Shown here: piece by piece, positions 1 through 64,000 of the stretch
Position numbering within the stretch: the first letter of the stretch is position 1
Layout: the number at the start of each line of letters is the position of its first letter
Source: Bacteriovoracaceae bacterium
GTDB taxonomy: Bacteria > Bdellovibrionota > Bacteriovoracia > Bacteriovoracales > Bacteriovoracaceae
DNA length: 64,000 nt
Direction: 5' to 3'
Assembly (NCBI GenBank): GCA_016784965.1
Contig: JADHTQ010000021.1
Span: 1 to 64,000 of the forward strand
Notes under the pieces: model-generated
Database searches by the model: none
Seen by the model: the letters and a program-made list of their open reading frames with translations, nothing else
What the model was told of the DNA's origin: nothing
Translations under genes and position numbers: made by a program

Positions 1-56
1 TGTTAGATAAATTACCCCAAGCTCAAACTCTAGAGGATTTTGAGAATCTTCTTCCC

Positions 57-980
57 TTAAAAGGTCAGTTCCTGGCCAGATAAAAAACTGTAAATCAAGA
101 GAAAAGTTGCCCCCAGGGTCACAGGGGTGCACCGCTTACCAAAATACTCCAAACTCAAGACCTTTCTTTCTCCAAAACGGTTAATCGCTTTTCCTATATA
201 TGGATTAACAAAATAATTAATAATATTATTTATAATAAACAACAAAGAAATCTCAAAAGCACTGAAGTTAAATTTTTCTACCATTAAAAAAATTGCAAAG
301 GCCACAAACACTTGGCGGCGGGCCCCTGCTAGAAGTGTTAACCAGTAGTACAGGAAGTACTTCTTTTTAAAAATCATTTTTTTATGTTGTACAGGAATGT
401 CAGTATGAGTTGGATTCATAGAAAATGCCCATAGTCCACAAAGGACAACCATAAACCCAGCACTCAAATATATCATTTGATAGCTTGCAAACTTTAACAT
501 AATTAGAACGATCCCGCCGGTCACTACACTTGCCAAAGAGCCAAGTGACTTCAGTCGTGTCATAACCAGTGGAGCAGTTTTCACATCAAAATATTGTAAG
601 CATAGCGACTGCTTTACCGTTTCAAAATAGTGAAATCCTAGTGAAAGTATAATTGTTGTAAGGATGATTCCATGAAACGAAGGTAGCTGGCCCGTTAAGG
701 CAATACCAACTCCCAGAAAAAGGATAGAAAGTGCTGCTAATTTGTGCTCTTTTATGATCAATAGCACATAGATAACAAGAAGGGCCAAAAAGCCAGGAAT
801 CTCTCTAACTGATTGGATGGCCCCCATTTGAAATCCATCTATCATGGCATTTTCTACGGCAAAATTGTTAAACAACGATCTCCAAGCCTGAAAACCCATA
901 ACTGACGATAATGACAAGATTAGAAGAAACAAGTACATCTTCGTTTTTTTGGCGCTTTCAAATCCTGAATTAATAGTCAT
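57..980 (-). CDS. MFS-type membrane transporter, apparently C-terminally truncated
   Basis: The product is a polytopic inner-membrane protein with about eight hydrophobic segments. It has a major facilitator look: a first helix after residue 15, a short charged loop, and a central cytoplasmic loop near residue 200 (HKKMIFKKKYF) followed by a second bundle. Full MFS proteins have about 400 residues and 12 helices; this one ends at about 307. The loop GERKVLSLEYFG should lead into helix 9, but the next 25 residues (KRCTPVTLGATF onward) read like an unrelated frame, so a frameshift, deletion junction or assembly error near position 130 is likely. I chose the ATG at 980; a TTG at 989 is also possible. 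The substrate cannot be told. The transporter call is fair; the truncation is seen directly. Confidence 0.65.
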   Translation of the reverse strand: MTINSGFESAKKTKMYLFLLILSLSSVMGFQAWRSLFNNFAVENAMIDGFQMGAIQSVREIPGFLALLVIYVLLIIKEHKLAALSILFLGVGIALTGQLPSFHGIILTTIILSLGFHYFETVKQSLCLQYFDVKTAPLVMTRLKSLGSLASVVTGGIVLIMLKFASYQMIYLSAGFMVVLCGLWAFSMNPTHTDIPVQHKKMIFKKKYFLYYWLTLLAGARRQVFVAFAIFLMVEKFNFSAFEISLLFIINNIINYFVNPYIGKAINRFGERKVLSLEYFGKRCTPVTLGATFLLIYSFLSGQELTF

Positions 981-1039
981 TTTCTTCAACTTCCTTAATA
1001 TCCATGCTTTTACTTGACGGAAATCCTCGGTAGTTAGTA

Positions 1040-2461
1040 TTAACTTAATAGGTTTGAAAGATCATAGGTTTCATCAAAATAGTCGTCATCAATTAGTTCC
1101 TTAGATTTTTCACCCATATAAACAAGACAGGTGCGAACTGAATACTCTTTGGAAAGATTTAATTTTCTAATCTTTTCTTGTACTTCATCAATAACCCCAA
1201 TACCAATCTTCTTTTTATATTTTAATTCAATTACGTAAAGACAGTTTCTTTTACAAAGAACAAGAAGGTCGACCTGGCACCCCTCTCTTCTTTTGGTTTT
1301 TGTTTGAAAATATGATCCATATTGAATTATATTTTTTCTAGAAATACCAAGGTTCTCAAATATAACATGGCTATTGTTTAAAACTACATTTTCGAATTGT
1401 AATCCAGAAATTGTATCCCAGTTAAGTAGCCCATCCAATGAGTTAAATTTGAAGATACCTTTATGTATTTTGTTTGAATTTGGTTCTATGTATTTAAGAT
1501 AAAACCTTATATAATTATCACTTACCCTTAATTGGCTTAACTTTGACTCTTGGCCACATAAGTCCCAAGTATATTCTCGACTTATAAAGCCTGCTGATTC
1601 TAGATCAAAGATGTATTTTGAAAAGTCACCATTGAAATCCATTTTCAATTTGTCTGCAAGATTTTTAGGAGATAACTTGCCTAAAATAAGGGCTTCAATA
1701 ATTAATTTATAGATTTTAGCTTTTTTGTTAAAAATATCATTAAAGATCTTTTGAAAATCCTTAAATAAATATCCACTTTTAGTAAAGCATAGTCTTTCAA
1801 TGTTTTGAGTAGCAGTTTGAGAGGGTAAGATTTCTTCTAAATACTTTGGAATACCTCCAGTTATTGCGAGTAATTGCATCTTCTCTTTTGGGCTTATTTT
1901 GGACTGGTTTTTTCCCCAGAATTTTTTTAATAAATTAATTGGCAGTTCTTCTAATTTATGGTCCCAGGACACTCGTCCATAAAAGCCAGCATCATTTAAA
2001 ATATTGTCTTCTATCCATGAAGAGACACTTCCACAAAGTGCTACAACTAATCTGTTATTTTTTTTAAATAATGTGTCCCATGCTATTTTTAATGTACCTA
2101 CGAACTTTTTATCTTTGCTTGCCATCCATGAAATTTCATCTAAAAAGATTAGTGCTTCTTTTTTTTCACAGGCTTTAGCAAGTGCCGTAAATGCCTCTAA
2201 CCAGTTTGTAAATCGTAGACCAGGAAAACCAGTTACTATTGATAATTGATTGGCAAAATTGTCTAATTGATCTTGATTTGTAATATTTTTTTCTGGAGCA
2301 ATTCCGACAATTTCAAACACATGTTTGAATGTTTTTCCAAACTCGGAAATCAGTGAGCTTTTTCCGATTCGTCTTCGGCCACTCAAGACTACAAGGCTAG
2401 CAATTTTTTTCTTCTTTTCCAATTGTAATGCTTGTAATTGGTCTTCTCTTCCCCAAAACAT
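1040..2461 (-). CDS. AAA ATPase of the DUF234 / archaeal-ATPase type
   Basis: This is a P-loop ATPase of about 473 residues. The Walker A motif GRRRIGKSS lies at residues 28-36 and a Walker B (ALIFLDEISW) near residue 105. The C-terminal part around EGCQVDLLVLCKRN and YVIELKYKKKIG is the DUF234-like, nuclease-fold-related region typical of this family. Family knowledge: such proteins are patchily spread ATPases of unknown cellular role, common in archaea and bacteria and often acquired horizontally. I moved the start from the longest frame (2491) to the ATG at 2461 because AGAGG sits five bases upstream and the protein then starts MFWGRE, the usual beginning of the family. It stands alone, with tRNA-Asp upstream. 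Confidence 0.8.
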   Translation of the reverse strand: MFWGREDQLQALQLEKKKKIASLVVLSGRRRIGKSSLISEFGKTFKHVFEIVGIAPEKNITNQDQLDNFANQLSIVTGFPGLRFTNWLEAFTALAKACEKKEALIFLDEISWMASKDKKFVGTLKIAWDTLFKKNNRLVVALCGSVSSWIEDNILNDAGFYGRVSWDHKLEELPINLLKKFWGKNQSKISPKEKMQLLAITGGIPKYLEEILPSQTATQNIERLCFTKSGYLFKDFQKIFNDIFNKKAKIYKLIIEALILGKLSPKNLADKLKMDFNGDFSKYIFDLESAGFISREYTWDLCGQESKLSQLRVSDNYIRFYLKYIEPNSNKIHKGIFKFNSLDGLLNWDTISGLQFENVVLNNSHVIFENLGISRKNIIQYGSYFQTKTKRREGCQVDLLVLCKRNCLYVIELKYKKKIGIGVIDEVQEKIRKLNLSKEYSVRTCLVYMGEKSKELIDDDYFDETYDLSNLLS

Positions 2462-2527
2462 ATTTACCTCTATATAATTGATTCGATTCATTTTATAGAT
2501 ATAATTTTATCACACTAAATTACTCGA

Positions 2528-2592
2528 TAAAATGACAAAGTGTCGATTTGTCGATAAAAATTAGCCAACAAAAAATCCTCTATAAAATGACA
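2528..2592. repeat. short direct repeats upstream of the DUF234 ATPase
   Basis: ATAAAATGACA occurs at 2528-2538 and again at 2582-2592. Between them TGTCGATT is followed at once by TGTCGATA (2541-2556), and CGATAAAA also recurs. The cluster lies in the 250-base gap between the ATPase start and tRNA-Asp, so it could hold an operator or promoter for the ATPase gene. In an AT-rich genome short repeats arise by chance, so this is only weak support. Confidence 0.25.
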
Positions 2593-2710
2593 CCTAAACT
2601 GCTTGCACGAATATTTTCAGTAGGTTATGAGAGTAAGTGTTGGCTGAATGGTAATAAAGCTGCAAAAAAAACCGTCAAGGTGGACGACAATTTTTGTTTT
2701 CTAAAATCAA

Positions 2711-2787
2711 TGGCGGGAGCGAAGGGACTCGAACCCTCGGCCTCTTGCGTGACAGGCAAGCGTTATAACCAACTTAACTACGCCCCC
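2711..2787 (-). tRNA. tRNA-Asp (GUC)
   Basis: Read on the minus strand this is a complete cloverleaf of 77 bases. Acceptor strand GGGGGCG pairs with CGCTCCC (one G-T wobble), followed by discriminator G and an encoded CCA. The anticodon arm is CTTGC-CTGTCAC-GCAAG, giving anticodon GTC. The T arm contains GGTTCGAGTCC. A plus-strand open frame over it is an artefact. No further tRNA or rRNA lies next to it. Confidence 0.97.
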
Positions 2788-2858
2788 GAACCTCGAGATA
2801 AAATTGTTTCCAATATATGGTGAATCTTAAATATCGTCAAGTGAAAACAATTGTAAAC

Positions 2859-3674
2859 TTAAGCAGTGAGTAACATTTTTATAGCAAGTAGGGATAGCAA
2901 TGTTACAAATAGCCATTTGGCGTATTTTTGGGGAATTTTTTGGCTCGAATGGGCACCTAGCTTTGAAGAGATTAGGGCCCCAGCAAGAAGTGAGACGATT
3001 ATTCCCCAATTTACTGATCCAACCTGCAAATATCCAAAAAAGCTATCAGGAGCAAAAGGGGGCTTAGGCATTGAAACCAACATATAACCTGTCACTCCAG
3101 CACATGTGCCCATGGCCATAGCAATATTTGAGTAAACCGGAACCCAAAAAAATGGCATGTGCAGCACCGTAATAAATAGCGGAACCAGCACAACTCCCCC
3201 TCCAAGACCCGTAACTCCAGCTATAACACCACCCAACAAGGACGCAATTCCTGCCTTTAAAATTAACATAAAACTGACTTCAAACTTCCACTCAGTTGAA
3301 TCATCTTTGACAACTTTTGCAAACATCGACTTTAAGGCCATTACAATTAGGGAAACCCCAAAAATAATTTTAATGGATTTTGGAGTTAAAACCAGTGCCA
3401 ATTTTTCACCTAAGAGAACACCGACAATTATAAACACACCAATTGGGAGATAGAGCTTTTTATCAGCAATGCGCCCCATTTTTCTAAAATTATATGTATT
3501 CACTAATGAGTTCACAAAGATCATGCCTAGTGAAGAACCAATAATTACCTGGGGACCAATATCAGGGAAAATCCAATAAAGTAGTGGTACGGCGACGGCC
3601 CCTCCACCTATGCCAAAAAATGCTGAAACAAAACCTACAGATAGGCCAATTACAAAAAGCAGCAAAAATAACAC
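2859..3674 (-). CDS. TauE/SafE-family sulfite/anion exporter-like permease
   Basis: This is an inner-membrane protein of 271 residues with about eight hydrophobic helices in two homologous halves. Each half begins with the glycine-rich signature of the family: FGIGGGAVAVPLLY near residue 20 and VTGLGGGVVLVPLF near residue 155. Family knowledge: TauE/SafE (formerly DUF81) proteins move sulfur-containing or other small organic anions; the substrate cannot be assigned here. The start is GTG with AAAGG seven bases upstream. The gene is monocistronic and divergent from the SDR operon; the 97-base gap between them would hold both promoters. Confidence 0.85.
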   Translation of the reverse strand: MLFLLLFVIGLSVGFVSAFFGIGGGAVAVPLLYWIFPDIGPQVIIGSSLGMIFVNSLVNTYNFRKMGRIADKKLYLPIGVFIIVGVLLGEKLALVLTPKSIKIIFGVSLIVMALKSMFAKVVKDDSTEWKFEVSFMLILKAGIASLLGGVIAGVTGLGGGVVLVPLFITVLHMPFFWVPVYSNIAMAMGTCAGVTGYMLVSMPKPPFAPDSFFGYLQVGSVNWGIIVSLLAGALISSKLGAHSSQKIPQKYAKWLFVTLLSLLAIKMLLTA

Positions 3675-3771
3675 TTAGAAACCTTTAGTAAAAAATAAAA
3701 AATGCTTAAAAATCAATATTATTATAATATAATGTTTAGTGGGATAACACAGTTGAAAGTGAGGGTCAAAC

Positions 3772-4542
3772 ATGAAAATATTCATTACGGGGGGGACAAC
3801 GGGTATCGGTTTAGCACTGGCCGAAACCTATTTACAAGATGGCCACAAAGTAGGTGTATGCGGAAGAGACCTGAGTAAACTGCCAACAGGCATTCATCAA
3901 GTTTATCCAAGACTTAAAACCTATCAAGTTGACGTTTTAAAAAAGGATGAATTGGGTGCTGCAATTAACAATTTTTCTCAAGGGGAGCTTGATGTGTTAA
4001 TTGCCAATGCAGGATGTCCAGTAAACAAAAACCCCAAAATGTTTGATTTTGATTCATTTCGCCAGATTATTGACCTCAACGTTATTGGAGTATTAAATAC
4101 CTTCGAAGCGGCAATCAATTTAATGATACACAAAAAAAGAGGCCACTTAGTTGCCATTGCATCTGTTGCAGGCATTGTAGGGCTACCTGGCATGGCACCT
4201 CATAGTGCTTCCAAGGCAGCTGTTATAAAACTATGTGAATCTTTTTCACATGATTTAAAGCAATGGGGAATAGATGTGACTGCTATCGCCCCAGGGCACA
4301 TCAACACTGCACTTTCAAAACAAAAAAGTCCCAAGCTACCTTTTATGGTTACCCCATCAAAGGCTGCAGTAAAGATAAAAAAGGCCATCGCCAAAAAAAA
4401 GAATCTATATATCTTTCCGTTGCCAATCAAAATAATAATCTGTTTTTTGGATAAAATTCCTCGCTTCTTCTTTAGACTTTTTCTAAAGAAAGAGTACTTT
4501 TCGTTTTTACACCAAAGAACATGGAAAATTGATGAAGTATGA
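3772..4542 (+). CDS. short-chain dehydrogenase/reductase with His in place of the catalytic Tyr
   Basis: This is a 256-residue SDR-fold protein. It shows the cofactor loop TGGTTGIG (residues 6-13), NAG (ANAGC), the catalytic-region serine Ser131 and Lys148 of the SASKAA motif. The residue 13 positions after Ser131, which is Tyr in classical SDRs (YxxxK), is His144 here (PHSASKAA). Catalysis is therefore changed or lost. The C-terminal 35 residues add a hydrophobic and basic stretch (IICFLDKIPRFFFRLFLKK), so the protein may sit on the membrane. GTGAGGG precedes the ATG. It is the first gene of a run and overlaps the next by 11 bases, implying coupled translation. The fold is sure; the activity is not. 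Confidence 0.85.
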   Translation: MKIFITGGTTGIGLALAETYLQDGHKVGVCGRDLSKLPTGIHQVYPRLKTYQVDVLKKDELGAAINNFSQGELDVLIANAGCPVNKNPKMFDFDSFRQIIDLNVIGVLNTFEAAINLMIHKKRGHLVAIASVAGIVGLPGMAPHSASKAAVIKLCESFSHDLKQWGIDVTAIAPGHINTALSKQKSPKLPFMVTPSKAAVKIKKAIAKKKNLYIFPLPIKIIICFLDKIPRFFFRLFLKKEYFSFLHQRTWKIDEV

Positions 4543-5350
4543 ACAGCTCATCCTTGATCACTATCAAAAAGTAGCAAAACACAACGGCTTAAGGCCATCG
4601 TCTTCTATGGATGATCTCTTTGTCAGAGAAAGTGAAACAAATTTTATTTTAGAAGAAATTGGCCGCTTTATTAGAGAGGAAAAAAAGCATCCTGTCATAT
4701 TAGATGTAGGTTTTGGGAATGCTTATCTATTAAGCGTTATTAGGGAGAATTTTCCAGAGCTGGAACTTCATGGGATAGAATTTACACCTGAGCTATTTGA
4801 ACTCGCCAAAGCTCGCAATATTTCAAATTGTGAGATAATTTGTGGCGATATAAAAAAAATGGAAAGTTTTAAGAAACAGGTAGATATTGTTATTACTGAA
4901 AGGGTAATCATTAATATTCTAAATCGGAAAGATCAATATAAGGCACTTCGCAATATATTTAGTATGCTAAACATGGGTGGTCACTACATTATGGTCGAGA
5001 GTTTCTCTGAGCCCTTGGCCCTTTTAGATAGTGCCCGAAGAGAGATGTGTTTGGCAAATGTTGAGCAATCTTACCAAAATAAATACCTCAACGAATGTGT
5101 AGTTAAAAACTTACAAAAGTATGGAATGATCGAACTTAAATCAACTATTCCTGCCACATTTCTTTCAACCCATTTTTATATAACACGAGTATTTCATAAG
5201 GCAATAAGACCTCAGGGAGGCAAAGTTAAGTTTTCAAAATTTTCACAATTTTTTCGTCAGGCTCTTCCTCCAGCAATCGGCAACTATTCGCCAATCCTAT
5301 TTAGAGTATTTAAAAAAATTAAACAAACTAACAATGAGGTGCTCAATTGA
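4532..5350 (+). CDS. class I SAM-dependent methyltransferase
   Basis: The product has about 272 residues with a Rossmann-type SAM site: ILDVGFGNAYLL (motif I), an acidic residue ending strand 2 (LHGIEFTP) and motif II-like CGDI. A GGHYIMVES stretch follows, as in family post-motifs. The substrate is unknown. The start ATG lies inside the end of the SDR gene (ATGAAGTATGA), and the gene overlaps the next one at TTGA, so SDR, methyltransferase and the DUF6165-like gene form a translationally coupled operon. The mix resembles a surface-glycan, lipid or secondary-metabolite tailoring operon, which is inference only. Confidence 0.8.
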   Translation: MKYEQLILDHYQKVAKHNGLRPSSSMDDLFVRESETNFILEEIGRFIREEKKHPVILDVGFGNAYLLSVIRENFPELELHGIEFTPELFELAKARNISNCEIICGDIKKMESFKKQVDIVITERVIINILNRKDQYKALRNIFSMLNMGGHYIMVESFSEPLALLDSARREMCLANVEQSYQNKYLNECVVKNLQKYGMIELKSTIPATFLSTHFYITRVFHKAIRPQGGKVKFSKFSQFFRQALPPAIGNYSPILFRVFKKIKQTNNEVLN

Positions 5351-5724
5351 AAGTTCAATGTACAATTTCGACAGGAGAGCTAATAGATAAACTTTCAATT
5401 CTAATGATCAAGCAAAAGTTTATTAAGGATCGTCTAAAACTTGATTTAGTAAATGCTGAATTTAAAGAATTAAAAGAGACCTTAGATGGATTGAATCTTA
5501 AAAATGTTGAACCAAAGTTAGATGCTTTACTTGCAATAAACACTAAGCTGTGGAAAATTGAGGATGATATCCGTGCCAAAGAGTCACTTGGTGAATTTGA
5601 TGATACCTTTATCAAACTGGCAAGAGCTGTCTACTTAACAAATGACGAAAGGTTTAAGTTAAAGCGTGAAATAAATGAATTTTATGGATCACAATTGCAA
5701 GAAGTTAAGTCTTTCTTTTTTTGA
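5347..5724 (+). CDS. DUF6165-like small protein
   Basis: This is a 125-residue, largely helical soluble protein. It begins with the conserved-looking ISTGELIDKLSIL and later has LWKIEDDIR, FIKLARAVYLTNDER and LKREINEF, which I recognise as the DUF6165 pattern (recalled from memory, not searched). Proteins of this type occur beside sugar-transferase and methyltransferase genes; the function is unknown. The start is TTG, overlapping the upstream TGA stop, with GAGGTG five bases before it. The next Met is within the conserved region, which supports the TTG start. It is the third gene of the SDR operon. Confidence 0.7.
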   Translation: MKVQCTISTGELIDKLSILMIKQKFIKDRLKLDLVNAEFKELKETLDGLNLKNVEPKLDALLAINTKLWKIEDDIRAKESLGEFDDTFIKLARAVYLTNDERFKLKREINEFYGSQLQEVKSFFF

Positions 5725-5786
5725 TTATCCTTGGTGAAGTATGCTACATTACTCAATACTCGATTATAGAATGTAGGAGAATAGAC

Positions 5787-6596
5787 ATGTTAGACGAGAT
5801 GAACAATAATACCTTAAGTGAGGATGACAAACACCGATTGTATGAGTCTGCAGTGCAATGTAACGAAGGTGATATCAGCTTTATAAACTTTCAGTACGAA
5901 GCCATCTATAATAAAAAACCACTTTCACTAAGAGAAGACTTTGGAGGAACTGGTATGCTTGCTTGTGAATGGGTTAAGCAAGGTCCCAATCACACATCTT
6001 ATGGCATAGACATAGATCAGGGTCCTATAATATATGGCCAAAAACACCACTACGTTAAGTTATCCGAAGAACAAAAAGCTCGAATGAATTATATAGAAGG
6101 CGATGTAATGGCAGATTATAGCTTCAAATCTGATGTTATAGTTGCTTTTAATTTTTCCTACTTCATTTTTAAAAAACGAAATGAACTTTTAGAATACTTT
6201 AAAAAAGTTAGGGCCGGCTTAAATTCAGATGGTGCCTTTTTTGTCGATATTTTTGGCGGAATAGAAGCCAGGCAAGAGCTAGTTGAAGAGACAGTTCATG
6301 ATGAATTTTCTTACTTTTGGGATTGTGATAAATACAACCCCATAACAAATGAGTGTCTTTATAAAATACATTTTAAAACTGCTGACAATAAAAAACATCG
6401 AGATGTTTTTGTGTATGACTGGAGAATGTGGGGAATTACAGAGATTCGCGAAATAATGGAAGATGCTGGTTTTTCTAAAACAGTTACTTTTTGGGAAGGT
6501 GAGGGGGAAGACGGAACAGGTGACGGAAACTTCTATCGCACAGATGAAGCAGAAAACTGTGAATCTTGGGTCACATATATAGTGGGGCTACCTTAA
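5787..6596 (+). CDS. class I SAM-dependent methyltransferase
   Basis: A protein of 269 residues with the SAM-binding core LREDFGGTGMLACEW (motif I variant), YGIDIDQ (end of strand 2) and EGDV. An aromatic stretch, AFNFSYFIFKKRNEL, replaces the usual motif after the acidic loop. The longer frame begins at 5721, but the ATG at 5787 has TAGGAG eight bases upstream and gives a normal N-terminus. The gap after the DUF6165-like gene is 62 bases, so it may have its own promoter. The substrate is unknown. It ends convergently, overlapping the 3' end of the next minus-strand gene by four bases. Confidence 0.8.
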   Translation: MLDEMNNNTLSEDDKHRLYESAVQCNEGDISFINFQYEAIYNKKPLSLREDFGGTGMLACEWVKQGPNHTSYGIDIDQGPIIYGQKHHYVKLSEEQKARMNYIEGDVMADYSFKSDVIVAFNFSYFIFKKRNELLEYFKKVRAGLNSDGAFFVDIFGGIEARQELVEETVHDEFSYFWDCDKYNPITNECLYKIHFKTADNKKHRDVFVYDWRMWGITEIREIMEDAGFSKTVTFWEGEGEDGTGDGNFYRTDEAENCESWVTYIVGLP

Positions 6597-7000
6597 TCAA
6601 ACTGAAATTTATTAAATTCAAAACTAGAATACTTACTTCTAAGTGATTGATAGCAATCATCAGAAAATTGCTCTATAACCAATATTTTTTTCTTATCCTT
6701 GGTGTATTTGTCAAGCAAATCCATAGTGCTTGAGATGTGTTTATTTAACTGCTCAGCTCCACTAAAGATATGAGCTATAAAAAAATTCTTCCCAAATGCC
6801 TTAGAAAAAAAAAGGTTACTTTCAAGTTCTGCCTCTGAGGCATTGGCCCTTCTATGAACAAACTTTGTAATAATTCCATCGACTAAGTAGTCTAGAGGTA
6901 AAAAGGGTAGAGGTTTCTCTGCAAGAGGAGTTTTTGTAAACCAAATAATTCCCGATACAGTAAGGGTCTGGTCCTGTAGTTTTTGGAAAGTATCTTTCAA
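6593..7000 (-). CDS. hypothetical protein (135 aa)
   Basis: I do not recognise this protein. It has no signal peptide or membrane helix and a mixed alpha/beta look, with a stretch KKKILVIEQFSDDCYQ near the C-terminus. The start is TTG with AAGGA five bases upstream. It follows nusB by 30 bases and is probably the last gene of the nrdR-nusB operon. The small size and position suggest a housekeeping accessory role, but no function is claimed. Confidence 0.6.
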   Translation of the reverse strand: MKDTFQKLQDQTLTVSGIIWFTKTPLAEKPLPFLPLDYLVDGIITKFVHRRANASEAELESNLFFSKAFGKNFFIAHIFSGAEQLNKHISSTMDLLDKYTKDKKKILVIEQFSDDCYQSLRSKYSSFEFNKFQFD

Positions 7001-7030
7001 AATAATCCTTTGTTTTTAAAAAGTTAGTCT

Positions 7031-7492
7031 TTACACCTTTGAAATATAATTTAAAACACCATTTATAAATGAGAAGGAATCTTTATCTCCGTACTTTCTT
7101 CCCATATTAATTGCCTCATTGATAACAATTTTTGCTGAAGTCTCCTTGATGTAAAGTAACTCATATGCACCTAAGTATAAAATTGTAATCACAATTTTTT
7201 CAAGGTTTTGAAACTTTTTATTAATTAAAGATTCCTTAATTTTTTCTTCCAGCACATCTTTATATTGTAAAACACCTAAGATGAGTTTCATGGCAAACTG
7301 CTTACTCTTTGGATCTAAACTATAGTTTTGAGCATGTTCATGGTCACTTTCAAGATAGCTTGCTTCAAACTCTTCAACTAACAGGGAAATATCTTCAGAA
7401 GTATTATCTAGTTGCGATTTCAACTCCAAGTTATATAGAAACTTAAAAGCAAACTCCCTACTAATTGTTTTTTTATTTAAAGGTGTTTTCAA
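7031..7492 (-). CDS. nusB: transcription antitermination factor NusB
   Basis: The 153-residue all-helical protein matches NusB in length and in its landmarks: an N-terminal SREFAFKFLYNLEL helix and a C-terminal INEAINMGRKYGDKDSFSFINGVLNYI. Known role: with NusE it binds boxA RNA and keeps RNA polymerase processive through rRNA operons. The insertion at residues 25-55 is longer than in E. coli. The start is TTG with GGAGG seven bases upstream; it begins 13 bases after the nrdR stop, so the two are co-transcribed. Confidence 0.9.
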   Translation of the reverse strand: MKTPLNKKTISREFAFKFLYNLELKSQLDNTSEDISLLVEEFEASYLESDHEHAQNYSLDPKSKQFAMKLILGVLQYKDVLEEKIKESLINKKFQNLEKIVITILYLGAYELLYIKETSAKIVINEAINMGRKYGDKDSFSFINGVLNYISKV

Positions 7493-7505
7493 AAGGCAGC
7501 CTCCA

Positions 7506-7976
7506 CTATAGTGATAATTGATCAGTTAACGGTACATTATGTTTGAGACCTTGTATAAAACCATCAATGTCATTATAGTTCCAATAAAAGGAGGCAAAGC
7601 GTACATAGGCCACAGGATCCAGCAAAGCAAGTCTTTGCATCACCAACTCACCTATTTGATTTGAAGAAAGCTCAACATCAAAATTTTCAACAATATACTT
7701 CTCGATAGACTCAATAAATTTGTCAATCTCTGACATTGGTATCTGTCTTTTTTGACACGCCTTGGTTATGCCATCTAAAATCTTTTCCCGATTATAACCT
7801 TCGCGACGCCCATCGTTTTTTACAACTACTGGCATTTGTATTTCGAACTTTTCATAAGTTGTAAACCGCTTAAGACAGGCATCACATTTCCTGCGCCTTC
7901 TGATAGTCAGGCCATCGGTTATGGGCCTTGAATCAATGACTTTGGTATCGGGTGTACCGCAATTCAAACAATGCAT
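7506..7976 (-). CDS. nrdR: transcriptional repressor NrdR
   Basis: The protein has 156 residues. It begins MHCLNCGTPDTKVIDSR, a zinc ribbon CxxC, followed by RRRRKCDACLKRFTTYE with the second Cys pair, then an ATP-cone domain (VVVKNDGRREGYNREKIL to the LALLDPVAYVRFASFY motif). Known role: NrdR represses ribonucleotide reductase genes by sensing ATP/dATP. The longest frame starts at 8066, but AGAGG four bases before the ATG at 7976, and the family's constant MHC start, decide for 7976. It heads the nrdR-nusB-hypothetical operon. Confidence 0.95.
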   Translation of the reverse strand: MHCLNCGTPDTKVIDSRPITDGLTIRRRRKCDACLKRFTTYEKFEIQMPVVVKNDGRREGYNREKILDGITKACQKRQIPMSEIDKFIESIEKYIVENFDVELSSNQIGELVMQRLALLDPVAYVRFASFYWNYNDIDGFIQGLKHNVPLTDQLSL

Positions 7977-8133
7977 AAAACCTCTGTATTCGTTGATAAG
8001 AATTTTTACTTTGTTCACATTGTTATGGCAAGAAGAATTGCAAAAAGAAAATATTGTACAATCCATTTAATAGATATTGACTTACATTTTTGATTTTGCT
8101 AATTTCGCCTAGGCAATTCTCGCGGAGGTAGAA

Positions 8134-8202
8134 ATGGCCTTTATTGTTCAATTGGTTTTGGTTGTATTCTTAGTTTTAGTTATGGTACAAGGTCAACTTT
8201 AG
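8134..8202 (+). CDS. possible 22-residue membrane microprotein
   Basis: A very short frame encodes 22 residues, MAFIVQLVLVVFLVLVMVQGQ plus Leu, nearly all hydrophobic, enough for one transmembrane helix. A strong ribosome site (GCGGAGG) lies five bases before the ATG. A hairpin followed by seven T residues lies 40 bases downstream on the same strand. It sits in the gap between nrdR and glyA, both minus-strand. The combination of good ribosome site, one-helix peptide and terminator-like hairpin suggests a real small gene, though chance cannot be ruled out. Confidence 0.45.
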   Translation: MAFIVQLVLVVFLVLVMVQGQL

Positions 8203-8242
8203 CCCATTTTATCCTATATTTATTCACATTTTTGTAGAAAAC

Positions 8243-8291
8243 ACACATCTAGTGCTGCGCACAAAGCCATGCGTTTTAGCAGGTTTTTTTA
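8243..8291 (+). terminator. possible rho-independent terminator
   Basis: The arms TGCT...AGCA with inner CGCA...TGCG form an imperfect hairpin, followed by GG and seven T residues. On the plus strand it would end transcription from the 22-residue frame. It overlaps the last codon of glyA, which reads the other way. Confidence 0.35.
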
Positions 8292-9539
8292 GTAAACAGG
8301 AAATTCTTTGCAGAGCGCACCTACTTCCTTTTTAATTGACTCTAACACTTGTTCATTCTGGTGGTTTGAAAGTGCCTTATGAATCCAATTTGCAATAAGA
8401 TCCATGTGTTCTGAGCGCAAACCTCTGGTTGTAATTGCTGGTGTACCCAAACGAATACCTGATGTTACAAAAGGTGAACGCTTATCACCAGGAATCATAT
8501 TTTTATTACAAGTAATGCCTGCAGCTTCTAGAGCATGTTCGGACTGTTTTCCCGACAAGTTAACTGAATCTGTTTTTACTAAAATTAAATGATTGTCTGT
8601 GCCACCAGACACAATATCGATGCCAAGATTTTTTAGTCCAGAAGAAAGCGCTCTAGCATTTGCCAAGACTTGAGACTGATACTCTGTAAACTTTGGATCA
8701 AGTGCCTCAGAAAAAGCTACTGCCTTAGCTGCAATAACGTGCTCTAAAGGCCCACCTTGAATACCGGGAAAAATATTAAAGTTTATCTTTTTGGTTAAGT
8801 CCTCATTGTTCCACAAGATTAATCCACCTCTTGGTCCTCTTAAAGTCTTATGGGTAGTACTTGTCACAAAGTCTGCAATACCAACTGGACTGGGGTGTAA
8901 CTTAGCTGCTACTAACCCGGCAATGTGAGCAATGTCTGCCAACAGGTAAGCACCAACACTGTCTGCAATTTCTCTAAATTTTAAAAAATCAATAATGCGT
9001 GGGTAAGCAGATGCACCTGCCACAATCATCTTAGGCTTTTCCTTTAGAGCAATATCTGAAAGCACATTATAATCAATAGTCTCGGTTTCCATATTAAGGC
9101 CATATGAAACAACCTTATACATGCGTCCAGAAAAATTGACCGAAGAGCCGTGAGTTAGGTGCCCTCCTTCTGCTAAATTCATTCCTAAAACCTTATCGCC
9201 AGGATCTAGGACTGCAAAGTAACTCCCCATATTTGCTTGAGAGCCAGAGTGAGGTTGTACGTTTGCGTAGTTTGCTCCAAAGAGTTTTTTGGCGCGTTCA
9301 ATGGCAATGCTTTCTACTTGGTCGACAAATTGGCAACCACCATAATATCGTTTGTTTGGGTACCCTTCAGCATACTTATTAGTTAACACTGAACCTTGTG
9401 CTTCCATTACTGCACGACTTGTATAATTCTCTGAAGCAATAAGCTCTAATCCTTCTTCCTGCCTTTGCTTTTCAGATAAGATGAGATCATAAATCTCCGC
9501 ATCCCTGTCATGCAGCGAAGTTAATTTGGGATCAACCAT
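8289..9539 (-). CDS. glyA: serine hydroxymethyltransferase
   Basis: The protein has 416 residues, the usual family length. It makes glycine and 5,10-methylene-THF from serine, using PLP in the cytosol. The PLP lysine lies in [14 protein letters not shown] (about Lys231). Other landmarks are LIASENYTS near the N-terminus, [22 protein letters not shown] and the C-terminal [20 protein letters not shown] lies six bases before the ATG. It follows fabF by 11 bases and looks like the last gene of the yceD-rpmF-fab transcript. Confidence 0.97.
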
Positions 9540-9550
9540 TGATGACTCCT

Positions 9551-10804
9551 TTAACTATAGCGTTTAAAAATAAGCGATGAGTTTGTGCCCCCAAAACCAA
9601 AAGAGTTGTTCAAAGAATACTCTGCTTGATGCTTTAAAGCTTTATTGGGAACATATTGTAGATCACACTGTGGATCTTGATTGTCTAAGTTTATAGTTGG
9701 AGGAATAATACCTGTGTGCAGCGCCATGATGGAAAAGATTGATTCAATCCCGCCAGCTGCTCCAAGTAGGTGGCCCGTCATCGACTTTGTGGAACTTACC
9801 TGTAAGTTATATGCATGATCCCCAAAAGTTTTTTTAATCGCTTTTGTTTCGGCAATATCTCCTAGAGGAGTTGCTGTACCATGAGCATTAATATAACCAA
9901 CATCTTCAGGAGAAATTCCAGCAGACTCAATCGCTTGCATCATGCATTGATAAGCCCCATCGCCTTCAGGGTGCGGAGCTGTGATATGATAAGCATCATC
10001 ACTGGCACCTATACCGACTAATTCTGCATAAATTGTTGCTCCACGGGCCTTGGCTTTTTCTAAAGTTTCTATAACTATTATGCCAGCGCCCTCTCCCATA
10101 ACAAACCCATCTCTATCTATATCGAAGGGCCTGGAAGCCTTTTTAGGTTCATCATTTCGTCTTGAAAGAGCTTTCATGCTAATAAAACCGCTCATGGCCA
10201 AAGTACACATAGTACACTCTGCCCCGCCGGTAATAACTACATCGTGGCGACCAGATAAAATCTCTGCCACTGCTGTGGACATGGCATGCCCCGCTGAAGC
10301 GCAAGCACTTGAGACACTAAAGTTTGCTCCCTTAAAGCCTAGCTTTATTGCTATCATACCTGCACTAAGGTTTGGTACAACTGCTGGAACAAAAAAGGGG
10401 CTTACTCTTCGCACTCCCTTTTCTAGCAAAATGCTGTGGGTCTCTTGTATGTTGGGAAAGCCACCCATCCCTACTCCCAAGATAGTCCCGATTCTTTCTG
10501 GCTTATAAACTGATTTATCTTCAGATAAACCAGAATGAACATAGGCTTCTTTAGCAGCATGTAAAGCATAGTGAATAAATTTATCAAATCTCGGTGCTTC
10601 TTTGTATGTAAGAAGGTCTTCTGCAATTGTGAAATTTTTTATTTCTCCAGCAATCTTTACTGGAATAATCGATGTGTCAAAACTTTCAATTGTAGAAACT
10701 CCAGGTTTCCCCTCTACAACATTACCCCAAACCGAAGATAGATCGTGACCAAGCCCGTTGATCGTCCCCATACCTGTAATGACAATTCGTTTATCTTGTG
10801 ACAT
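9551..10804 (-). CDS. fabF: 3-oxoacyl-[acyl-carrier-protein] synthase II
   Basis: The 417-residue elongating beta-ketoacyl-ACP synthase condenses malonyl-ACP with acyl-ACP. The Cys-His-His triad is visible: Cys168 in [10 protein letters not shown], His in [11 protein letters not shown] and His in [10 protein letters not shown], with the C-terminal [13 protein letters not shown]. The ATG at 10804 lies three bases after the acpP stop, the typical acpP-fabF pairing. Confidence 0.97.
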
Positions 10805-10807
10805 TTA

Positions 10808-11035
10808 TTAGCTCTGTTTATTTGTTAGGTAAGTAACTACATCTCTAACTGTTTTGAGGCCTTCAGCTTCTTCTTCTGGAATTTCAACTCCAAACTCATC
10901 TTCCATTTTCATCATAAGCTCTACGATATCAAGAGAATCTAAGTTTAGATCATCTACAAAACTTGTGTCTAAAGTAATTTTTGATGCTTCTACTTTTGTC
11001 GCCTCAGTTATTAACTTGATTACTTTTTCTCGCAT
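10808..11035 (-). CDS. acpP: acyl carrier protein
   Basis: The acidic 75-residue carrier protein has the phosphopantetheine serine at Ser34 in the LNLDSLDIVELMM motif. It holds growing acyl chains for the Fab enzymes. The longest frame begins with GTG at 11056, but GGAG lies six bases before the ATG at 11035, which yields the usual MREKV-type start and usual size. It lies between fabG and fabF. Confidence 0.96.
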   Translation of the reverse strand: MREKVIKLITEATKVEASKITLDTSFVDDLNLDSLDIVELMMKMEDEFGVEIPEEEAEGLKTVRDVVTYLTNKQS

Positions 11036-11105
11036 TTTTTTCTCCATAGTTTGCACATTATATTCAATAATTTTAAAAATTAATCTATAGTATTCCTACC
11101 GAAGA

Positions 11106-11864
11106 CTAAATGTAAAGTCCACCATCAATCTTAATTATTTCACCTGTAATATATGAGGAAGCGCCGCTAAGTAGGAAATTTGTAAGATTAGCAATTTCCT
11201 CTGCGCTACCCATTCTTTTTAATGGAATTTCTGCCAAGTAGGTCTCCTTTGCCTTCTCGTGCAAAGCCGCAGTCATATCTGTCTCAATAAACCCAGGGCA
11301 AATTGCATTACAACGGATATTTCTGCTAGCAAGTTCCTTGGCAATTGATTTGGTAAACCCTAAAATTCCGGCCTTTGAAGCAGAATATGATGCTTGAGAT
11401 GCATTCCCCATAAGGCCAACAATTGAACTTATGTTGACTATTGATACGTCACTGGCCTTTAAAAAATTGCGAGATAATGCTGCAGTAACCAGCATCGGTC
11501 CCAAGAGGTTAACGTCAAGCGTATGTTCAATATCTTCTTTCTTCAGGCGCAAAGCCAGTTGATCCTTAGAGATGCCCGCATTGTTTACTAGCCCAGAGAT
11601 AGGGCCAAATTCTTTAACAAAGCCATCTAGGGATGACTTGATGTCCTCGTTGTTTGTTAGATCAAAATATACACATGTCGCCTTGCCACCAAGCTCTTCT
11701 AGCTCTGCTTTAAGCTGATCTGCACCCTCTCGTTCTGGGCGAAAATTAAATACTACATGAGCACCTTGAGTCGCCAATGACCTAGCGATTGCTTTACCTA
11801 TTCCTCTGGAAGCACCTGTTACTAAAATATTTTTATCTTTTAAATCTGGGTAATTTACAATCAT
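11106..11864 (-). CDS. fabG: 3-oxoacyl-[acyl-carrier-protein] reductase
   Basis: The protein has 252 residues with classical SDR motifs: VTGASRGIGKAIA, NNAGIS, and the active-site SYSASKAG with Tyr160 and its partner Lys, ending with the FabG-like ITGEIIKIDGGLYI. It reduces beta-ketoacyl-ACP using NADPH. Its start overlaps the fabD stop at ATGA. This gene keeps the catalytic Tyr, unlike the SDR at 3772. Confidence 0.95.
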   Translation of the reverse strand: MIVNYPDLKDKNILVTGASRGIGKAIARSLATQGAHVVFNFRPEREGADQLKAELEELGGKATCVYFDLTNNEDIKSSLDGFVKEFGPISGLVNNAGISKDQLALRLKKEDIEHTLDVNLLGPMLVTAALSRNFLKASDVSIVNISSIVGLMGNASQASYSASKAGILGFTKSIAKELASRNIRCNAICPGFIETDMTAALHEKAKETYLAEIPLKRMGSAEEIANLTNFLLSGASSYITGEIIKIDGGLYI

Positions 11865-12814
11865 GATAATAATTCCTCGAGTTCTAAAAAGGCACCTTCC
11901 CCATCCAGGGAGATAACTTTAATATCCCTATTAATTTTCCTCACAAGTCCCATCTGGACTTTTCCAGGACCTACCTCCAAGCAAAGCGTCGAGGATGGAA
12001 GCTTCTCAATGCTTTGAGTCCACAAAACACTTCCACAAACTTGCTTAAGAAGGTTCTCCTTAATTGATTCCACAGGTGTCCCCGCGCCATATTCTTTAGC
12101 GTCTATATTGGCAATATAGGAAACCTTAGGCTCCGAAAAAGTAAAACGTGTAAACGCTTGTGATAATTTATCAGTTGCAGGTTTCATCAAAGATGAGTGA
12201 AAAGGAGCCGAAACTTTTAATTCAATAGCTCTAAATCTACCCTCAACATTTTGCTCCAACCAATTTACGGCCCTTTTGCATGCCTGCAACTCTCCTGAAA
12301 TAACAATTTGGTTTGGTTCATTGAAGTTAGCTGGCATTACCTCAGAATTCTCCTGAGATGCTTCTTGACAAGCCTTTATAACCATTTCTTGAGGTACTTT
12401 CATAATCGCATACATCGTGCCTACTCCAGAAGGAGTAGCTTCTTGCATATATTTACCGCGTAGATGAACCGCCAGTACTGCATCCTCAAAGCTTAAAACT
12501 CCTGCTGCAACCAAAGCAGCATATTCACCGACAGAATGCCCTAGTACTCGATCAACCGTTACACCTTTTTTATCTAGAATTTCTTTTGCTTTTTGGAATA
12601 GAGCAATAGAATAAGTTAGTATAGCTGGTTGTGTATTTTGAGTTAAACGCAACTCATCTTCTGGCCCCTCTAGCATTAATTTAGATATTGGGTAGTCCAA
12701 GATTTCATTGGCTTTCGATAGGAGGTTGAAGCTAGAGTGATCTTCTACAGATTTACCCATGCCCACGTACTGGGCGCCTTGCCCCGGAAAAAGTAATGTT
12801 ACTGTTTTATATAT
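11861..12814 (-). CDS. fabD: malonyl-CoA-[ACP] transacylase, start codon irregular
   Basis: FabD loads malonate onto ACP. The active-site GHSVGEYAAL and the downstream conserved blocks (VGTMYAIMKV, PFHSSLMKPA, LEVGPGKVQ) are clear. The first in-frame ATG (12766) is inside the family: the essential N-terminal LLFPGQGAQYVGMG lies in frame upstream of it. No in-frame ATG, GTG or TTG occurs between the preceding stop and that motif. Either initiation is at ATA (12814) or ATT (12820), giving 317-319 residues, or one base is missing in the run of four A near 12805-12808, which would join the ATG at 12825 to the frame. Boundaries at this end are therefore uncertain; function is not. Confidence 0.88.
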   Translation of the reverse strand: MYKTVTLLFPGQGAQYVGMGKSVEDHSSFNLLSKANEILDYPISKLMLEGPEDELRLTQNTQPAILTYSIALFQKAKEILDKKGVTVDRVLGHSVGEYAALVAAGVLSFEDAVLAVHLRGKYMQEATPSGVGTMYAIMKVPQEMVIKACQEASQENSEVMPANFNEPNQIVISGELQACKRAVNWLEQNVEGRFRAIELKVSAPFHSSLMKPATDKLSQAFTRFTFSEPKVSYIANIDAKEYGAGTPVESIKENLLKQVCGSVLWTQSIEKLPSSTLCLEVGPGKVQMGLVRKINRDIKVISLDGEGAFLELEELLS

Positions 12815-12891
12815 AGTAATCCCATTTTTAAAAGGCCCAATATGATTTTAGACCGCCAAAGCTCAAATACATGTATGATAAATTAAAAGGA

Positions 12892-12905
12892 TTAAGAGCT
12901 CTTAA
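12892..12905. other. 14-base perfect palindrome between rpmF and fabD
   Basis: TTAAGAGCTCTTAA is fully palindromic and ends seven bases from the rpmF stop codon, in the 97-base gap before fabD. It could be a short hairpin or a dimeric protein-binding site. No T-run follows on the minus strand, so a terminator is doubtful. Confidence 0.3.
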
Positions 12906-12911
12906 AAAGTG

Positions 12912-13130
12912 TTAAACTGATTCCTGTTCTTGGCCGTCCTCTTTATCATCCTTAAATTTTATTACTTCTTTACCTTTGTACTGTCCACAAGCAGCACATA
13001 CATGGTGTGGAAGTGTCATTTGTCCACAATTGGGACAACCTATTGGGTGATTGCGATATAGCTTATGATGCTGTCCAGCACGTCTTAGGCCCTTACGCGA
13101 TACACTTGTCTTTTTCTTAGGAACTGCCAT
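12912..13130 (-). CDS. rpmF: 50S ribosomal protein L32
   Basis: The 72-residue basic protein begins MAVPKKKTSVSRKGLRRAGQ, the usual L32 start, and has the zinc-type cysteines CPNCG and CAACG. The C-terminal acidic tail (KDDKEDGQEQESV) is a bit longer than usual. GGAG is seven bases upstream of ATG. It follows yceD, the standard yceD-rpmF pair at the head of the fatty-acid gene cluster. Confidence 0.96.
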   Translation of the reverse strand: MAVPKKKTSVSRKGLRRAGQHHKLYRNHPIGCPNCGQMTLPHHVCAACGQYKGKEVIKFKDDKEDGQEQESV

Positions 13131-13207
13131 TTCTTACTCCGTCCATTATATGATAAGTTAGAAAGCAATACGATATTTGATACTACTATGCAAGACTTTT
13201 CTATCAT

Positions 13208-13783
13208 TTAATGATTATGAACACAAGTTTTGATGTTTAAATTTTGTCCACAAACTTGGCACAGACCTTTGCAGTCTTCGGAGTGTAAAGGAAGGGGATC
13301 TGTTACCAAATGGAGCTGTTCACTAATTAACTCTTTGAGCTCAATGCTGCCTTTATTAAAAAAATAAAGCTCCATTTCTTGGTTATTGCAAAATATATGG
13401 GTCGTATCGCGATACTCGGGATAATTTTCAAGTGCCCCATGAAGAAAGCATGCTTGAAAGATACTGTGCACCTTTGTAAATGTTGGCATTAAACAGCGTA
13501 CACATGGAACATAGAAACTCGCAGTAATATCGCCCTGAATAATAACGTGTTCTCTAAATTCCTTATTTTCTTTTTTTAAGGCCCTTAAATCTATACTAAG
13601 GTGCTCTGTTTGTGGAGACGAAATATCCTCATCTTCAACATTTGCTCTTAAAATTTGCAGAATTTCTTGGACCCAAGATACATCGCTGTTTGAAAAGGTA
13701 AGCGCTGCCTCTTGGTTTTGTACCAGCCCATTAACCTTAAGGCTTCCATGTGGAATAAATATGTTAACTATTGGATTCTTCAT
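13208..13783 (-). CDS. yceD: YceD/DUF177 family protein
   Basis: The protein has 191 residues and carries the DUF177 signature: CVRCL near the middle, an acidic centre, and a C-terminal CKGLCQVCGQNLN, all consistent with metal-binding cysteines. Family knowledge: YceD is encoded with rpmF across bacteria and has been linked to 23S rRNA/ribosome assembly. It is the first gene of the minus-strand fab operon, with 77 bases to rpmF. Confidence 0.88.
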   Translation of the reverse strand: MKNPIVNIFIPHGSLKVNGLVQNQEAALTFSNSDVSWVQEILQILRANVEDEDISSPQTEHLSIDLRALKKENKEFREHVIIQGDITASFYVPCVRCLMPTFTKVHSIFQACFLHGALENYPEYRDTTHIFCNNQEMELYFFNKGSIELKELISEQLHLVTDPLPLHSEDCKGLCQVCGQNLNIKTCVHNH

Positions 13784-13907
13784 AAAAAAATCTATATATC
13801 TATTTTATTAGTAAGGCCAGCTCAAATGCTTTTTACCCGGCCATAAGTTCCCACCTGTTTACAATGCGCGTCAGATGACTTACACTGTTTGTGCCGGAGG
13901 CTTACAG

Positions 13908-14465
13908 ATGATTATTTTATTATGTGGATTCATGGGTGCAGGAAAAACAACTTTGTTAAAAAAGTTATCTCAAAACAACATAAATTCCGCTACCTACAAA
14001 TTCCTCGACCTAGACGACGAAATTATTAAAACTACCCAGTTCAAAGGTGAATTTACTAACTCAATTGAAAAAATGGTTCAAAAGGCCGGTTGGGAATTCT
14101 TTAGAGATCGAGAACGTGAATTGTTATTAGACTTAATAAACAATAGTCACAAGCAATCGTCCATCGTCTCCTTGGGAGGAGGGGCATTAACTTCTAATAT
14201 TATAGAAGCCACAAAAGCTTTTGATAACAGCTATTTAGTATGGGTAAATACTCCGTTTAATGAGTGTTTAAATAGGCTTGAGGACGACAAAACCCGCCCA
14301 TTAATCAAAAAAGGAAGAGAGTATTTAAAAAAATTATTCGATGATAGGCAAAAGAATTACTCCCAATGTGAAGTAAAATTGGGCATAAATGACCAGAGTG
14401 CTATAAATTCTGTCAACGATCTGCTACAATATTTACGGCCGACCAATGATGGTTTTAAAGAGTGA
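13908..14465 (+). CDS. aroK: shikimate kinase
   Basis: The protein has 185 residues. It phosphorylates shikimate at the 3-OH for chorismate synthesis. Motifs: Walker A GFMGAGKTT (residues 7-15), the FLDLDDEI acidic pair, FRDRERELL (substrate arginine region), SLGGGAL, and DDKTRPLI in the lid. The longest frame starts at 13875, but GGAGG seven bases before the ATG at 13908 fixes the start. It overlaps the next gene's frame by a few bases or abuts it, so the two are coupled. Confidence 0.9.
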   Translation: MIILLCGFMGAGKTTLLKKLSQNNINSATYKFLDLDDEIIKTTQFKGEFTNSIEKMVQKAGWEFFRDRERELLLDLINNSHKQSSIVSLGGGALTSNIIEATKAFDNSYLVWVNTPFNECLNRLEDDKTRPLIKKGREYLKKLFDDRQKNYSQCEVKLGINDQSAINSVNDLLQYLRPTNDGFKE

Positions 14466-14473
14466 GGCAAATT

Positions 14474-15937
14474 GTGAATAATAAAGGGCAACAATTATCA
14501 GTAGCTTTACTTACAAAAGACTTAAATGAGACCAAAGAAATTAGCGATATTTTTCGCAAAACAGGCGTAATCCCCCATTTTTACGAAGATCTTAAATCAT
14601 TCTGGTATGGTACGATAGAAAATATTCCATCTCTGTGCTTAGTTGATGTTACCAAGATGAGCGCCAAAGAGTTACTTTTTAAAAATCATCCACATATCAA
14701 AACAGATAAGATGCCTGTTGTCTTTTTATATTCTCAGCAAACGCTGCCCCTTTTATACTCTACTTTTGAAATAGCTCACCTTGGGCTTATCAACAAATCA
14801 TCCAATATTGGAGGACAGCTCAAGCCAATTTTAAAAAGAATTAACAGCACAATGGATCTCCAAAATGAAATTGAAAAAGGTCAGGCCTTTAAAAGGCAGA
14901 CTGAGCATCAGGCATTAAAATATACTGAAACAATGGAGGTATTTAAACAACGTGAGTATTACAACGATGCTCTCAAAGAGCTGATGAAGGCATTTGCTAG
15001 TGCCCGCTCAGCAAGTGATTTTTTTGAAGCTTGCTCAAAAGTATTTACTTCTTTAAACGTCATTGCAGAATACTCTTTTTTAGAGCTTAGTGAAAATGGA
15101 CAAAAGCTCATTTCACAAAGATCATCTAACAAAAAATTTAGAAGAATCCCTTCTCTTTGGCTGGGGAAAACTTGTTTACAGGGAATTGAGCCATTTGCTC
15201 AAAATATGGCCTCTCAAGTAGGGCTGGACATTATGGGTGGAGAGCTGATGTCACTCATGATTAAAGGTCGAACTGAACTTCCTGAAAAAATTATCTTTTT
15301 AAAGGTTATCGATGAAGATTTTTTAAACTGCTTCGACTGGCATTCCCTTGAAAATTTTCTAAGCGGACAAAATGCATATTTTGAATTGAAAAACATTAGT
15401 GCTCCAGACGAAATTGAGCGATACATCAGCCCCTGGAAATTGATGGACATTCTCGATGAATCCTCAGTAAAAGACTTCAAATACCAATCTACTAAATCAG
15501 ATGATCATACTGCAGATGAAGTTTATTTAATCGATATTGATTTTTCCAACTTAATAGATTTGGCCAGAAGCAAATTTCCCATGCGCTTCTATTGGGGCAA
15601 GTTTTTCAAAGAATTTTTTGGCAAATTTATTGCTCAATACACTATTGATTTTCAAATCATTTCTATGGGTGTTGAACACATTGGGATATTGGTACCTCAA
15701 ACAAGTGGAAACTCCTTATTTGCAGGGCTTAAAGTATTTGCCAACAACTATCCCTACTGGCGTTATTTTGAAGACGCCGAGATAATTTTGGCAAAATCCA
15801 TGAAACCAACTGTAAAAATGGTACCCTTGTCTCCCGAAGCATATTTAAAAATTGTTGAGGGCAATGTAGGGTCACCGGTGCAACAGTCTAACATTGCAAC
15901 AAGAGCAAACCAAAACACTACAACTGCTACAATATAA
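14474..15937 (+). CDS. unknown protein with degenerate receiver-like N-terminus and coiled coil
   Basis: This protein of about 487 residues is soluble. Residues 10-120 have the rhythm of a CheY-like receiver: SLCLVDVTKMS at the phospho-acceptor position, PVVFLYS, and LINKSS at the lysine position; but the acidic pair after strand 1 is missing (VALLTKD). A charged coiled coil covers about 125-165, then a domain of unknown type to the end, with a low-complexity Asn/Thr tail. The GTG at 14474 has GAGG six bases upstream; GTG at 14462, overlapping the aroK stop, is the alternative. It could be a pseudo-receiver scaffold or regulator; I cannot name it. Confidence 0.6.
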   Translation: MNNKGQQLSVALLTKDLNETKEISDIFRKTGVIPHFYEDLKSFWYGTIENIPSLCLVDVTKMSAKELLFKNHPHIKTDKMPVVFLYSQQTLPLLYSTFEIAHLGLINKSSNIGGQLKPILKRINSTMDLQNEIEKGQAFKRQTEHQALKYTETMEVFKQREYYNDALKELMKAFASARSASDFFEACSKVFTSLNVIAEYSFLELSENGQKLISQRSSNKKFRRIPSLWLGKTCLQGIEPFAQNMASQVGLDIMGGELMSLMIKGRTELPEKIIFLKVIDEDFLNCFDWHSLENFLSGQNAYFELKNISAPDEIERYISPWKLMDILDESSVKDFKYQSTKSDDHTADEVYLIDIDFSNLIDLARSKFPMRFYWGKFFKEFFGKFIAQYTIDFQIISMGVEHIGILVPQTSGNSLFAGLKVFANNYPYWRYFEDAEIILAKSMKPTVKMVPLSPEAYLKIVEGNVGSPVQQSNIATRANQNTTTATI

Positions 15938-15944
15938 TCACACT

Positions 15945-16337
15945 ATGATCATATATAAAGTTCTAGATCAATTTTTCATCTACTTTCACTTACTGTTTAG
16001 TTTGTTTAACCTGTTTGGCTGGATCTTTAAAAAGACAAGACTATTACACCTCGCCACTTTACTAATAACTGCATTTTCATGGTTTATTCTTGGGATATGG
16101 TATGGAATTGGTTATTGCCCACTAACCGATTGGCACTGGCAAGTAAGAGTGAAACTTGGCATATATGACATGCCCAATTCCTATATAAAATTTTTGATCG
16201 ATGAGATAACTGGAATGAATTCCGACGCTAACCTTGTTGACAACCTAGTCTTTACTAGTTTTGTAGTAGCCGTGCTTTGCTCCATCATTTCCAATGGATT
16301 AGATTTTTACCGCAAGATAAAACCTAAGGAACAATAG
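15945..16337 (+). CDS. DUF2784-like membrane protein
   Basis: This is an inner-membrane protein of about 130 residues with three or four helices. The stretch YGIGYCPLTDWHWQVR followed by a short SYIKFLIDEIT segment matches my recollection of the DUF2784 family, whose function is unknown. The longest frame starts at 15894 inside the upstream gene; the ATG at 15945 begins at the first helix and is preferred, though no clear ribosome site is visible. Confidence 0.65.
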   Translation: MIIYKVLDQFFIYFHLLFSLFNLFGWIFKKTRLLHLATLLITAFSWFILGIWYGIGYCPLTDWHWQVRVKLGIYDMPNSYIKFLIDEITGMNSDANLVDNLVFTSFVVAVLCSIISNGLDFYRKIKPKEQ

Positions 16338-16450
16338 CTTATTCATTACTTGCTGCACAACGAGGAAAAGCAAAAAAATTCAAGCCTTCAATTATTGTCG
16401 TGCCTAAATCCTTTCGATATAGTGACTGCTCGACAACAGGAGTGATTTGT

Positions 16451-16822
16451 ATGTACGGATTTGAGTATGCACTACTTATGATTGTAGGAGTCGTTATAGG
16501 AACATACCTAAAGGCCTCACCTCGATTTAATTCTTATCTTTCCATGAGGGGACAAAACCCATTTGCTCCGATACTAGATAAAGGGTCAACAACTCACCAA
16601 ATCTTAACTGATCCTGTCGTTAATGAGCACTTTACAATTAAATGCTTCAAGCAAAATGTAAATGGCAATTTCACGATTAAAGTGCACTCGGTTGACCTTA
16701 GACTGAAAGATAAAAATCAAACTACCTTGCGTTTTAATGAGCTTAGAAGAGTTGAAAGTGATGAGGGTGATTCAATTGTAGTTGATAATCCCGATGAAAA
16801 TTACGAATTAACCATAAGTTAG
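16451..16822 (+). CDS. small single-pass membrane protein, unknown
   Basis: About 123 residues: one N-terminal helix (EYALLMIVGVVIGTYLKA), then a soluble, probably beta-rich domain (HFTIKCFKQNVNG, NFTIKVHSVDL). I do not recognise the family. GGAG eight bases before the ATG at 16451 favours it over the longer frame from 16400. It ends convergently against the next gene with a four-base overlap. Confidence 0.55.
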   Translation: MYGFEYALLMIVGVVIGTYLKASPRFNSYLSMRGQNPFAPILDKGSTTHQILTDPVVNEHFTIKCFKQNVNGNFTIKVHSVDLRLKDKNQTTLRFNELRRVESDEGDSIVVDNPDENYELTIS

Positions 16823-17133
16823 AAATGGTATGAGGCCCAAAGACCTACCTGGTAATTATTGTCTTCAATTATTGTAGGGCTGCCTGTTCCGTCATAATAA
16901 TTTGGACTTTCAAGTAAAGACAATTTCTTAGTTCCCAGACCTTTGAGATAAACTATTGTTTTATTTGCAATTTCTAGTCTCCCAGACTGATCACCTGAAG
17001 AATTGGTATCTATGTTTGTGGCAATTTCTATATCAGATGTTTGAAGTGACAATTTGCTATTTTTTGACCAAATTGTACTAGAAAAAACTAAACAAGTGGA
17101 CAACACACTGATTTTTAAAAGATATTTCACCAT
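16819..17133 (-). CDS. small exported protein
   Basis: About 104 residues with a signal peptide (MVKYLLKISVLSTCLVFSSTIWS) and a mature part ending in YQVGLWASYHF. A terminal Phe after alternating residues is typical of outer-membrane beta-barrel ends, but the protein is too short for a full barrel. AGGAG seven bases before the ATG at 17133 sets the start. The function is unknown. Confidence 0.55.
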   Translation of the reverse strand: MVKYLLKISVLSTCLVFSSTIWSKNSKLSLQTSDIEIATNIDTNSSGDQSGRLEIANKTIVYLKGLGTKKLSLLESPNYYDGTGSPTIIEDNNYQVGLWASYHF

Positions 17134-17252
17134 TGAATAGCTCCTGATCATAAATTTTTATAATTGGAGCCATGCTACCACAACAGTGCACCGAGTCAAC
17201 GCTGTCTGTAAATAATATATGATTTCTCACCGATCATACTGGCCAGTAAACA

Positions 17253-17290
17253 GTAAACAGGCCCAGTTACTGTGGTCTGGGCCTGTTTAC
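17253..17290. terminator. strong hairpin with 14-bp perfect stem
   Basis: GTAAACAGGCCCAG and CTGGGCCTGTTTAC form a perfect 14-bp stem with a ten-base loop. On the plus strand a run of eight T residues follows nine bases later; on the minus strand the hairpin lies 20 bases after the stop of the gene at 17310 and is preceded by the A-run. It probably ends that minus-strand gene, or acts in both directions. Just before it CAGTAAA is repeated as CAGTAAACAGTAAACAG. Confidence 0.55.
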
Positions 17291-17309
17291 AGCTTACGGT
17301 TTTTTTTGC

Positions 17310-18617
17310 TCAAATAGTTTTAATCCAGATAAAAACTCTGGTTTTCCCGGGAGGATTTCTTCTTCTGGTGCGGCTTTCATACAAAATGGCTTCATCAACT
17401 TCCATCACTTGAGCTATAAATTCTTTCAAATTTTCTACTGGAACATAGAGGTTGTAATAGACTCCGCCGGGAACTAATTTGCCAGGCTTCACTTTGTCTA
17501 CCTGAGCAGCTTCATAGTCTTGAACTAATCTTGTCAACTTGCTCCGAGTATCGAGAGCATCAATAGACTTGATCATAACTCTGTAGGCCTTTTTGTTTCC
17601 AAGCCTTGTATCGCGATAACCGCCCTTTCTTAGCTCCTCATACTCAGATTGCTCCAACCCAGAAACATCAAAATCTTTAGGTAGAGAATCCCATGAAGTC
17701 AAAACCACCTCTGATTCAGACCGCCACTGTTGTGCTTCATCAATTTCTTCAAACAAAACGCCTTTATCTTTTAACGAATCAAGGTTAGGTAGTTTGGCAT
17801 GGAAATCGCTGGCCTCTTTGCTTTTGGTAGTTTCTTTAAATTTTAAAGTGCTGTCTAACCAGGTAAACTGTGGCTCATAAATTCTAATTTTGTTTGCTAG
17901 GTTCTTTTGATACCATTCATTGCCAACTTTCACGCTGTAAATCAGCAAAAAACCCGCTGCTGTCAGCAAAATCACTTCTTTTAGGACCTTAAGCTGTTTT
18001 TTAAAAACAGTTCCGCCTCTTACAATCTGTCTATGGGTTATATTGCTAAACCTAAAGTCTTTTTTCATATTCTTTAAAAATAGTTCCCATTCACTGTATA
18101 ACGTCACTTCTAAAGAAGACATGACCTCATCTTCATGGCGGCCGTTTAAATTTTCTTTAATTTCAAGCTTTGACGATATTTGCTCAAATGTAACTGATAG
18201 ATTTTGGCTTGCAACATTTCCGATCTGAAACTGAGCACTAAAGTACTCATCCAAATATGGGAACTTCTCTAGAAAGTATATCCGAAGCACTCCTGACAAC
18301 CAGGAAATTGATACTTTTGATGCTTTAGCAAGAGCATATATGGAAATATTTTTGTTTAAAAATACAAAAACTAATAATTTCTCCTTTAACCAACTAAACC
18401 AGGATATTAGAGGTCCAATTCTCACCCCCTTCATGGCATATTGAAAGCGATCCATTAACTGGACAAGAGTAATATTACCGGTAAAAAACGTATCCCAGAA
18501 CTCTTCAAACTCTTTGCAATAGCGACCCTGCCAGGTAATACTCTCTAAATCTAAATTTATCCAATCTCTAAATTGTTGAAAATCGGATTGATCAAATCTC
18601 ATCTGTGATGCTTTCAT
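17310..18617 (-). CDS. single-pass membrane protein with possible N-terminal HTH
   Basis: A 435-residue protein I do not recognise. The first 210 residues are probably cytoplasmic; ISIYALAKASKVSISWLSGVL (about 91-111) looks like a helix-turn-helix. One transmembrane helix lies at about 212-229 (LKEVILLTAAGFLLIYSVKV). The remaining 200 residues are polar and would be periplasmic, with a C-terminal block GGVYYNLYVPVENLKEFI followed by basic RTRRRNPPGKTR. The layout recalls membrane-bound regulators such as RodZ- or anti-sigma-type proteins, but that is inference. It is transcribed alone and probably ends at the hairpin at 17253. Confidence 0.6.
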   Translation of the reverse strand: MKASQMRFDQSDFQQFRDWINLDLESITWQGRYCKEFEEFWDTFFTGNITLVQLMDRFQYAMKGVRIGPLISWFSWLKEKLLVFVFLNKNISIYALAKASKVSISWLSGVLRIYFLEKFPYLDEYFSAQFQIGNVASQNLSVTFEQISSKLEIKENLNGRHEDEVMSSLEVTLYSEWELFLKNMKKDFRFSNITHRQIVRGGTVFKKQLKVLKEVILLTAAGFLLIYSVKVGNEWYQKNLANKIRIYEPQFTWLDSTLKFKETTKSKEASDFHAKLPNLDSLKDKGVLFEEIDEAQQWRSESEVVLTSWDSLPKDFDVSGLEQSEYEELRKGGYRDTRLGNKKAYRVMIKSIDALDTRSKLTRLVQDYEAAQVDKVKPGKLVPGGVYYNLYVPVENLKEFIAQVMEVDEAILYESRTRRRNPPGKTRVFIWIKTI

Positions 18618-18741
18618 GAAAACAATGTTAGCAAAATACGGTTAATTTTTCCACCTTGTTCCTTGCACTAGTTATTCTGTATCATTTAGATAGGGATAAA
18701 CGGCTGACATTGTGCGCCGTGTCCGCATAATAGGGTGTGAA

Positions 18742-19164
18742 ATGTCAAGAGTAACCGAAATGAGAACTCAAATGCTAAAAGATAGTCAAGATAAACGACA
18801 AGCATTGGAGTTAAAAAAAACCAAAGCAAAACACATGAAGAGGTACAAAAAGGTTGTTACTCGTAACGAAACTGAGCTTGAAGGTCTCAAAAGCCGGTAT
18901 AAAGCAAAGGTCACAAATCTAAACAATGAATTAGAACAAAAGCTTTCCGAAATGAGACTACGTCAAGATTCACGGGTTAAAAGTGAAAATGAACGTTTAA
19001 AAAGTGAATTACATGATTTAAAGGCAGCACATGAGGGGCAATTACTTGAGCTAAAAGAAAGTCAAAGAAAGCAAATAAATAACATGAGTAGATCTCATGA
19101 AGAATCTATAGAGGCCATGCAACAGAAGTATATGAAAGAACAGCTTAAGTGGAAAACTTCTTAA
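18742..19164 (+). CDS. coiled-coil protein
   Basis: About 140 residues, almost wholly charged heptad-like helix rich in Lys, Glu and Arg (for example ELEQKLSEMRLRQDSRVKSE). No membrane helix or signal. The longer frame starts with GTG at 18712; the ATG at 18742 after AGGGTG is preferred. It lies 45 bases upstream of a FliG-like gene on the same strand, suggesting a joint role. Its composition resembles the coiled coil of the protein encoded at 41632-42801. Confidence 0.65.
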   Translation: MSRVTEMRTQMLKDSQDKRQALELKKTKAKHMKRYKKVVTRNETELEGLKSRYKAKVTNLNNELEQKLSEMRLRQDSRVKSENERLKSELHDLKAAHEGQLLELKESQRKQINNMSRSHEESIEAMQQKYMKEQLKWKTS

Positions 19165-19209
19165 AAGTTGCTATAGAGCTTATTAAAATTTACATTGAAG
19201 GAGCCATAA

Positions 19210-19644
19210 ATGGATAAAGCACCAACATCAGGAACAGGAGTTTTCCTAAATGGAAAAGCTCAAGTTATCGAAATGTTGAAGTTCATGAATAATGCCGAAA
19301 GAAAAAAACTTCTAAGAAACATAAGGCTTCGAAATCCTCAGTTAGCTGAAGAACTCACTGCTAAAAGCCTCACTTTTTCAAGCATTTCAGCACTCTCTAA
19401 CCATGAACTAAAACTTGTCTTTCAACATATAAACCCACAAATTCTAGGAATTGCTTTAAAAAATATTGAACAAGCTCTTCAGAGAAAAATTCTGTCTTTA
19501 GCACCAAGAGATTACGCAGAATCTGCTTATTCAATATTAATTTCTCCAATTAAGAATGAATTTAAAGACATTCAAAGGGCCCAAAGTAAGATTATGGGTG
19601 TTTTGGCCTCACTTAATCAAAGGAAGCAATTAAATTTAAATTAA
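19210..19644 (+). CDS. FliG-like protein lacking the FliF-binding domain
   Basis: A 144-residue helical protein. The segments KAQVIEMLKFMNNAERKKLL, NPQLAEEL, LTFSSISALSNHELKLVF, LGIALKNIEQALQRKILS and IQRAQSKIMGVL follow the order and spacing of the FliG armadillo motifs (typically AEILN..., DPELAEEI, FVFEDL..LDD, LALALKG, DVEEAQ). It lacks the N-terminal FliF-binding domain and the EHPQ block, so it is about half a FliG. AAGGAG lies six bases upstream of ATG. It may bind motor-like partners such as FliM/MotA, or be a recruited scaffold; this similarity is by eye. Confidence 0.6.
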   Translation: MDKAPTSGTGVFLNGKAQVIEMLKFMNNAERKKLLRNIRLRNPQLAEELTAKSLTFSSISALSNHELKLVFQHINPQILGIALKNIEQALQRKILSLAPRDYAESAYSILISPIKNEFKDIQRAQSKIMGVLASLNQRKQLNLN

Positions 19645-21701
19645 TCATAGTCATAGTGATTTTCTTGAGAAAACTCAAAGTCATCCCAAACTTCTTGTTT
19701 TTTATCGTACTGCCTTTGATCTTTTTGGATAATTTGCCATTTATAATAATCTTCAGGTATTTCATGTATAAAGCGACTTGGTCCATTAAATCTAATCTGA
19801 CCGTGAATCATTCTTCCCCGTGCAAAAGTAATATATAACCTCTCCATCGCCCTAGTCATGGCCACATAAAAAAGCCTTCTTTCCTCCTCAATTGCAGTGC
19901 CACCTGTGCTTAATGATTGAAAAGATGGAAATAGATCCTCTTCTGCTCCCCCTAAAAAGACATATGGATATTCAAGGCCCTTTGCCCCGTGTACTGTCAT
20001 TAAAGAGACTTCTCCGCTGGTTAAATCACGCAAGCCCTCTCCACTATCCTCATCTTCAACAGTAGTATCTAATGTAATTGATTCTAAGTAACCGGCCAAT
20101 GTTGGATGCGACAGCCCCTCTTCAAATTGTTTTATACCATTTTTCATCTCTTCTAAGTTTTCTACTCTTATTAGCGATTCTGGATCTTTATTGGCCTTCA
20201 AACTGGTAAGATAATTCGATTCGCAAAGAATTTTTTCAAAAATTGTACTGGGAATTACTTTTTCTTGATTCATCACTTTTACATCATTTATAAGTAAACA
20301 AAACTCCCGTAGTGATGATTTAACTTTTGCACTCAGCTTGATATGTGAATAATTACCTAAGTTATCCACAATATCATCAACAATTTCCCACAGGGAGCAC
20401 CCTTTATTTTCAGCCTCCTGCTCAAGCTTTCTCATGGTAACAGCACCAATTCCCCTTGCAGGAACGTTAATTATTCTGCTTAAGGCCAGGGAATCTTTAC
20501 TGTTTATTACTAAACGTAAATAACTAAGAAGGTCTTTGATCTCTTTTCTTTCATAAAATTTAATTCCACCAACAATCCGATATGGTATCTTATAGCTTCT
20601 TAGATAGTCCTCAATCACTCTGGATTGAGAGTTGGTACGATAAAATACTGCCATCTCCTTGTATTTAATTTTTTTTTGTTTTTTTAAAGAGCAAATCGTC
20701 TCCGACATAAACTCTGCTTCTTTGCGATCATCTGGACATTCAATAATTTCTAGGACTTCCCCGTGCTCATTATTGGTCCACATCTTTTTACCCTTGCGCT
20801 GAGTGTTTCTTGCAATAACAAATGATGCTGCCTCAATAATATTCTTTGATGAGCGGTAGTTTTGCTCCAGCTTTAAAATTTGAACATCAGGGTATACTTT
20901 TTCAAATTCTAAAATATTTCTAATATCCGCTCCTCTCCATGAATAAATCGATTGATCTTCATCTCCTACCACACATATATTTCGATGTTGTCCACAAAGC
21001 AAACTCATTAAAGTAAATTGAGCGCGATTGGTATCTTGATATTCGTCAATCAACACGTACTTGAATCTCTGTTGATACATTCTTAAAACTTCGGGGAAGG
21101 TTTCAAACAATTGTATAACACCAGTAATCAACCCACCAAAATCTAAAGCATTGGCCCTACTTAGTTCATCTTCATATTCTTCAAAAAAAGGATAAAAGTA
21201 GTCTTTCTCATCTACTTCATAATCCAATTTGCCCGATCTACCGCGGTAATGCCCTAAATTTTTTAAATATTCAATAAATGCTCGAACTTCATAAGGTGAA
21301 ATGGTTTTAGTGCTGATACCTCTTTTTTTCAACAGTGTTTTAATAATCGATTTTGACTCACTATCATCATAAATTGTAAAGTTTCGTCCCAAGCCAAGGT
21401 GAGTTGCCTCACTTCTTAAAATATTTGCACAAAATGCATGAAAGGTTGTAATTTTCAAAGCACCAACATCTACACTTATCTCCGTAGAAACCCTCTCACG
21501 CATCTCCCGTGCGGCTTTATTTGAAAAGGTAAGTGCTAAGACTTGAAAGGGGCTAATTCTTTTTTTCTCAATTAAATAACTAATTCTTGTAACTAAGGTT
21601 CTCGTTTTGCCAGAGCCTGCCCCTGCTAGAATCATAACAGGACCTTCAGTTTTTAAAACTGCTTCTTTTTGATCCCTATTGAGATCGCTATATGTGCTCA
21701 T
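19641..21701 (-). CDS. pcrA: UvrD/PcrA-type superfamily 1 DNA helicase
   Basis: A 686-residue 3'-5' helicase for repair and removal of blocked forks. Motifs in order: Q-motif LNRDQKEAV, Walker A AGAGSGKT (Lys32), LTFSNKAAREM (Ia), DEYQDTN (II), VGDEDQSIYSWRGAD (III), LEQNYRSS (IV), LMTVHGAKGLEYPYVFL (V) and ERRLFYVAMTRA (VI). Choice between the PcrA, UvrD and Rep names is by habit. The C-terminus is shorter than in E. coli UvrD. It starts seven bases after the glmS stop, so it shares that operon, and overlaps the convergent FliG-like gene by four bases. Confidence 0.93.
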   Translation of the reverse strand: MSTYSDLNRDQKEAVLKTEGPVMILAGAGSGKTRTLVTRISYLIEKKRISPFQVLALTFSNKAAREMRERVSTEISVDVGALKITTFHAFCANILRSEATHLGLGRNFTIYDDSESKSIIKTLLKKRGISTKTISPYEVRAFIEYLKNLGHYRGRSGKLDYEVDEKDYFYPFFEEYEDELSRANALDFGGLITGVIQLFETFPEVLRMYQQRFKYVLIDEYQDTNRAQFTLMSLLCGQHRNICVVGDEDQSIYSWRGADIRNILEFEKVYPDVQILKLEQNYRSSKNIIEAASFVIARNTQRKGKKMWTNNEHGEVLEIIECPDDRKEAEFMSETICSLKKQKKIKYKEMAVFYRTNSQSRVIEDYLRSYKIPYRIVGGIKFYERKEIKDLLSYLRLVINSKDSLALSRIINVPARGIGAVTMRKLEQEAENKGCSLWEIVDDIVDNLGNYSHIKLSAKVKSSLREFCLLINDVKVMNQEKVIPSTIFEKILCESNYLTSLKANKDPESLIRVENLEEMKNGIKQFEEGLSHPTLAGYLESITLDTTVEDEDSGEGLRDLTSGEVSLMTVHGAKGLEYPYVFLGGAEEDLFPSFQSLSTGGTAIEEERRLFYVAMTRAMERLYITFARGRMIHGQIRFNGPSRFIHEIPEDYYKWQIIQKDQRQYDKKQEVWDDFEFSQENHYDYD

Positions 21702-21708
21702 AAATTAT

Positions 21709-23586
21709 TTACTCTACTGTAACTGATTTTGCCAAATTACGAGGCTTATCAATATCAGTTCCTTTAAATTTGGCCATATTATAGGCAAGTAGTTGAGTTG
21801 CAACATTTACATATATTGGAGTCAACTCTTCTAGCCCCTCAAAGTTTAGTGGGATAAAGTATTCACTCACCTCTTGCAGCTTTTTATCATCTTGAGGCCC
21901 AATGGCAACTATAATGCCGTGTCTGGCCATCACTTCTTGAATGTTAGAAAAAGTTTTGTTGTATAAATCAAAACTAACAATTGCAATATTTACCATTTGC
22001 TCATCTATCAAGGCAATTGGGCCATGCTTTAACTCTCCAGAGGCATAGCCTTCGGCGTGCACATATGCAATTTCTTTAAGCTTTAATGCTCCCTCAAGTG
22101 CAATGGGAAAATCTTTACCTCTGCCAGTAAAGATAAATCCTTTGTGCATGTAAATCTCTTGAGCAATATGTTCAATATGGCTTGTGTCTGACAACAACAA
22201 CTCGATTCTTTCTGCAAGTAAGTTAAATAGCTCATACTCTCTTTTACCTTCATAACCACTCTGGTGCTCACGCCTTAGAACTTCTGCCAAAAGCCTTCCC
22301 GATAGTGCCATTTGAGTAAATGCTTTTGTAGATGCCACCCCAATTTCCACACCGGCCCGAATTAAAATATTTTTATCACAAGCGCGATACAAACTGGACT
22401 CCTCCACATTAACAATCGAAAGAGTCCTAACCCCGTTTTCTTTACAAAGAGCTTGAGCTGCTAAAGTATCTGCGGTTTCTCCTGATTGACTTATAAAAAT
22501 GGCCAAATCCGTTTCATACAAAATAGGCTGTCGATAGCGAAATTCACTGGCCAACTCAACATTGCAAGGTATCTTGGCAAATTTTTCGATAAAATCCCGA
22601 ACTACTAAACCAGCATGCCAAGCTGTTCCGCAAGCAGTTATTTGAATTCTGCTAGGTAGCTCACCACCTTCAATCACTTTTTCAAGAAGTTTTTTTCCAT
22701 CTCCTTTGTAGTAATATTGCCCCAGGGATCTAATCAAATTGGGCTGTTCATGAATTTCTTTTAACATATAGTGTTCAAAATGACCTTTTTGAGATACTTC
22801 TACTTTCATCTCCTGCTGCTTCATTTTAAAACGTTTTGAATTTGTACCATCTAGTTCAAAAAAGGAAAGACCTGACAGTTCAGAAGCATTCACCTCTTTA
22901 TTGATTAAAGGGCTCAAAGAGCAAAGCACATCATCATCTGGAAAATATATAGAATCTACAAAGCCAGCAAGAGCATAAGGATCAGAAGAGACAAACACTT
23001 CAGAAGTTTCTAAGTTTTTCCCACAAACTAGTGGTGCCCCTTTTTTTATGGCCAATATTTTTTCATTACCCTTCATTTGCATAACAAACGCAGAATTGCC
23101 TTCAATTCGCTTAAAACCCTTAACTACTGCATCTTTAAATTTTTCTCCTCTATTAAGTAGGTCCTCAAGTAATGCCAGAAATACTTCTGAGTCAGTATCT
23201 GTATTAAATTTATAACCCTTATTTTGCATTTCAACTCGCAGCTCGCTTGCGTTTTCTATAATGCCATTGTGAACTATGGCAATCGAGTTATCGTGATCTA
23301 TGGCAATTGAGTCACTCAAGTGGGGATGAGCATTTACATCATTAACTTTTCCATGAGTCGCCCAACGAGTATGTCCTATACAAGAATGTGAAATGTAGTT
23401 TTTGTTATGCAAAGTTGCTTTTAAATTATCTAAAGCACCCTTTTTTTTATGCAAACTCAATTGTCCTTTAGGGTTTTTAAAACAAATTCCAGCTGAGTCA
23501 TATCCCCTATATTCCAAGCGTTTAAGTCCCTCTAATACCACATCAATTGAGTTATCTGGCCCAATATGACCCATAATTCCACACAT
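21709..23586 (-). CDS. glmS: glutamine-fructose-6-phosphate aminotransferase (isomerizing)
   Basis: A protein of about 625 residues that makes glucosamine-6-phosphate from fructose-6-P and glutamine, the first step to UDP-GlcNAc. The N-terminal Cys nucleophile follows Met (MCGIMGHIG), the glutaminase shows GHTRWATHG, and two SIS domains follow (ITACGTAWHAGL, SQSGETADT, GVASTKAFT). The C-terminal KSVTVE is intact. The start is the ATG at 23586, six bases after GGAG, because Cys must be residue 2; the longest frame at 23592 is wrong. It follows glmU by nine bases. No glmS ribozyme fits, as glmU lies immediately upstream. Confidence 0.96.
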   Translation of the reverse strand: MCGIMGHIGPDNSIDVVLEGLKRLEYRGYDSAGICFKNPKGQLSLHKKKGALDNLKATLHNKNYISHSCIGHTRWATHGKVNDVNAHPHLSDSIAIDHDNSIAIVHNGIIENASELRVEMQNKGYKFNTDTDSEVFLALLEDLLNRGEKFKDAVVKGFKRIEGNSAFVMQMKGNEKILAIKKGAPLVCGKNLETSEVFVSSDPYALAGFVDSIYFPDDDVLCSLSPLINKEVNASELSGLSFFELDGTNSKRFKMKQQEMKVEVSQKGHFEHYMLKEIHEQPNLIRSLGQYYYKGDGKKLLEKVIEGGELPSRIQITACGTAWHAGLVVRDFIEKFAKIPCNVELASEFRYRQPILYETDLAIFISQSGETADTLAAQALCKENGVRTLSIVNVEESSLYRACDKNILIRAGVEIGVASTKAFTQMALSGRLLAEVLRREHQSGYEGKREYELFNLLAERIELLLSDTSHIEHIAQEIYMHKGFIFTGRGKDFPIALEGALKLKEIAYVHAEGYASGELKHGPIALIDEQMVNIAIVSFDLYNKTFSNIQEVMARHGIIVAIGPQDDKKLQEVSEYFIPLNFEGLEELTPIYVNVATQLLAYNMAKFKGTDIDKPRNLAKSVTVE

Positions 23587-23595
23587 TACCAACTC

Positions 23596-25014
23596 CTATT
23601 TTTTTTTATTTTTTAAAAACCGCTTTGCCATACCTTCTTTGGTAACTTGCTTAGAGCGTGCTATTGCAAACGAACCATCCGGCATCGACTGGGTGATTGT
23701 TGAGCCACTACCTACAAAGCACTCATCACCAATTGTAATAGGCGCAACCATCTGAGTGTCAGACCCTATAAACGTCTTTTTGCCAATTGTAGTTTTGTGT
23801 TTATTTGCCCCGTCATAATTACAAGTTATAAATCCACATCCAATATTGCTATCTTCTCCAATGTGAGCATCACCAATGTAACTTAAGTGTGATACTTTTG
23901 CGCCCTTATCTAGCACTGCTTTTTTAATTTCTACAAAATTGCCCACTTTGGACTTTTCACCTATTACAGCTCCTGGTCTAAGACGTGCAAATGGCCCCAC
24001 AACTGCTTCTTTTTTGAGTGTTACTTGCTCTAGGTGGCAATAGGCTTTGACCTCTACATCTGATTCAATTATTGAATCTTTGACAATTGCACCTGGCCCT
24101 AGCAATACATCTTCACCAACAACAGTATCACCTTCTAGGATTACATTGGGGTAAACCACTGTTTTTTCTCCAATTTCTACATCCCAATCTATATAATTTG
24201 TTGCTGAATCTATGAAGTAAACTCCCTGTTCGTTTAAGCTAGTTATTTTTTCTCTTCTTAAATGGTGGGCACAAGTCTCAAGTTGGGAGAGTGTATTGAC
24301 TCCCATAAACTTTTTTGCATCAGAAAACATCAATGGCTTAACCCTGTGATTACTCTTAAATAAGTCTGTCAGGTAAAACTCAGAAGCCTTATTTTCACAA
24401 CTTATTCCACCTAAATGCTCAAGTACAAATGAGGTCCTAAGGAGGTAAAGCCCAGAATTTACTTCAAGAATTTTTTTAGTATCAAAATCCGCATCTTTTT
24501 CCTCAACTATATGAAAACCAATTCCTTCATTTCTAACAATTCGGCCATAACCTGTTGGGTTTTCTGCCTGAAAAGTTGCAGCGACTCCGTCTAAGTTATC
24601 ATCTACAAGCTTTTCATACAGTTTTTGAATTTCACTTGCCTGAATCAAAGGAGTGTCAGCACACATTACTAGGGTGTAATCGTACTTTTTGGTATCTTCA
24701 CTTGAGTCAAAATATGCAGAAAGTGCATTTGCTGTGCCCAGCTGCTCTTTTTGATAGGCAAAGCTAATTTTTCTATTCTGCGGGTCATAATTTTGAGTTA
24801 TATAGTTTTCAACTTCTTCTCTTTTATGTCCTGTAATAACACTTACCAAGCACTCTACTTGCCCTGCATACGATTGTCCAAAATTTGAAATAGCTTCTAG
24901 TGAAAAATCAATTAACCTCTTTCCCAGTATTGGTGCTAAAGGCTTTGCCTTACCGATCTTTAATCTCTTTCCTTCCCCAGCCGCTAAAATTGCAACACCA
25001 ATATTCTGTATCAT
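23596..25014 (-). CDS. glmU: bifunctional GlmU (GlcNAc-1-P uridyltransferase / GlcN-1-P acetyltransferase)
   Basis: The 472-residue protein acetylates glucosamine-1-P and then forms UDP-GlcNAc. The uridyltransferase half starts with VAILAAGEGKRLKIGKAKPL; QLGTANAL and CADTPLI follow. The C-terminal half is a left-handed beta-helix of hexapeptide repeats (VLEGDTVVGEDVLLGPGAIV onward) with GFITCNYDGANKHKT. Length is slightly over the usual 455-460. It is the first gene of the glmU-glmS-pcrA run, divergent from lon. Confidence 0.95.
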   Translation of the reverse strand: MIQNIGVAILAAGEGKRLKIGKAKPLAPILGKRLIDFSLEAISNFGQSYAGQVECLVSVITGHKREEVENYITQNYDPQNRKISFAYQKEQLGTANALSAYFDSSEDTKKYDYTLVMCADTPLIQASEIQKLYEKLVDDNLDGVAATFQAENPTGYGRIVRNEGIGFHIVEEKDADFDTKKILEVNSGLYLLRTSFVLEHLGGISCENKASEFYLTDLFKSNHRVKPLMFSDAKKFMGVNTLSQLETCAHHLRREKITSLNEQGVYFIDSATNYIDWDVEIGEKTVVYPNVILEGDTVVGEDVLLGPGAIVKDSIIESDVEVKAYCHLEQVTLKKEAVVGPFARLRPGAVIGEKSKVGNFVEIKKAVLDKGAKVSHLSYIGDAHIGEDSNIGCGFITCNYDGANKHKTTIGKKTFIGSDTQMVAPITIGDECFVGSGSTITQSMPDGSFAIARSKQVTKEGMAKRFLKNKKK

Positions 25015-25223
25015 ATAAATCCCTGGTAAAAATTTAGCTTACCGACCATTTTAACCATTTCTTATTACATTAGTCTACTTTCCAAGCAACGACTTAATCG
25101 AACCATTAGGCATTATCTTATTTTTTTTTCGAAACTGAATAAAAAATTTAAAGAGTTATGCTGAATGACCGATTATGGCAATGAAAGGATTGTACCTTTG
25201 AAGTTTCCGTTTTAGGAGATCAT

Positions 25224-27653
25224 ATGGCCACTAATTATGAGGGAGACAGTATCGAGTTTAAAGACACGCTGCCTCTTCTTCCGATACGCGACATAGTCGT
25301 TTATCCTTTTATAATCTTGCCCCTATTTGTAGGTAGAGAATCATCCATTAAAGCAGTAGAGCATGCTTTAAATAAAACTAACCGCTTCATCTTTCTATCT
25401 AGCCAGAAAGATATCACAGCTGAACTTCCCGCTCCCACAGAAATATATGATGTCGGTACTGTAGCAATGATCATGAGAATGAGAAAACTGCCAGATGGTA
25501 GAATAAAGATTCTCATTCAGGGTCTTTCCAAGGCCCGAATTGTTGATTTTTCTCAATCTGACCCATTTTTTATCACCAAAATTTCCAAAATTGACGACAT
25601 TATACCAAGTGATGACGATATAGCGGTCAAGGCCTTAATGAGATCCATCACTGAGCAGTTAGAGCGAGTGATCAACGCTGGCAAAATTTTATCCCCCGAT
25701 TTACTTATGGTTTTGGAGGATATTCAATCCCCAGGAAGGCTAGCAGACCTCATCGCTTCAAACCTTAATCTACATGTAGATGAGGCCCAAATTATATTGG
25801 AGATACTAGATCCCATTGAACGCCTTCATAAAATTAATGATATATTGACCAGAGAACTTAAGATTATTGCGATGCAGTCAAAGATACGTGGTAATGCCAA
25901 TGAAGATATTGCAAAAGACCAGAAGGAGTATTTTTTAAGAGAGCAAATCAAGGCCATCAAGAGTGAGTTGGGAGAGCCCGAAACACAAGATGGTCTCGAC
26001 GAGTTTGTAGAGATAAAAAATAAAATTCTTGCCTGTAAAATGAGCAAAGAAGCTGAGGAAGAATCTTTAAAACAGCTTGCAAGACTTGAAAAAATGCATC
26101 CAGATTCCTCAGAGTCGGGAATTGTTAGAAGTTACCTTGAGTGGATGGTAGATATTCCATGGTCTAAGGCCGATGAAGAAATTATTGATCTCGATGCTGC
26201 TAAAAAAGTACTCGATGAGGATCATTTTGAATTAACAAAGGCCAAAGAAAGGATTTTGGAATACCTCGCAGTTAGAAAGTTAAAAGGTGACAATATGAAG
26301 GGGCCGATAATTTGTTTTTCTGGTCCTCCAGGAGTAGGTAAAACTTCGCTTGGAAAATCTATTGCAAGAGCAACTGGTAGAAAGTTTACAAGAATAAGCT
26401 TGGGTGGCGTCAAAGACGAAGCAGAAATCAGAGGACATCGCCGAACTTATGTTGGAGCAATGCCTGGACGCTTTATTCAAGGTCTAAAGCAAGTAGCTGT
26501 GAATAACCCAGTGATTTTACTAGATGAAGTCGACAAAATTGGTGGCGACTTTAGGGGTGATCCATCTCATGCATTGTTAGAAGTATTAGATCCCGAGCAA
26601 AATAATACATTTAGAGACCATTATGTAAATGTTGCTTTTGATCTATCGAAAGTTATCTTCATTGCTACTGCCAATGATTTAGAGGGCATACCTGCACCAC
26701 TTCGAGATCGTATGGAAATCATTAATCTTTCCGGCTATACTCAAGAGGAAAAGGTTGAAATTAGTAAGAAATTTCTGATACCGAAGCAAATGGATGAAAA
26801 TGGCATTTCTACCCAACACATAGAGTTTACAGATGAAGGTGTAAGTGATGTTATCAAACACTTTACCGCTGAATCTGGACTGAGGGGCCTAGAAAAGAAA
26901 ATTGGTGCTCTCTGCCGAAAGGTGGCCATCAAAATTGCCGGTGGAGATGAATCTAAAACACATATATTGCAAGAAACAGTTATAAAGTTTCTTGGACCAC
27001 CACTGTACACCAAAGAAGATGAAAGATATCTCGATGAAATCGGGGTGGCCAATGGACTTGCTTGGACTGCAGCGGGTGGAGAAGTTTTATTTGTTGAAGC
27101 TACAAAAATGAAAGGAACTGGTCTCACTTTAACTGGTCGGCTCGGAGAAATAATGAAGGAATCGGCCCAAACGGCCATTGGTTACATTAGAAGCAATGCA
27201 CAAGAGTTGGGGATTAGTGATGAATTTTTTAAAGAACATGAAATTCACATCCACCTTCCTGCTGGAGCAGTACCTAAAGATGGACCAAGCGCAGGCATTA
27301 CCTTGGCGACAACTATTATTTCACTATTAACAAATACTCCAATAAACCATCGTGTTGCAATGACAGGAGAGATGACTTTAACTGGCAAGGTTCTTCCCAT
27401 TGGGGGCTTAAAAGAGAAGGCCTTAGCGGCAATGCGGATGAATATCAAAACAATTATTATACCTGCAAAAAATGAAAAAGACCTCCAAGATATTCCCAAA
27501 CAATATCAAGAAAAAATTAACTTTATACCCGTGAAAACTCTTGATGAGGTGTTGGATGTGGCCCTAGTAGGTTGGAAAGATCGACTAAAGCTAGTTGATA
27601 AAGATGAAGATGTCCCCCCCATTAAGAAGCCTCCTCAACCCATCGCTGCATAA
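25224..27653 (+). CDS. lon: ATP-dependent protease Lon
   Basis: An 809-residue cytosolic hexameric protease. An N-terminal LON substrate domain starts at PLLPIRDIVVYPF; a central AAA domain has Walker A GPPGVGKTS (residues 367-375), ILLDEVDKIG and the sensor region IATANDLEGIPAPL; the C-terminal protease holds the dyad Ser689 (PKDGPSAG) and Lys732, 43 residues apart as in E. coli. It degrades misfolded and regulatory proteins. TAGGAG is six bases before ATG. The gene has its own upstream region of about 200 bases, shared divergently with glmU; no clear heat-shock promoter could be read. Confidence 0.97.
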   Translation: MATNYEGDSIEFKDTLPLLPIRDIVVYPFIILPLFVGRESSIKAVEHALNKTNRFIFLSSQKDITAELPAPTEIYDVGTVAMIMRMRKLPDGRIKILIQGLSKARIVDFSQSDPFFITKISKIDDIIPSDDDIAVKALMRSITEQLERVINAGKILSPDLLMVLEDIQSPGRLADLIASNLNLHVDEAQIILEILDPIERLHKINDILTRELKIIAMQSKIRGNANEDIAKDQKEYFLREQIKAIKSELGEPETQDGLDEFVEIKNKILACKMSKEAEEESLKQLARLEKMHPDSSESGIVRSYLEWMVDIPWSKADEEIIDLDAAKKVLDEDHFELTKAKERILEYLAVRKLKGDNMKGPIICFSGPPGVGKTSLGKSIARATGRKFTRISLGGVKDEAEIRGHRRTYVGAMPGRFIQGLKQVAVNNPVILLDEVDKIGGDFRGDPSHALLEVLDPEQNNTFRDHYVNVAFDLSKVIFIATANDLEGIPAPLRDRMEIINLSGYTQEEKVEISKKFLIPKQMDENGISTQHIEFTDEGVSDVIKHFTAESGLRGLEKKIGALCRKVAIKIAGGDESKTHILQETVIKFLGPPLYTKEDERYLDEIGVANGLAWTAAGGEVLFVEATKMKGTGLTLTGRLGEIMKESAQTAIGYIRSNAQELGISDEFFKEHEIHIHLPAGAVPKDGPSAGITLATTIISLLTNTPINHRVAMTGEMTLTGKVLPIGGLKEKALAAMRMNIKTIIIPAKNEKDLQDIPKQYQEKINFIPVKTLDEVLDVALVGWKDRLKLVDKDEDVPPIKKPPQPIAA

Positions 27654-27745
27654 ATTAACAAATAATACTTTATGTAATCGTATTTTTTAGTTAGTCTATT
27701 AATATATAGTAGATAGATGTGTAGATACCTTGTCCGGAGGATCCT

Positions 27746-28153
27746 ATGGCAGATAATGAAAAGTCCAGTAATGAAGCTAGAATTTTGATTATTGATGACT
27801 CAGACTTTTCAAGAAAAAATATCAGAGATATTTTAGTTGATTCTGGTTACAACATTGCGGGTGAGGCCAATTCAGCAGTCTCTGCTCTACATATCTCTCA
27901 AAAAATATCTTGTAATGTCTTTATTATTGACGTCGTGATGCCTGAGACCAGTGGTATTGAGCTAGCTAACCACCTCAATGAAAACAGTCGTGAGGAAGTA
28001 TTTATCATCATGGTCTCGTCACTAGACTTAGATAACATCATTATTGATTCAATATCAGCAGGAGCAATCGATTTTATAAAAAAGCCGTTTGATAAAAATA
28101 CCCTTATCAGGTCTGTTGAAAAAGTCACAGAAAGATTGCAACAAAAGGATTAA
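27746..28153 (+). CDS. single-domain response regulator (CheY-like)
   Basis: A receiver domain alone, 135 residues. Phosphorylation residues are present: Asp17/Asp18 (IIDDSDFS), acceptor Asp62 (FIIDVVMPETSG), Ser in MVSSLD and Lys in FIKKPF. There is no output domain, so it acts by protein contact, as CheY does at the flagellar switch. CGGAGG is seven bases before ATG. No histidine kinase lies nearby. It follows lon by 92 bases and precedes a small membrane protein by five bases. Confidence 0.92.
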   Translation: MADNEKSSNEARILIIDDSDFSRKNIRDILVDSGYNIAGEANSAVSALHISQKISCNVFIIDVVMPETSGIELANHLNENSREEVFIIMVSSLDLDNIIIDSISAGAIDFIKKPFDKNTLIRSVEKVTERLQQKD

Positions 28154-28158
28154 GACGC

Positions 28159-28548
28159 ATGTTTATCTTTAAATTTTTGATCTATTTTTGCATAAGCTAC
28201 ATAATTTTGGCCATTCCCGTATCCAATGACCTCATGTTTAACCATATCAACAAACTTGTAGCCCCCATAACCCATAAATTATACACGACGGCAAAAGAAA
28301 AAATTATTGATGGAATTACTGTGAGTCAGAGTTTTAGCGAAAATCTGTTTTCTAACTCAACTCCCAGGCATCACGACTCAGTACATTCTGCTTACTCTTC
28401 AACTAAAGTTATCAAAAAGTTATCAAAGAATTTTAATGGGTTTCAAAAAAAGATAATACAACAAAAAGATACGTCCAAATCACCTCAAGATAATTATACC
28501 GTGGAAGAGGAGGCGTTACTTCGAAGAATATTTAACAAGACTCAGTAG
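28159..28548 (+). CDS. small membrane-anchored protein, unknown
   Basis: A 129-residue protein with one N-terminal hydrophobic helix (IFKFLIYFCISYIILAIPV), which may be a signal anchor, then a polar, Ser/Lys-rich tail. I do not recognise it. It starts five bases after the response regulator and is probably co-transcribed, so it might be a membrane partner of that regulator. The site upstream is weak (AAAAGGATTAAGACGC before the ATG). Confidence 0.5.
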   Translation: MFIFKFLIYFCISYIILAIPVSNDLMFNHINKLVAPITHKLYTTAKEKIIDGITVSQSFSENLFSNSTPRHHDSVHSAYSSTKVIKKLSKNFNGFQKKIIQQKDTSKSPQDNYTVEEEALLRRIFNKTQ

Positions 28549-28604
28549 ACTCTATGATCTAGTGGGGCTCGCATCTAAAATATTAGTCAGAAGCCTGCCA
28601 CTTC

Positions 28605-28826
28605 CTATAGTATTGCTGCGTTTGGAGCATTCTCTTCTACTGCCTCAGCCTTAACTGGTCTCTTATTTAGTGATACTGGTGGTCTTGCCAACGTATCAAA
28701 CATTTCTCCACAGTGAGTTAGTTCTACATCTTGTCCTATTGCTCTTTGCCCACTCTCATCACTTGAGGCCAGCAGCGCCGATGAAAAAAGTAGTGAAGCA
28801 ATGAATACAATTATTAGTTTTTTCAT
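28605..28826 (-). CDS. small exported protein (73 aa)
   Basis: A signal peptide (MKKLIIVFIASLLFSSALLAS) precedes about 50 polar residues with one Cys (LTHCGEMFD). GGAGG is six bases before the ATG, a strong site for so short a gene. The product would be periplasmic or secreted. No family recognised. Confidence 0.6.
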   Translation of the reverse strand: MKKLIIVFIASLLFSSALLASSDESGQRAIGQDVELTHCGEMFDTLARPPVSLNKRPVKAEAVEENAPNAAIL

Positions 28827-28975
28827 AATGTCCTCCAGACTTTCGTGTCTTTAATAGTTATGCTTTATAAGTTGCATAAAACATGCCAATCTTGTTACTT
28901 CAAATTTCAAAGCGTTGGAGGTGTTTGCTTATGTACAAACCGTGACACCTGTAAAGAATTTGTACGATTAGTTAG

Positions 28976-29575
28976 CTAGAAACGAATACTCATCTCTAAC
29001 ATAGGGACAATACTAGTATAACTATCAGCTACCGTAGTAGTGGTAGTGCCTACTGTGGCCTCTGTAATGGATACCATATGATAGTTTAGAGATCCACCTA
29101 CAAAAAACATCTTACTTAGAGGAAGATGATAACCAAAAGAAAACAGCATGCTTGAACCTGTTACTGTTTCAGAAGTACCTCCAAGCACCCTAGTTCCAGA
29201 TACATATGGATTCCATACTGCTGCAAGATAAAAATTCCTTTCTGCATTAATAAACCACTGCAATCTAGGTCCAAGTTCCATCAAAGAAATGGTATCTGCA
29301 GTATCACTGGCACCTTTTTGCTGAGATTTATTCCAAATCGTAACATTTTGGCCAATTAGAAACTTGCCATCTTTATCAAAAGCAGCTCCTATAAAGACAG
29401 TATTATTCATTTTAGAGTATGCAAAGGTCTCAGTTGTATTATCATCAGTATCACTGGTGTAATTTATCTGATATTGAAAGTAAATGCCACCATATGCATT
29501 GAACGATAAAACGATTAGGCAAAAAAGGGATAATAATTTGATCGTTAATAATCTGGTAATTATACACTCCTTCAT
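28976..29575 (-). CDS. outer-membrane beta-barrel-like protein
   Basis: A 199-residue exported protein. A hydrophobic signal region (residues 8-28) leads into alternating aromatic/polar strands (GGIYFQYQINYTS, NFYLAAVWNPY, SSMLFSFGYHLPL, FFVGGSLNYHMV). It ends MLEMSIRF, with the terminal Phe of the beta-signal recognised by BamA. Probably an eight-stranded barrel of unknown role. It lies 85 bases from the metalloprotease gene on the same strand. Confidence 0.65.
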   Translation of the reverse strand: MKECIITRLLTIKLLSLFCLIVLSFNAYGGIYFQYQINYTSDTDDNTTETFAYSKMNNTVFIGAAFDKDGKFLIGQNVTIWNKSQQKGASDTADTISLMELGPRLQWFINAERNFYLAAVWNPYVSGTRVLGGTSETVTGSSMLFSFGYHLPLSKMFFVGGSLNYHMVSITEATVGTTTTTVADSYTSIVPMLEMSIRF

Positions 29576-29660
29576 TAAAAATACAGGGCACTTCCTTGTG
29601 CCCTGCCTCTATGGATAATTTTATGCTAGTTTAGAGGATATTTATATAAGAAAGATTTAC

Positions 29661-30539
29661 CTATGGTTTATACCAACAAAGAGGTCTGACACCTGTTTGG
29701 TAACCATTTGAGCGAGCACAAAGCCCTGTGCTTGCATCAGTATCACTTACATCAGTATAGGCATCTTTATCACAAATAGCTGCTGCAAAATAGGTATCTA
29801 GGCGACATTGAGCAGCAGGGTGGTTGTGATCCGTAGCGGTTACAACTTTTGGATCTGGAGTAGTAAAAGACAACTCCTTGGGAGCATTTCCTAGAGCATT
29901 AAATAAACTGCCCAATGAATGACCGGCCATGGCCGATCTTTGGCATATTGCAATCTCATCAGCACTAGCGAAGGTCTCATTACAAGTTTTAGTTACATAC
30001 TCATCGACTTCCATCTCTTCGACAATTCGTAAATTGTCATCATTTTCAAAATATTTGCGCAAACACTTCATTGTTCCAAAATAGTCAGACTGTCCTTCAT
30101 TGGACGCCCAAAGTGTGATAATCCATATTTTTTTCTTGGGGATTCCACCTAGGTGATGGCCCAATTCATGACATGCAACCAAGGCAAATGCATCAGGTGT
30201 AATTGTTTCATGCCTGGCAAGACCACCAAACATTGTAATGGACCATATATTTCCGGCTTGCTGGGCATAAGCGTTGACGGTACCGTCGTCCCATTTTCTC
30301 TCAATTTTCAAAGTTTTACCTTTAGCTGAGATTATGGGTGAATAAATTGCCCCAACTTTATCCAAAATATCATTAAATTTTTCTTTGGTAACAGCTGAAA
30401 CATTTTTTTCATGTGGTCCAATATATAAATTATTTTCCTCTACAATCCCCCGTTTCCCGTCCTTGGTACAAGCATTTACTAATGTCACATAATTAAACAA
30501 ACAAAAAATTAAACAGATAAAAAATGAAACTTTCCTCAT
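29661..30539 (-). CDS. secreted zinc metalloprotease-like protein (HExxH)
   Basis: A 292-residue exported protein. The signal peptide (MRKVSFFICLIFCLFNYVTLVNA) is followed by a gluzincin-like core: HELGHH with His124, Glu125 and His128, and 20 residues later NEGQSDYFG, where Glu148 (or Asp152) would be the third ligand. Several Cys in the mature part (SADEIAICQRS, PAAQCRLDTYF, ICDKDAY, LCARS, PLCWYKP) suggest disulfides. It probably acts outside the cell, on prey or envelope proteins. AAGGAGG precedes ATG. The exact peptidase family is unassigned. Confidence 0.7.
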   Translation of the reverse strand: MRKVSFFICLIFCLFNYVTLVNACTKDGKRGIVEENNLYIGPHEKNVSAVTKEKFNDILDKVGAIYSPIISAKGKTLKIERKWDDGTVNAYAQQAGNIWSITMFGGLARHETITPDAFALVACHELGHHLGGIPKKKIWIITLWASNEGQSDYFGTMKCLRKYFENDDNLRIVEEMEVDEYVTKTCNETFASADEIAICQRSAMAGHSLGSLFNALGNAPKELSFTTPDPKVVTATDHNHPAAQCRLDTYFAAAICDKDAYTDVSDTDASTGLCARSNGYQTGVRPLCWYKP

Positions 30540-30683
30540 AATTCCTCCTTGAAATACCCAGACAATCTTACTTTATGAATCAAAAATTCAAAAAGATCGA
30601 CTCTTCCTTTAAGTCATAACATGTTAGGATATTATAAAGTGTATTTAATGAGAAAGTCTATTTGATGTAAGTAAAAGTTATTA

Positions 30684-32123
30684 TTAGGTTCGGCTTTTAG
30701 CGCGCCTTTCTATTCCAAGTGGAGAATTGATATCTGATTCAACCTCCTCTCCCAACTGACCATTCTTGGAAAATTCGATTAAATCTTTCAATGTAAGGTT
30801 TCTAAAACGTTTGTTGAGCGTTTTGTAGTATTCATTCCAAAACCAATTATTTGCCTCATTGTTTAAAAGGGTGTTAAGACCATCTTTTCCGGCCTTAATT
30901 TCAATTTTTTCTATGAAATCTAGTAGCAAAATATGATCTGGTGAACTTACTAACACTCCAATATCGTTGTTGCCATCATTTACTAGTTTAACAATAGATG
31001 CATCATCTAACAATTCTAAAACCTCAGACGCCCTTTGTGGAGAAACTTTAGAAATTTTGGCCAACTCATCAGCAGTTATACCTAGGCCTATATGTGATTG
31101 ATCTGGATCCATAAATCTTCTAGCAATTTCAATAATGCCTACTAATGCAATCTCTTTCGTTGCTCTTAATTCTTTTGAACTTTTCTCATATGGGTCTAAT
31201 GATGTAGCCTCAGGATTCGAAGTTAAAAAAGTTATTCTTACACCAAGATTTACCCCCACAGAAATAATGAAGCTCCAAAGTACAATCGAAAAAGATAAAA
31301 CCAATGTAGTAGTTATTATATCCTGTGCAAAAGCAAGGTCTATAAATGTGGTCAGCACTGCTTTTGAGACTTCAAAAACTAACGCTGCCCAGAATGCTCC
31401 AGTAGTAAAACACATCAAAGATAAATCTTTTGAAAAGACTTTATACAAGACAGAAAATGCAAGAAAGGATAAGGCCAATTGGCCAATAAAAGTTCCTGCA
31501 AATTTTAAAAATTGAGAAAACTGGGTAATATCTGTGGACAAGATAAGTGCAGAAGAAGCTGCAGTGGATAACAACAACAACAATGGTGTAAAAAGTAGTA
31601 CGATGGCATAATTATAGAACTTATCGTATCCATCCTCCTGTGGTGATATCCCCCAGAATTTATCCAGCAAGTCCTTGTAATACAAGGTTAATCCTATAAG
31701 GGCACAGGCAGTAATTATGAATGAAAACAGTACTAAAACCTTACCCCCGCCTGTACCAAGTGCAGCTTCCCATCCAGATAAATGAGGTATCCATGATGAG
31801 TTTAAACGCCCCCATAGATGCACTGAGCCACCGACAAGGGGCTTCGCAATTGCACTAAAAACTACAAAACTACTGATAAAAAGTATGGTGCTAAGTAGAG
31901 TCGGAATCCAAGAAGCCTGCATAAGATGAAATATATCGCCAATTTGTAGGGCCCGAATAGGAGTTTTAAAGAAATTGCCAACTCCTTCTAATAAGTCTGA
32001 AGACTCTTCATATTCACCATCTTCTACTTCCTCTTCCACTTCTTCTTCAACTTCTACTTCATCAATTTCTGCGGCGGAGTTATTATTTTTGTTTAATTGG
32101 TAAACATTCTCTTCATCTGACAT
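30684..32123 (-). CDS. YihY/BrkB-like membrane protein with C-terminal winged-helix-like region
   Basis: A 479-residue protein. The first 50 residues are very acidic (runs of Glu/Val). Six or so transmembrane helices cover about 75-320; the segment TTGAFWAALVFEVSKAVLT resembles the conserved YihY/BrkB block. The last 150 residues are soluble with a winged-helix look (GITADELAKISKVSPQRASEVL then ASIVKL). Family knowledge: YihY/BrkB proteins are inner-membrane proteins of unclear role. The match is by eye and moderate. A basic end (ERRAKSRT) closes it. Confidence 0.5.
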   Translation of the reverse strand: MSDEENVYQLNKNNNSAAEIDEVEVEEEVEEEVEDGEYEESSDLLEGVGNFFKTPIRALQIGDIFHLMQASWIPTLLSTILFISSFVVFSAIAKPLVGGSVHLWGRLNSSWIPHLSGWEAALGTGGGKVLVLFSFIITACALIGLTLYYKDLLDKFWGISPQEDGYDKFYNYAIVLLFTPLLLLLSTAASSALILSTDITQFSQFLKFAGTFIGQLALSFLAFSVLYKVFSKDLSLMCFTTGAFWAALVFEVSKAVLTTFIDLAFAQDIITTTLVLSFSIVLWSFIISVGVNLGVRITFLTSNPEATSLDPYEKSSKELRATKEIALVGIIEIARRFMDPDQSHIGLGITADELAKISKVSPQRASEVLELLDDASIVKLVNDGNNDIGVLVSSPDHILLLDFIEKIEIKAGKDGLNTLLNNEANNWFWNEYYKTLNKRFRNLTLKDLIEFSKNGQLGEEVESDINSPLGIERRAKSRT

Positions 32124-32230
32124 AGGTCAATCCTTGTTTTTAGCAAAAATTTAATACAATTCACTAATAAATATCGGAATAAAGAGATCAAAACTTTAAA
32201 AATTTGAAAGTTTAGGATATAACTTGCTTT

Positions 32231-33049
32231 ATGAAAAATCGCTACCGTCTCACAATACCCATTGCAATAGTACTGACCATCTTATCCGTTATATATCAAA
32301 GAAAGACGGGCCCCACATACCCAAAAAAAATAAACCTCCAAATCGCAGGCAAAACTTCAACCTTTAAGCTTCTGCGCTCTCATGGTGGAGCAACTGATGC
32401 CCCAGTGTCGATTCCAATTATTAGTAAAAATACAAGCGGAAATCTATATTACCGGCGGTTTCCCACTAATGATGGATGGCAAATCCAAACCATGAGGTCA
32501 AATGCCAATGCGTTGGAAGCTTATCTACCGCACCAACCCCCCGCTGGCAAATTGCAGTATTTTATTGAACTCAATGTTGACGGATCAAAGATTGAAGTCG
32601 GAACTTCTAAAGAACCAATAATTATTCGATTCAAAAGTGCAGTTCCTGCTATGGCCTTAATTCCACATGTTTTATTTATGTTCGTAGCAATGTTGCTATC
32701 AACTCTTGCTGCCTTAGAAGCCTATTTTAAAACTAGTAGTTTCAAAACACTAACATTTGTAACAACTGCATGCCTATTCATAGGAGGACTTATCTTAGGA
32801 CCCGTTGTTCAAAAATACGCCTTTGGTGTGTATTGGGCCGGTATCCCTTGGGGTTATGATTTAACCGATAACAAATTACTAATTTCTTTCATCTTCTGGT
32901 TTGTTGCAGCTGTCATGAATATTAAATATAAGTCTCCAAAATCTGTAATTGTAGCTGCGCTAGTCCTACTTGCGATTTATTCCATTCCACACAGTAGGAT
33001 GGGCTCACAATACAATTACGAAACAAATAAAGTCGAAACTGATGTTTAG
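32231..33049 (+). CDS. conserved-looking membrane protein, unknown
   Basis: A 272-residue protein with an N-terminal helix (residues 7-22), an exported beta-rich region of about 110 residues (IAGKTSTFKLLRSHGG, QIQTMRSNANALEAYLP), then four or five C-terminal helices. The loop YWAGIPWGYDLTDNKLL between helices is aromatic and reminiscent of a conserved family I cannot name. It stands alone between divergent or convergent neighbours. Confidence 0.55.
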   Translation: MKNRYRLTIPIAIVLTILSVIYQRKTGPTYPKKINLQIAGKTSTFKLLRSHGGATDAPVSIPIISKNTSGNLYYRRFPTNDGWQIQTMRSNANALEAYLPHQPPAGKLQYFIELNVDGSKIEVGTSKEPIIIRFKSAVPAMALIPHVLFMFVAMLLSTLAALEAYFKTSSFKTLTFVTTACLFIGGLILGPVVQKYAFGVYWAGIPWGYDLTDNKLLISFIFWFVAAVMNIKYKSPKSVIVAALVLLAIYSIPHSRMGSQYNYETNKVETDV

Positions 33050-33067
33050 GAGCAAAAAGTCCAAAGC

Positions 33068-33820
33068 TTAAGCAGTTTGAGAATAGAAACATTCTGAAAC
33101 TTGAATGTTGATCTCCTCCAAAACTCTACCTGTAATATCATCTGCCACTGTATCAATATCCACTTTACTAATATCGTAACTGCGGTCATAACTCTCATGA
33201 ACATTATTTAAATCAATCCCTACATATTTTGTCGCAAATCGCTCATACATTAGTTGTTTTTGGCTGATGTAGTCACTGGCTTTACTCAATAAAATCCTTT
33301 TTTTACGAGCAACACTTGCAATGCGATACTCTTTCGGGGCAACTATCTGATATTTTAAGCAGTTTGGCATATTTCTAGTAATCAAAGACAATCCACCTCC
33401 CACCATAATGGCGTTACCTTTTTTGGCAATACTTATAGCGTGTTTTCTAAGAGCTAGGTATGTTTTGTAATATCTAGGCTTGGCATGAAAAAAACCAAAT
33501 ATTTTATCTATGACCTGATAGTGATCACCAAGTGAGCGAAGTAGACATTTAGATATACTATCGTGGTGGCCGATCTTATCTAGCAATTTTTTATCATAAA
33601 TTACCCACTCTTGCCCAGTTTCTTGCTCCAAAGTCTTCTGGACTGCTTTGGCAACGGCATTGACGTCACATCCATATTGGCGCGAAATGGTTACAGTTAG
33701 CTTTGTCTGCTCTTTGCATAGATCATTTTTATCTCGCAAATTAAGACTATTAATCATTGAAAGCTGTCGGCATGTTAAAGGTAGAGTCGGACCAGTTCTT
33801 TTTTGCATAGTACATCCCAT
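33068..33820 (-). CDS. cytidylate kinase-like family protein
   Basis: A 250-residue protein. It resembles the cytidylate-kinase-like family: VTISRQYGCDVNAVAKAV (a degenerate nucleotide loop in place of ISREYGSGG), VGGGLSLITRNMPNCLKYQIVAPKEYR, then an R/K-rich arm (VARKKRILL). The role of this family is unclear; it is distinct from the true cmk of nucleotide metabolism. Start may be the ATG at 33820 or 33808. The gene is convergent with 32231-33049. Confidence 0.7.
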   Translation of the reverse strand: MGCTMQKRTGPTLPLTCRQLSMINSLNLRDKNDLCKEQTKLTVTISRQYGCDVNAVAKAVQKTLEQETGQEWVIYDKKLLDKIGHHDSISKCLLRSLGDHYQVIDKIFGFFHAKPRYYKTYLALRKHAISIAKKGNAIMVGGGLSLITRNMPNCLKYQIVAPKEYRIASVARKKRILLSKASDYISQKQLMYERFATKYVGIDLNNVHESYDRSYDISKVDIDTVADDITGRVLEEINIQVSECFYSQTA

Positions 33821-34010
33821 GTAACTGTTGTTTGTAAAAAAACCAAAAACTTAGCTATTCACAGTCAAAGTTACGGACAACATATTGTGCAATAATTGAA
33901 TAAAAATAAAGATTTCAACATATTGTACATTTTTAAGATTATTCCTTTTTTTTTCCATCATTCATTAACAATTATGTTTTTAACTGATTCTACATTTAAA
34001 GGGGGAAGTG

Positions 34011-34391
34011 ATGTTACAAGTTGTAGTAAATTATCTTGGTGTTGTTGGCGTAATTGTAGTTTTTGGAGCGGTTTTATATTGGAATTACAAAAATTTGAGG
34101 GAACGAGAAAATGTAAAAAAACAGTATTTGGCCAGTTTAGACTTGTTTTCAAAAAATCCATATGATTTGGATGCAAAAGCCAGATGCTACACCGTTGGCA
34201 ATATATATTACAAGTATCACTGTGTAACAGATCATGACAACAATATGCTGGGAAATTACGGACATTATCGCTATCAAGTCATGAATACTGACGTAAGAAA
34301 ATATCTTATTGCAAAAGATATCAATAATTACTGGAAGCAATTTGTGGCCCCTTCTGACTTACAGAAGGTAGAAGCAAAAATTGCTAACTAG
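34011..34391 (+). CDS. small single-pass membrane protein, unknown
   Basis: About 126 residues: one helix (VVNYLGVVGVIVVFGAVLYW), then a cytoplasmic-type polar domain with many Tyr (GNYGHYRYQVM, NNYWKQF). AGGGGG lies about five bases before the ATG at 34011. A second plus-strand frame starting 33896 is a shadow. Unrecognised. Confidence 0.6.
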   Translation: MLQVVVNYLGVVGVIVVFGAVLYWNYKNLRERENVKKQYLASLDLFSKNPYDLDAKARCYTVGNIYYKYHCVTDHDNNMLGNYGHYRYQVMNTDVRKYLIAKDINNYWKQFVAPSDLQKVEAKIAN

Positions 34392-34402
34392 TAATTTTGC
34401 TC

Positions 34403-35557
34403 TTATAGACCACCTGTAGGAAATATAAATCCTTGATCGGTGTCAGAAGTACAAGTCGGATTTGCTCCGTCCACTCGCGCATTATCCCAATCACTATAGT
34501 CGTTAAATGGACCTAGGTCTTCTTGCTCTAATGCATCACTATCCATCTGAGCTACTGGACCTGATTGTTCAACATACGCATTTGAGCTATCAAATTCTGT
34601 ATCCCACTCTCTAACCATCACCCTTATTCTCGCTTTAACATCCAGGGCCTTGTCATAACAAGTAAAATAGTAAAAAGGCGACTTTCTCAGTGGGTCTAAA
34701 ACTGGTTCATTGCCGGGTGCACGATATTTAGCGTAATTGCTATATTCTATGGCGTCAAACTCGGTATCATTTTCAGCACAAAACTGCGCATAGTTTGCTA
34801 TATACTTATTTGTAAAAAGTCCTTTACTATTTGGAGAAGATATTTCCCACGTGTTACTATATTCTCCATTGTCAATAAAAACTATTTGCTCTTTAACCCC
34901 AAGATCTGTTACTGGTCCATTTATACAAGCATCAAAGTCACCACCACATAGGCTAGTTGAGTTTGTATCTGAAACCAAAACACAAGAGTTAGTATCACTG
35001 TCTTCTGACCACGCTTTAGTATTATGCATAATGCTACCAGTATCACAGTTGGGCCCACCCGTAACACTGTAATCATACTGGCAAGGTGGCGGTACACCAG
35101 CAATCTCTACACACCCAGAGTCACAACCACAAGAAACTGAGAAATAAGTTTCGACTGTACGCCCTGGCCGATACTGATAAAAAGAAAAGGGCTGATAACC
35201 AATGTAATCACAGTTTCCTGCTGCTATATCCAGCGTAAACTGTACTCCAACATAAAATAAGTCGTTTTCTTCTACTTCAACCCAACACAATATATTTTCA
35301 GAAGTAGATACATTACCTCCATCTATGGCACTGACGGAACATTCAGTTTTTGCATTATTTTCTCCTAACAAATGCATGGAGTGACTATATACTGCACCAG
35401 AAGACTCACTCACCCGCATGGCACCAAATGCAGAACTATTTGATGATGAGACTAACAAGGGATCATTTTGAGTATTATCTTCAAACCATTTAGCGCATGA
35501 GCTAAGCATAAATAATGTCAGTATTAAACCGGAAAATATAAATGTTTTGTACCTCAC
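34403..35557 (-). CDS. cysteine-rich lipoprotein
   Basis: A 384-residue lipoprotein; signal with lipobox LSSC at about residue 21. The mature protein is polar with about 17 Cys, many in CxC or short-spaced pairs (SVSCGCDSGCVEI), so it is likely disulfide-rich and surface-exposed or periplasmic. The start is GTG with AGGTG five bases upstream. I do not recognise a domain. It ends with hydrophobic IFPTGGL. Confidence 0.65.
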   Translation of the reverse strand: MRYKTFIFSGLILTLFMLSSCAKWFEDNTQNDPLLVSSSNSSAFGAMRVSESSGAVYSHSMHLLGENNAKTECSVSAIDGGNVSTSENILCWVEVEENDLFYVGVQFTLDIAAGNCDYIGYQPFSFYQYRPGRTVETYFSVSCGCDSGCVEIAGVPPPCQYDYSVTGGPNCDTGSIMHNTKAWSEDSDTNSCVLVSDTNSTSLCGGDFDACINGPVTDLGVKEQIVFIDNGEYSNTWEISSPNSKGLFTNKYIANYAQFCAENDTEFDAIEYSNYAKYRAPGNEPVLDPLRKSPFYYFTCYDKALDVKARIRVMVREWDTEFDSSNAYVEQSGPVAQMDSDALEQEDLGPFNDYSDWDNARVDGANPTCTSDTDQGFIFPTGGL

Positions 35558-35750
35558 TAGTTCACCTACAACCTAAGATCATTATTTGTTGTTACACTAC
35601 CTCACAGATACCATTCGGCCAAAAAAGCACTTTACTTTAATAAAAAACTTATACATAACTTAGGTGAATGCATAGCTTTGAATATATTGGGACAAATTGA
35701 TAAACCGCACCGAAATAAGTGCTTAATATTAAAGACATTACAGGTCATTT

Positions 35751-36695
35751 ATGGACAAGTTTATTTTAGTTTCTGGTACTTCCAACCTAAAACTGAGTAA
35801 GATGATTTCTGACAATCTTGACATAGAGCTTGTTGACACTCAACTAACCAAGTTTGCAAATGGTGAAATTTTCTGTGAAATACAGCAAAGTGTACGAGGC
35901 ATCCATGTATTTTATTTGCAGTCAACAGGGCATCCTGTTAACGACAACCTTCTAGAACTTCTTATTACCACTGATGCCCTAAAAAGAGCATCTGCTGCTT
36001 CTATCACAGTTGTTATGCCTCACTATGGATATTCTAGGCAAAATAAAACTACTCTGCCCCGTACTCCAATAACGGCAAAATTAATAGCTGATTTAATCAC
36101 AACTGCAGGGGCCAGCAGGGTGATCACCATGGACCTTCACGTTAATCAAATTCAAGGATTTTTCAACATTCCTTTTGATAACATATACATCTCTCCAACC
36201 TTTATCAGTTACATAAAAAAAGTCCTAAGACCCAAAAATCCAATTTGTATTGCACCTTACAGCGGGGGCGTAGAAAGAGTAAGACATTACGCTAAAAAAC
36301 TTAACTGCGACCTGGGTATAATTGATAAACGTAGGACTGGACAAAATATTGCAAAAATTATGAACATCATTGGAGACGTAAAAGGCAAAGAGTGCATTAT
36401 TATCGATGATATGATTGATACAGCAGGAACACCAATGATAGCATGTGAGAAACTAAAAGAGCTGGGGGCCACGAAAGTATATTTTTTTGCAACCCACCCT
36501 ATTTTATCAGGACCGGCCATTGAAAGAATCAACAACTCAAAGTTCCTAGACCAACTAATCGTAACTGACACCCTAACTCTCTCAAAAGAAGCCGCCCAAA
36601 TTAACAAACTCAAAGTGCTATCTGCCGCCCCTCTCCTATCCAAAGCAATTTTTCGCACCTTTAAAAACGAATCCCTAAGCTCACTATTCCTCTAA
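35751..36695 (+). CDS. prs: ribose-phosphate pyrophosphokinase, divergent
   Basis: A 314-residue member of the PRPP synthetase family, which makes PRPP from ribose-5-P and ATP. Family blocks: LVSGTSNLKLSKMI, FANGEI, MDLHVNQIQGFF, IDKRRTG and the PRPP loop IIIDDMIDTAGT. The ATP-binding flag block is altered: SRQNKTTLPRTPITAKL where RQDRK or RQDKK is usual, and CIAPYSGGVERVRHYAK replaces the common PDxGGxxRA pattern. It may be a second, diverged copy. Base use turns C-rich in the last 150 bases. The stop codon is the first unit of an 8-base tandem repeat. Confidence 0.85.
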   Translation: MDKFILVSGTSNLKLSKMISDNLDIELVDTQLTKFANGEIFCEIQQSVRGIHVFYLQSTGHPVNDNLLELLITTDALKRASAASITVVMPHYGYSRQNKTTLPRTPITAKLIADLITTAGASRVITMDLHVNQIQGFFNIPFDNIYISPTFISYIKKVLRPKNPICIAPYSGGVERVRHYAKKLNCDLGIIDKRRTGQNIAKIMNIIGDVKGKECIIIDDMIDTAGTPMIACEKLKELGATKVYFFATHPILSGPAIERINNSKFLDQLIVTDTLTLSKEAAQINKLKVLSAAPLLSKAIFRTFKNESLSSLFL

Positions 36696-36735
36696 AAAGG
36701 TAAAAAGGTAAAAAGGTGCCAGCAGACCTGTGGGA
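36693..36735. repeat. tandem TAAAAAGG repeat and GGTGCC/GGACC element
   Basis: TAAAAAGG is repeated three times (36693-36716), the first TAA being the prs stop, then TGCCAGCAGACCTGTGGG follows with partial inverted arms (AGGT..ACCT). The combination of GGTAAAAAGG runs with GGTGcC...ACCT resembles intergenic repeats sometimes seen as REP-like hairpins in other genomes. Only one copy occurs in this window, so a family cannot be shown from here. Confidence 0.4.
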
Positions 36736-36757
36736 CCTATAGCAACATTTTTTATCA

Positions 36758-38515
36758 TCAATAGATGATTCTCATAATTTCATCTAAACTTGTAGTACCT
36801 TCAATAATTCTTCGGGCACCATTTTCTCGCATTGTAACAAAGTCTCCCCTAGTGCTGTTTTCAAGTTCTTGTAAAGTTATATTTTCTTTGACTAAGGTCT
36901 TTAACTTTTCTGAATATGGCAGCAGCTCATAAACACTTTGTCTCCCCTTAAAACCAACATGCTTGCACTCACTACAGCCTTTGGGAACAAAGACATATGG
37001 CGGTATCTCAATTTTTAACTCACGTACCAACGCCTTCCATTGATCTTTTGGTGTTCTAATTTTCTCCTTACACGAATCACATAGTGTTCGTGCAAGCCTT
37101 TGGGCAAGAATGCCTCTCACTGTTGCATTGATCAGGTGTACAGGGATTCCCAAATCTAAAAGTCTTATTACCGAAGATAGTGCATCGTTAGTGTGCAACG
37201 TAGAAAGCACCAAGTGTCCTGTAAGTGAAGCCTGGATTGCCATGTCACAAGCATCTGAATCTCTAATCTCCCCTACCATTATTATATCCGGGTCTTGCCT
37301 TAAAAAGGCTCTAATGGTATTGCCAAACGTAATGTTTAAAATCGTATTAACTTCTACTTGATTAAAGTTTGTATTTAAAATTTCTATAGGATCCTCAACT
37401 GTACAAACGTTGACTTCGTCAGTTGCAATTTGCCTCAGTGATGTATGAAGAGTAGTTGACTTACCAGAGCCAGTAGGACCTGTAACAAGAATTATCCCAT
37501 TGGGATTAGCGATAAGTTTGCTCCACTCTTTGATATCTCTTTTGTAAAATCCAAGGCTATCAAAAGTCATATGTCCTGTTTTGGAATCAAAAATTCTAAT
37601 AACAACTTTTTCGCCATATGGAGTCGGAATTGTTGCAATCCTAAGCTCCATTACTCTTTTATCAGAAAGCTCTCTTTTAATTCTTCCATCTTGAGGGCGC
37701 CTTTTTTCATCAACTTTCATTTTCGCAAGTATCTTAACTCGAGCAATTAAAGGCACCATAATAACAGGATCAAAGTGGTACACAACCCTTAGCCTGCCGT
37801 CAATCCTAAACCTAATACGTCCTTTGCCTGGTTGCGGCTCAATATGGATGTCTGTTGCCCTCTCATCATTAGCATATGAAAACAGCCAGTCCATAATTTT
37901 AGCGACAGAACTGTCTGAGGTGACTGCTTGGGTGTTACCTGCAGTCATCATTTTTTCAATATCCGTCGGCAAAGACACCTCTGAACTCTCGGCATGCTCC
38001 CGACTCATTTTACTAACTTCTGCATGAACCGAAAAAAAGCCGTCAATACACCGATCAATCATTTCTGCGTTGGCGAGCTTTATTTTTATTTCTTTTTTTA
38101 AATTATCTGCTATTTCAAAAACCCAATGTCGATCAAATGGTTCAGAAGTAACAAATGTGATAGATCTTGGAGTAACTTCAACTGGTAGAATTTTTAAACG
38201 CTTTAAAAATTTTTGAGATAACACTCCCGTAATGGCCGAAATATCAATTTTTAGTGGATCTATTTCATAATATTCAACAGAGCTTACTTCTGCCAACCAT
38301 TTGTACAAGTCTTCAACTCCAACAAATGAATTTGCCTTGCGTCTGTCTGGGATGTTACAGCTTGCAACTACATTAAGTGGGTGAAATTTGTACAATTTTT
38401 TCTTTTCAAAAATTTCACGGGCCTTTGTTGCACTAATAATTTTCCATCGAACTAGTTCTTCAAGGACCCACTCGAGAGTAAGTTTGTTACATTCATCTTT
38501 ATTTGCTGCTTTCAT
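36758..38515 (-). CDS. PilB/GspE-type secretion or pilus ATPase
   Basis: A 585-residue hexameric ATPase of the type II secretion/type IV pilus family. An N-terminal extension (residues 1-170) of MshEN/GspE-N type leads to the core: GPTGSGKSTT Walker A (about 346), PDIIMVGEIRDSDACDMA (Walker B region), GHLVLSTLHTND (His box), and a zinc tetracysteine CDSCKEK...CSECKHVGFKGRQ. It powers pilin polymerisation or secretion at the inner membrane. No pil or gsp partner gene lies next to it, so PilB or GspE cannot be chosen; predatory bacteria need type IV pili to enter prey. Confidence 0.85.
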   Translation of the reverse strand: MKAANKDECNKLTLEWVLEELVRWKIISATKAREIFEKKKLYKFHPLNVVASCNIPDRRKANSFVGVEDLYKWLAEVSSVEYYEIDPLKIDISAITGVLSQKFLKRLKILPVEVTPRSITFVTSEPFDRHWVFEIADNLKKEIKIKLANAEMIDRCIDGFFSVHAEVSKMSREHAESSEVSLPTDIEKMMTAGNTQAVTSDSSVAKIMDWLFSYANDERATDIHIEPQPGKGRIRFRIDGRLRVVYHFDPVIMVPLIARVKILAKMKVDEKRRPQDGRIKRELSDKRVMELRIATIPTPYGEKVVIRIFDSKTGHMTFDSLGFYKRDIKEWSKLIANPNGIILVTGPTGSGKSTTLHTSLRQIATDEVNVCTVEDPIEILNTNFNQVEVNTILNITFGNTIRAFLRQDPDIIMVGEIRDSDACDMAIQASLTGHLVLSTLHTNDALSSVIRLLDLGIPVHLINATVRGILAQRLARTLCDSCKEKIRTPKDQWKALVRELKIEIPPYVFVPKGCSECKHVGFKGRQSVYELLPYSEKLKTLVKENITLQELENSTRGDFVTMRENGARRIIEGTTSLDEIMRIIY

Positions 38516-38688
38516 AAGTCCCCAAATTCTTAAAAAACTAAAAGATTTTTAAGTAAAGTTTAAGGTGTTAAATATCTTTAAATTTAATCCCTTATCGTGT
38601 AGATCATGATTTTTCTTAAGGAATTAAGCATCTGTCGTATGTAAAAAATTGAACCAGACTGAATCTTTTTCAAATATGCCATAAATCC

Positions 38689-38716
38689 TTGACGCTCTGC
38701 ACACATATGGTATAGA
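38689..38716 (+). promoter_or_regulatory. sigma-70-like promoter for the exported gene at 38751
   Basis: TTGACG (38689-38694) and TATAGA (38711-38716) are separated by 16 bases, a close match to the -35/-10 consensus. The start codon lies 34 bases downstream of the -10. This is the best promoter-like signal I can read in the window. Confidence 0.5.
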
Positions 38717-38750
38717 GGGACTTTCTAGTGGCTATTTAAGGATTATAGTT

Positions 38751-39983
38751 ATGAATGCTTGTTACATTCTTTTAGTGGTTTTCATCAACCTAATATGTCT
38801 TAATGCGTACTCTGCAGTATGGATAAGCACAAATGAGTGGAGTGAGGCTTGGGATAACAAGTATTCTGAGTGGATCAAAAATGACTTTAATCAGTACATA
38901 TTTGTAAAAGGTGACTTTAAAAACATTCCAACAGATTGTGCCGACGCAGTTTATGCCGCTAGAGTCATTTTTTCTTATAAAAATAAACTCCCATTTGTAA
39001 TCAACATGCCTCATAGTAGTGGACGTTTTATAACAAACTCGACTACTAAGTTTGATAAATTTGCAAGTTCTTTAAAAAGAGTGCGCTCATTTATCAGATG
39101 GGTTAACGGTATAACAAACACAAAGTCTCTCATTACAGACACTTACCCCACTGAAATTAACCGTCAAGCACTCACACCTGGAGTCGTCTATTTAAGCCCA
39201 CGCTACTCACCAAATCACGATGATAATGTAACAGATGCAGAAATTGTTCCAGGACATGCGGATTTAGTTAAAGAGGTTACCCCATACGGTATCATTAAAT
39301 TAATTGGAACCACTTCTCCAGACAAAGTGAGAGTTCTAAACATTAAATCAAACCTAAGCTATATACCCAGAAATCATGATGGTGGTTTTAGAAAATGGAT
39401 GCCTCCAAGAGGTTATCATAGTGAGGTTGAGTCACTGCCATACTACTCTCTGGAGCAGTATGAACTTGGCAACACAGAAGTTGGGCAATACAAATTTCAA
39501 ATTCTTTCACAATGGGTCTTGGATATTAGAGATAGATTGAAGTTGTTTGATGAGTCGGCCCAAGAGCGAACAATACGTTTGGTACAAAATCTTTGTCAGG
39601 CAGTAAATTTACGTGTAAGTGCAGTTAATGAAGGCATCAGCTACCAAAAAAAAATTAAAAACAAGTGTATGAATGAGTCGGAGTACGACGACTACTCTAC
39701 TCCGTCTCGAGATAAAAAGATAAAAAACATCATTGTTGGCCTTTTTGAAGTTACAAACTACTATATGTATTTTGAAGAAACTGTCTCTAAGTACAGTATC
39801 GAGCTGAATAACTGTGCCCCTATAGAGTATTACCCAGGTGTTCACATCACTCTGAAGCAATATATCCAAAGAGTAAAACAAGGCTTGATTAGTTTTGATC
39901 CCAACGCACCCATAGAAGCAAGATGGGGAGAAACAAAATTCTCATCAAAACGATGTAAAATGTATTATACTTTAGAAAATTAA
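38751..39983 (+). CDS. exported NlpC/P60-like protein
   Basis: A 410-residue exported protein (signal MNACYILLVVFINLICLNAYS). Landmarks fit a papain-like NlpC/P60 fold: Cys in NIPTDCADAVYAAR, LTPGVVYLSPRY, and His in PGHADLVKEV followed by YGIIKLI. The order Cys-then-His with a GD/PG loop is as in cell-wall peptidases or amidases, though TDCADA replaces the usual DCSG. The mature half after residue 230 is helical with a few Cys. It could cut peptidoglycan of self or prey; fold by eye only. Ribosome site weak (AAGGATTATAGTT before ATG). Confidence 0.5.
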   Translation: MNACYILLVVFINLICLNAYSAVWISTNEWSEAWDNKYSEWIKNDFNQYIFVKGDFKNIPTDCADAVYAARVIFSYKNKLPFVINMPHSSGRFITNSTTKFDKFASSLKRVRSFIRWVNGITNTKSLITDTYPTEINRQALTPGVVYLSPRYSPNHDDNVTDAEIVPGHADLVKEVTPYGIIKLIGTTSPDKVRVLNIKSNLSYIPRNHDGGFRKWMPPRGYHSEVESLPYYSLEQYELGNTEVGQYKFQILSQWVLDIRDRLKLFDESAQERTIRLVQNLCQAVNLRVSAVNEGISYQKKIKNKCMNESEYDDYSTPSRDKKIKNIIVGLFEVTNYYMYFEETVSKYSIELNNCAPIEYYPGVHITLKQYIQRVKQGLISFDPNAPIEARWGETKFSSKRCKMYYTLEN

Positions 39984-39997
39984 AGATTTCTAAGAAA

Positions 39998-40111
39998 CTA
40001 TAGTTCCTCAATGGGCTCTTTTTTAACTACTGCACCTGGATCTTTTGCAACTACCTGACCCACAGTAATACCTAGTAAAACCAATGCAACTATAACAATT
40101 ATTTTTTTCAT
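39998..40111 (-). CDS. 37-residue small exported or membrane protein
   Basis: The frame encodes 37 residues: a Lys-Lys start, a hydrophobic helix (IIVIVALVLLGITVGQVVA) and a short polar tail (KDPGAVVKKEPIEEL). GGGGGAAGG lies just before ATG, a strong site for such a short gene. It may be a signal-peptide-bearing peptide of about 15 mature residues or a single-helix membrane peptide. It lies between two plus-strand genes. Confidence 0.5.
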   Translation of the reverse strand: MKKIIVIVALVLLGITVGQVVAKDPGAVVKKEPIEEL

Positions 40112-40306
40112 GACCTTCCCCCACGTTTAAAACTAAAAAAGTTACTTACTATAAGGTTATCAAAAAATCAATCTCACGTTAAATGTTTTCTCACTATCTA
40201 TAGCACCTTTATAAAGCTTTCTCGCAGCGCACCGGGTCATACAGAGTAATAAATTGCTTTAGATAAGTTTATTTTATCCGATATACCTGACAACGGAGGT
40301 GTTGCT

Positions 40307-40528
40307 TTGGAAAATTTAGAGATCTTGATAGTTACTTGCTTTGTGTTGGCACTTGCGAGAATTTACCTAGAGCTTACCAAGTTTAATTTTTTAAAATTGC
40401 CAATAAGTAAGCATATATCAAAAAAAATAAACAAAAAAGCAGTAGAGAAATTCCATCGACTTGGTTTTTACACCTCAATAGGTTTTGTAACATTACATTT
40501 ACATCAAGTCCTATCAATCGTCATATAG
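40307..40528 (+). CDS. small membrane protein (73 aa)
   Basis: A start TTG with GGAGG seven bases upstream opens a 73-residue frame: an N-terminal helix (LEILIVTCFVLALARIYLEL), a Lys-rich middle (HISKKINKKAVEKFHR) and a second weak helix (FYTSIGFVTLHLH). The strong ribosome site supports it. It is convergent with and overlaps the next gene by 15 bases. Unrecognised. Confidence 0.5.
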   Translation: MENLEILIVTCFVLALARIYLELTKFNFLKLPISKHISKKINKKAVEKFHRLGFYTSIGFVTLHLHQVLSIVI

Positions 40529-41635
40529 CTCTATTTGATCTACTCTAGGGTTGGATGAAAATAAGTTATGAGGGATCTTCAAGATATCTTTTGTGGATTT
40601 TTTCCTAATGTATATTTTAATTTTTGGGTGCAATTCCTTTTCATAGCTGCCCTTTTTACTGACAATCATATTTTTAAGTTGATAGATTTTATTTAAAAAA
40701 TAGGAGTGCTGCCTCTGTGTCAGCTTAAAGATTTGGTGTGTTTTCACCCTGTTCCACAATGTCCAAGGTGGGATATCTTCGTTAATTAAAGCCGAAAGCA
40801 AAAGATAAATAGCAGGGTCGGACTCAAAGTTGTCACCCATCAAAATTAGTTCATCGGGAATTCCGGTAAGTCCGAGTATTTCTAGTAAGTTGTTGAATTT
40901 ATAAAGACCTTGTTTACCAATATCCTTCATTGCCAGAAGCCCTGAGCTGTAAGATAAGGCTTCCCTGTAGTCTTTTAATAGGATTGCCGCAGTATAAATA
41001 CCATTTCTATATAGCCAGTCTCTGATCGAGTTTTCGTAAAAGTGAGGTGATGCTGATAAAATAAATGGGTGGTAACCTTGGTCTATATAGCTCTTTAATA
41101 TTTGAACACTTTTGTCGACTTTACCATAGTTGTCCAGCGACTGTGTAAGTGATTGATAAATTTCTTTTAAGCTGGAGTATTTTGTTTCAATTAAGGTCCT
41201 ATCAAAATCAGATATTACCAGCTTTTTAGGTGTGGCAATTCTAAGCGGCATATATGAGCCTAGGTTGAGTAACAATCCCATGACTTTACTAACTTCATAA
41301 ACTTGCAAAATACTAATCTCAGCAGTTTTACTAGTTATTGGTATCCTAAAACTAAAATTTCCAAACGAGTCAGACTCAAAATCCTCATTAAATACTTCTT
41401 CCCTCTTAGATGTAATGCCAACAATCTTCAGTCTAAAACGATTTGAACTTAACAGTTTGATACTTTTTATAGGTGAAGGTGAAATCACATGACTTCCCTC
41501 ATGATCATCCGAAAGCGAAGCCATCCCCAGCATGTTATACTTCTTTGAGGCCCTAAGTAGAGCAACTGAAGCGCGTATACCAATATTTTCATTATTGATA
41601 ATAGCAAGAAATTTAGTCAGTACTGGCCTTTTCAC
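40514..41635 (-). CDS. App1/DUF2183-type HAD phosphatase
   Basis: A 373-residue protein. Residues 135-260 contain a HAD phosphatase of the App1 (phosphatidate phosphatase) type: motif I VISDFDRTLIET with Asp143 and Asp145, HPFILSASPHFYENSIRDWL (motif II region) and LMGDNFESDPAIY (motif IV). The N-terminal 130 residues are beta-rich, of the kind found before this domain. Known family members dephosphorylate phosphatidic acid or related lipids; the substrate is unknown here. The GTG start overlaps the upstream stop (GTGA), so it is translationally coupled to the coiled-coil/Hsp20 gene. Confidence 0.8.
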   Translation of the reverse strand: MKRPVLTKFLAIINNENIGIRASVALLRASKKYNMLGMASLSDDHEGSHVISPSPIKSIKLLSSNRFRLKIVGITSKREEVFNEDFESDSFGNFSFRIPITSKTAEISILQVYEVSKVMGLLLNLGSYMPLRIATPKKLVISDFDRTLIETKYSSLKEIYQSLTQSLDNYGKVDKSVQILKSYIDQGYHPFILSASPHFYENSIRDWLYRNGIYTAAILLKDYREALSYSSGLLAMKDIGKQGLYKFNNLLEILGLTGIPDELILMGDNFESDPAIYLLLSALINEDIPPWTLWNRVKTHQIFKLTQRQHSYFLNKIYQLKNMIVSKKGSYEKELHPKIKIYIRKKSTKDILKIPHNLFSSNPRVDQIELYDD

Positions 41636-42801
41636 AGTTTTGCGACCTTAAATGACAAAACTCCATTTTCAAATTTTTGGGTTACGCCTAATGGATCTAA
41701 AATATCGGCAGTGTGCAGTTCTTTTTCCATAAGTTCTGTTCTTTTTACTTTATGTGAAACATTGTCTCCTTGAGGAAGAGTCTCTTCAAATCTTCTTGCA
41801 AGAGTCACTTTTACTCGTCTATCTCGAGCAGATAAGTGAATGTTCTCTTTTTCATATTTTGGAATGCTTACTTCAACCAAGTAGTGATCCCCTCTATCTT
41901 TTAAAGTTGGCTCTAATTTAGCTACTCGGTAGAAAGAGTCATCTTTTTTGTTTATATAGCTTTCTTTTTCTTGTGAATAAAACGCTATCACATTTTGCAG
42001 CTCTCTAGATAGTTTTGCCTTCACTCTGGCCATTGTCCTATCATGTTTTCTTTGCTCAATGTATAAATTTCTATCCATAACCCTTTGTTTTTCTGTCAAT
42101 TTTTCATCATATTGTCGTTTTGCTTTATCAATTTGATCTTGGTTTATCCTTCTGAGCTGTTGTGTCTCAATAATATTTTTTCTCTTTAGATCTACTAAAG
42201 TATCTCTGTGCTCTTTTTCCTCAGCTCGTACTTTTTCCCTAAAATTATCTAAATGGCCAGAACTTTTTAAGCGATGTGCATTTTCCATTTTTTTTAGTTC
42301 GAATTTTTGTCTCCTGACATTGTCATCTAGCAGTGCTTTGGCCTGAAGTTTGCTCCTTAAGACATCACGCTTAGAGTCTGCATTAAATTTTTCTATTTCC
42401 CACTGTGTTTTTGCATCTGTTTCTATGAAATGTTTATGTGCATCTAGCTTCTTTAACTCACTTTCTTGCTTCATTGCCTCATATGCATGATTAAGCTGTG
42501 ATCTCTGCACTTGGGTTAACTGTTGCTTCTCAGCTTCTAGTCTATCTTTAAGCTCCTTGCTATCAGTTTTATATTTTTCTAGTTTCTGGGAGTATTTCTC
42601 TTGAGCTGTATCCACTTTTTCAAGGTTTTTTGTTCGAAGCTTAATCAACTCAGCTTCGTTATCACCAACAAGCATATCTTTTTTAGTATTGTAGAATTTT
42701 TTTAACCCCTCAATTTCTTTTTCTTTAGCTTGGATAAGACGGTTTTGCTCCTTGTTCAACTGATGCAATTTAGAAGAATCTGACTTGGATGTAATTTTCA
42801 A
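41632..42801 (-). CDS. long coiled coil fused to a C-terminal small-heat-shock (alpha-crystallin-like) domain
   Basis: A 389-residue protein. Residues 5-285 form a nearly unbroken, highly charged coiled coil (KEQNRLIQAKEKEIEGLKKF at the start). From about 288 to the end comes an Hsp20-like beta domain: FYRVAKLEP, then DHYLVEVSIPKYEKENIHLS, RRVKVTLARRFEE, and ILDPLGVTQKFENGVLSFKV, the last matching the vGvt..fenGvL pattern of alpha-crystallins. It may be a chaperone scaffold or a filament-like protein. The start is TTG with AAGGAAA upstream, 11 bases after a small membrane-protein gene. I know of no named family with this architecture. Confidence 0.7.
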   Translation of the reverse strand: MKITSKSDSSKLHQLNKEQNRLIQAKEKEIEGLKKFYNTKKDMLVGDNEAELIKLRTKNLEKVDTAQEKYSQKLEKYKTDSKELKDRLEAEKQQLTQVQRSQLNHAYEAMKQESELKKLDAHKHFIETDAKTQWEIEKFNADSKRDVLRSKLQAKALLDDNVRRQKFELKKMENAHRLKSSGHLDNFREKVRAEEKEHRDTLVDLKRKNIIETQQLRRINQDQIDKAKRQYDEKLTEKQRVMDRNLYIEQRKHDRTMARVKAKLSRELQNVIAFYSQEKESYINKKDDSFYRVAKLEPTLKDRGDHYLVEVSIPKYEKENIHLSARDRRVKVTLARRFEETLPQGDNVSHKVKRTELMEKELHTADILDPLGVTQKFENGVLSFKVAKL

Positions 42802-42811
42802 TTAATTTCCT

Positions 42812-43126
42812 TCAAATTTTGCTTGGTGTACCTGGCAAATTGAAAGATTTGTATGGCGATTTGCAAATCTTTTGCTTGCCAGTATATCCGGCACAAACCC
42901 AAGTTCTAAGTAGGTCGATGTCGATTGATTCAGAACCCCCGTGATACGCCAGGTAAGTTACTGGATCTAGAGTAGATACAATTAAAAATGGTCTTGATTT
43001 TTTTACTAAGTTTAGTTTTGACCTAACATAGTACTGGTATGCACGATATTCGGCAAAGGTCAAGGGAGCATAGAGTATTATTATTATTAGGAAGATCAAA
43101 ATATGCCAAAATGTTCGTCTTTTCAT
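42812..43126 (-). CDS. small membrane-anchored protein (104 aa)
   Basis: One N-terminal helix (FWHILIFLIIIILYAPLTFA), then about 80 residues with two Cys pairs (VCAGYTGKQKICK). Possibly exported with a signal anchor. It is the first gene of the operon that continues with the coiled-coil/Hsp20 protein and App1-like phosphatase. No family recognised. Confidence 0.55.
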   Translation of the reverse strand: MKRRTFWHILIFLIIIILYAPLTFAEYRAYQYYVRSKLNLVKKSRPFLIVSTLDPVTYLAYHGGSESIDIDLLRTWVCAGYTGKQKICKSPYKSFNLPGTPSKI

Positions 43127-43255
43127 ATCATTTAAGCCTTTTTTTCATGCTTCTACCTCTATGATAATAAATAAGGGGATATGCAGTCTATCGGGTATCT
43201 TTTTCCACAATGAACAAATCTGATAATTTAGGTATCATAGTTTGTGGAGGTTTAT

Positions 43256-44206
43256 ATGCAAAAAGTGATAAATTCAATTATTGCAGTCCTAGCGTTTTTA
43301 CATTTAAGTAGTGTCTACGCACTGGTTGACTACTCAAGACCTAGCAGTAAGCCAAGACAGGTTAGCACTAAAATCAAATCTCAGGGGCGAAGTTTCAAAA
43401 AAAGCACATCTCGCAAAAAGTCGTCACAATCAAGTATTAAGCCCTTGGCCAAATCATCAATTGGGATTTTTGGTTTTAGTGGGGAGATTGGCTCACAGAG
43501 TGTAAAAACAGATACTGTAGATGATAGTGTTGCAATATACAAGTTTTCAGGGCAATTCCAAACAAACTTTGACCTCTATATCGATGCCAGCTATTGGCTA
43601 GCATCCTCTAACAACTACGATTTGGCCAATACATCAACTATGCAAGATGGAAATTTTGAGGGAAAAATTGGTTTTAACTGGTTTAAATTTGGAAATATTG
43701 CAAACCTTGCTGCTATTAATTTTTATGCAGGTGCCTCACTGGCCAATACTACATCTGATTTTGCAACATCCAGGTTTGATAAAATCGTCGGAGTCGTTGC
43801 TTCTAAACGGTTTTACAATTTTGCCTTTGCGCTTGGATATGAGTTTAGAATCACTGGCGCCCCGTCAAATACTGATGAGATGGGCATAGGTAATATTAGC
43901 ATTGTTACAGCGGCACTAGGATGGGTTGTATCATCTGACATCGCTTTTAGGCTAGAGGGAACACTCCATAACATTAAAAAAGGAACAAAAGATAACGGGC
44001 CAAGCTTTTTGACAGAAGAGGTTGCTTTTGGAAACATTTCACCCAGGTTAATTCTGGGGCTACACCCGTACATTGATCTAGAGCTCGGTGCCAAATTTCA
44101 AACTAAAAAATTCATGGATAATGAAAAATTATTAAAAGCAAAACTGTGGAATTTACAGGGAAGCTACGGAGACGTTTTATTTGCCTCCTTAAGCGTAAAA
44201 ATATGA
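43256..44206 (+). CDS. outer-membrane beta-barrel-like protein
   Basis: A 316-residue exported protein. The signal peptide (MQKVINSIIAVLAFLHLSSVYA) is followed by a Ser/Lys-rich linker of about 50 residues, then amphipathic strands (IYKFSGQFQTNFDLYIDASYWL, AINFYAGASLAN, FAFALGYEF). It ends VLFASLSVKI, a hydrophobic end typical of barrel closure. GGAGG lies six bases before ATG, which moves the start from 43244. Function unknown. Confidence 0.65.
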   Translation: MQKVINSIIAVLAFLHLSSVYALVDYSRPSSKPRQVSTKIKSQGRSFKKSTSRKKSSQSSIKPLAKSSIGIFGFSGEIGSQSVKTDTVDDSVAIYKFSGQFQTNFDLYIDASYWLASSNNYDLANTSTMQDGNFEGKIGFNWFKFGNIANLAAINFYAGASLANTTSDFATSRFDKIVGVVASKRFYNFAFALGYEFRITGAPSNTDEMGIGNISIVTAALGWVVSSDIAFRLEGTLHNIKKGTKDNGPSFLTEEVAFGNISPRLILGLHPYIDLELGAKFQTKKFMDNEKLLKAKLWNLQGSYGDVLFASLSVKI

Positions 44207-44213
44207 GTGTAAC

Positions 44214-45092
44214 TTGAAGCTAAATAAAGAAGTTTATTTTTGTACCAAATGTCAGAAAGTCATCACATCCTTTGAGGATGTTTACTTTGTTGAAAGTGAA
44301 AGCTCAAAAGGCTTTTGCAGTGAAGGATGTATAGAGCATTTTTACCGTCCATACTGTGAACACTTCAACTCTACGGAAAAGCAACTGCGCTCTAACATGG
44401 GTTTGTTAAATGAGCAGTGCTTATCAGTCTTGATTCAAAAACCTCTACACCTTGATTTTTTAGTAAAAAATCCTAATGAAATATGGTGCATGAAAAATGA
44501 ATTAAATGAATTAGTCTACTCATTTATTACTCTAAGTAATGATGTGTATTATATAGGATTATCTCTAGCTTATGAGACCAGGCCATCTTTTTTATTTTTA
44601 TCTACCGCAACCCAAAACATGGAGCTACTCAACGAATTTAGAATAGGTAGCGAAATAGTTGATAAAGCAAAATTCACAAAAAGTACTTCCTCTAACGGTA
44701 AAATGTACATTGATGACAACGACTATCAATATGTTGAAAGTAAAAAGTCCTTAATTATGGCACAAATTTTACAGCAGCGGTCTCCAACAGACATACCCTT
44801 TGAAAAATTTCATCTATATGAAGAATTTTTTGAGGTTACTCTTACTGGAGCAGATGAAATATATGAACACCAAGATGATACTGGCGATCTGCTATATACA
44901 TATATTAAATCATTTTACAAACAGGGGATCTCATTTTACTACTATGTAATCTGTTTAAACTTAAGCGGCAATGAAGTTGAGCAAAATTGTGCAGCCACCA
45001 TTGCGCCTATAGTGTCTTTTCCATCTCTTGATGGACAAATGTATCGGTCGTACAATAAGGGTAAGTTAATCTCTGGAACTCTAAAAAACTAA
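44214..45092 (+). CDS. unknown protein with N-terminal zinc-finger-like Cys clusters
   Basis: A 292-residue soluble protein. The first 45 residues hold CTKCQKV and FCSEGCIEHFYRPYCEHF, a treble-clef or TRASH-like metal site. The rest is a beta-rich domain I cannot name (SFITLSNDVYYIGLSLAYE, FFEVTLTGADEIYEHQDDTG). The TTG start follows GAGTG; it begins seven bases after the barrel gene, so they are likely co-transcribed. A YITI-like role in metal handling is only a guess. Confidence 0.55.
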   Translation: MKLNKEVYFCTKCQKVITSFEDVYFVESESSKGFCSEGCIEHFYRPYCEHFNSTEKQLRSNMGLLNEQCLSVLIQKPLHLDFLVKNPNEIWCMKNELNELVYSFITLSNDVYYIGLSLAYETRPSFLFLSTATQNMELLNEFRIGSEIVDKAKFTKSTSSNGKMYIDDNDYQYVESKKSLIMAQILQQRSPTDIPFEKFHLYEEFFEVTLTGADEIYEHQDDTGDLLYTYIKSFYKQGISFYYYVICLNLSGNEVEQNCAATIAPIVSFPSLDGQMYRSYNKGKLISGTLKN

Positions 45093-45096
45093 TTTA

Positions 45097-45549
45097 CTAA
45101 TTAAAATCCTCTTCATTTAAAATTATCGTAACTGGCCCGTCATTAACCGCGTTAATTTTCATATATGCTCCAAACTGGCCACTTTCAATTTTCAGATTAC
45201 TTTTACCAAGCTCCTTTATCATTTGCTCATAATAAACTCTGCCAATTTTTGCATCAGCTGAGTAAGTAAAATCTGGACGTCTTCCTTTCCTACAATTTGC
45301 CGCTAATGTAAATTGTGAGATTACTAATATTTCTGCACCTATATCACAAGCAGAATGTTGAAACTTCCCATTTTCATCTTCAAAAATTCTTAAGTTTATT
45401 ATCTTATTGGCCAGAGTGGGGATTTTGCTTTTGGTGGAAGATTTTGTAACCCCTACAAATAAAAGAAGTCCCTTATTAATTTCACCGATTACCCGACTTT
45501 CTACTTCCACCTTAGCATTACAAACTCTTTGAATCACAATTCTCATCAT
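45097..45549 (-). CDS. dtd: D-aminoacyl-tRNA deacylase
   Basis: A 150-residue protein hydrolysing D-aminoacyl-tRNA (for example D-Tyr-tRNA). Both signature motifs are present: SQFTLAANCRKGRRPDF (SQFT box) and NAVNDGPVTIIL (NxGPVT). Length is normal. The first two codons are both ATG; initiation at the second is equally likely. Convergent with the zinc-finger-like gene upstream. Confidence 0.93.
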   Translation of the reverse strand: MMRIVIQRVCNAKVEVESRVIGEINKGLLLFVGVTKSSTKSKIPTLANKIINLRIFEDENGKFQHSACDIGAEILVISQFTLAANCRKGRRPDFTYSADAKIGRVYYEQMIKELGKSNLKIESGQFGAYMKINAVNDGPVTIILNEEDFN

Positions 45550-45560
45550 TTGCTTCTTTG

Positions 45561-46040
45561 CTACTTACCCTTGGGCCCTACAATTTGGTCCATCATTTCA
45601 TTAAAACTTACAGCAACATCTTTAAATTCATCATTTTTTCTAGGGTGTAAACGCAATTTGGTGTCGCCATCTTTAATGTCATTAAACACCACCTTCATTT
45701 TATATAGTAGCCCAGCAGTTCTATGTGAAACCATAATTCCCCAAATTGTAACAACGATTAAAAAGCCAAATGTAAAGGCCAGCAATTTATAGGCAATCAT
45801 TCGTAGTTCACCGTACAGTAAGTCCTTTACCTCTTGAGTCATATCTGCTAAGTCGATCAACACTGTATAGTTTTCTCTTATATAGTAGAACGCAACAAGA
45901 CCATTTAAGACACTTAAGGTTAGTCCACCAAAACCCAACCAAAACACATATTTTAGTTGATACCGAGGATTGATAAGATAGTTTTTTAGTTTACGGTGTT
46001 TGCTGCCTTTAGGGATATCGGCTTTAGTTTTTTTAGGCAT
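45561..46040 (-). CDS. orphan HAMP-domain membrane protein
   Basis: A 159-residue protein with a basic start, two helices (residues 31-53 and about 84-105), then a HAMP domain (SHRTAGLLYKMKVVFNDIKDGD, then DEFKDVAVSFNEMM). No kinase, cyclase or receptor output follows, so it is a free-standing HAMP module. Its start overlaps the end of the next upstream frame by about 55 bases, so the pair may be translationally coupled. Confidence 0.75.
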   Translation of the reverse strand: MPKKTKADIPKGSKHRKLKNYLINPRYQLKYVFWLGFGGLTLSVLNGLVAFYYIRENYTVLIDLADMTQEVKDLLYGELRMIAYKLLAFTFGFLIVVTIWGIMVSHRTAGLLYKMKVVFNDIKDGDTKLRLHPRKNDEFKDVAVSFNEMMDQIVGPKGK

Positions 46041-46357
46041 TTTTTACATTCCTTTTTAATACATGTTTTTTTAAGCTCTACCATTTTCAGCAACAGTGTT
46101 TCTGTTTTTGCTGAAATAATAAACAAGTTCGATGATGTTTTTATTTTTATTGATAAGTTATTTTTATATTTTTTATAGTAAGCCGTATTTTTGGCCTTCA
46201 AGATCTTTAGCCTCTTTTGCCTCTCTAAAAATTCAGTCGCCTTAATTTGCGGTTTATGGCACTTAGGTGAACTTGTAGTGTACTTGGGTTGCGCAAAGGA
46301 TAAGTTTAAGCTCAAAACACCATAAAGAGTGAAAAAAACTATCGCTTTAAAGTACAT
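45986..46357 (-). CDS. small exported Lys-rich protein
   Basis: A 123-residue protein with a signal peptide (MYFKAIVFFTLYGVLSLNLSFA) and a Lys-rich mature part with Cys in KKTCIKKECKKCLKK. AGGA lies upstream of the ATG. The 3' end overlaps the HAMP gene by 55 bases in another frame. The protein is not recognised and, with the odd overlap, may be a minor or spurious frame. Confidence 0.45.
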   Translation of the reverse strand: MYFKAIVFFTLYGVLSLNLSFAQPKYTTSSPKCHKPQIKATEFLERQKRLKILKAKNTAYYKKYKNNLSIKIKTSSNLFIISAKTETLLLKMVELKKTCIKKECKKCLKKLKPISLKAANTVN

Positions 46358-46455
46358 AATAGTTAATCCTGTCTAAAATTTTAACAACAAGTATAACATC
46401 AAAAAGTTTTTGATGAAAATGATTATTAAATGATTACTTTGCTAATCAAGTTTCT

Positions 46456-47298
46456 CTACTTTTTAAGAAGTTTTACAATCTCTAGAAATTTGTTCTCACT
46501 TGCATATCGTGATGCAGTTTTGCCCTGATTATCGACTATATCGACACTGGCACCGTGAGATAGAAGCAGGCGAACATTTTCTATCCGCCCATGCTTTGAT
46601 GCTAACATTAGTGCTGTCTGTCCATTAGAGTTTTTATTGTTTATGTCCACACCTTTTTTTAGTATGTACTGTAGAGTTTCAGGAACACCAACTTTCGCGG
46701 CTTTCATTATTGAATGAGAAGACACCTTTTTTGGAGCAAATGAATCATCTGGCAATTCTTTCAAATCCATATGGGAACTTTTTTCTTCTTCATGACTATC
46801 AGGTATGTCAATTACATTTTGTTGCTCGTCAGCGATCATTGCAAATAATTCACTTTCTTCTTGCGAGGTTATCTCGGCTTGTGACTCCGAAGCTTGCACA
46901 CCGAATGAGTCACTTCCCTCAAAAGAAACCGTTTCATAAGTGTAATCATAGGCCGCAGCTTCAGTGTTAATCTGCTCTTCATCAATTTCACTTTCACCTA
47001 ACTCTTCTACATTTAAGTCATCAAGACTACTAAGGGGATCCGTTTCTTGCTCATTCTTTTCTAACATTTCCTCATTAATGCTACCAAGTTCTTGCTCGTC
47101 CATACTCAATGCTGCTTCAACGTCATCAAAGTCCTCCAAATTAAACGATGGCATCTCATCAATACCCTTATCTAGTTCGGAGTTAGTGGATGAACTACTA
47201 CAAGATATCGTTATGAATAAACATATTAGACATAAGACAAATGGGGACCATCTTTGGTTCAGTAACGTGACGTATCTTATCAGTGTCTTCATATCCAT
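46456..47298 (-). CDS. lipoprotein with C-terminal ankyrin repeats
   Basis: A 280-residue protein. A signal with lipobox ITISC lies at about residues 18-33; a long acidic, Ser/Glu/Asp-rich spacer (about 35-195) follows; two to three ankyrin repeats close it: SIMKAAKVGVPETLQYILKK, NGQTALMLASKHGRIENVRLL and NQGKTASRYASENKFLEIV. The lipid anchor, flexible spacer and repeat head suggest a periplasmic or surface binding protein. Ankyrin repeats are less usual on bacterial lipoproteins. Confidence 0.8.
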   Translation of the reverse strand: MDMKTLIRYVTLLNQRWSPFVLCLICLFITISCSSSSTNSELDKGIDEMPSFNLEDFDDVEAALSMDEQELGSINEEMLEKNEQETDPLSSLDDLNVEELGESEIDEEQINTEAAAYDYTYETVSFEGSDSFGVQASESQAEITSQEESELFAMIADEQQNVIDIPDSHEEEKSSHMDLKELPDDSFAPKKVSSHSIMKAAKVGVPETLQYILKKGVDINNKNSNGQTALMLASKHGRIENVRLLLSHGASVDIVDNQGKTASRYASENKFLEIVKLLKK

Positions 47299-47474
47299 AT
47301 ATTATACTCTATTTGATACTGTCGATTTCGGGTAAAGTGCCAAATTCTTTAGACAAGTTACCTGCACTTACTAGTCCCGGCAGGTTTATCCGCCCTTGTC
47401 TGTATCAATATTTGACTCCATATTCTAGAAGATATAAAATTGCAGGAACTAAAACCAGGTAGCCAAACACATAA

Positions 47475-48851
47475 ATGATAAAAAACCTAATTATACCTAT
47501 TGTTCTGTTTTTAATAGCTACAGTATCATCAGCTAAGCCCATACCTCTTACTATAGAGCAGGCCATTAAGGTAGCCTTAAAAAGAAATCCTCAGATTGTT
47601 GCCTTGAGATTTCAGGATGAATTGGGCGCTGCAAGATACAAGTACTCCAAGCTAACTTCCTACCTTCCCACTATAGCATTTTCTTCAAGCTTAGGAATTA
47701 CAAATACTTTGTACCAGACCAGCTCCGCATCGGGCACGGGAGTTGTAACACCTGCAGATGAGTCTACAAAAACAAGATATAACCACAGCATAAGCTTTGG
47801 AATATCCATCTCTGATATTAATTTGTTCGACTCATTTCAGACCTCCGATCAAAGAAAAATTGATGATATCGGTGAACGTGACAGAATAATATCGTCCAAA
47901 CTATCCATTCAAGGAGCAATTTTTGGAATAATCTCTGCTTATTATTCATTAAAAACACAGTTTGAACAATTGGCCATTATTAAACGTCAATATGACTTCA
48001 ACAAGTCAATGTATGAACTTGCAAAGCAAAAAGCTAAGTTAAAAAAGGGAGCTGTCTCTGATTTGCTTTTTGCTAAGACTGAGCTGATTAGAGTATCTCA
48101 AGAGAAAAAAAAGGCAATGCAAGCATATAGGTTAAGTGCTATGCAATTTAACCTCTTAATGCAGGAGCCACCAAAAAAGCAATTTAATCTCATGTCTAGT
48201 TTTCCATACATAAAATTATCCATGGAACGCTCAGAGATCATGGCAAGACTTGAAAAAACACCAACGATAGTTCAAGCTCGCAATAGTTATAAAACTGCCA
48301 AATTAAGTGCCAAACTTAATTGGAAAAGTATACTACAATCTCCTGAAATCAACATTACTGGATACTCCATAGGACATCGCTATGATTCAGACACCTCAGC
48401 GGGCCTTACTAAAGGATTTGGGGGTGGCAGCGATTTGGATTTATCTCTTTCTGTCGGATTTAATATCCCTATATTTGATGGAAACGGGTTTTTTAACCAT
48501 ATTGCAATTAGAGAGAGTAAGGTTAACGTTATTTTGGCCAAAATGAACCTGGATTCTGCTTACCGTAATATGCAAAATCTGCTTCTTTCTGCATACTATG
48601 ATATAAAATCTCAGGAAGAATACATTAAGGATCAACGTGAGCAACTCAAGGTCGCCAGTGAGTTTTTAGACCAAACTCTCATTGACTTTAATAATAAAAA
48701 CGTATCAAGAACTGACATGAAAAGTGCCATTGATAGTTTAACAGAAATTAATGTTTCATTACTTACTTCTTTGATGGGGCACCTGGGAGCAAAAATGAGC
48801 TTAGCTATTACGCTGGGTCTAAAGGATTTACCCGGAGATAAATTTTATTAA
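47475..48851 (+). CDS. TolC-family outer-membrane efflux protein
   Basis: A 458-residue protein with signal MIKNLIIPIVLFLIATVSSA. Typical landmarks: LTIEQAIKVALKRNPQI near the N-terminus, long helical hairpins (KKGAVSDLLFAKTELIRVSQEKK), and GGGSDLDLSLSVGFNIPIFDG before the second repeat. TolC-type trimers span the outer membrane and a periplasmic tunnel for efflux or type I secretion. No MFP or ABC/RND partner is adjacent; the next gene is a barrel-like protein. Confidence 0.8.
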   Translation: MIKNLIIPIVLFLIATVSSAKPIPLTIEQAIKVALKRNPQIVALRFQDELGAARYKYSKLTSYLPTIAFSSSLGITNTLYQTSSASGTGVVTPADESTKTRYNHSISFGISISDINLFDSFQTSDQRKIDDIGERDRIISSKLSIQGAIFGIISAYYSLKTQFEQLAIIKRQYDFNKSMYELAKQKAKLKKGAVSDLLFAKTELIRVSQEKKKAMQAYRLSAMQFNLLMQEPPKKQFNLMSSFPYIKLSMERSEIMARLEKTPTIVQARNSYKTAKLSAKLNWKSILQSPEINITGYSIGHRYDSDTSAGLTKGFGGGSDLDLSLSVGFNIPIFDGNGFFNHIAIRESKVNVILAKMNLDSAYRNMQNLLLSAYYDIKSQEEYIKDQREQLKVASEFLDQTLIDFNNKNVSRTDMKSAIDSLTEINVSLLTSLMGHLGAKMSLAITLGLKDLPGDKFY

Positions 48852-48852
48852 T

Positions 48853-49539
48853 ATGAAAAAACTATTTTATGTTTTGATTCTTGTAATGCCAGCAACTCTT
48901 CTAGGTGCAGAGATTATTGATTATGAGAAAAATAAATTTAAAGTTTTGGATTATTACTCCCTAGAGGCTTACAGTGGTGCAACTTCAGGAAAATGGGATC
49001 ATGGACAATTCTACGGTACTGCAACTACCCTAGATATTGGAGTTCGAGCAACGATAGAGATGTTTAACTATTTTGGAGGTTTTGACTTTAACTTTTCTTC
49101 AGTGACAGTCGAGCCAGACTCCCCTTCGGACCTTTACTTTCAGTCAAGCTCCCATGGTGGTACCGGCTATAAGTTTGCAATTATATTTGGAAGACAGCTT
49201 TTTAACAAGTCCTTGCGTCTTTGGCTTGGTTACTATTTTTTAAACAGATTACATATACAAGATACTAGTTTCACAGAGACAGTTTATGATATTGACGGAG
49301 TCACCTTAATTAGCCAAGACTCTTATACCAAAGAACTAATGTTCAACGGTAGAGGATATAAACTTGGAGCAAGCTATAATTTTATTTTAAACTTCTATAT
49401 CAACCTAGAATTCTCTCAATTGACCTTTAAAAAAGAACTGACTATTCCTATTACCAACTTCACATATACTATTTCAAACGATCTTCCAAAAGCACTTGAT
49501 TATTCGATGTTTCTTCTATCAATCAGCTATGTATTATAG
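48853..49539 (+). CDS. outer-membrane beta-barrel-like protein
   Basis: A 228-residue exported protein (signal MKKLFYVLILVMPATLLGA). Repeating amphipathic strands: YKFAIIFGRQLF, LRLWLGYYFLN, GYKLGASYNFILNFYIN; ends FLLSISYVL. It starts two bases after the TolC-like stop, so it is co-translated with it. Confidence 0.65.
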   Translation: MKKLFYVLILVMPATLLGAEIIDYEKNKFKVLDYYSLEAYSGATSGKWDHGQFYGTATTLDIGVRATIEMFNYFGGFDFNFSSVTVEPDSPSDLYFQSSSHGGTGYKFAIIFGRQLFNKSLRLWLGYYFLNRLHIQDTSFTETVYDIDGVTLISQDSYTKELMFNGRGYKLGASYNFILNFYINLEFSQLTFKKELTIPITNFTYTISNDLPKALDYSMFLLSISYVL

Positions 49540-49541
49540 CA

Positions 49542-50228
49542 CTATTGATAGGTAGGTGGTGGATTATAAGGTGTAAAGTTGTGATAAATATACTGACCAG
49601 ATCTATCAAACTGTTCACACAAATAAATATTTCCTCGCATACACTCTAAATATACATCAAGCATCGACCTGGTACCGGGGGTATAGCTATCATCAATTAT
49701 AATCATTACTCCATTGATACTAGTTGGACCATATGAGGAGAGTGTCTGCAACACTAATGCCTTGATAAGCCTAGAGTTGTTAGCAGTTGTACAAAATGGA
49801 TTACCAACCGGAACTATCCCACTTTGATTTTCGTGGTTAGATGGGATAAAGCATAGTAGTTGATTGGAACTTAGCCTCCGCTTAACTTGCACATGGATCT
49901 TGCTGGTATTTTCTGTACTTCTGCACAGTGAGTAGTCACCTAAAAAATTTGGGGATCTAAACCCATAACCACTTACTCCATCGGCTGAAAAGCGACAGCC
50001 ACTATCTATATCAGTCGGGAAGTTAGTGACAGGTGGCGATGGGGTCACTACAGGATTACTTGATTCATCCGAATCTGGCGTAGTTGTCGATTGACCATTT
50101 CCACTGGTATCTTGGGAACTTGGTCCCCAATCTCTATAGGCATCTCTTCTGTTTCTTGGTTCCATACAAGAGCTGACCAAAAAAATTATTAAGGCCACTA
50201 TAATTGATTGCTTATTAGACATGGTCAT
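49542..50228 (-). CDS. lipoprotein, unknown
   Basis: A 228-residue protein with lipobox LVSSC at residues 18-22. A Ser/Thr/Asn/Asp/Pro-rich linker (30-70) precedes a domain with six or so Cys (for example CRFSADGVSGYGF, CIPSNHEN is not exact but similar Cys-bounded segments occur). Either ATG at 50228 or 50222 may start it. Not recognised. Confidence 0.6.
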   Translation of the reverse strand: MTMSNKQSIIVALIIFLVSSCMEPRNRRDAYRDWGPSSQDTSGNGQSTTTPDSDESSNPVVTPSPPVTNFPTDIDSGCRFSADGVSGYGFRSPNFLGDYSLCRSTENTSKIHVQVKRRLSSNQLLCFIPSNHENQSGIVPVGNPFCTTANNSRLIKALVLQTLSSYGPTSINGVMIIIDDSYTPGTRSMLDVYLECMRGNIYLCEQFDRSGQYIYHNFTPYNPPPTYQ

Positions 50229-50317
50229 CCCTTTTGATATAATTTCCCCAAGTATTTTATCGGATTTTTTTAATAAAGATTAAACTAATTGATAAATTCT
50301 GTTAAATTAGAATATAT

Positions 50318-51568
50318 ATGCGAATTATAAAAATTATCTCTATATTCATAACGTTAATTATCTTAAGTTTTTTACTCCCCTATTTTGCATATTTGACAGT
50401 TTTAAAGTTTGGGCTAAACCTAAACTATCTAACAATTCCCCCTTTGGCAGATAGCTCTCAAGTAATTGATAACTCAGATGTTCTCAAAAAAGAAATAGCT
50501 ATGAGCGAGCAAGTACGAAGCAATAGTTGGAGACTGATACACTTTGGCAACTATGAGTTAGCTATCCCGACTCGCCATCCACTCGTCAGATTAATTCCAA
50601 CTATCGATTTCAAAGCTAGTATTAACAATCCCAACATAGGACTAAAATTCAACGATATCGGCCAGGAAGAATATACTGCAATTAGGGTATTAACACCGAC
50701 CACCTTAAATCTCAATCTTGAGCAGGGCAACTTTTTTTCTATACCAATTGTTCAAGAGGTTATTGAGGCCAAGAAAATTGATACCATATGGGAAGATCTT
50801 TTTTCCAAAAAAGTCAGTAAACTGGAGTTAACGGATTTCATCCAATTTAGGATTTCTGCTATTGTTTATAATTTATACCTTCTGCACCTAAGAGATGTAC
50901 TATTACCCGATAATTCAACCCAGACCTCCTATTTTAAGCAAAAAGAGATGGGAATCGTTTTCATTGATCAAAATGACGGGCGATATAGACTTGAAAACCT
51001 ATTCTTTTTACGAAATGGAAAAATTTATAGATTAGAGCTTAAAACTAGAAATCATGATATCTTTTCCGAAAGAATTAGAGATATCTTCCTGACAAACCTA
51101 AATTTCAAAATGAGCTATAGTGCAGCTGCTGATAAAATCTACGCTAAACACAAAACATTTAGATATGACCAGAAAGTAGACCAGGAAGGTATGATACATC
51201 TATTTTCTGCATGGACCCACGCTGATGCCAATAAAGCTAAATACTTGCGAGAAATGATTCAATACCTTGAAAGGGGAAAAAGTAATATGAATCATCTTGC
51301 TCCGCTTTATGAATATGCCCTAAGAAAGCATAACTCAAACTTTTCCAGAATCCAAGAAGACCCTATAGAAAAGGTGTTAACTAAAAAAATTGCTCAAGAG
51401 GTAGAGGAAGAAATTCAAGAAGAGATAAAAGAAGTAGAAAACACACAAGTAGTCCCCGTTGAGGGCACTCCAGATTCTTCTCAAGAAAAAATGGACTACT
51501 TGCTTAAAAAGGCTAAAATTGAAGGTATTAATACTGATGAAACAGATGATATTTTAATTGAGGAGTAA
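50318..51568 (+). CDS. membrane-anchored unknown protein
   Basis: A 416-residue protein with one N-terminal helix (IIKIISIFITLIILSFLLPYFAYL), then a soluble alpha/beta domain (residues 60-330) and an acidic C-terminal coil (EEEIQEEIKEVENTQ). I do not recognise it. It lies 12 or more bases upstream of the SH3-like/barrel gene on the same strand and heads the accessory run. Confidence 0.55.
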   Translation: MRIIKIISIFITLIILSFLLPYFAYLTVLKFGLNLNYLTIPPLADSSQVIDNSDVLKKEIAMSEQVRSNSWRLIHFGNYELAIPTRHPLVRLIPTIDFKASINNPNIGLKFNDIGQEEYTAIRVLTPTTLNLNLEQGNFFSIPIVQEVIEAKKIDTIWEDLFSKKVSKLELTDFIQFRISAIVYNLYLLHLRDVLLPDNSTQTSYFKQKEMGIVFIDQNDGRYRLENLFFLRNGKIYRLELKTRNHDIFSERIRDIFLTNLNFKMSYSAAADKIYAKHKTFRYDQKVDQEGMIHLFSAWTHADANKAKYLREMIQYLERGKSNMNHLAPLYEYALRKHNSNFSRIQEDPIEKVLTKKIAQEVEEEIQEEIKEVENTQVVPVEGTPDSSQEKMDYLLKKAKIEGINTDETDDILIEE

Positions 51569-51585
51569 CTTATAAAAGGTTGTAT

Positions 51586-52434
51586 ATGTTAAAGATCTGC
51601 ATATTACTCTTGCTTAGCCTAGAAGGCATAAATGTTTGGGCATCAAGCATTGCAGAAGTTGAGGCAATAAGGGCCAAGGTTTATGCTGATCCAAAACTTC
51701 AATCTGCAATTGGCTATATCAAGCGAGGTACAATGATCTCTGTTGGTGATTCAAAAGTCGCAACATCAAGAGTATTGCCAGTTTTAATTAAGGGTCAAAA
51801 AATTGCTTATGTTAAAACCAAGGACCTAAACTTGACCCCCTCTAAAAAGTCAATTCGATCATACACCGAAAACAAGTATATGACACATACAAGTTATTTT
51901 GATTATAAACGCATGCAAATGTCTATCAGTGGTAAAGTCTTTCTGCTGGGAGAAAAATGGGATGAGCTAAGCATAATAGCTGACAACACAAGAAAAATAA
52001 ACTACGGCCATGAAATAAAGGTAAGATTTGAGAGTTATGATGAACCCCACGGTTTTGATTTTAGAGGCGGGTTCAACGTCATGAGCGTCCTCGACAGTCA
52101 ACTTACTTACCAAAGTATTACTTTAGCAATAGATTTGGTTTATAATCTCTATGCAGGCTATAATAAATACCTATATGCTGTTCTCTCCTTTGGTCATTCT
52201 ACTTACGCAAAAATAAAATTTAGAGATCAAGCCATAAGTGTAAGCGCCATTGAAGCTGAAGGTTCCTTGGAATTTGACTATGGATTAACTCATAGCTGGA
52301 TGGTAAAAATTGCTGGAGGATATCATTATCAACTGCTTTCAGACTTTAACCTCAATGAGATTGTAGGACCCGTAACTATTAACATGATGGGTTTACACGG
52401 AACAGTTGGTCTCATTTATCGATTTGATGACTAG
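51586..52434 (+). CDS. exported protein: N-terminal SH3-like segment and beta-barrel-like C-terminus
   Basis: About 282 residues. After the signal (MLKICILLLLSLEGINVWA), residues 25-85 read as a bacterial SH3-like segment (AKVYADPKLQSAIGYIKRGTMI, KIAYVKTKDLNL). The remaining 190 residues are amphipathic strands (QMSISGKVFLLGEK, YLYAVLSFGHSTY) ending GTVGLIYRFDD. SH3-like domains bind peptidoglycan or partner peptides; the barrel part would sit in the outer membrane. The ATG at 51586 follows AAGG. Confidence 0.6.
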   Translation: MLKICILLLLSLEGINVWASSIAEVEAIRAKVYADPKLQSAIGYIKRGTMISVGDSKVATSRVLPVLIKGQKIAYVKTKDLNLTPSKKSIRSYTENKYMTHTSYFDYKRMQMSISGKVFLLGEKWDELSIIADNTRKINYGHEIKVRFESYDEPHGFDFRGGFNVMSVLDSQLTYQSITLAIDLVYNLYAGYNKYLYAVLSFGHSTYAKIKFRDQAISVSAIEAEGSLEFDYGLTHSWMVKIAGGYHYQLLSDFNLNEIVGPVTINMMGLHGTVGLIYRFDD

Positions 52435-52436
52435 CA

Positions 52437-53444
52437 ATGCAAACCTCCTTGGCGCAAAATGAAGCTTTAATTAATGAATATAAAGGTAACATTTTTGAGT
52501 ATTTGGTTGGATTACAATTGGCCCAACACTTCAATATTGAAAACAAGTTTCTTTCTTCAATAAATCAGAACATGCAACGTCAATTACAAAGTTATGAGTC
52601 TTGGCTGCAAGAATATGACCAAGAATTGACAAAAGAGTTACCTAAGCTGGCAACTGCAGTTGTAGATGAGCTAATACCTAAAATTTCTGGACATATAGAC
52701 AATATTCTAATCATAGGTAAAACTGCCGGAGCATCTAGCAATAATAAGTGGAACGAAGCCGACCTAATGATTATTAAACCAAGCTCTGATCAACCTGTTA
52801 GCATTAAACTTTGTAAGGAAAATTCTTATATAAACACCAAAAGTGGTGGCGCTAAAAGTTTCCTAAGTAAATATTTTCAAGCATTTGTTGATTGTAGTGT
52901 TCTTCAAGAAAATTTGAACCTCATAATTGATCAAAGTTTTTATAATATGGGGCAACTACTACATGACCATGTAAATCTAGAATTTCATGGTCAATTTGAT
53001 AATTCATGGACAGAACATGGCCACACAGAGTTCCCTGGTAAACTCAACCCAACTTTGAAAAAAATTGTTCGCAACTATTATCATGAAGTGATAACAGGAA
53101 TTTACAACTCTTTACTGTCATTAAATAAACAAGATCCAACCAAATTTGCTCAAGCGCTACACCCTATTGTTGGCTTTGGTAACGAAGACATTTTACAGGC
53201 CATATGCTTCCATGGTACTGCAAATTCTGGAATCCATAAAAGAAAATACCAACTAAAAAGAGTCGCTATTTGTGATATTTACGATGTGGTAGAGCAACTT
53301 GCAGCACTTACAGTCACACCCCAAAAGTCAGATCTGAGCTCTTTTGAAATAGCCTTAAGAACTTGGAGGCTACAAATTCGAGTCAAGCCAATGAATAAAT
53401 TTACCCTACCAGGTCTAAAAGTTAATTGTTCTGTCAAAAAATAG
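52437..53444 (+). CDS. possible orphan PD-(D/E)XK nuclease-like protein
   Basis: A 335-residue protein with no signal peptide, so cytoplasmic. It begins with an E-bearing helix (EYKGNIFEYLVGLQLA) and then shows a core-like segment KWNEADLMIIK, followed by VSIKLCKENSYINTKSGG: an acidic residue, a hydrophobic strand and a Lys (S-I-K), as in many restriction-type nuclease cores. The assignment is by pattern and may be wrong. No methyltransferase or specificity gene lies next to it. It starts three bases after the barrel gene, though a cytosolic nuclease in an exported run is odd. Confidence 0.45.
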   Translation: MQTSLAQNEALINEYKGNIFEYLVGLQLAQHFNIENKFLSSINQNMQRQLQSYESWLQEYDQELTKELPKLATAVVDELIPKISGHIDNILIIGKTAGASSNNKWNEADLMIIKPSSDQPVSIKLCKENSYINTKSGGAKSFLSKYFQAFVDCSVLQENLNLIIDQSFYNMGQLLHDHVNLEFHGQFDNSWTEHGHTEFPGKLNPTLKKIVRNYYHEVITGIYNSLLSLNKQDPTKFAQALHPIVGFGNEDILQAICFHGTANSGIHKRKYQLKRVAICDIYDVVEQLAALTVTPQKSDLSSFEIALRTWRLQIRVKPMNKFTLPGLKVNCSVKK

Positions 53445-53551
53445 CTTGAGGCCATCCATAAATATGTAAATTTTACTAAAATGATCAAATTTAATGTATT
53501 TTTAGCGCATCGTGTTACTATGCCGCATTAAATCTCACCCAGAGGTAACAG

Positions 53552-56500
53552 ATGAAAATTAAATTTTATTTAAGTTGTTTTACAATTTTTCTAGTAATTT
53601 CAAGTAGATCCTTTTGTGCCCCAACATCCTATCCAGGTGCTGTGCCCCTAGACAATTCAAGGCCTCCTGCCACTGACCTTATTGGCGAAAATGGTAGATT
53701 ACTTCCCCTTTATGAGGCACAACAACTGAGGCTTAAAGGCTTTGATATCTCTACTTTAAACCCCAAAGAGAGTAATATTTGGAAAGATAAAGGATTTTCT
53801 GAAAACTCAAACCACTACCTTCCAATTCATATAAATAGTGACGATGTAGTAAAAAATGCTTCTATAGCCAAATCACCTACCGGCACTATGAGATTCAACG
53901 GAACCATGGAAGGCAATAACAAGATTTACACTTTTAGGATGAGCAAAAGAATCCATAATGTATTGCTTCGCTCTACATTTTTGAAAAAGCTTGGCTATAG
54001 CATACCTCCTATAAAATATATCAAAAAAATAAGAGTAAAGTTTCCAACAGTAAAAGCTAAAAAAGCATTTATTAAGATTATGGCCTCTACACTTCTCACC
54101 AATGATGAAAATGTAAAAAAGAGATGGATCGCTGAAGACAAAGAGGGAGGAGTTGAAGTTGTCTTACAGGATTTAATTGCAACTAGTATGAACCATCATA
54201 CTTACAATTTGGCCGATGGATTTTTAAATGGCCACTCACATATCAAGGGTCAAAGGGCCTTAAATGCGCTTCTTGTTCCATACCACCTTACTTATGTACC
54301 AGAAAGTATCAACTTATTTCCATGGCGTTGTGGGAAAGTTGTCAGTGGTAATATTGTATTTGATTATTTTTACGCCGAACAATTCTCCACACCTATTGAA
54401 GATGTGAAATGGATCTTAAATCGAATCTTCAAACTTACAAGACAAGATTACGAAGAAATCGTTGCTGGTGCTAAATACCCGAAAGAGGTGGCCCTTCTCA
54501 TGGTCGAGAAATTAATTGAAAAAAGAAATAACTGTAAAGAAGTTTTAAATATTGCTGCCAAAGAGCTTGCTATCGACCCTGACGTTTCATACGGTGAGTT
54601 TCTACAAGGCGGGAAGTTACTTAAAAAATTCTGGGATGGTAAAGGCTCATGGTTTGCCTTTGGCGACCCTGAATCTCCACTTAGTGCTAGTGAAATATTT
54701 GCCTTTATGAGATCAAAATTTACTTCAAACGTTATAAGTAACTTAATAATGAGGTTTAACAAAAACTATATGCCTAAAACTGATCTTGAAAGTAAAGTAT
54801 ACGATCAACAATACGAAAAAGCAGTGAAACGCTTAGTAAATTATATGAAAACCAGAAAAGTTGAAAAAACTAATTTTGGGGTATGGGCCATCCCACGTTA
54901 TGGTGTAAATTCAATTCTATCAAGAGATATAGTTGCTGGCAGCTATATGGGCACAGATAACACTATCCAGCTAGCAGACTCCATTGGAATAAATCTTGAT
55001 GCTGGAGCATATCTTGGAACCGACGGCGTTCCCGCACCATGGACATTAAGTGGTGGATCTAAAGTCTTTGTAAACAGAGTATATTCTCACTTAAAACCTA
55101 TCAAAAGTATGAAAAAGGCCCTAAAAGAACCATTTGAAAATATGCTCGTTCCTTGGCTCAAGCGCGACTTTGGTGCTACATTTGATCTGTTGGTACCAGG
55201 TAATTTCCCCGAGCTAAAACAAATTTATTATCTTGATCCCATTAGAGACTATGTTACACATACCGCTAACTTGGCCATCACTCACTTTCACACTCATGGA
55301 TATAAAATAGAAACTCCTATAATCGAAAAGGCCCAAAAAGAAATATATGCCATATTAGATAAAGAACAGACTAAAAACAGTCTTACAAATCCTAGAAATC
55401 CTGCAAAACAAAAGAAGTTGAAGGCAAGGTTAAAAAACTTAGTATCTATTATAAAAAATATGGGCGACTTTGCTTACTATAAAAATGAAATAGATAATGC
55501 TCTAAACAAAGCTCTGTTATACACAGGCTCAAGAGGCCTGTTATCAGAAAACACAAGAGCGTTTAGAATACGTGATAATGCAATTTCTGTAATTGATAAA
55601 GAAATTAGAAAAAGACAAAAAGTAGGATTACAAGCAAGCAATCCTCAAAATCTGCCCGACTTATCATCACCCATAAAAAAACCTTTTGTTAAGAAAATGC
55701 AAGAAACACTTGCCAACCTAAATACGACATGCCAAGGCTGTTTAAATAGAGGTAGTGAAGCTGCTTTAGCTGAAAACGCCACCCTAGAAGAACTTCAAGA
55801 GGAGGAGGCACAAAAAAAGATTGCTGCTTTTAATGAAACAACTTCTAAAATAGAGCTCATCACAGGCGACCCAAATACAATAATCCAAACTGAGATCAAT
55901 CGCACCATGAAAGAGTTTAAAAGCAGTCTTGAAGTTGGTGAATCAATCATTATCACTGATAGTTTGGGTGGTGAATTTAGTGTAAATGCAGGATATAGTT
56001 TTTCTGAGGTTGTAAAGGCTATGGCCCAGTTTAGGTCACAGCTACTCACAATTTCAAGATTGCATATTCATCGAAGAGATGAAAACACTATCCAAATTTA
56101 CAAAGACTTAGGAAACCTAGGTTCTATAAAGATATCTTTAGGGATTCATGCTAAAATTCCAATCATCTCTGTCTCTATGGAGGCCAAAAAGGGAAATGCT
56201 GATGTAAAGTTCTATCAACTAAAAATTGGCGAAACAAATAGAAAGAAAAATCCAGAAATTCTTCCAACCGTCCATGCTTTGAGATCCTTGTTTTTAGATA
56301 ATTCTACAGAAGCCACTGAGATAGTGAATGTACCCTATACTTTAACACATGATTTTAGCGCAAAAAACACAGATGCATCGCTTTTGTGGTACCAATGGAG
56401 ATGGAAAAATGATTACGATTTTGTAACCATCACTCATCCTAAAAGTTATGGTTTTTTCCTAATGTCAAAGGAGCCCACACAGGCACAACTTCCTGCACTT

Positions 56501-57673
56501 GCCTTTACTGACAACCAGTTATTTTCTTACAAATTAGTCGACCAAAATGTTGAAAAAAGGCCAGTAGATATTGGAGATATAACAGAGAGTAATCTGAAGC
56601 ATTTGAAATTTGACAAAGATGAAAAAGCATATCTAACTAGAGAGCAATGTGACTTAATTGAATTGAGGGGTAGTCACAACTGCCCAAAGGCCTTGAATAA
56701 ATATTTTTTCAAAACTAGAATTGGCAAAAGATCTGGAAAAAACTATGAAAAGTTGGTCTTAGATATAATCAATTCAATAATCAAAGAGAACTCTTCTGAA
56801 GAAGTGGTTTTATCGAGCATTAATAACGGTGATCCAGGAAATTCATTTTGGGGTGAATCAACTGTACGCGAAGTAAGTTATGAAGCTGAAGTAAAGGAGT
56901 TAAACAGAGACTCTGAAGGTAAAGGTTGGGGCGAACCACTTCACTCATTTCTCAACCTTACCTATCGATGGAAGGGTTTTAAGCTTTCAAGGGACAAAGC
57001 TGATGAAATACTAGAAGACATAAATAAGAAATTTGGCTCCCAGCTTTACCCAAGGCTTGCCCTGCAGACTTCAAAAAACCTACAACTATACAATATAAGC
57101 TTAAATTTATTTGTCTATGATAAAGGTATAGATTGGATGGCCAGCCTATCTAGGTCGGAAGTTAAAGCTATTATTGAAAGATTCATGAACGTTAGAGATG
57201 CAGCTGAAGACATGATAACCACAGGAGAATTCAACGACCACTATGTCGTAATGGACGGCATTACACCTCATGAGCATATGTTTTATGAGAATGCCTACGC
57301 TGAAGCAAAAGGGAAAATTTTGAGTAGCTTCGTAGAACGTTTTATGGGATATCAAAAAGATTATAAAAAAGCACTCAGGGATAGAGATTTAGAAGACATT
57401 TCTGAGTATACCGCTGAGATGTTCTCTTTGGTGGAAGTTAGTTTACCCATAGAGGGCATAATCGCTATGGTAGGCGGAAGAGATAACCTTTACATCAATT
57501 CAAAAATCAATGGTTTTAGAGAAGGAGATGAAAATGGTGACCGCCCCTATGTCTCAAATACTATTGGCGTGTTTGGTGATAGATACTTCATGGGTCCTAT
57601 GTACGCAATGAAATCTCGTCTTGGAATGACTGATGCTGAATTTTTTATTAACTGGTTACTAGGAAGATTATAA
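53552..57673 (+). CDS. giant exported protein, unknown (1373 aa)
   Basis: A signal peptide (MKIKFYLSCFTIFLVISSRSFC) opens a 1373-residue protein with no transmembrane helix, so it is periplasmic, outer-membrane associated or secreted. It mixes helical regions with beta-rich ones (FGVWAIPRYGVNSILSRDIV, AGAYLGTDGVPAPW). A CQGC motif near 730 (LNTTCQGCLNRG) is the only close Cys pair I see. No known family comes to mind. AGAGG lies six bases before ATG. The last base of its stop codon is the first base of the protease start codon (TAATG), so the two are coupled and probably work together. Confidence 0.7.
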   Translation: MKIKFYLSCFTIFLVISSRSFCAPTSYPGAVPLDNSRPPATDLIGENGRLLPLYEAQQLRLKGFDISTLNPKESNIWKDKGFSENSNHYLPIHINSDDVVKNASIAKSPTGTMRFNGTMEGNNKIYTFRMSKRIHNVLLRSTFLKKLGYSIPPIKYIKKIRVKFPTVKAKKAFIKIMASTLLTNDENVKKRWIAEDKEGGVEVVLQDLIATSMNHHTYNLADGFLNGHSHIKGQRALNALLVPYHLTYVPESINLFPWRCGKVVSGNIVFDYFYAEQFSTPIEDVKWILNRIFKLTRQDYEEIVAGAKYPKEVALLMVEKLIEKRNNCKEVLNIAAKELAIDPDVSYGEFLQGGKLLKKFWDGKGSWFAFGDPESPLSASEIFAFMRSKFTSNVISNLIMRFNKNYMPKTDLESKVYDQQYEKAVKRLVNYMKTRKVEKTNFGVWAIPRYGVNSILSRDIVAGSYMGTDNTIQLADSIGINLDAGAYLGTDGVPAPWTLSGGSKVFVNRVYSHLKPIKSMKKALKEPFENMLVPWLKRDFGATFDLLVPGNFPELKQIYYLDPIRDYVTHTANLAITHFHTHGYKIETPIIEKAQKEIYAILDKEQTKNSLTNPRNPAKQKKLKARLKNLVSIIKNMGDFAYYKNEIDNALNKALLYTGSRGLLSENTRAFRIRDNAISVIDKEIRKRQKVGLQASNPQNLPDLSSPIKKPFVKKMQETLANLNTTCQGCLNRGSEAALAENATLEELQEEEAQKKIAAFNETTSKIELITGDPNTIIQTEINRTMKEFKSSLEVGESIIITDSLGGEFSVNAGYSFSEVVKAMAQFRSQLLTISRLHIHRRDENTIQIYKDLGNLGSIKISLGIHAKIPIISVSMEAKKGNADVKFYQLKIGETNRKKNPEILPTVHALRSLFLDNSTEATEIVNVPYTLTHDFSAKNTDASLLWYQWRWKNDYDFVTITHPKSYGFFLMSKEPTQAQLPALAFTDNQLFSYKLVDQNVEKRPVDIGDITESNLKHLKFDKDEKAYLTREQCDLIELRGSHNCPKALNKYFFKTRIGKRSGKNYEKLVLDIINSIIKENSSEEVVLSSINNGDPGNSFWGESTVREVSYEAEVKELNRDSEGKGWGEPLHSFLNLTYRWKGFKLSRDKADEILEDINKKFGSQLYPRLALQTSKNLQLYNISLNLFVYDKGIDWMASLSRSEVKAIIERFMNVRDAAEDMITTGEFNDHYVVMDGITPHEHMFYENAYAEAKGKILSSFVERFMGYQKDYKKALRDRDLEDISEYTAEMFSLVEVSLPIEGIIAMVGGRDNLYINSKINGFREGDENGDRPYVSNTIGVFGDRYFMGPMYAMKSRLGMTDAEFFINWLLGRL

Positions 57674-60600
57674 TGAAAACTATAAAAGAACTATCTTGTA
57701 AAGTTGCTCTTATTTCGGCCCTTATAAGCATTAGTCTTTCGACCTATGCTGTAACAAACAGGGTACTGGTGGAGTTTAAGAAGATTCCAACACAGAAAGA
57801 AATTGACCAGATGTTAAAAACAGAAGGTATAAAGTCCCTTGAGCGCTTTGATAATGTGAAGCTTGGAAAGTTAGAGTACGATTATTTTAGAAGACTATTT
57901 TACCTCCAAGCAGATGTCGATGCGATTGAAGATATAAAAGATCACCCTAAAGTAGCCGGTATTGAAACAATTGGAGAAGTTAATGCTTTTTCAGTCGTTC
58001 CAAGCACTACTTCTATAACAACTGATACATTCTCAAACTATCAATGGGGCATAGACAATAACGGACAAGTTATACTGCGAGATGAGGATCAGATTAGATA
58101 CAAACAAGTAAATGGTATCAAAGGAAAAGATATTAAAATCAGCAATGTATATTCTACTTTAAATGATTCGTTTAAGGCAGAAAGTGTACTTGTAGCAGTC
58201 ATTGACTCTGGTATTGATCCAAACCACCCTGATTTAAAAAATGCAATTTATCGCAACAAAGTTGAATGTGATGAATCTGGCAATATCATAAGATCAGCAA
58301 GAGAAGACAAAGACAATAATGGATTCAAAGGAGACTGTAGCGGGTGGAACTTTGCCTCCAAACGAGGAAGCAACAAACCCACCGATAGCAGAGGACATGG
58401 CACACATGTTGCTGGTATTATTGCAGCATCATCGTCAAATGGTTTAGGAGTGGCAAGCTTGGCCCCTGCAAAAATCAAGATCTTACCAATTAAAATATTT
58501 AATAACAGAGGAGTTAATCTTAACGGTTCTGTTAGTAATGAGAAGCTTGCTTCCTTTACAGATGTTGTCGCTAAGGCCATTCGCTATGCCGTCTTAATGA
58601 AGGTACAAGTTATTAATATGAGTTTTGGGTGGCCCCGAAGATTAAACTCTAAACATCTTTCAGAGGCTTTAAAAATGGCACTTGATAACAATATCGCAAT
58701 TGTAACAGGTGCAGGAAATAATGACACATTAAGGCCCGTATACCCATGTGCCCACAATGGAGTAATTTGTGTAGGTGCCACCAGTATAGATGGCTCAATG
58801 GCAGGATTTTCAAACTATGGTGGCTTTGTAGATTTAACAGCTCCTGGTGAAAAGATACTCTCAACCTTCCCTCAGCGAATTGAACTAGATGATCCAAGAC
58901 TAGAGTTTACCCAAAAGGGTTACAACTACAAAAATGGAACCAGCCAATCTGCTCCATTTGTCTCACTTGCTTTTGCGATCCTAAAAGGTATTTATCCAAA
59001 TAGCACAAATGACTCTCTTGTAGCCAGACTCTACGAAACTGCTTTGGCCCCCTCTAGCAAAAAATTTACAAAAGCAGGGCTTATCCAAATAGAAGATGCA
59101 ATAAATATCAACAAAAAAGTAAGTATTAAACCAATATTTAAAGGGATACAAACAGTTCACGTCAATATGAATTCCAAAAAGTTTTCATTTGAACTGCCTA
59201 TTAAAAACTATTGGGCCCAAGCAAAAAATATAAAAGTTTTAATTAATATTAAAAGCGATAGTATTAAATTAGAACAAAAGATGTATAACATTAATAAGTT
59301 AGAAGAGAGTGAAAGTAAGAAGTTAATAGTCACAGGTCATATAAAAAGCACCTCAGCAAACTCAGACAATATGCTTGAAGTAGAAATTACTACCCAAAGC
59401 TTAGCTAGTCAAAGCTATAAACACAATGTTAGTTTTGCAAGAGATGCCATATCTGACCAAGAACTACTAATTAAACAAATTTCTTACCCCGGTCCCAATG
59501 AAGACCTAGTTGAAATAACAGAAGGCAAACTTGTACCAACTATAGAGACAATTAATGATAAATACCGAGACTCTAATGCTCCGGAATATTTCGCCAGCAA
59601 AGTTGTAGAAAACAACCTTGAGCTATCTATTTTTGCCCTAGAAGGCAATACTTTTAAAGCTCAAAAAATTTCTCTACCAAATGTCACACAAATAATGACT
59701 ATCACCAGGGTTGATTTAAATTATGATGGACAAAAGGACTATTTTATTCGATCGATAGATATAAAAAGTGCAAACAGAAGAGATGCATACATCCTCTATT
59801 CCTTTTTAGACTCTAATTTAAAACCTCTTTTTAACAATCCACACTTCAAATTCTTCCCGAACACTGTAATTGTGGATAACACTAATATCAACTTTAAGAT
59901 GAATTTCATACCAGTCAATACAAAACATGGGAAAATGGCAGTTCCTTTTTTCTTGGCCATTGGCTCAATTCCTGTAAATAGCCAAGATTTTACTCCTTGG
60001 GTTTGTGGTGAAGACCGGGGTAGAGAAAGTGAAAGAAATCCAGATATTTGGGACTGTGAAGAAGAAGACATTTCTCCTCAGAAACACGCCTACTATTTAA
60101 TTCCAGACTTCGACAACCAAGAACTAAGGACTAAATTATTTGACAACTACAAGTTTAAACAGGCCCTGGAGAGCAAGTTTGATTTATACAAAAACCCAAT
60201 AACTCTTTTAGGTCTAGCATCTCAAGATAATACTAGTTTTAAAAATGGTCGTGCCATATTTCAAATGGCAGTAGGATACAATAGTTACTGCGCTGTAACA
60301 GTTTCTGAAGATTTAAAATATGAGATAAACTCCTTAAATGTTGGATATATGCACCTTGAGGGAGCTAACCGCGTGCCTGTTACACTTATCAAAGACAATA
60401 AGGCATCATATTTTGAGGCGACTGGATTTACAAGCTTACAAAATAATACTCTTGCAGAATTTCTATTTCTCGATCCTCAGAATCCTCACACCCTCAGTTC
60501 ATATTTTAATTATGAACATGCAAGAAAAAGAGATCATATCTTGGCCCCTCTTGTAAACTTCATTAAAGGGGACACAAGCTACAGTGCCGTTCAAACAAAA

Positions 60601-60969
60601 AGCACAAATGTTGTCAGGGTATCAAGAAACTTTAACGTACTAAATACCTATGAGTACCCAGTAGATAGGGTTACGTTCTTACCAGGAAGCACATTTATGG
60701 AGTTTTTCTACCCATTTACCATTAAGCGCAAGGGTGAACTCATACCTGCCCTGTATGTTGATGCTACTGACTTAAATACGGGACATGTCTACTTTGTAGG
60801 CCTAACAGAAGATGGACCTATAACCACTATAAATAACAACATATACATTCCAGAAAATTGTACTTCAATGAACCAAACAAGCATTGACTCTAAAGAAGCG
60901 GTCGCTCTACTGTGCAAAGAACAAGATAAATTGGTATTTAAGTACTTACCAATTCAAATTAATGATTAA
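57673..60969 (+). CDS. subtilisin-family (S8) serine protease with long C-terminal region
   Basis: A 1098-residue exported protease. After the signal (about 1-27) an I9-like propeptide (VLVEFKKIPTQKEIDQML) precedes the S8 core at about 170-445. The catalytic residues are all present: Asp178 (AVIDSGIDPNHPDL), His242 (RGHGTHVAG), oxyanion Asn349 (TGAGNND) and Ser424 (GTSQSAPFVS). The remaining 650 residues are beta-rich, with a Cys-bounded segment (WVCGEDRGRES, WDCEEED) and calcium-like DLNYDGQKDYF. The long tail may bind a target. It is likely secreted and may act on prey or on its giant neighbour. Confidence 0.88.
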   Translation: MKTIKELSCKVALISALISISLSTYAVTNRVLVEFKKIPTQKEIDQMLKTEGIKSLERFDNVKLGKLEYDYFRRLFYLQADVDAIEDIKDHPKVAGIETIGEVNAFSVVPSTTSITTDTFSNYQWGIDNNGQVILRDEDQIRYKQVNGIKGKDIKISNVYSTLNDSFKAESVLVAVIDSGIDPNHPDLKNAIYRNKVECDESGNIIRSAREDKDNNGFKGDCSGWNFASKRGSNKPTDSRGHGTHVAGIIAASSSNGLGVASLAPAKIKILPIKIFNNRGVNLNGSVSNEKLASFTDVVAKAIRYAVLMKVQVINMSFGWPRRLNSKHLSEALKMALDNNIAIVTGAGNNDTLRPVYPCAHNGVICVGATSIDGSMAGFSNYGGFVDLTAPGEKILSTFPQRIELDDPRLEFTQKGYNYKNGTSQSAPFVSLAFAILKGIYPNSTNDSLVARLYETALAPSSKKFTKAGLIQIEDAININKKVSIKPIFKGIQTVHVNMNSKKFSFELPIKNYWAQAKNIKVLINIKSDSIKLEQKMYNINKLEESESKKLIVTGHIKSTSANSDNMLEVEITTQSLASQSYKHNVSFARDAISDQELLIKQISYPGPNEDLVEITEGKLVPTIETINDKYRDSNAPEYFASKVVENNLELSIFALEGNTFKAQKISLPNVTQIMTITRVDLNYDGQKDYFIRSIDIKSANRRDAYILYSFLDSNLKPLFNNPHFKFFPNTVIVDNTNINFKMNFIPVNTKHGKMAVPFFLAIGSIPVNSQDFTPWVCGEDRGRESERNPDIWDCEEEDISPQKHAYYLIPDFDNQELRTKLFDNYKFKQALESKFDLYKNPITLLGLASQDNTSFKNGRAIFQMAVGYNSYCAVTVSEDLKYEINSLNVGYMHLEGANRVPVTLIKDNKASYFEATGFTSLQNNTLAEFLFLDPQNPHTLSSYFNYEHARKRDHILAPLVNFIKGDTSYSAVQTKSTNVVRVSRNFNVLNTYEYPVDRVTFLPGSTFMEFFYPFTIKRKGELIPALYVDATDLNTGHVYFVGLTEDGPITTINNNIYIPENCTSMNQTSIDSKEAVALLCKEQDKLVFKYLPIQIND

Positions 60970-60974
60970 AAAGT

Positions 60975-61003
60975 CATGACTCTTGACCTAGGTTAAGGTC
61001 ATG
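60975..61003. terminator. hairpin after the protease gene
   Basis: CATGAC...GTCATG with the inner CTTGACC-TAGG-GGTTAAG-like pairs forms a long stem with one bulge, directly after the S8 stop. Only a weak T-rich stretch (GCATTTG) follows, so it may be a terminator or an mRNA stem between two parts of the cluster. Confidence 0.4.
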
Positions 61004-61114
61004 GCATTTGAATTGCATTATAGTGGGCAAGACTGCTAACTATGTTTAATTATATCGATGTTTATAAACAAACTTGATTACATATTAGACAGCTGGCTAT
61101 TTATTGGAGAGTGC

Positions 61115-64000
61115 ATGACAAACAAAACTCAAGACTGGATTAATTTCTTTAGTATATTTTCCCTTATATGCGTGATTTTAGGTACACCCGTCATCTCTAA
61201 TGCTGGTTTTATCCGTAGTTATAAGCACATAACTCCAAGAACACTTTGTCGTGAATATAGGCTTACACCATCCATTGAATCTGAAATGTCAGATGACTTA
61301 CTATGCGTTTGTGATGAGTTAACAGAATATAATGAGCTAGATAAAAGAGAAGGTGGATTGATCTGCAATGAAATCAGATCTTTAAAGAGTCAACGTGACG
61401 TCACGGCAATAGCTGCATTCTCTAAGTTAATGGACACACCACTTAGCAAAAATCCATTAATACAACTCAAAGAGTTCTCCTTAAAAATTGCAAAATATAA
61501 TCAAGAATTTTCCGATCCTGCCATGAAGGATAAAAAGCGAATAAGCAAGGTTATAAGAGAGCTTTATGACGAAATTGAACAAAAGATCAAGGAACCTGAG
61601 TTACAAAATTTAATAACTATTAAGCCACTTTTACGTAACATTATAAATGAATACATTACACTTTTAAGAGTTAAAAAAGTAAGAAGGGCAAAATCACGTT
61701 CAAAACTCTATCGCAAGGCAAAGTTGCTCAAAAAAATGCTCACCCCTGGAGATGACCATGGAATATTAAAAATTACAGCTAAAAATATTGCAAAACTGCC
61801 ACTAAGGAAAGTATGTGAACACTATGAATTATTACCTTCTTTTAAAGAACAGATGCCAGATGACTTAATTTGCATATGCGAGGAAACTAAAGGTTTTTAT
61901 AGCACAATAAAGCGGACTGGTGGCCCACTTTGCAACACCTTTAGAACACTTAAAAAAGCTAATGACCAAAAATCACAAGCTGCCATTGCAATGATTCTTG
62001 AAACACCTTTCGACAAATTTAAAGCTGTACATGCTTTTAAAAAAGCTAAAGCAACCCCAAAAGCTCTTGATATTAAGAAGTTATCTATACAGGAAATTTG
62101 TAGGCGGTATGACTACCTACCATCGTTAGACTTAAAATACTCTAATGACATCCTATGTGTCTGTGATGAATTAAAGGGGATGCATAGTCTAGCGAAGAAA
62201 GAGCCAGGTCCATTGTGTGAAGAGATAAGATCTTTAAGGGAAGAACGTAGCCTTGGGAGTGTTGATAAAATCTCACAGCTTGTCAGCATTTCGTATGAAA
62301 AATTTGTTGAATCTAAAAAAACAAAAAAGAAAACACCTCAAAAAGATCCTAAATTATTACAACAGCAGCAACTGGCAAAGAAGCTAGCCAGCTTAAGCCC
62401 ATTTAAAAAGCCAGACCTACAAGAGATTGCACAACAGTTACAAATTGCACACTTTAAATACATGAAACAAAACCCAAAAAGTGTAAATAGAGAATTATAT
62501 GAAAAAACCGAACTTACAAATGCATGTATAAATACAGCAACATCAAAAAAGAAGCCTACCGTTTTTATTATCTCCCTTTCTGATAAAGTTTGCCGAGTTG
62601 AAAGTGAAAATTCCTCTTTGGATTTAGGTGACTTAGGTAGCACCAAAACAAAGAACAACACTACTGACCTTGAAAACATTTTAAGCGGCATAGAGTTTAT
62701 ACCAAAAGGGATAGAACCAAATGATATTTTCATTGCTGCAGATATTTTATCTGAACAATTAAAAGGTGACAGTAATGACATTTTTACAATTAGTGGGTTA
62801 ACAAAGACTGTTATGAAAATCAACGAAGATGTCGACCCAGAAGATGATACAAGGTATATTCCAAAGCTAACCCTAGAGCTAACTGGTGCTTTAACAGATA
62901 TAATGGAGAAGGCATTAATCATCAAAGTTGCTACTCAAAATGTAATCAACGATCAAACTATTGATGTAAAAACAAGGCATACAGTTCTTACTACTTACAT
63001 ATCAGAGGTCTTAAGTAATGTCAGAGCTTACTTACTACTTCTTTGGAATCATAAAAAAGATCCACACAAAGATATCTTAACCATCAATCTTAGTTCATTA
63101 ATGACGATATCATTTCCTAGTGATTTAGTACCAAAGCCAACAGACTCTACGGACTTAATAAGTAAAATGCAGCAAGAGATTCAAGATGCAGGAGATGTGG
63201 TGGTTATAGATGATCCATTACAAAGTGGTCTAAAAACTATAATTGATCATCCTGTTAAAATACTTCAAAGAAAGGCCAATGTTTTAATAAGTGCCCCAAC
63301 TGTTGATAACTACATGCTTGCCATAAAACTAATATCCTTAAAAACCATTCTTGAAAAAGTGAAATTCGATAGAACAATTACGGATAAAACATACCCATAC
63401 AAGGTGCCAGATTCATGTCGCATAAGCAACAATGGCGAATTGCCAGACTTCATCCCATTTGAACAAACAACAAAAGAGACACGTTCTAACATGTTGGATG
63501 ATATGTTAAAACAATATGCTTTAACTTATGAAAGCGATGAATACTGGAAGCATTATTCCAAAAACAACACCAATGCCAGTCCAATTGAAGGAGGGCTCAA
63601 TGGTCTAATGATTTTCGAGCGGTGGAAAGCAGCCCATGATGCATTAGCACCGGAAGTAGATACTTTATCACTTCAATTTTTGGCCAACAAACTTAATCCA
63701 TCACCACTTCCTAGTCGTGAAGTTGCATTAGATGACTATAAAGATTTTGATAAAGTGAAAGACATAAAAGAAACCATGGCACTGGCATATTTGGCCAATC
63801 CATCAACTCTTGAAAGCTACTTACCTCCTCATAAAGGAATCATTGAGCAAAGAAAAAATATTTTTCAAACAGTAACTACCATAAGCAAAAAAAGCGATAT
63901 TAAGCATGTCTCGCCAAGGCTGGGTCCTACCAGTTCAACCAAGTATAATTTAACACCATACTTGGCAGCCAAAATGGAAAATGGCAATACTGGTAATTGG
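61115..64000 (+). CDS. exported protein with three four-Cys repeats, cut by the window edge
   Basis: The frame opens at ATG 61115 (GGAG five bases upstream) and runs open to the right edge: at least 962 codons. The signal region is SIFSLICVILGTPVISNA. Residues 39-95, about 228-285 and 323-379 are three copies of a 57-58-residue unit of pattern C-x(2)-[EHR]Y-x(3)-P...DD/ND-[LI][LI]C[VI]C[DE]E...GG/PG-[LP]xC, that is, one Cys, a CxC pair and one Cys in each. Between and after them lie charged spacers and long alpha/beta regions without such Cys. I know no family with this repeat. The stop codon is outside the window. Confidence 0.75.
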   Translation, partial: MTNKTQDWINFFSIFSLICVILGTPVISNAGFIRSYKHITPRTLCREYRLTPSIESEMSDDLLCVCDELTEYNELDKREGGLICNEIRSLKSQRDVTAIAAFSKLMDTPLSKNPLIQLKEFSLKIAKYNQEFSDPAMKDKKRISKVIRELYDEIEQKIKEPELQNLITIKPLLRNIINEYITLLRVKKVRRAKSRSKLYRKAKLLKKMLTPGDDHGILKITAKNIAKLPLRKVCEHYELLPSFKEQMPDDLICICEETKGFYSTIKRTGGPLCNTFRTLKKANDQKSQAAIAMILETPFDKFKAVHAFKKAKATPKALDIKKLSIQEICRRYDYLPSLDLKYSNDILCVCDELKGMHSLAKKEPGPLCEEIRSLREERSLGSVDKISQLVSISYEKFVESKKTKKKTPQKDPKLLQQQQLAKKLASLSPFKKPDLQEIAQQLQIAHFKYMKQNPKSVNRELYEKTELTNACINTATSKKKPTVFIISLSDKVCRVESENSSLDLGDLGSTKTKNNTTDLENILSGIEFIPKGIEPNDIFIAADILSEQLKGDSNDIFTISGLTKTVMKINEDVDPEDDTRYIPKLTLELTGALTDIMEKALIIKVATQNVINDQTIDVKTRHTVLTTYISEVLSNVRAYLLLLWNHKKDPHKDILTINLSSLMTISFPSDLVPKPTDSTDLISKMQQEIQDAGDVVVIDDPLQSGLKTIIDHPVKILQRKANVLISAPTVDNYMLAIKLISLKTILEKVKFDRTITDKTYPYKVPDSCRISNNGELPDFIPFEQTTKETRSNMLDDMLKQYALTYESDEYWKHYSKNNTNASPIEGGLNGLMIFERWKAAHDALAPEVDTLSLQFLANKLNPSPLPSREVALDDYKDFDKVKDIKETMALAYLANPSTLESYLPPHKGIIEQRKNIFQTVTTISKKSDIKHVSPRLGPTSSTKYNLTPYLAAKMENGNTGNW
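61229..61399 (+). repeat. four-Cys repeat, copy 1 (protein-level)
   Basis: Residues 39-95: begins TPRTLCREYRLTPS, then DDLLCVCDELTEY, and ends REGGLICNEIRSLKS. Twelve or more positions are identical or conservative with copies 2 and 3. Confidence 0.8.
61796..61969 (+). repeat. four-Cys repeat, copy 2 (protein-level)
   Basis: Begins LPLRKVCEHYELLPS, then DDLICICEETKGF, and ends RTGGPLCNTFRTLKK. The CxC pair and flanking DDL are kept. It lies about 190 residues after copy 1. Confidence 0.8.
62081..62251 (+). repeat. four-Cys repeat, copy 3 (protein-level)
   Basis: Begins LSIQEICRRYDYLPS, then NDILCVCDELKGM, and ends EPGPLCEEIRSLREE. It lies 38 residues after copy 2 and is closest to copy 1 in the CVCDEL block. 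Confidence 0.8.

Follow-up and report, generated by a model that had tools for sequence, protein, structure and literature searches.

An apparently undescribed CxC module in three copies near the N-terminus of a giant, putatively exported protein from Bacteriovoracaceae

Introduction

The window analyzed here, 64,000 nucleotides from one end of a contig of a Bacteriovoracaceae bacterium (assembly GCA_016784965.1, contig JADHTQ010000021.1), closes inside a gene whose product carries three copies of a cysteine-patterned unit. The locus raises the questions of what these units are, what kind of protein bears them, and what they might do there. We addressed them by completing the reading frame, comparing the copies with one another, searching sequence and structure libraries for relatives, and examining the remainder of the protein and its gene neighborhood. 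Feature coordinates are collected in Table 1.

Table 1. Features of the unit-bearing gene, in window coordinates
Feature	Position	Residues	Strand	Remarks
Signal peptide, Sec type I-like	61115..61204	1-30	+	Cleavage after VISNA; direct sequence
In-window part of the 2,053-aa ORF	61115..64000		+	Cut by the window edge
CxC unit 1	61226..61435	38-107	+	C45, C64, C66, C84
CxC unit 2	61793..62002	227-296	+	C234, C253, C255, C273
CxC unit 3	62078..62287	322-391	+	C329, C348, C350, C368; AlphaFold2: short helices
Conserved body, start	62519..64000	from T469-N-A-C471	+	Continues to contig position 67276 (aa 2053); Bacteriovoracaceae homologues

Results and Discussion

The carrier is a giant protein with an export signal

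The ORF is a real coding frame, of which the first 961 residues lie inside the window. A first-pass annotation had described an exported protein only partly contained in the window, and both points held. Followed past position 64000, the ORF is complete on its contig (C55, 67,521 bases), where it occupies 61115-67276, encodes 2,053 aa, and stops 245 nt before the contig ends. Its product begins with a Sec-type signal peptide (MTNK...VISNA, followed by G; inspection and hydropathy) with a hydrophobic stretch at aa 9-27, and an RBS-like GGAG lies ~6 nt 5′ of the ATG. An alternative ATG at 61058 would place 19 extra residues ahead of the signal peptide and is a less likely start. We predict that the unit-bearing protein sits in the envelope or outside the cell, because its homologues have either a Sec signal or, among the Bacteriovorax-like ones, a lipobox-like motif (L-x-S-C). 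The host genome also encodes DsbA-family oxidoreductases.

The three units are old copies of one repeat

The cysteine spacing, C-x18-C-x-C-x17-C, is identical in all three units. The units are 32-39% identical in pairs (over 79 columns, unit 1 against unit 3 reaches 37% and unit 2 against unit 3 reaches 32%), and their pairwise Smith-Waterman scores of 156, 150, and 148 stand 25-30 SD above shuffled sequences (means 24-26, SD 4.4-4.9; top of 1,000 shuffles 45-52), which rules out chance similarity. The Cys-conserved triple repeat proposed from the initial inspection is thus real, given the shared spacing and these scores. The 57-58 residues first assigned to each unit proved slightly short, as the similarity extends through another helix to ~70 aa. 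The unequal gaps described at the same time agree with the measured Cys positions: the first Cys of one unit is 189 and then 95 residues from the first Cys of the next, leaving ~38 residues in the second gap.

The three-unit alignment has 14 invariant columns out of 79, four of which are the Cys. Between aa 32 and 420 the protein has 12 Cys, every one of them in a unit, and each unit holds an even number. Acidic residues are conserved beside the CxC, and the units have no conserved His. The DNA shows the copies to be old: identity is only 32-48% at third codon positions, against 52-55% at positions 1 and 2 together, and the Cys codons, some TGT and some TGC, differ between copies. Since all 12 Cys were kept despite this divergence, the Cys pattern looks selected. 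The retention is seen among the internal copies, the sole comparison that homologues lacking the units allow.

Searches return this protein alone

The units had been called apparently undescribed, and library searches supported this, placing them in no named domain family: they had no match at a meaningful E-value in Pfam, NCBIfam, or PDB sequences, and with each of the three, Pfam returned nothing at E ≤ 10 (HMMER filters apply). PHROGs gave E-values of 0.01-0.24 to families without function, which we treated as chance. Across the genomes searched (family, 129; phylum, 369), a profile built from the three copies found this protein only, the other matches being marginal fragments (E 0.005-0.1), several of them across stop codons. 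Scanning 84,980 GTDB species genomes and IMG/VR contigs for the pattern yielded no relative, though this approach requires near-exact peptides and could overlook more distant relatives from other phyla. A tblastn search of plasmids and phages likewise yielded none.

A source within the protein itself was considered. Profile-profile comparison showed no relation between the units and the body's own Cys-pair region, nor did the units show any to the rest of the body or to the short N-terminal element of the homologues. By these comparisons, the unit appears to be an undescribed domain without a relative in the libraries searched, and one that, among the genomes searched, would be confined to a single lineage or genome.

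The unit is predicted to be helical

AlphaFold2 modeled unit 3, with the other two units as its alignment (three rows, all from one gene), as five short helices (8-15, 19-23, 27-37, 49-60, and 63-73) at a moderate mean pLDDT of 77. The model cysteines 12, 31 and 33, and 51 fall in three of these helices, with the CxC inside a helix. Hydrophobic moments were larger at 100° than at 170° in all copies and helices, which favors helix over strand. Compared with PDB folds, the model gave no significant match in Foldseek (best E 5.2) and no match with Z of 2 or more in VIA. This lack of fold matches does not show that the fold is new.

The units are added to the body of a conserved family

Searching with the whole protein returned homologues in 11 other genomes among the 39 searched (E 2e-29 to 1e-7), mostly over aa ~560-1680. 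A core profile of ~975 positions, built from 28 rows that include this protein, scored it at 818 bits and matched 50 of 291 genomes of the phylum, 44 in the same family and six in two other families. The full ORFs of the homologues span ~1,450-1,610 aa (11 + 32 loci, some of them the same record; Halobacteriovorax, Bacteriovorax, and others). They align with the body along its length at ~18-25% identity, most of them from a T/K-N-A/S-C that corresponds to T469-N-A-C471 here, and 31-33 of the 33 aligned sequences retain Cys 471, 493, 768, 1460, and 1534. We therefore assign the body (aa ~469-2053), by sequence comparison, to a putative unnamed family of giant exported proteins or lipoproteins of Bacteriovoracaceae.

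The N-termini differ. A CxC was found in none of the 11 + 32 homologous loci, at least two of which are on contigs that cut the N-terminus. Export signals are of the Sec type in Halobacteriovorax-like homologues and lipobox-like (LQSC/LESC) in Bacteriovorax-like ones. The homologues carry a short N-terminal element, R-x-P...G-K-D-L-x-x-D-C, with R, P, G, and C invariant in a 12-row alignment. On inspection this element is not in our protein, which has a 440-residue unit-bearing region instead; the element is a variable, non-defining appendage, and the family assignment rests on the body. Since the N-terminus of the other family members is short and lacks a CxC, the units are apparently a lineage-specific N-terminal addition. 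Homologues such as those of a Halobacteriovorax MAG (CAJXVS010000004.1), H. marinus, and Bacteriovorax MAGs share with the present protein the Cys pair after T-N-A/S-C, further conserved Cys, and a hydrophobic stretch at about aa 1510-1530, whereas they are shorter, with a short N-terminus and no CxC units.

The modeled body (aa 457-1640) is mostly helical, with a mean pLDDT of 66. For aa ~510-730, only HEAT/solenoid-like helical proteins matched, with Z up to 8.9 (rmsd 4.3-4.6 over 155-162 residues), and such model-based matches appear unspecific, within the range of common helical arrangements. Past the window, aa 1510-1621 include a conserved Gly-rich hydrophobic segment with conserved Cys (in homologues, similar to GGACTGVTGGLCAPLG), plus another hydrophobic stretch; the two are a possible membrane hairpin.

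The gene neighborhood does not point to the upstream proteins as partners

Immediately upstream, at 53552-60969, lie genes for a 1,373-aa exported protein (P0003) and a 1,098-aa S8 subtilisin-like protease (P0002). The suggestion that the units bind one of these products found no support, because in relatives the pair, adjacent in many Bacteriovoracaceae (e.g. G022:C196, G017:C32, and G002:C1), has its own conserved linkage and lies away from the homologues of the carrier. The genome holds a second copy of the pair (G000:C31:12201-19540) at 69% amino-acid identity, with a DNA match of 72% over exactly both genes. A near-palindromic hairpin, strong and without a T run (GTCATGAC...GTCATGGC, 60967-61003), lies directly 3′ of the protease stop codon and may separate the protease from the unit-bearing gene or act as an operator. 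Just past the carrier's stop codon, a 58-bp stretch (C55:67275-67332) recurs on the contig of the second pair (L102:19941-19998) at 81% identity.

Further upstream, a 335-aa gene without a Pfam match (52437-53444) recurs in one relative (G017; L033) at 39% identity, there two genes upstream of the carrier homologue. The protease pair may therefore have been inserted between the 335-aa gene and the carrier. In most relatives, the carrier is stably accompanied by a convergent gene for an exported protein of ~320 aa, and often also by one for a second giant of ~1,150-1,380 aa without a Pfam match. Both adjoin the carrier homologue at L027:294-10343 and likewise in L025, L026, L028, L030, and L032, and a 552-aa AMP-binding protein resembling acyl-CoA synthetases is often encoded upstream. 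Carrier, ~320-aa protein, and second giant form a possible conserved envelope system. In this genome, where the contig ends 245 nt past the ORF, single-sequence searches with the two flanking genes of relatives gave no match, an empty result of little weight.

The units are probably disulfide-stapled helical modules

On balance, sequence and model favor, by a modest preference, reading each unit as an extracytoplasmic helical module stapled by two disulfides within the unit. Disulfide stabilization had been suggested at the outset and is plausible because the protein is exported, each unit has an even number of conserved Cys, and the genome has DsbA-family genes. The N-terminal extension would then carry one small, all-helical module in three old copies, each folded extracytoplasmically and held by two internal disulfides. 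The middle helix of each would bear the C-x-C with side chains toward opposite faces, and with two thiols so placed, pairing with the Cys of two neighboring helices is the simplest reading: the CxC helix would be stapled to the N-terminal helix through the first Cys and to the following helix through the fourth. Less firmly, we infer that the modules most likely serve as stable display or binding heads on the long helical envelope body. It is doubtful that they amount to a new single-lineage extracytoplasmic fold, a central-CxC-helix module triplicated into binding heads for prey recognition or envelope attachment.

Four invariant Cys with a CxC pair flanked by conserved acidic residues could also form a structural Cys4 zinc site, the CxC serving as knuckle together with the two outer Cys. 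We consider this unlikely, as an exported protein in a cell with DsbA-family oxidoreductases meets oxidizing conditions, under which few Cys4 zinc sites occur, the CxC is predicted within a helix, and His is not conserved. CxC pairs are known from some redox and metallochaperone proteins, a precedent for modules that use the CxC as a reactive pair in thiol redox chemistry or copper or heme handling in the envelope. This is very unlikely for units that have no CxxC or heme motif and no Pfam, NCBIfam, or PDB match, and whose three copies on a giant scaffold fit structure or binding better.

That the units were found in this genome only, and in none of the inspected homologues, could also mean that they are a lineage-specific insertion that has no function and is neutral or decaying. 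The ORF is intact, however, and the 12 Cys, their spacing, and the invariant columns were kept despite third-position divergence, which makes this reading decidedly improbable. Kazal-like modules inhibiting the neighboring S8 protease would suit a weak hit among PDB sequences, a Kazal domain of SPINK5, and the protease gene just upstream, but the match (E 0.63) is not significant and the protease pair is not a conserved neighbor of the carrier. A Kazal inhibitor would be expected to have six Cys and Y-x3-C, whereas the units have four Cys, another spacing, and no such signature; we regard this proposal as highly improbable.

The locus shows that a conserved, uncharacterized giant envelope protein of predatory-type bacteria can acquire lineage-specific Cys modules near its N-terminus, a possible way of varying surface contacts. 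It also singles out a compact, testable domain, although, for an orphan of a single genome, the wider significance is at present modest.

Comparison with known systems

The Helicobacter cysteine-rich proteins and their Sel1-like repeats are built of ~36-residue helical pairs, with a Cys spacing unlike that of the CxC units. In principle they are comparable to the units as interpreted here, being secreted, disulfide-braced helical modules of a repeat-bearing envelope protein (PMC3851747, PMC4597128). None of the three units matched a Pfam profile of the Sel1 repeat or Hcp family at E ≤ 10, nor was there a Pfam match to CHCH. CHCH (twin CX9C) helical hairpins resemble the unit in having four Cys, helices, and presumably two disulfides, and differ from it in spacing, the unit's x18/x1/x17 standing against their twin x9.
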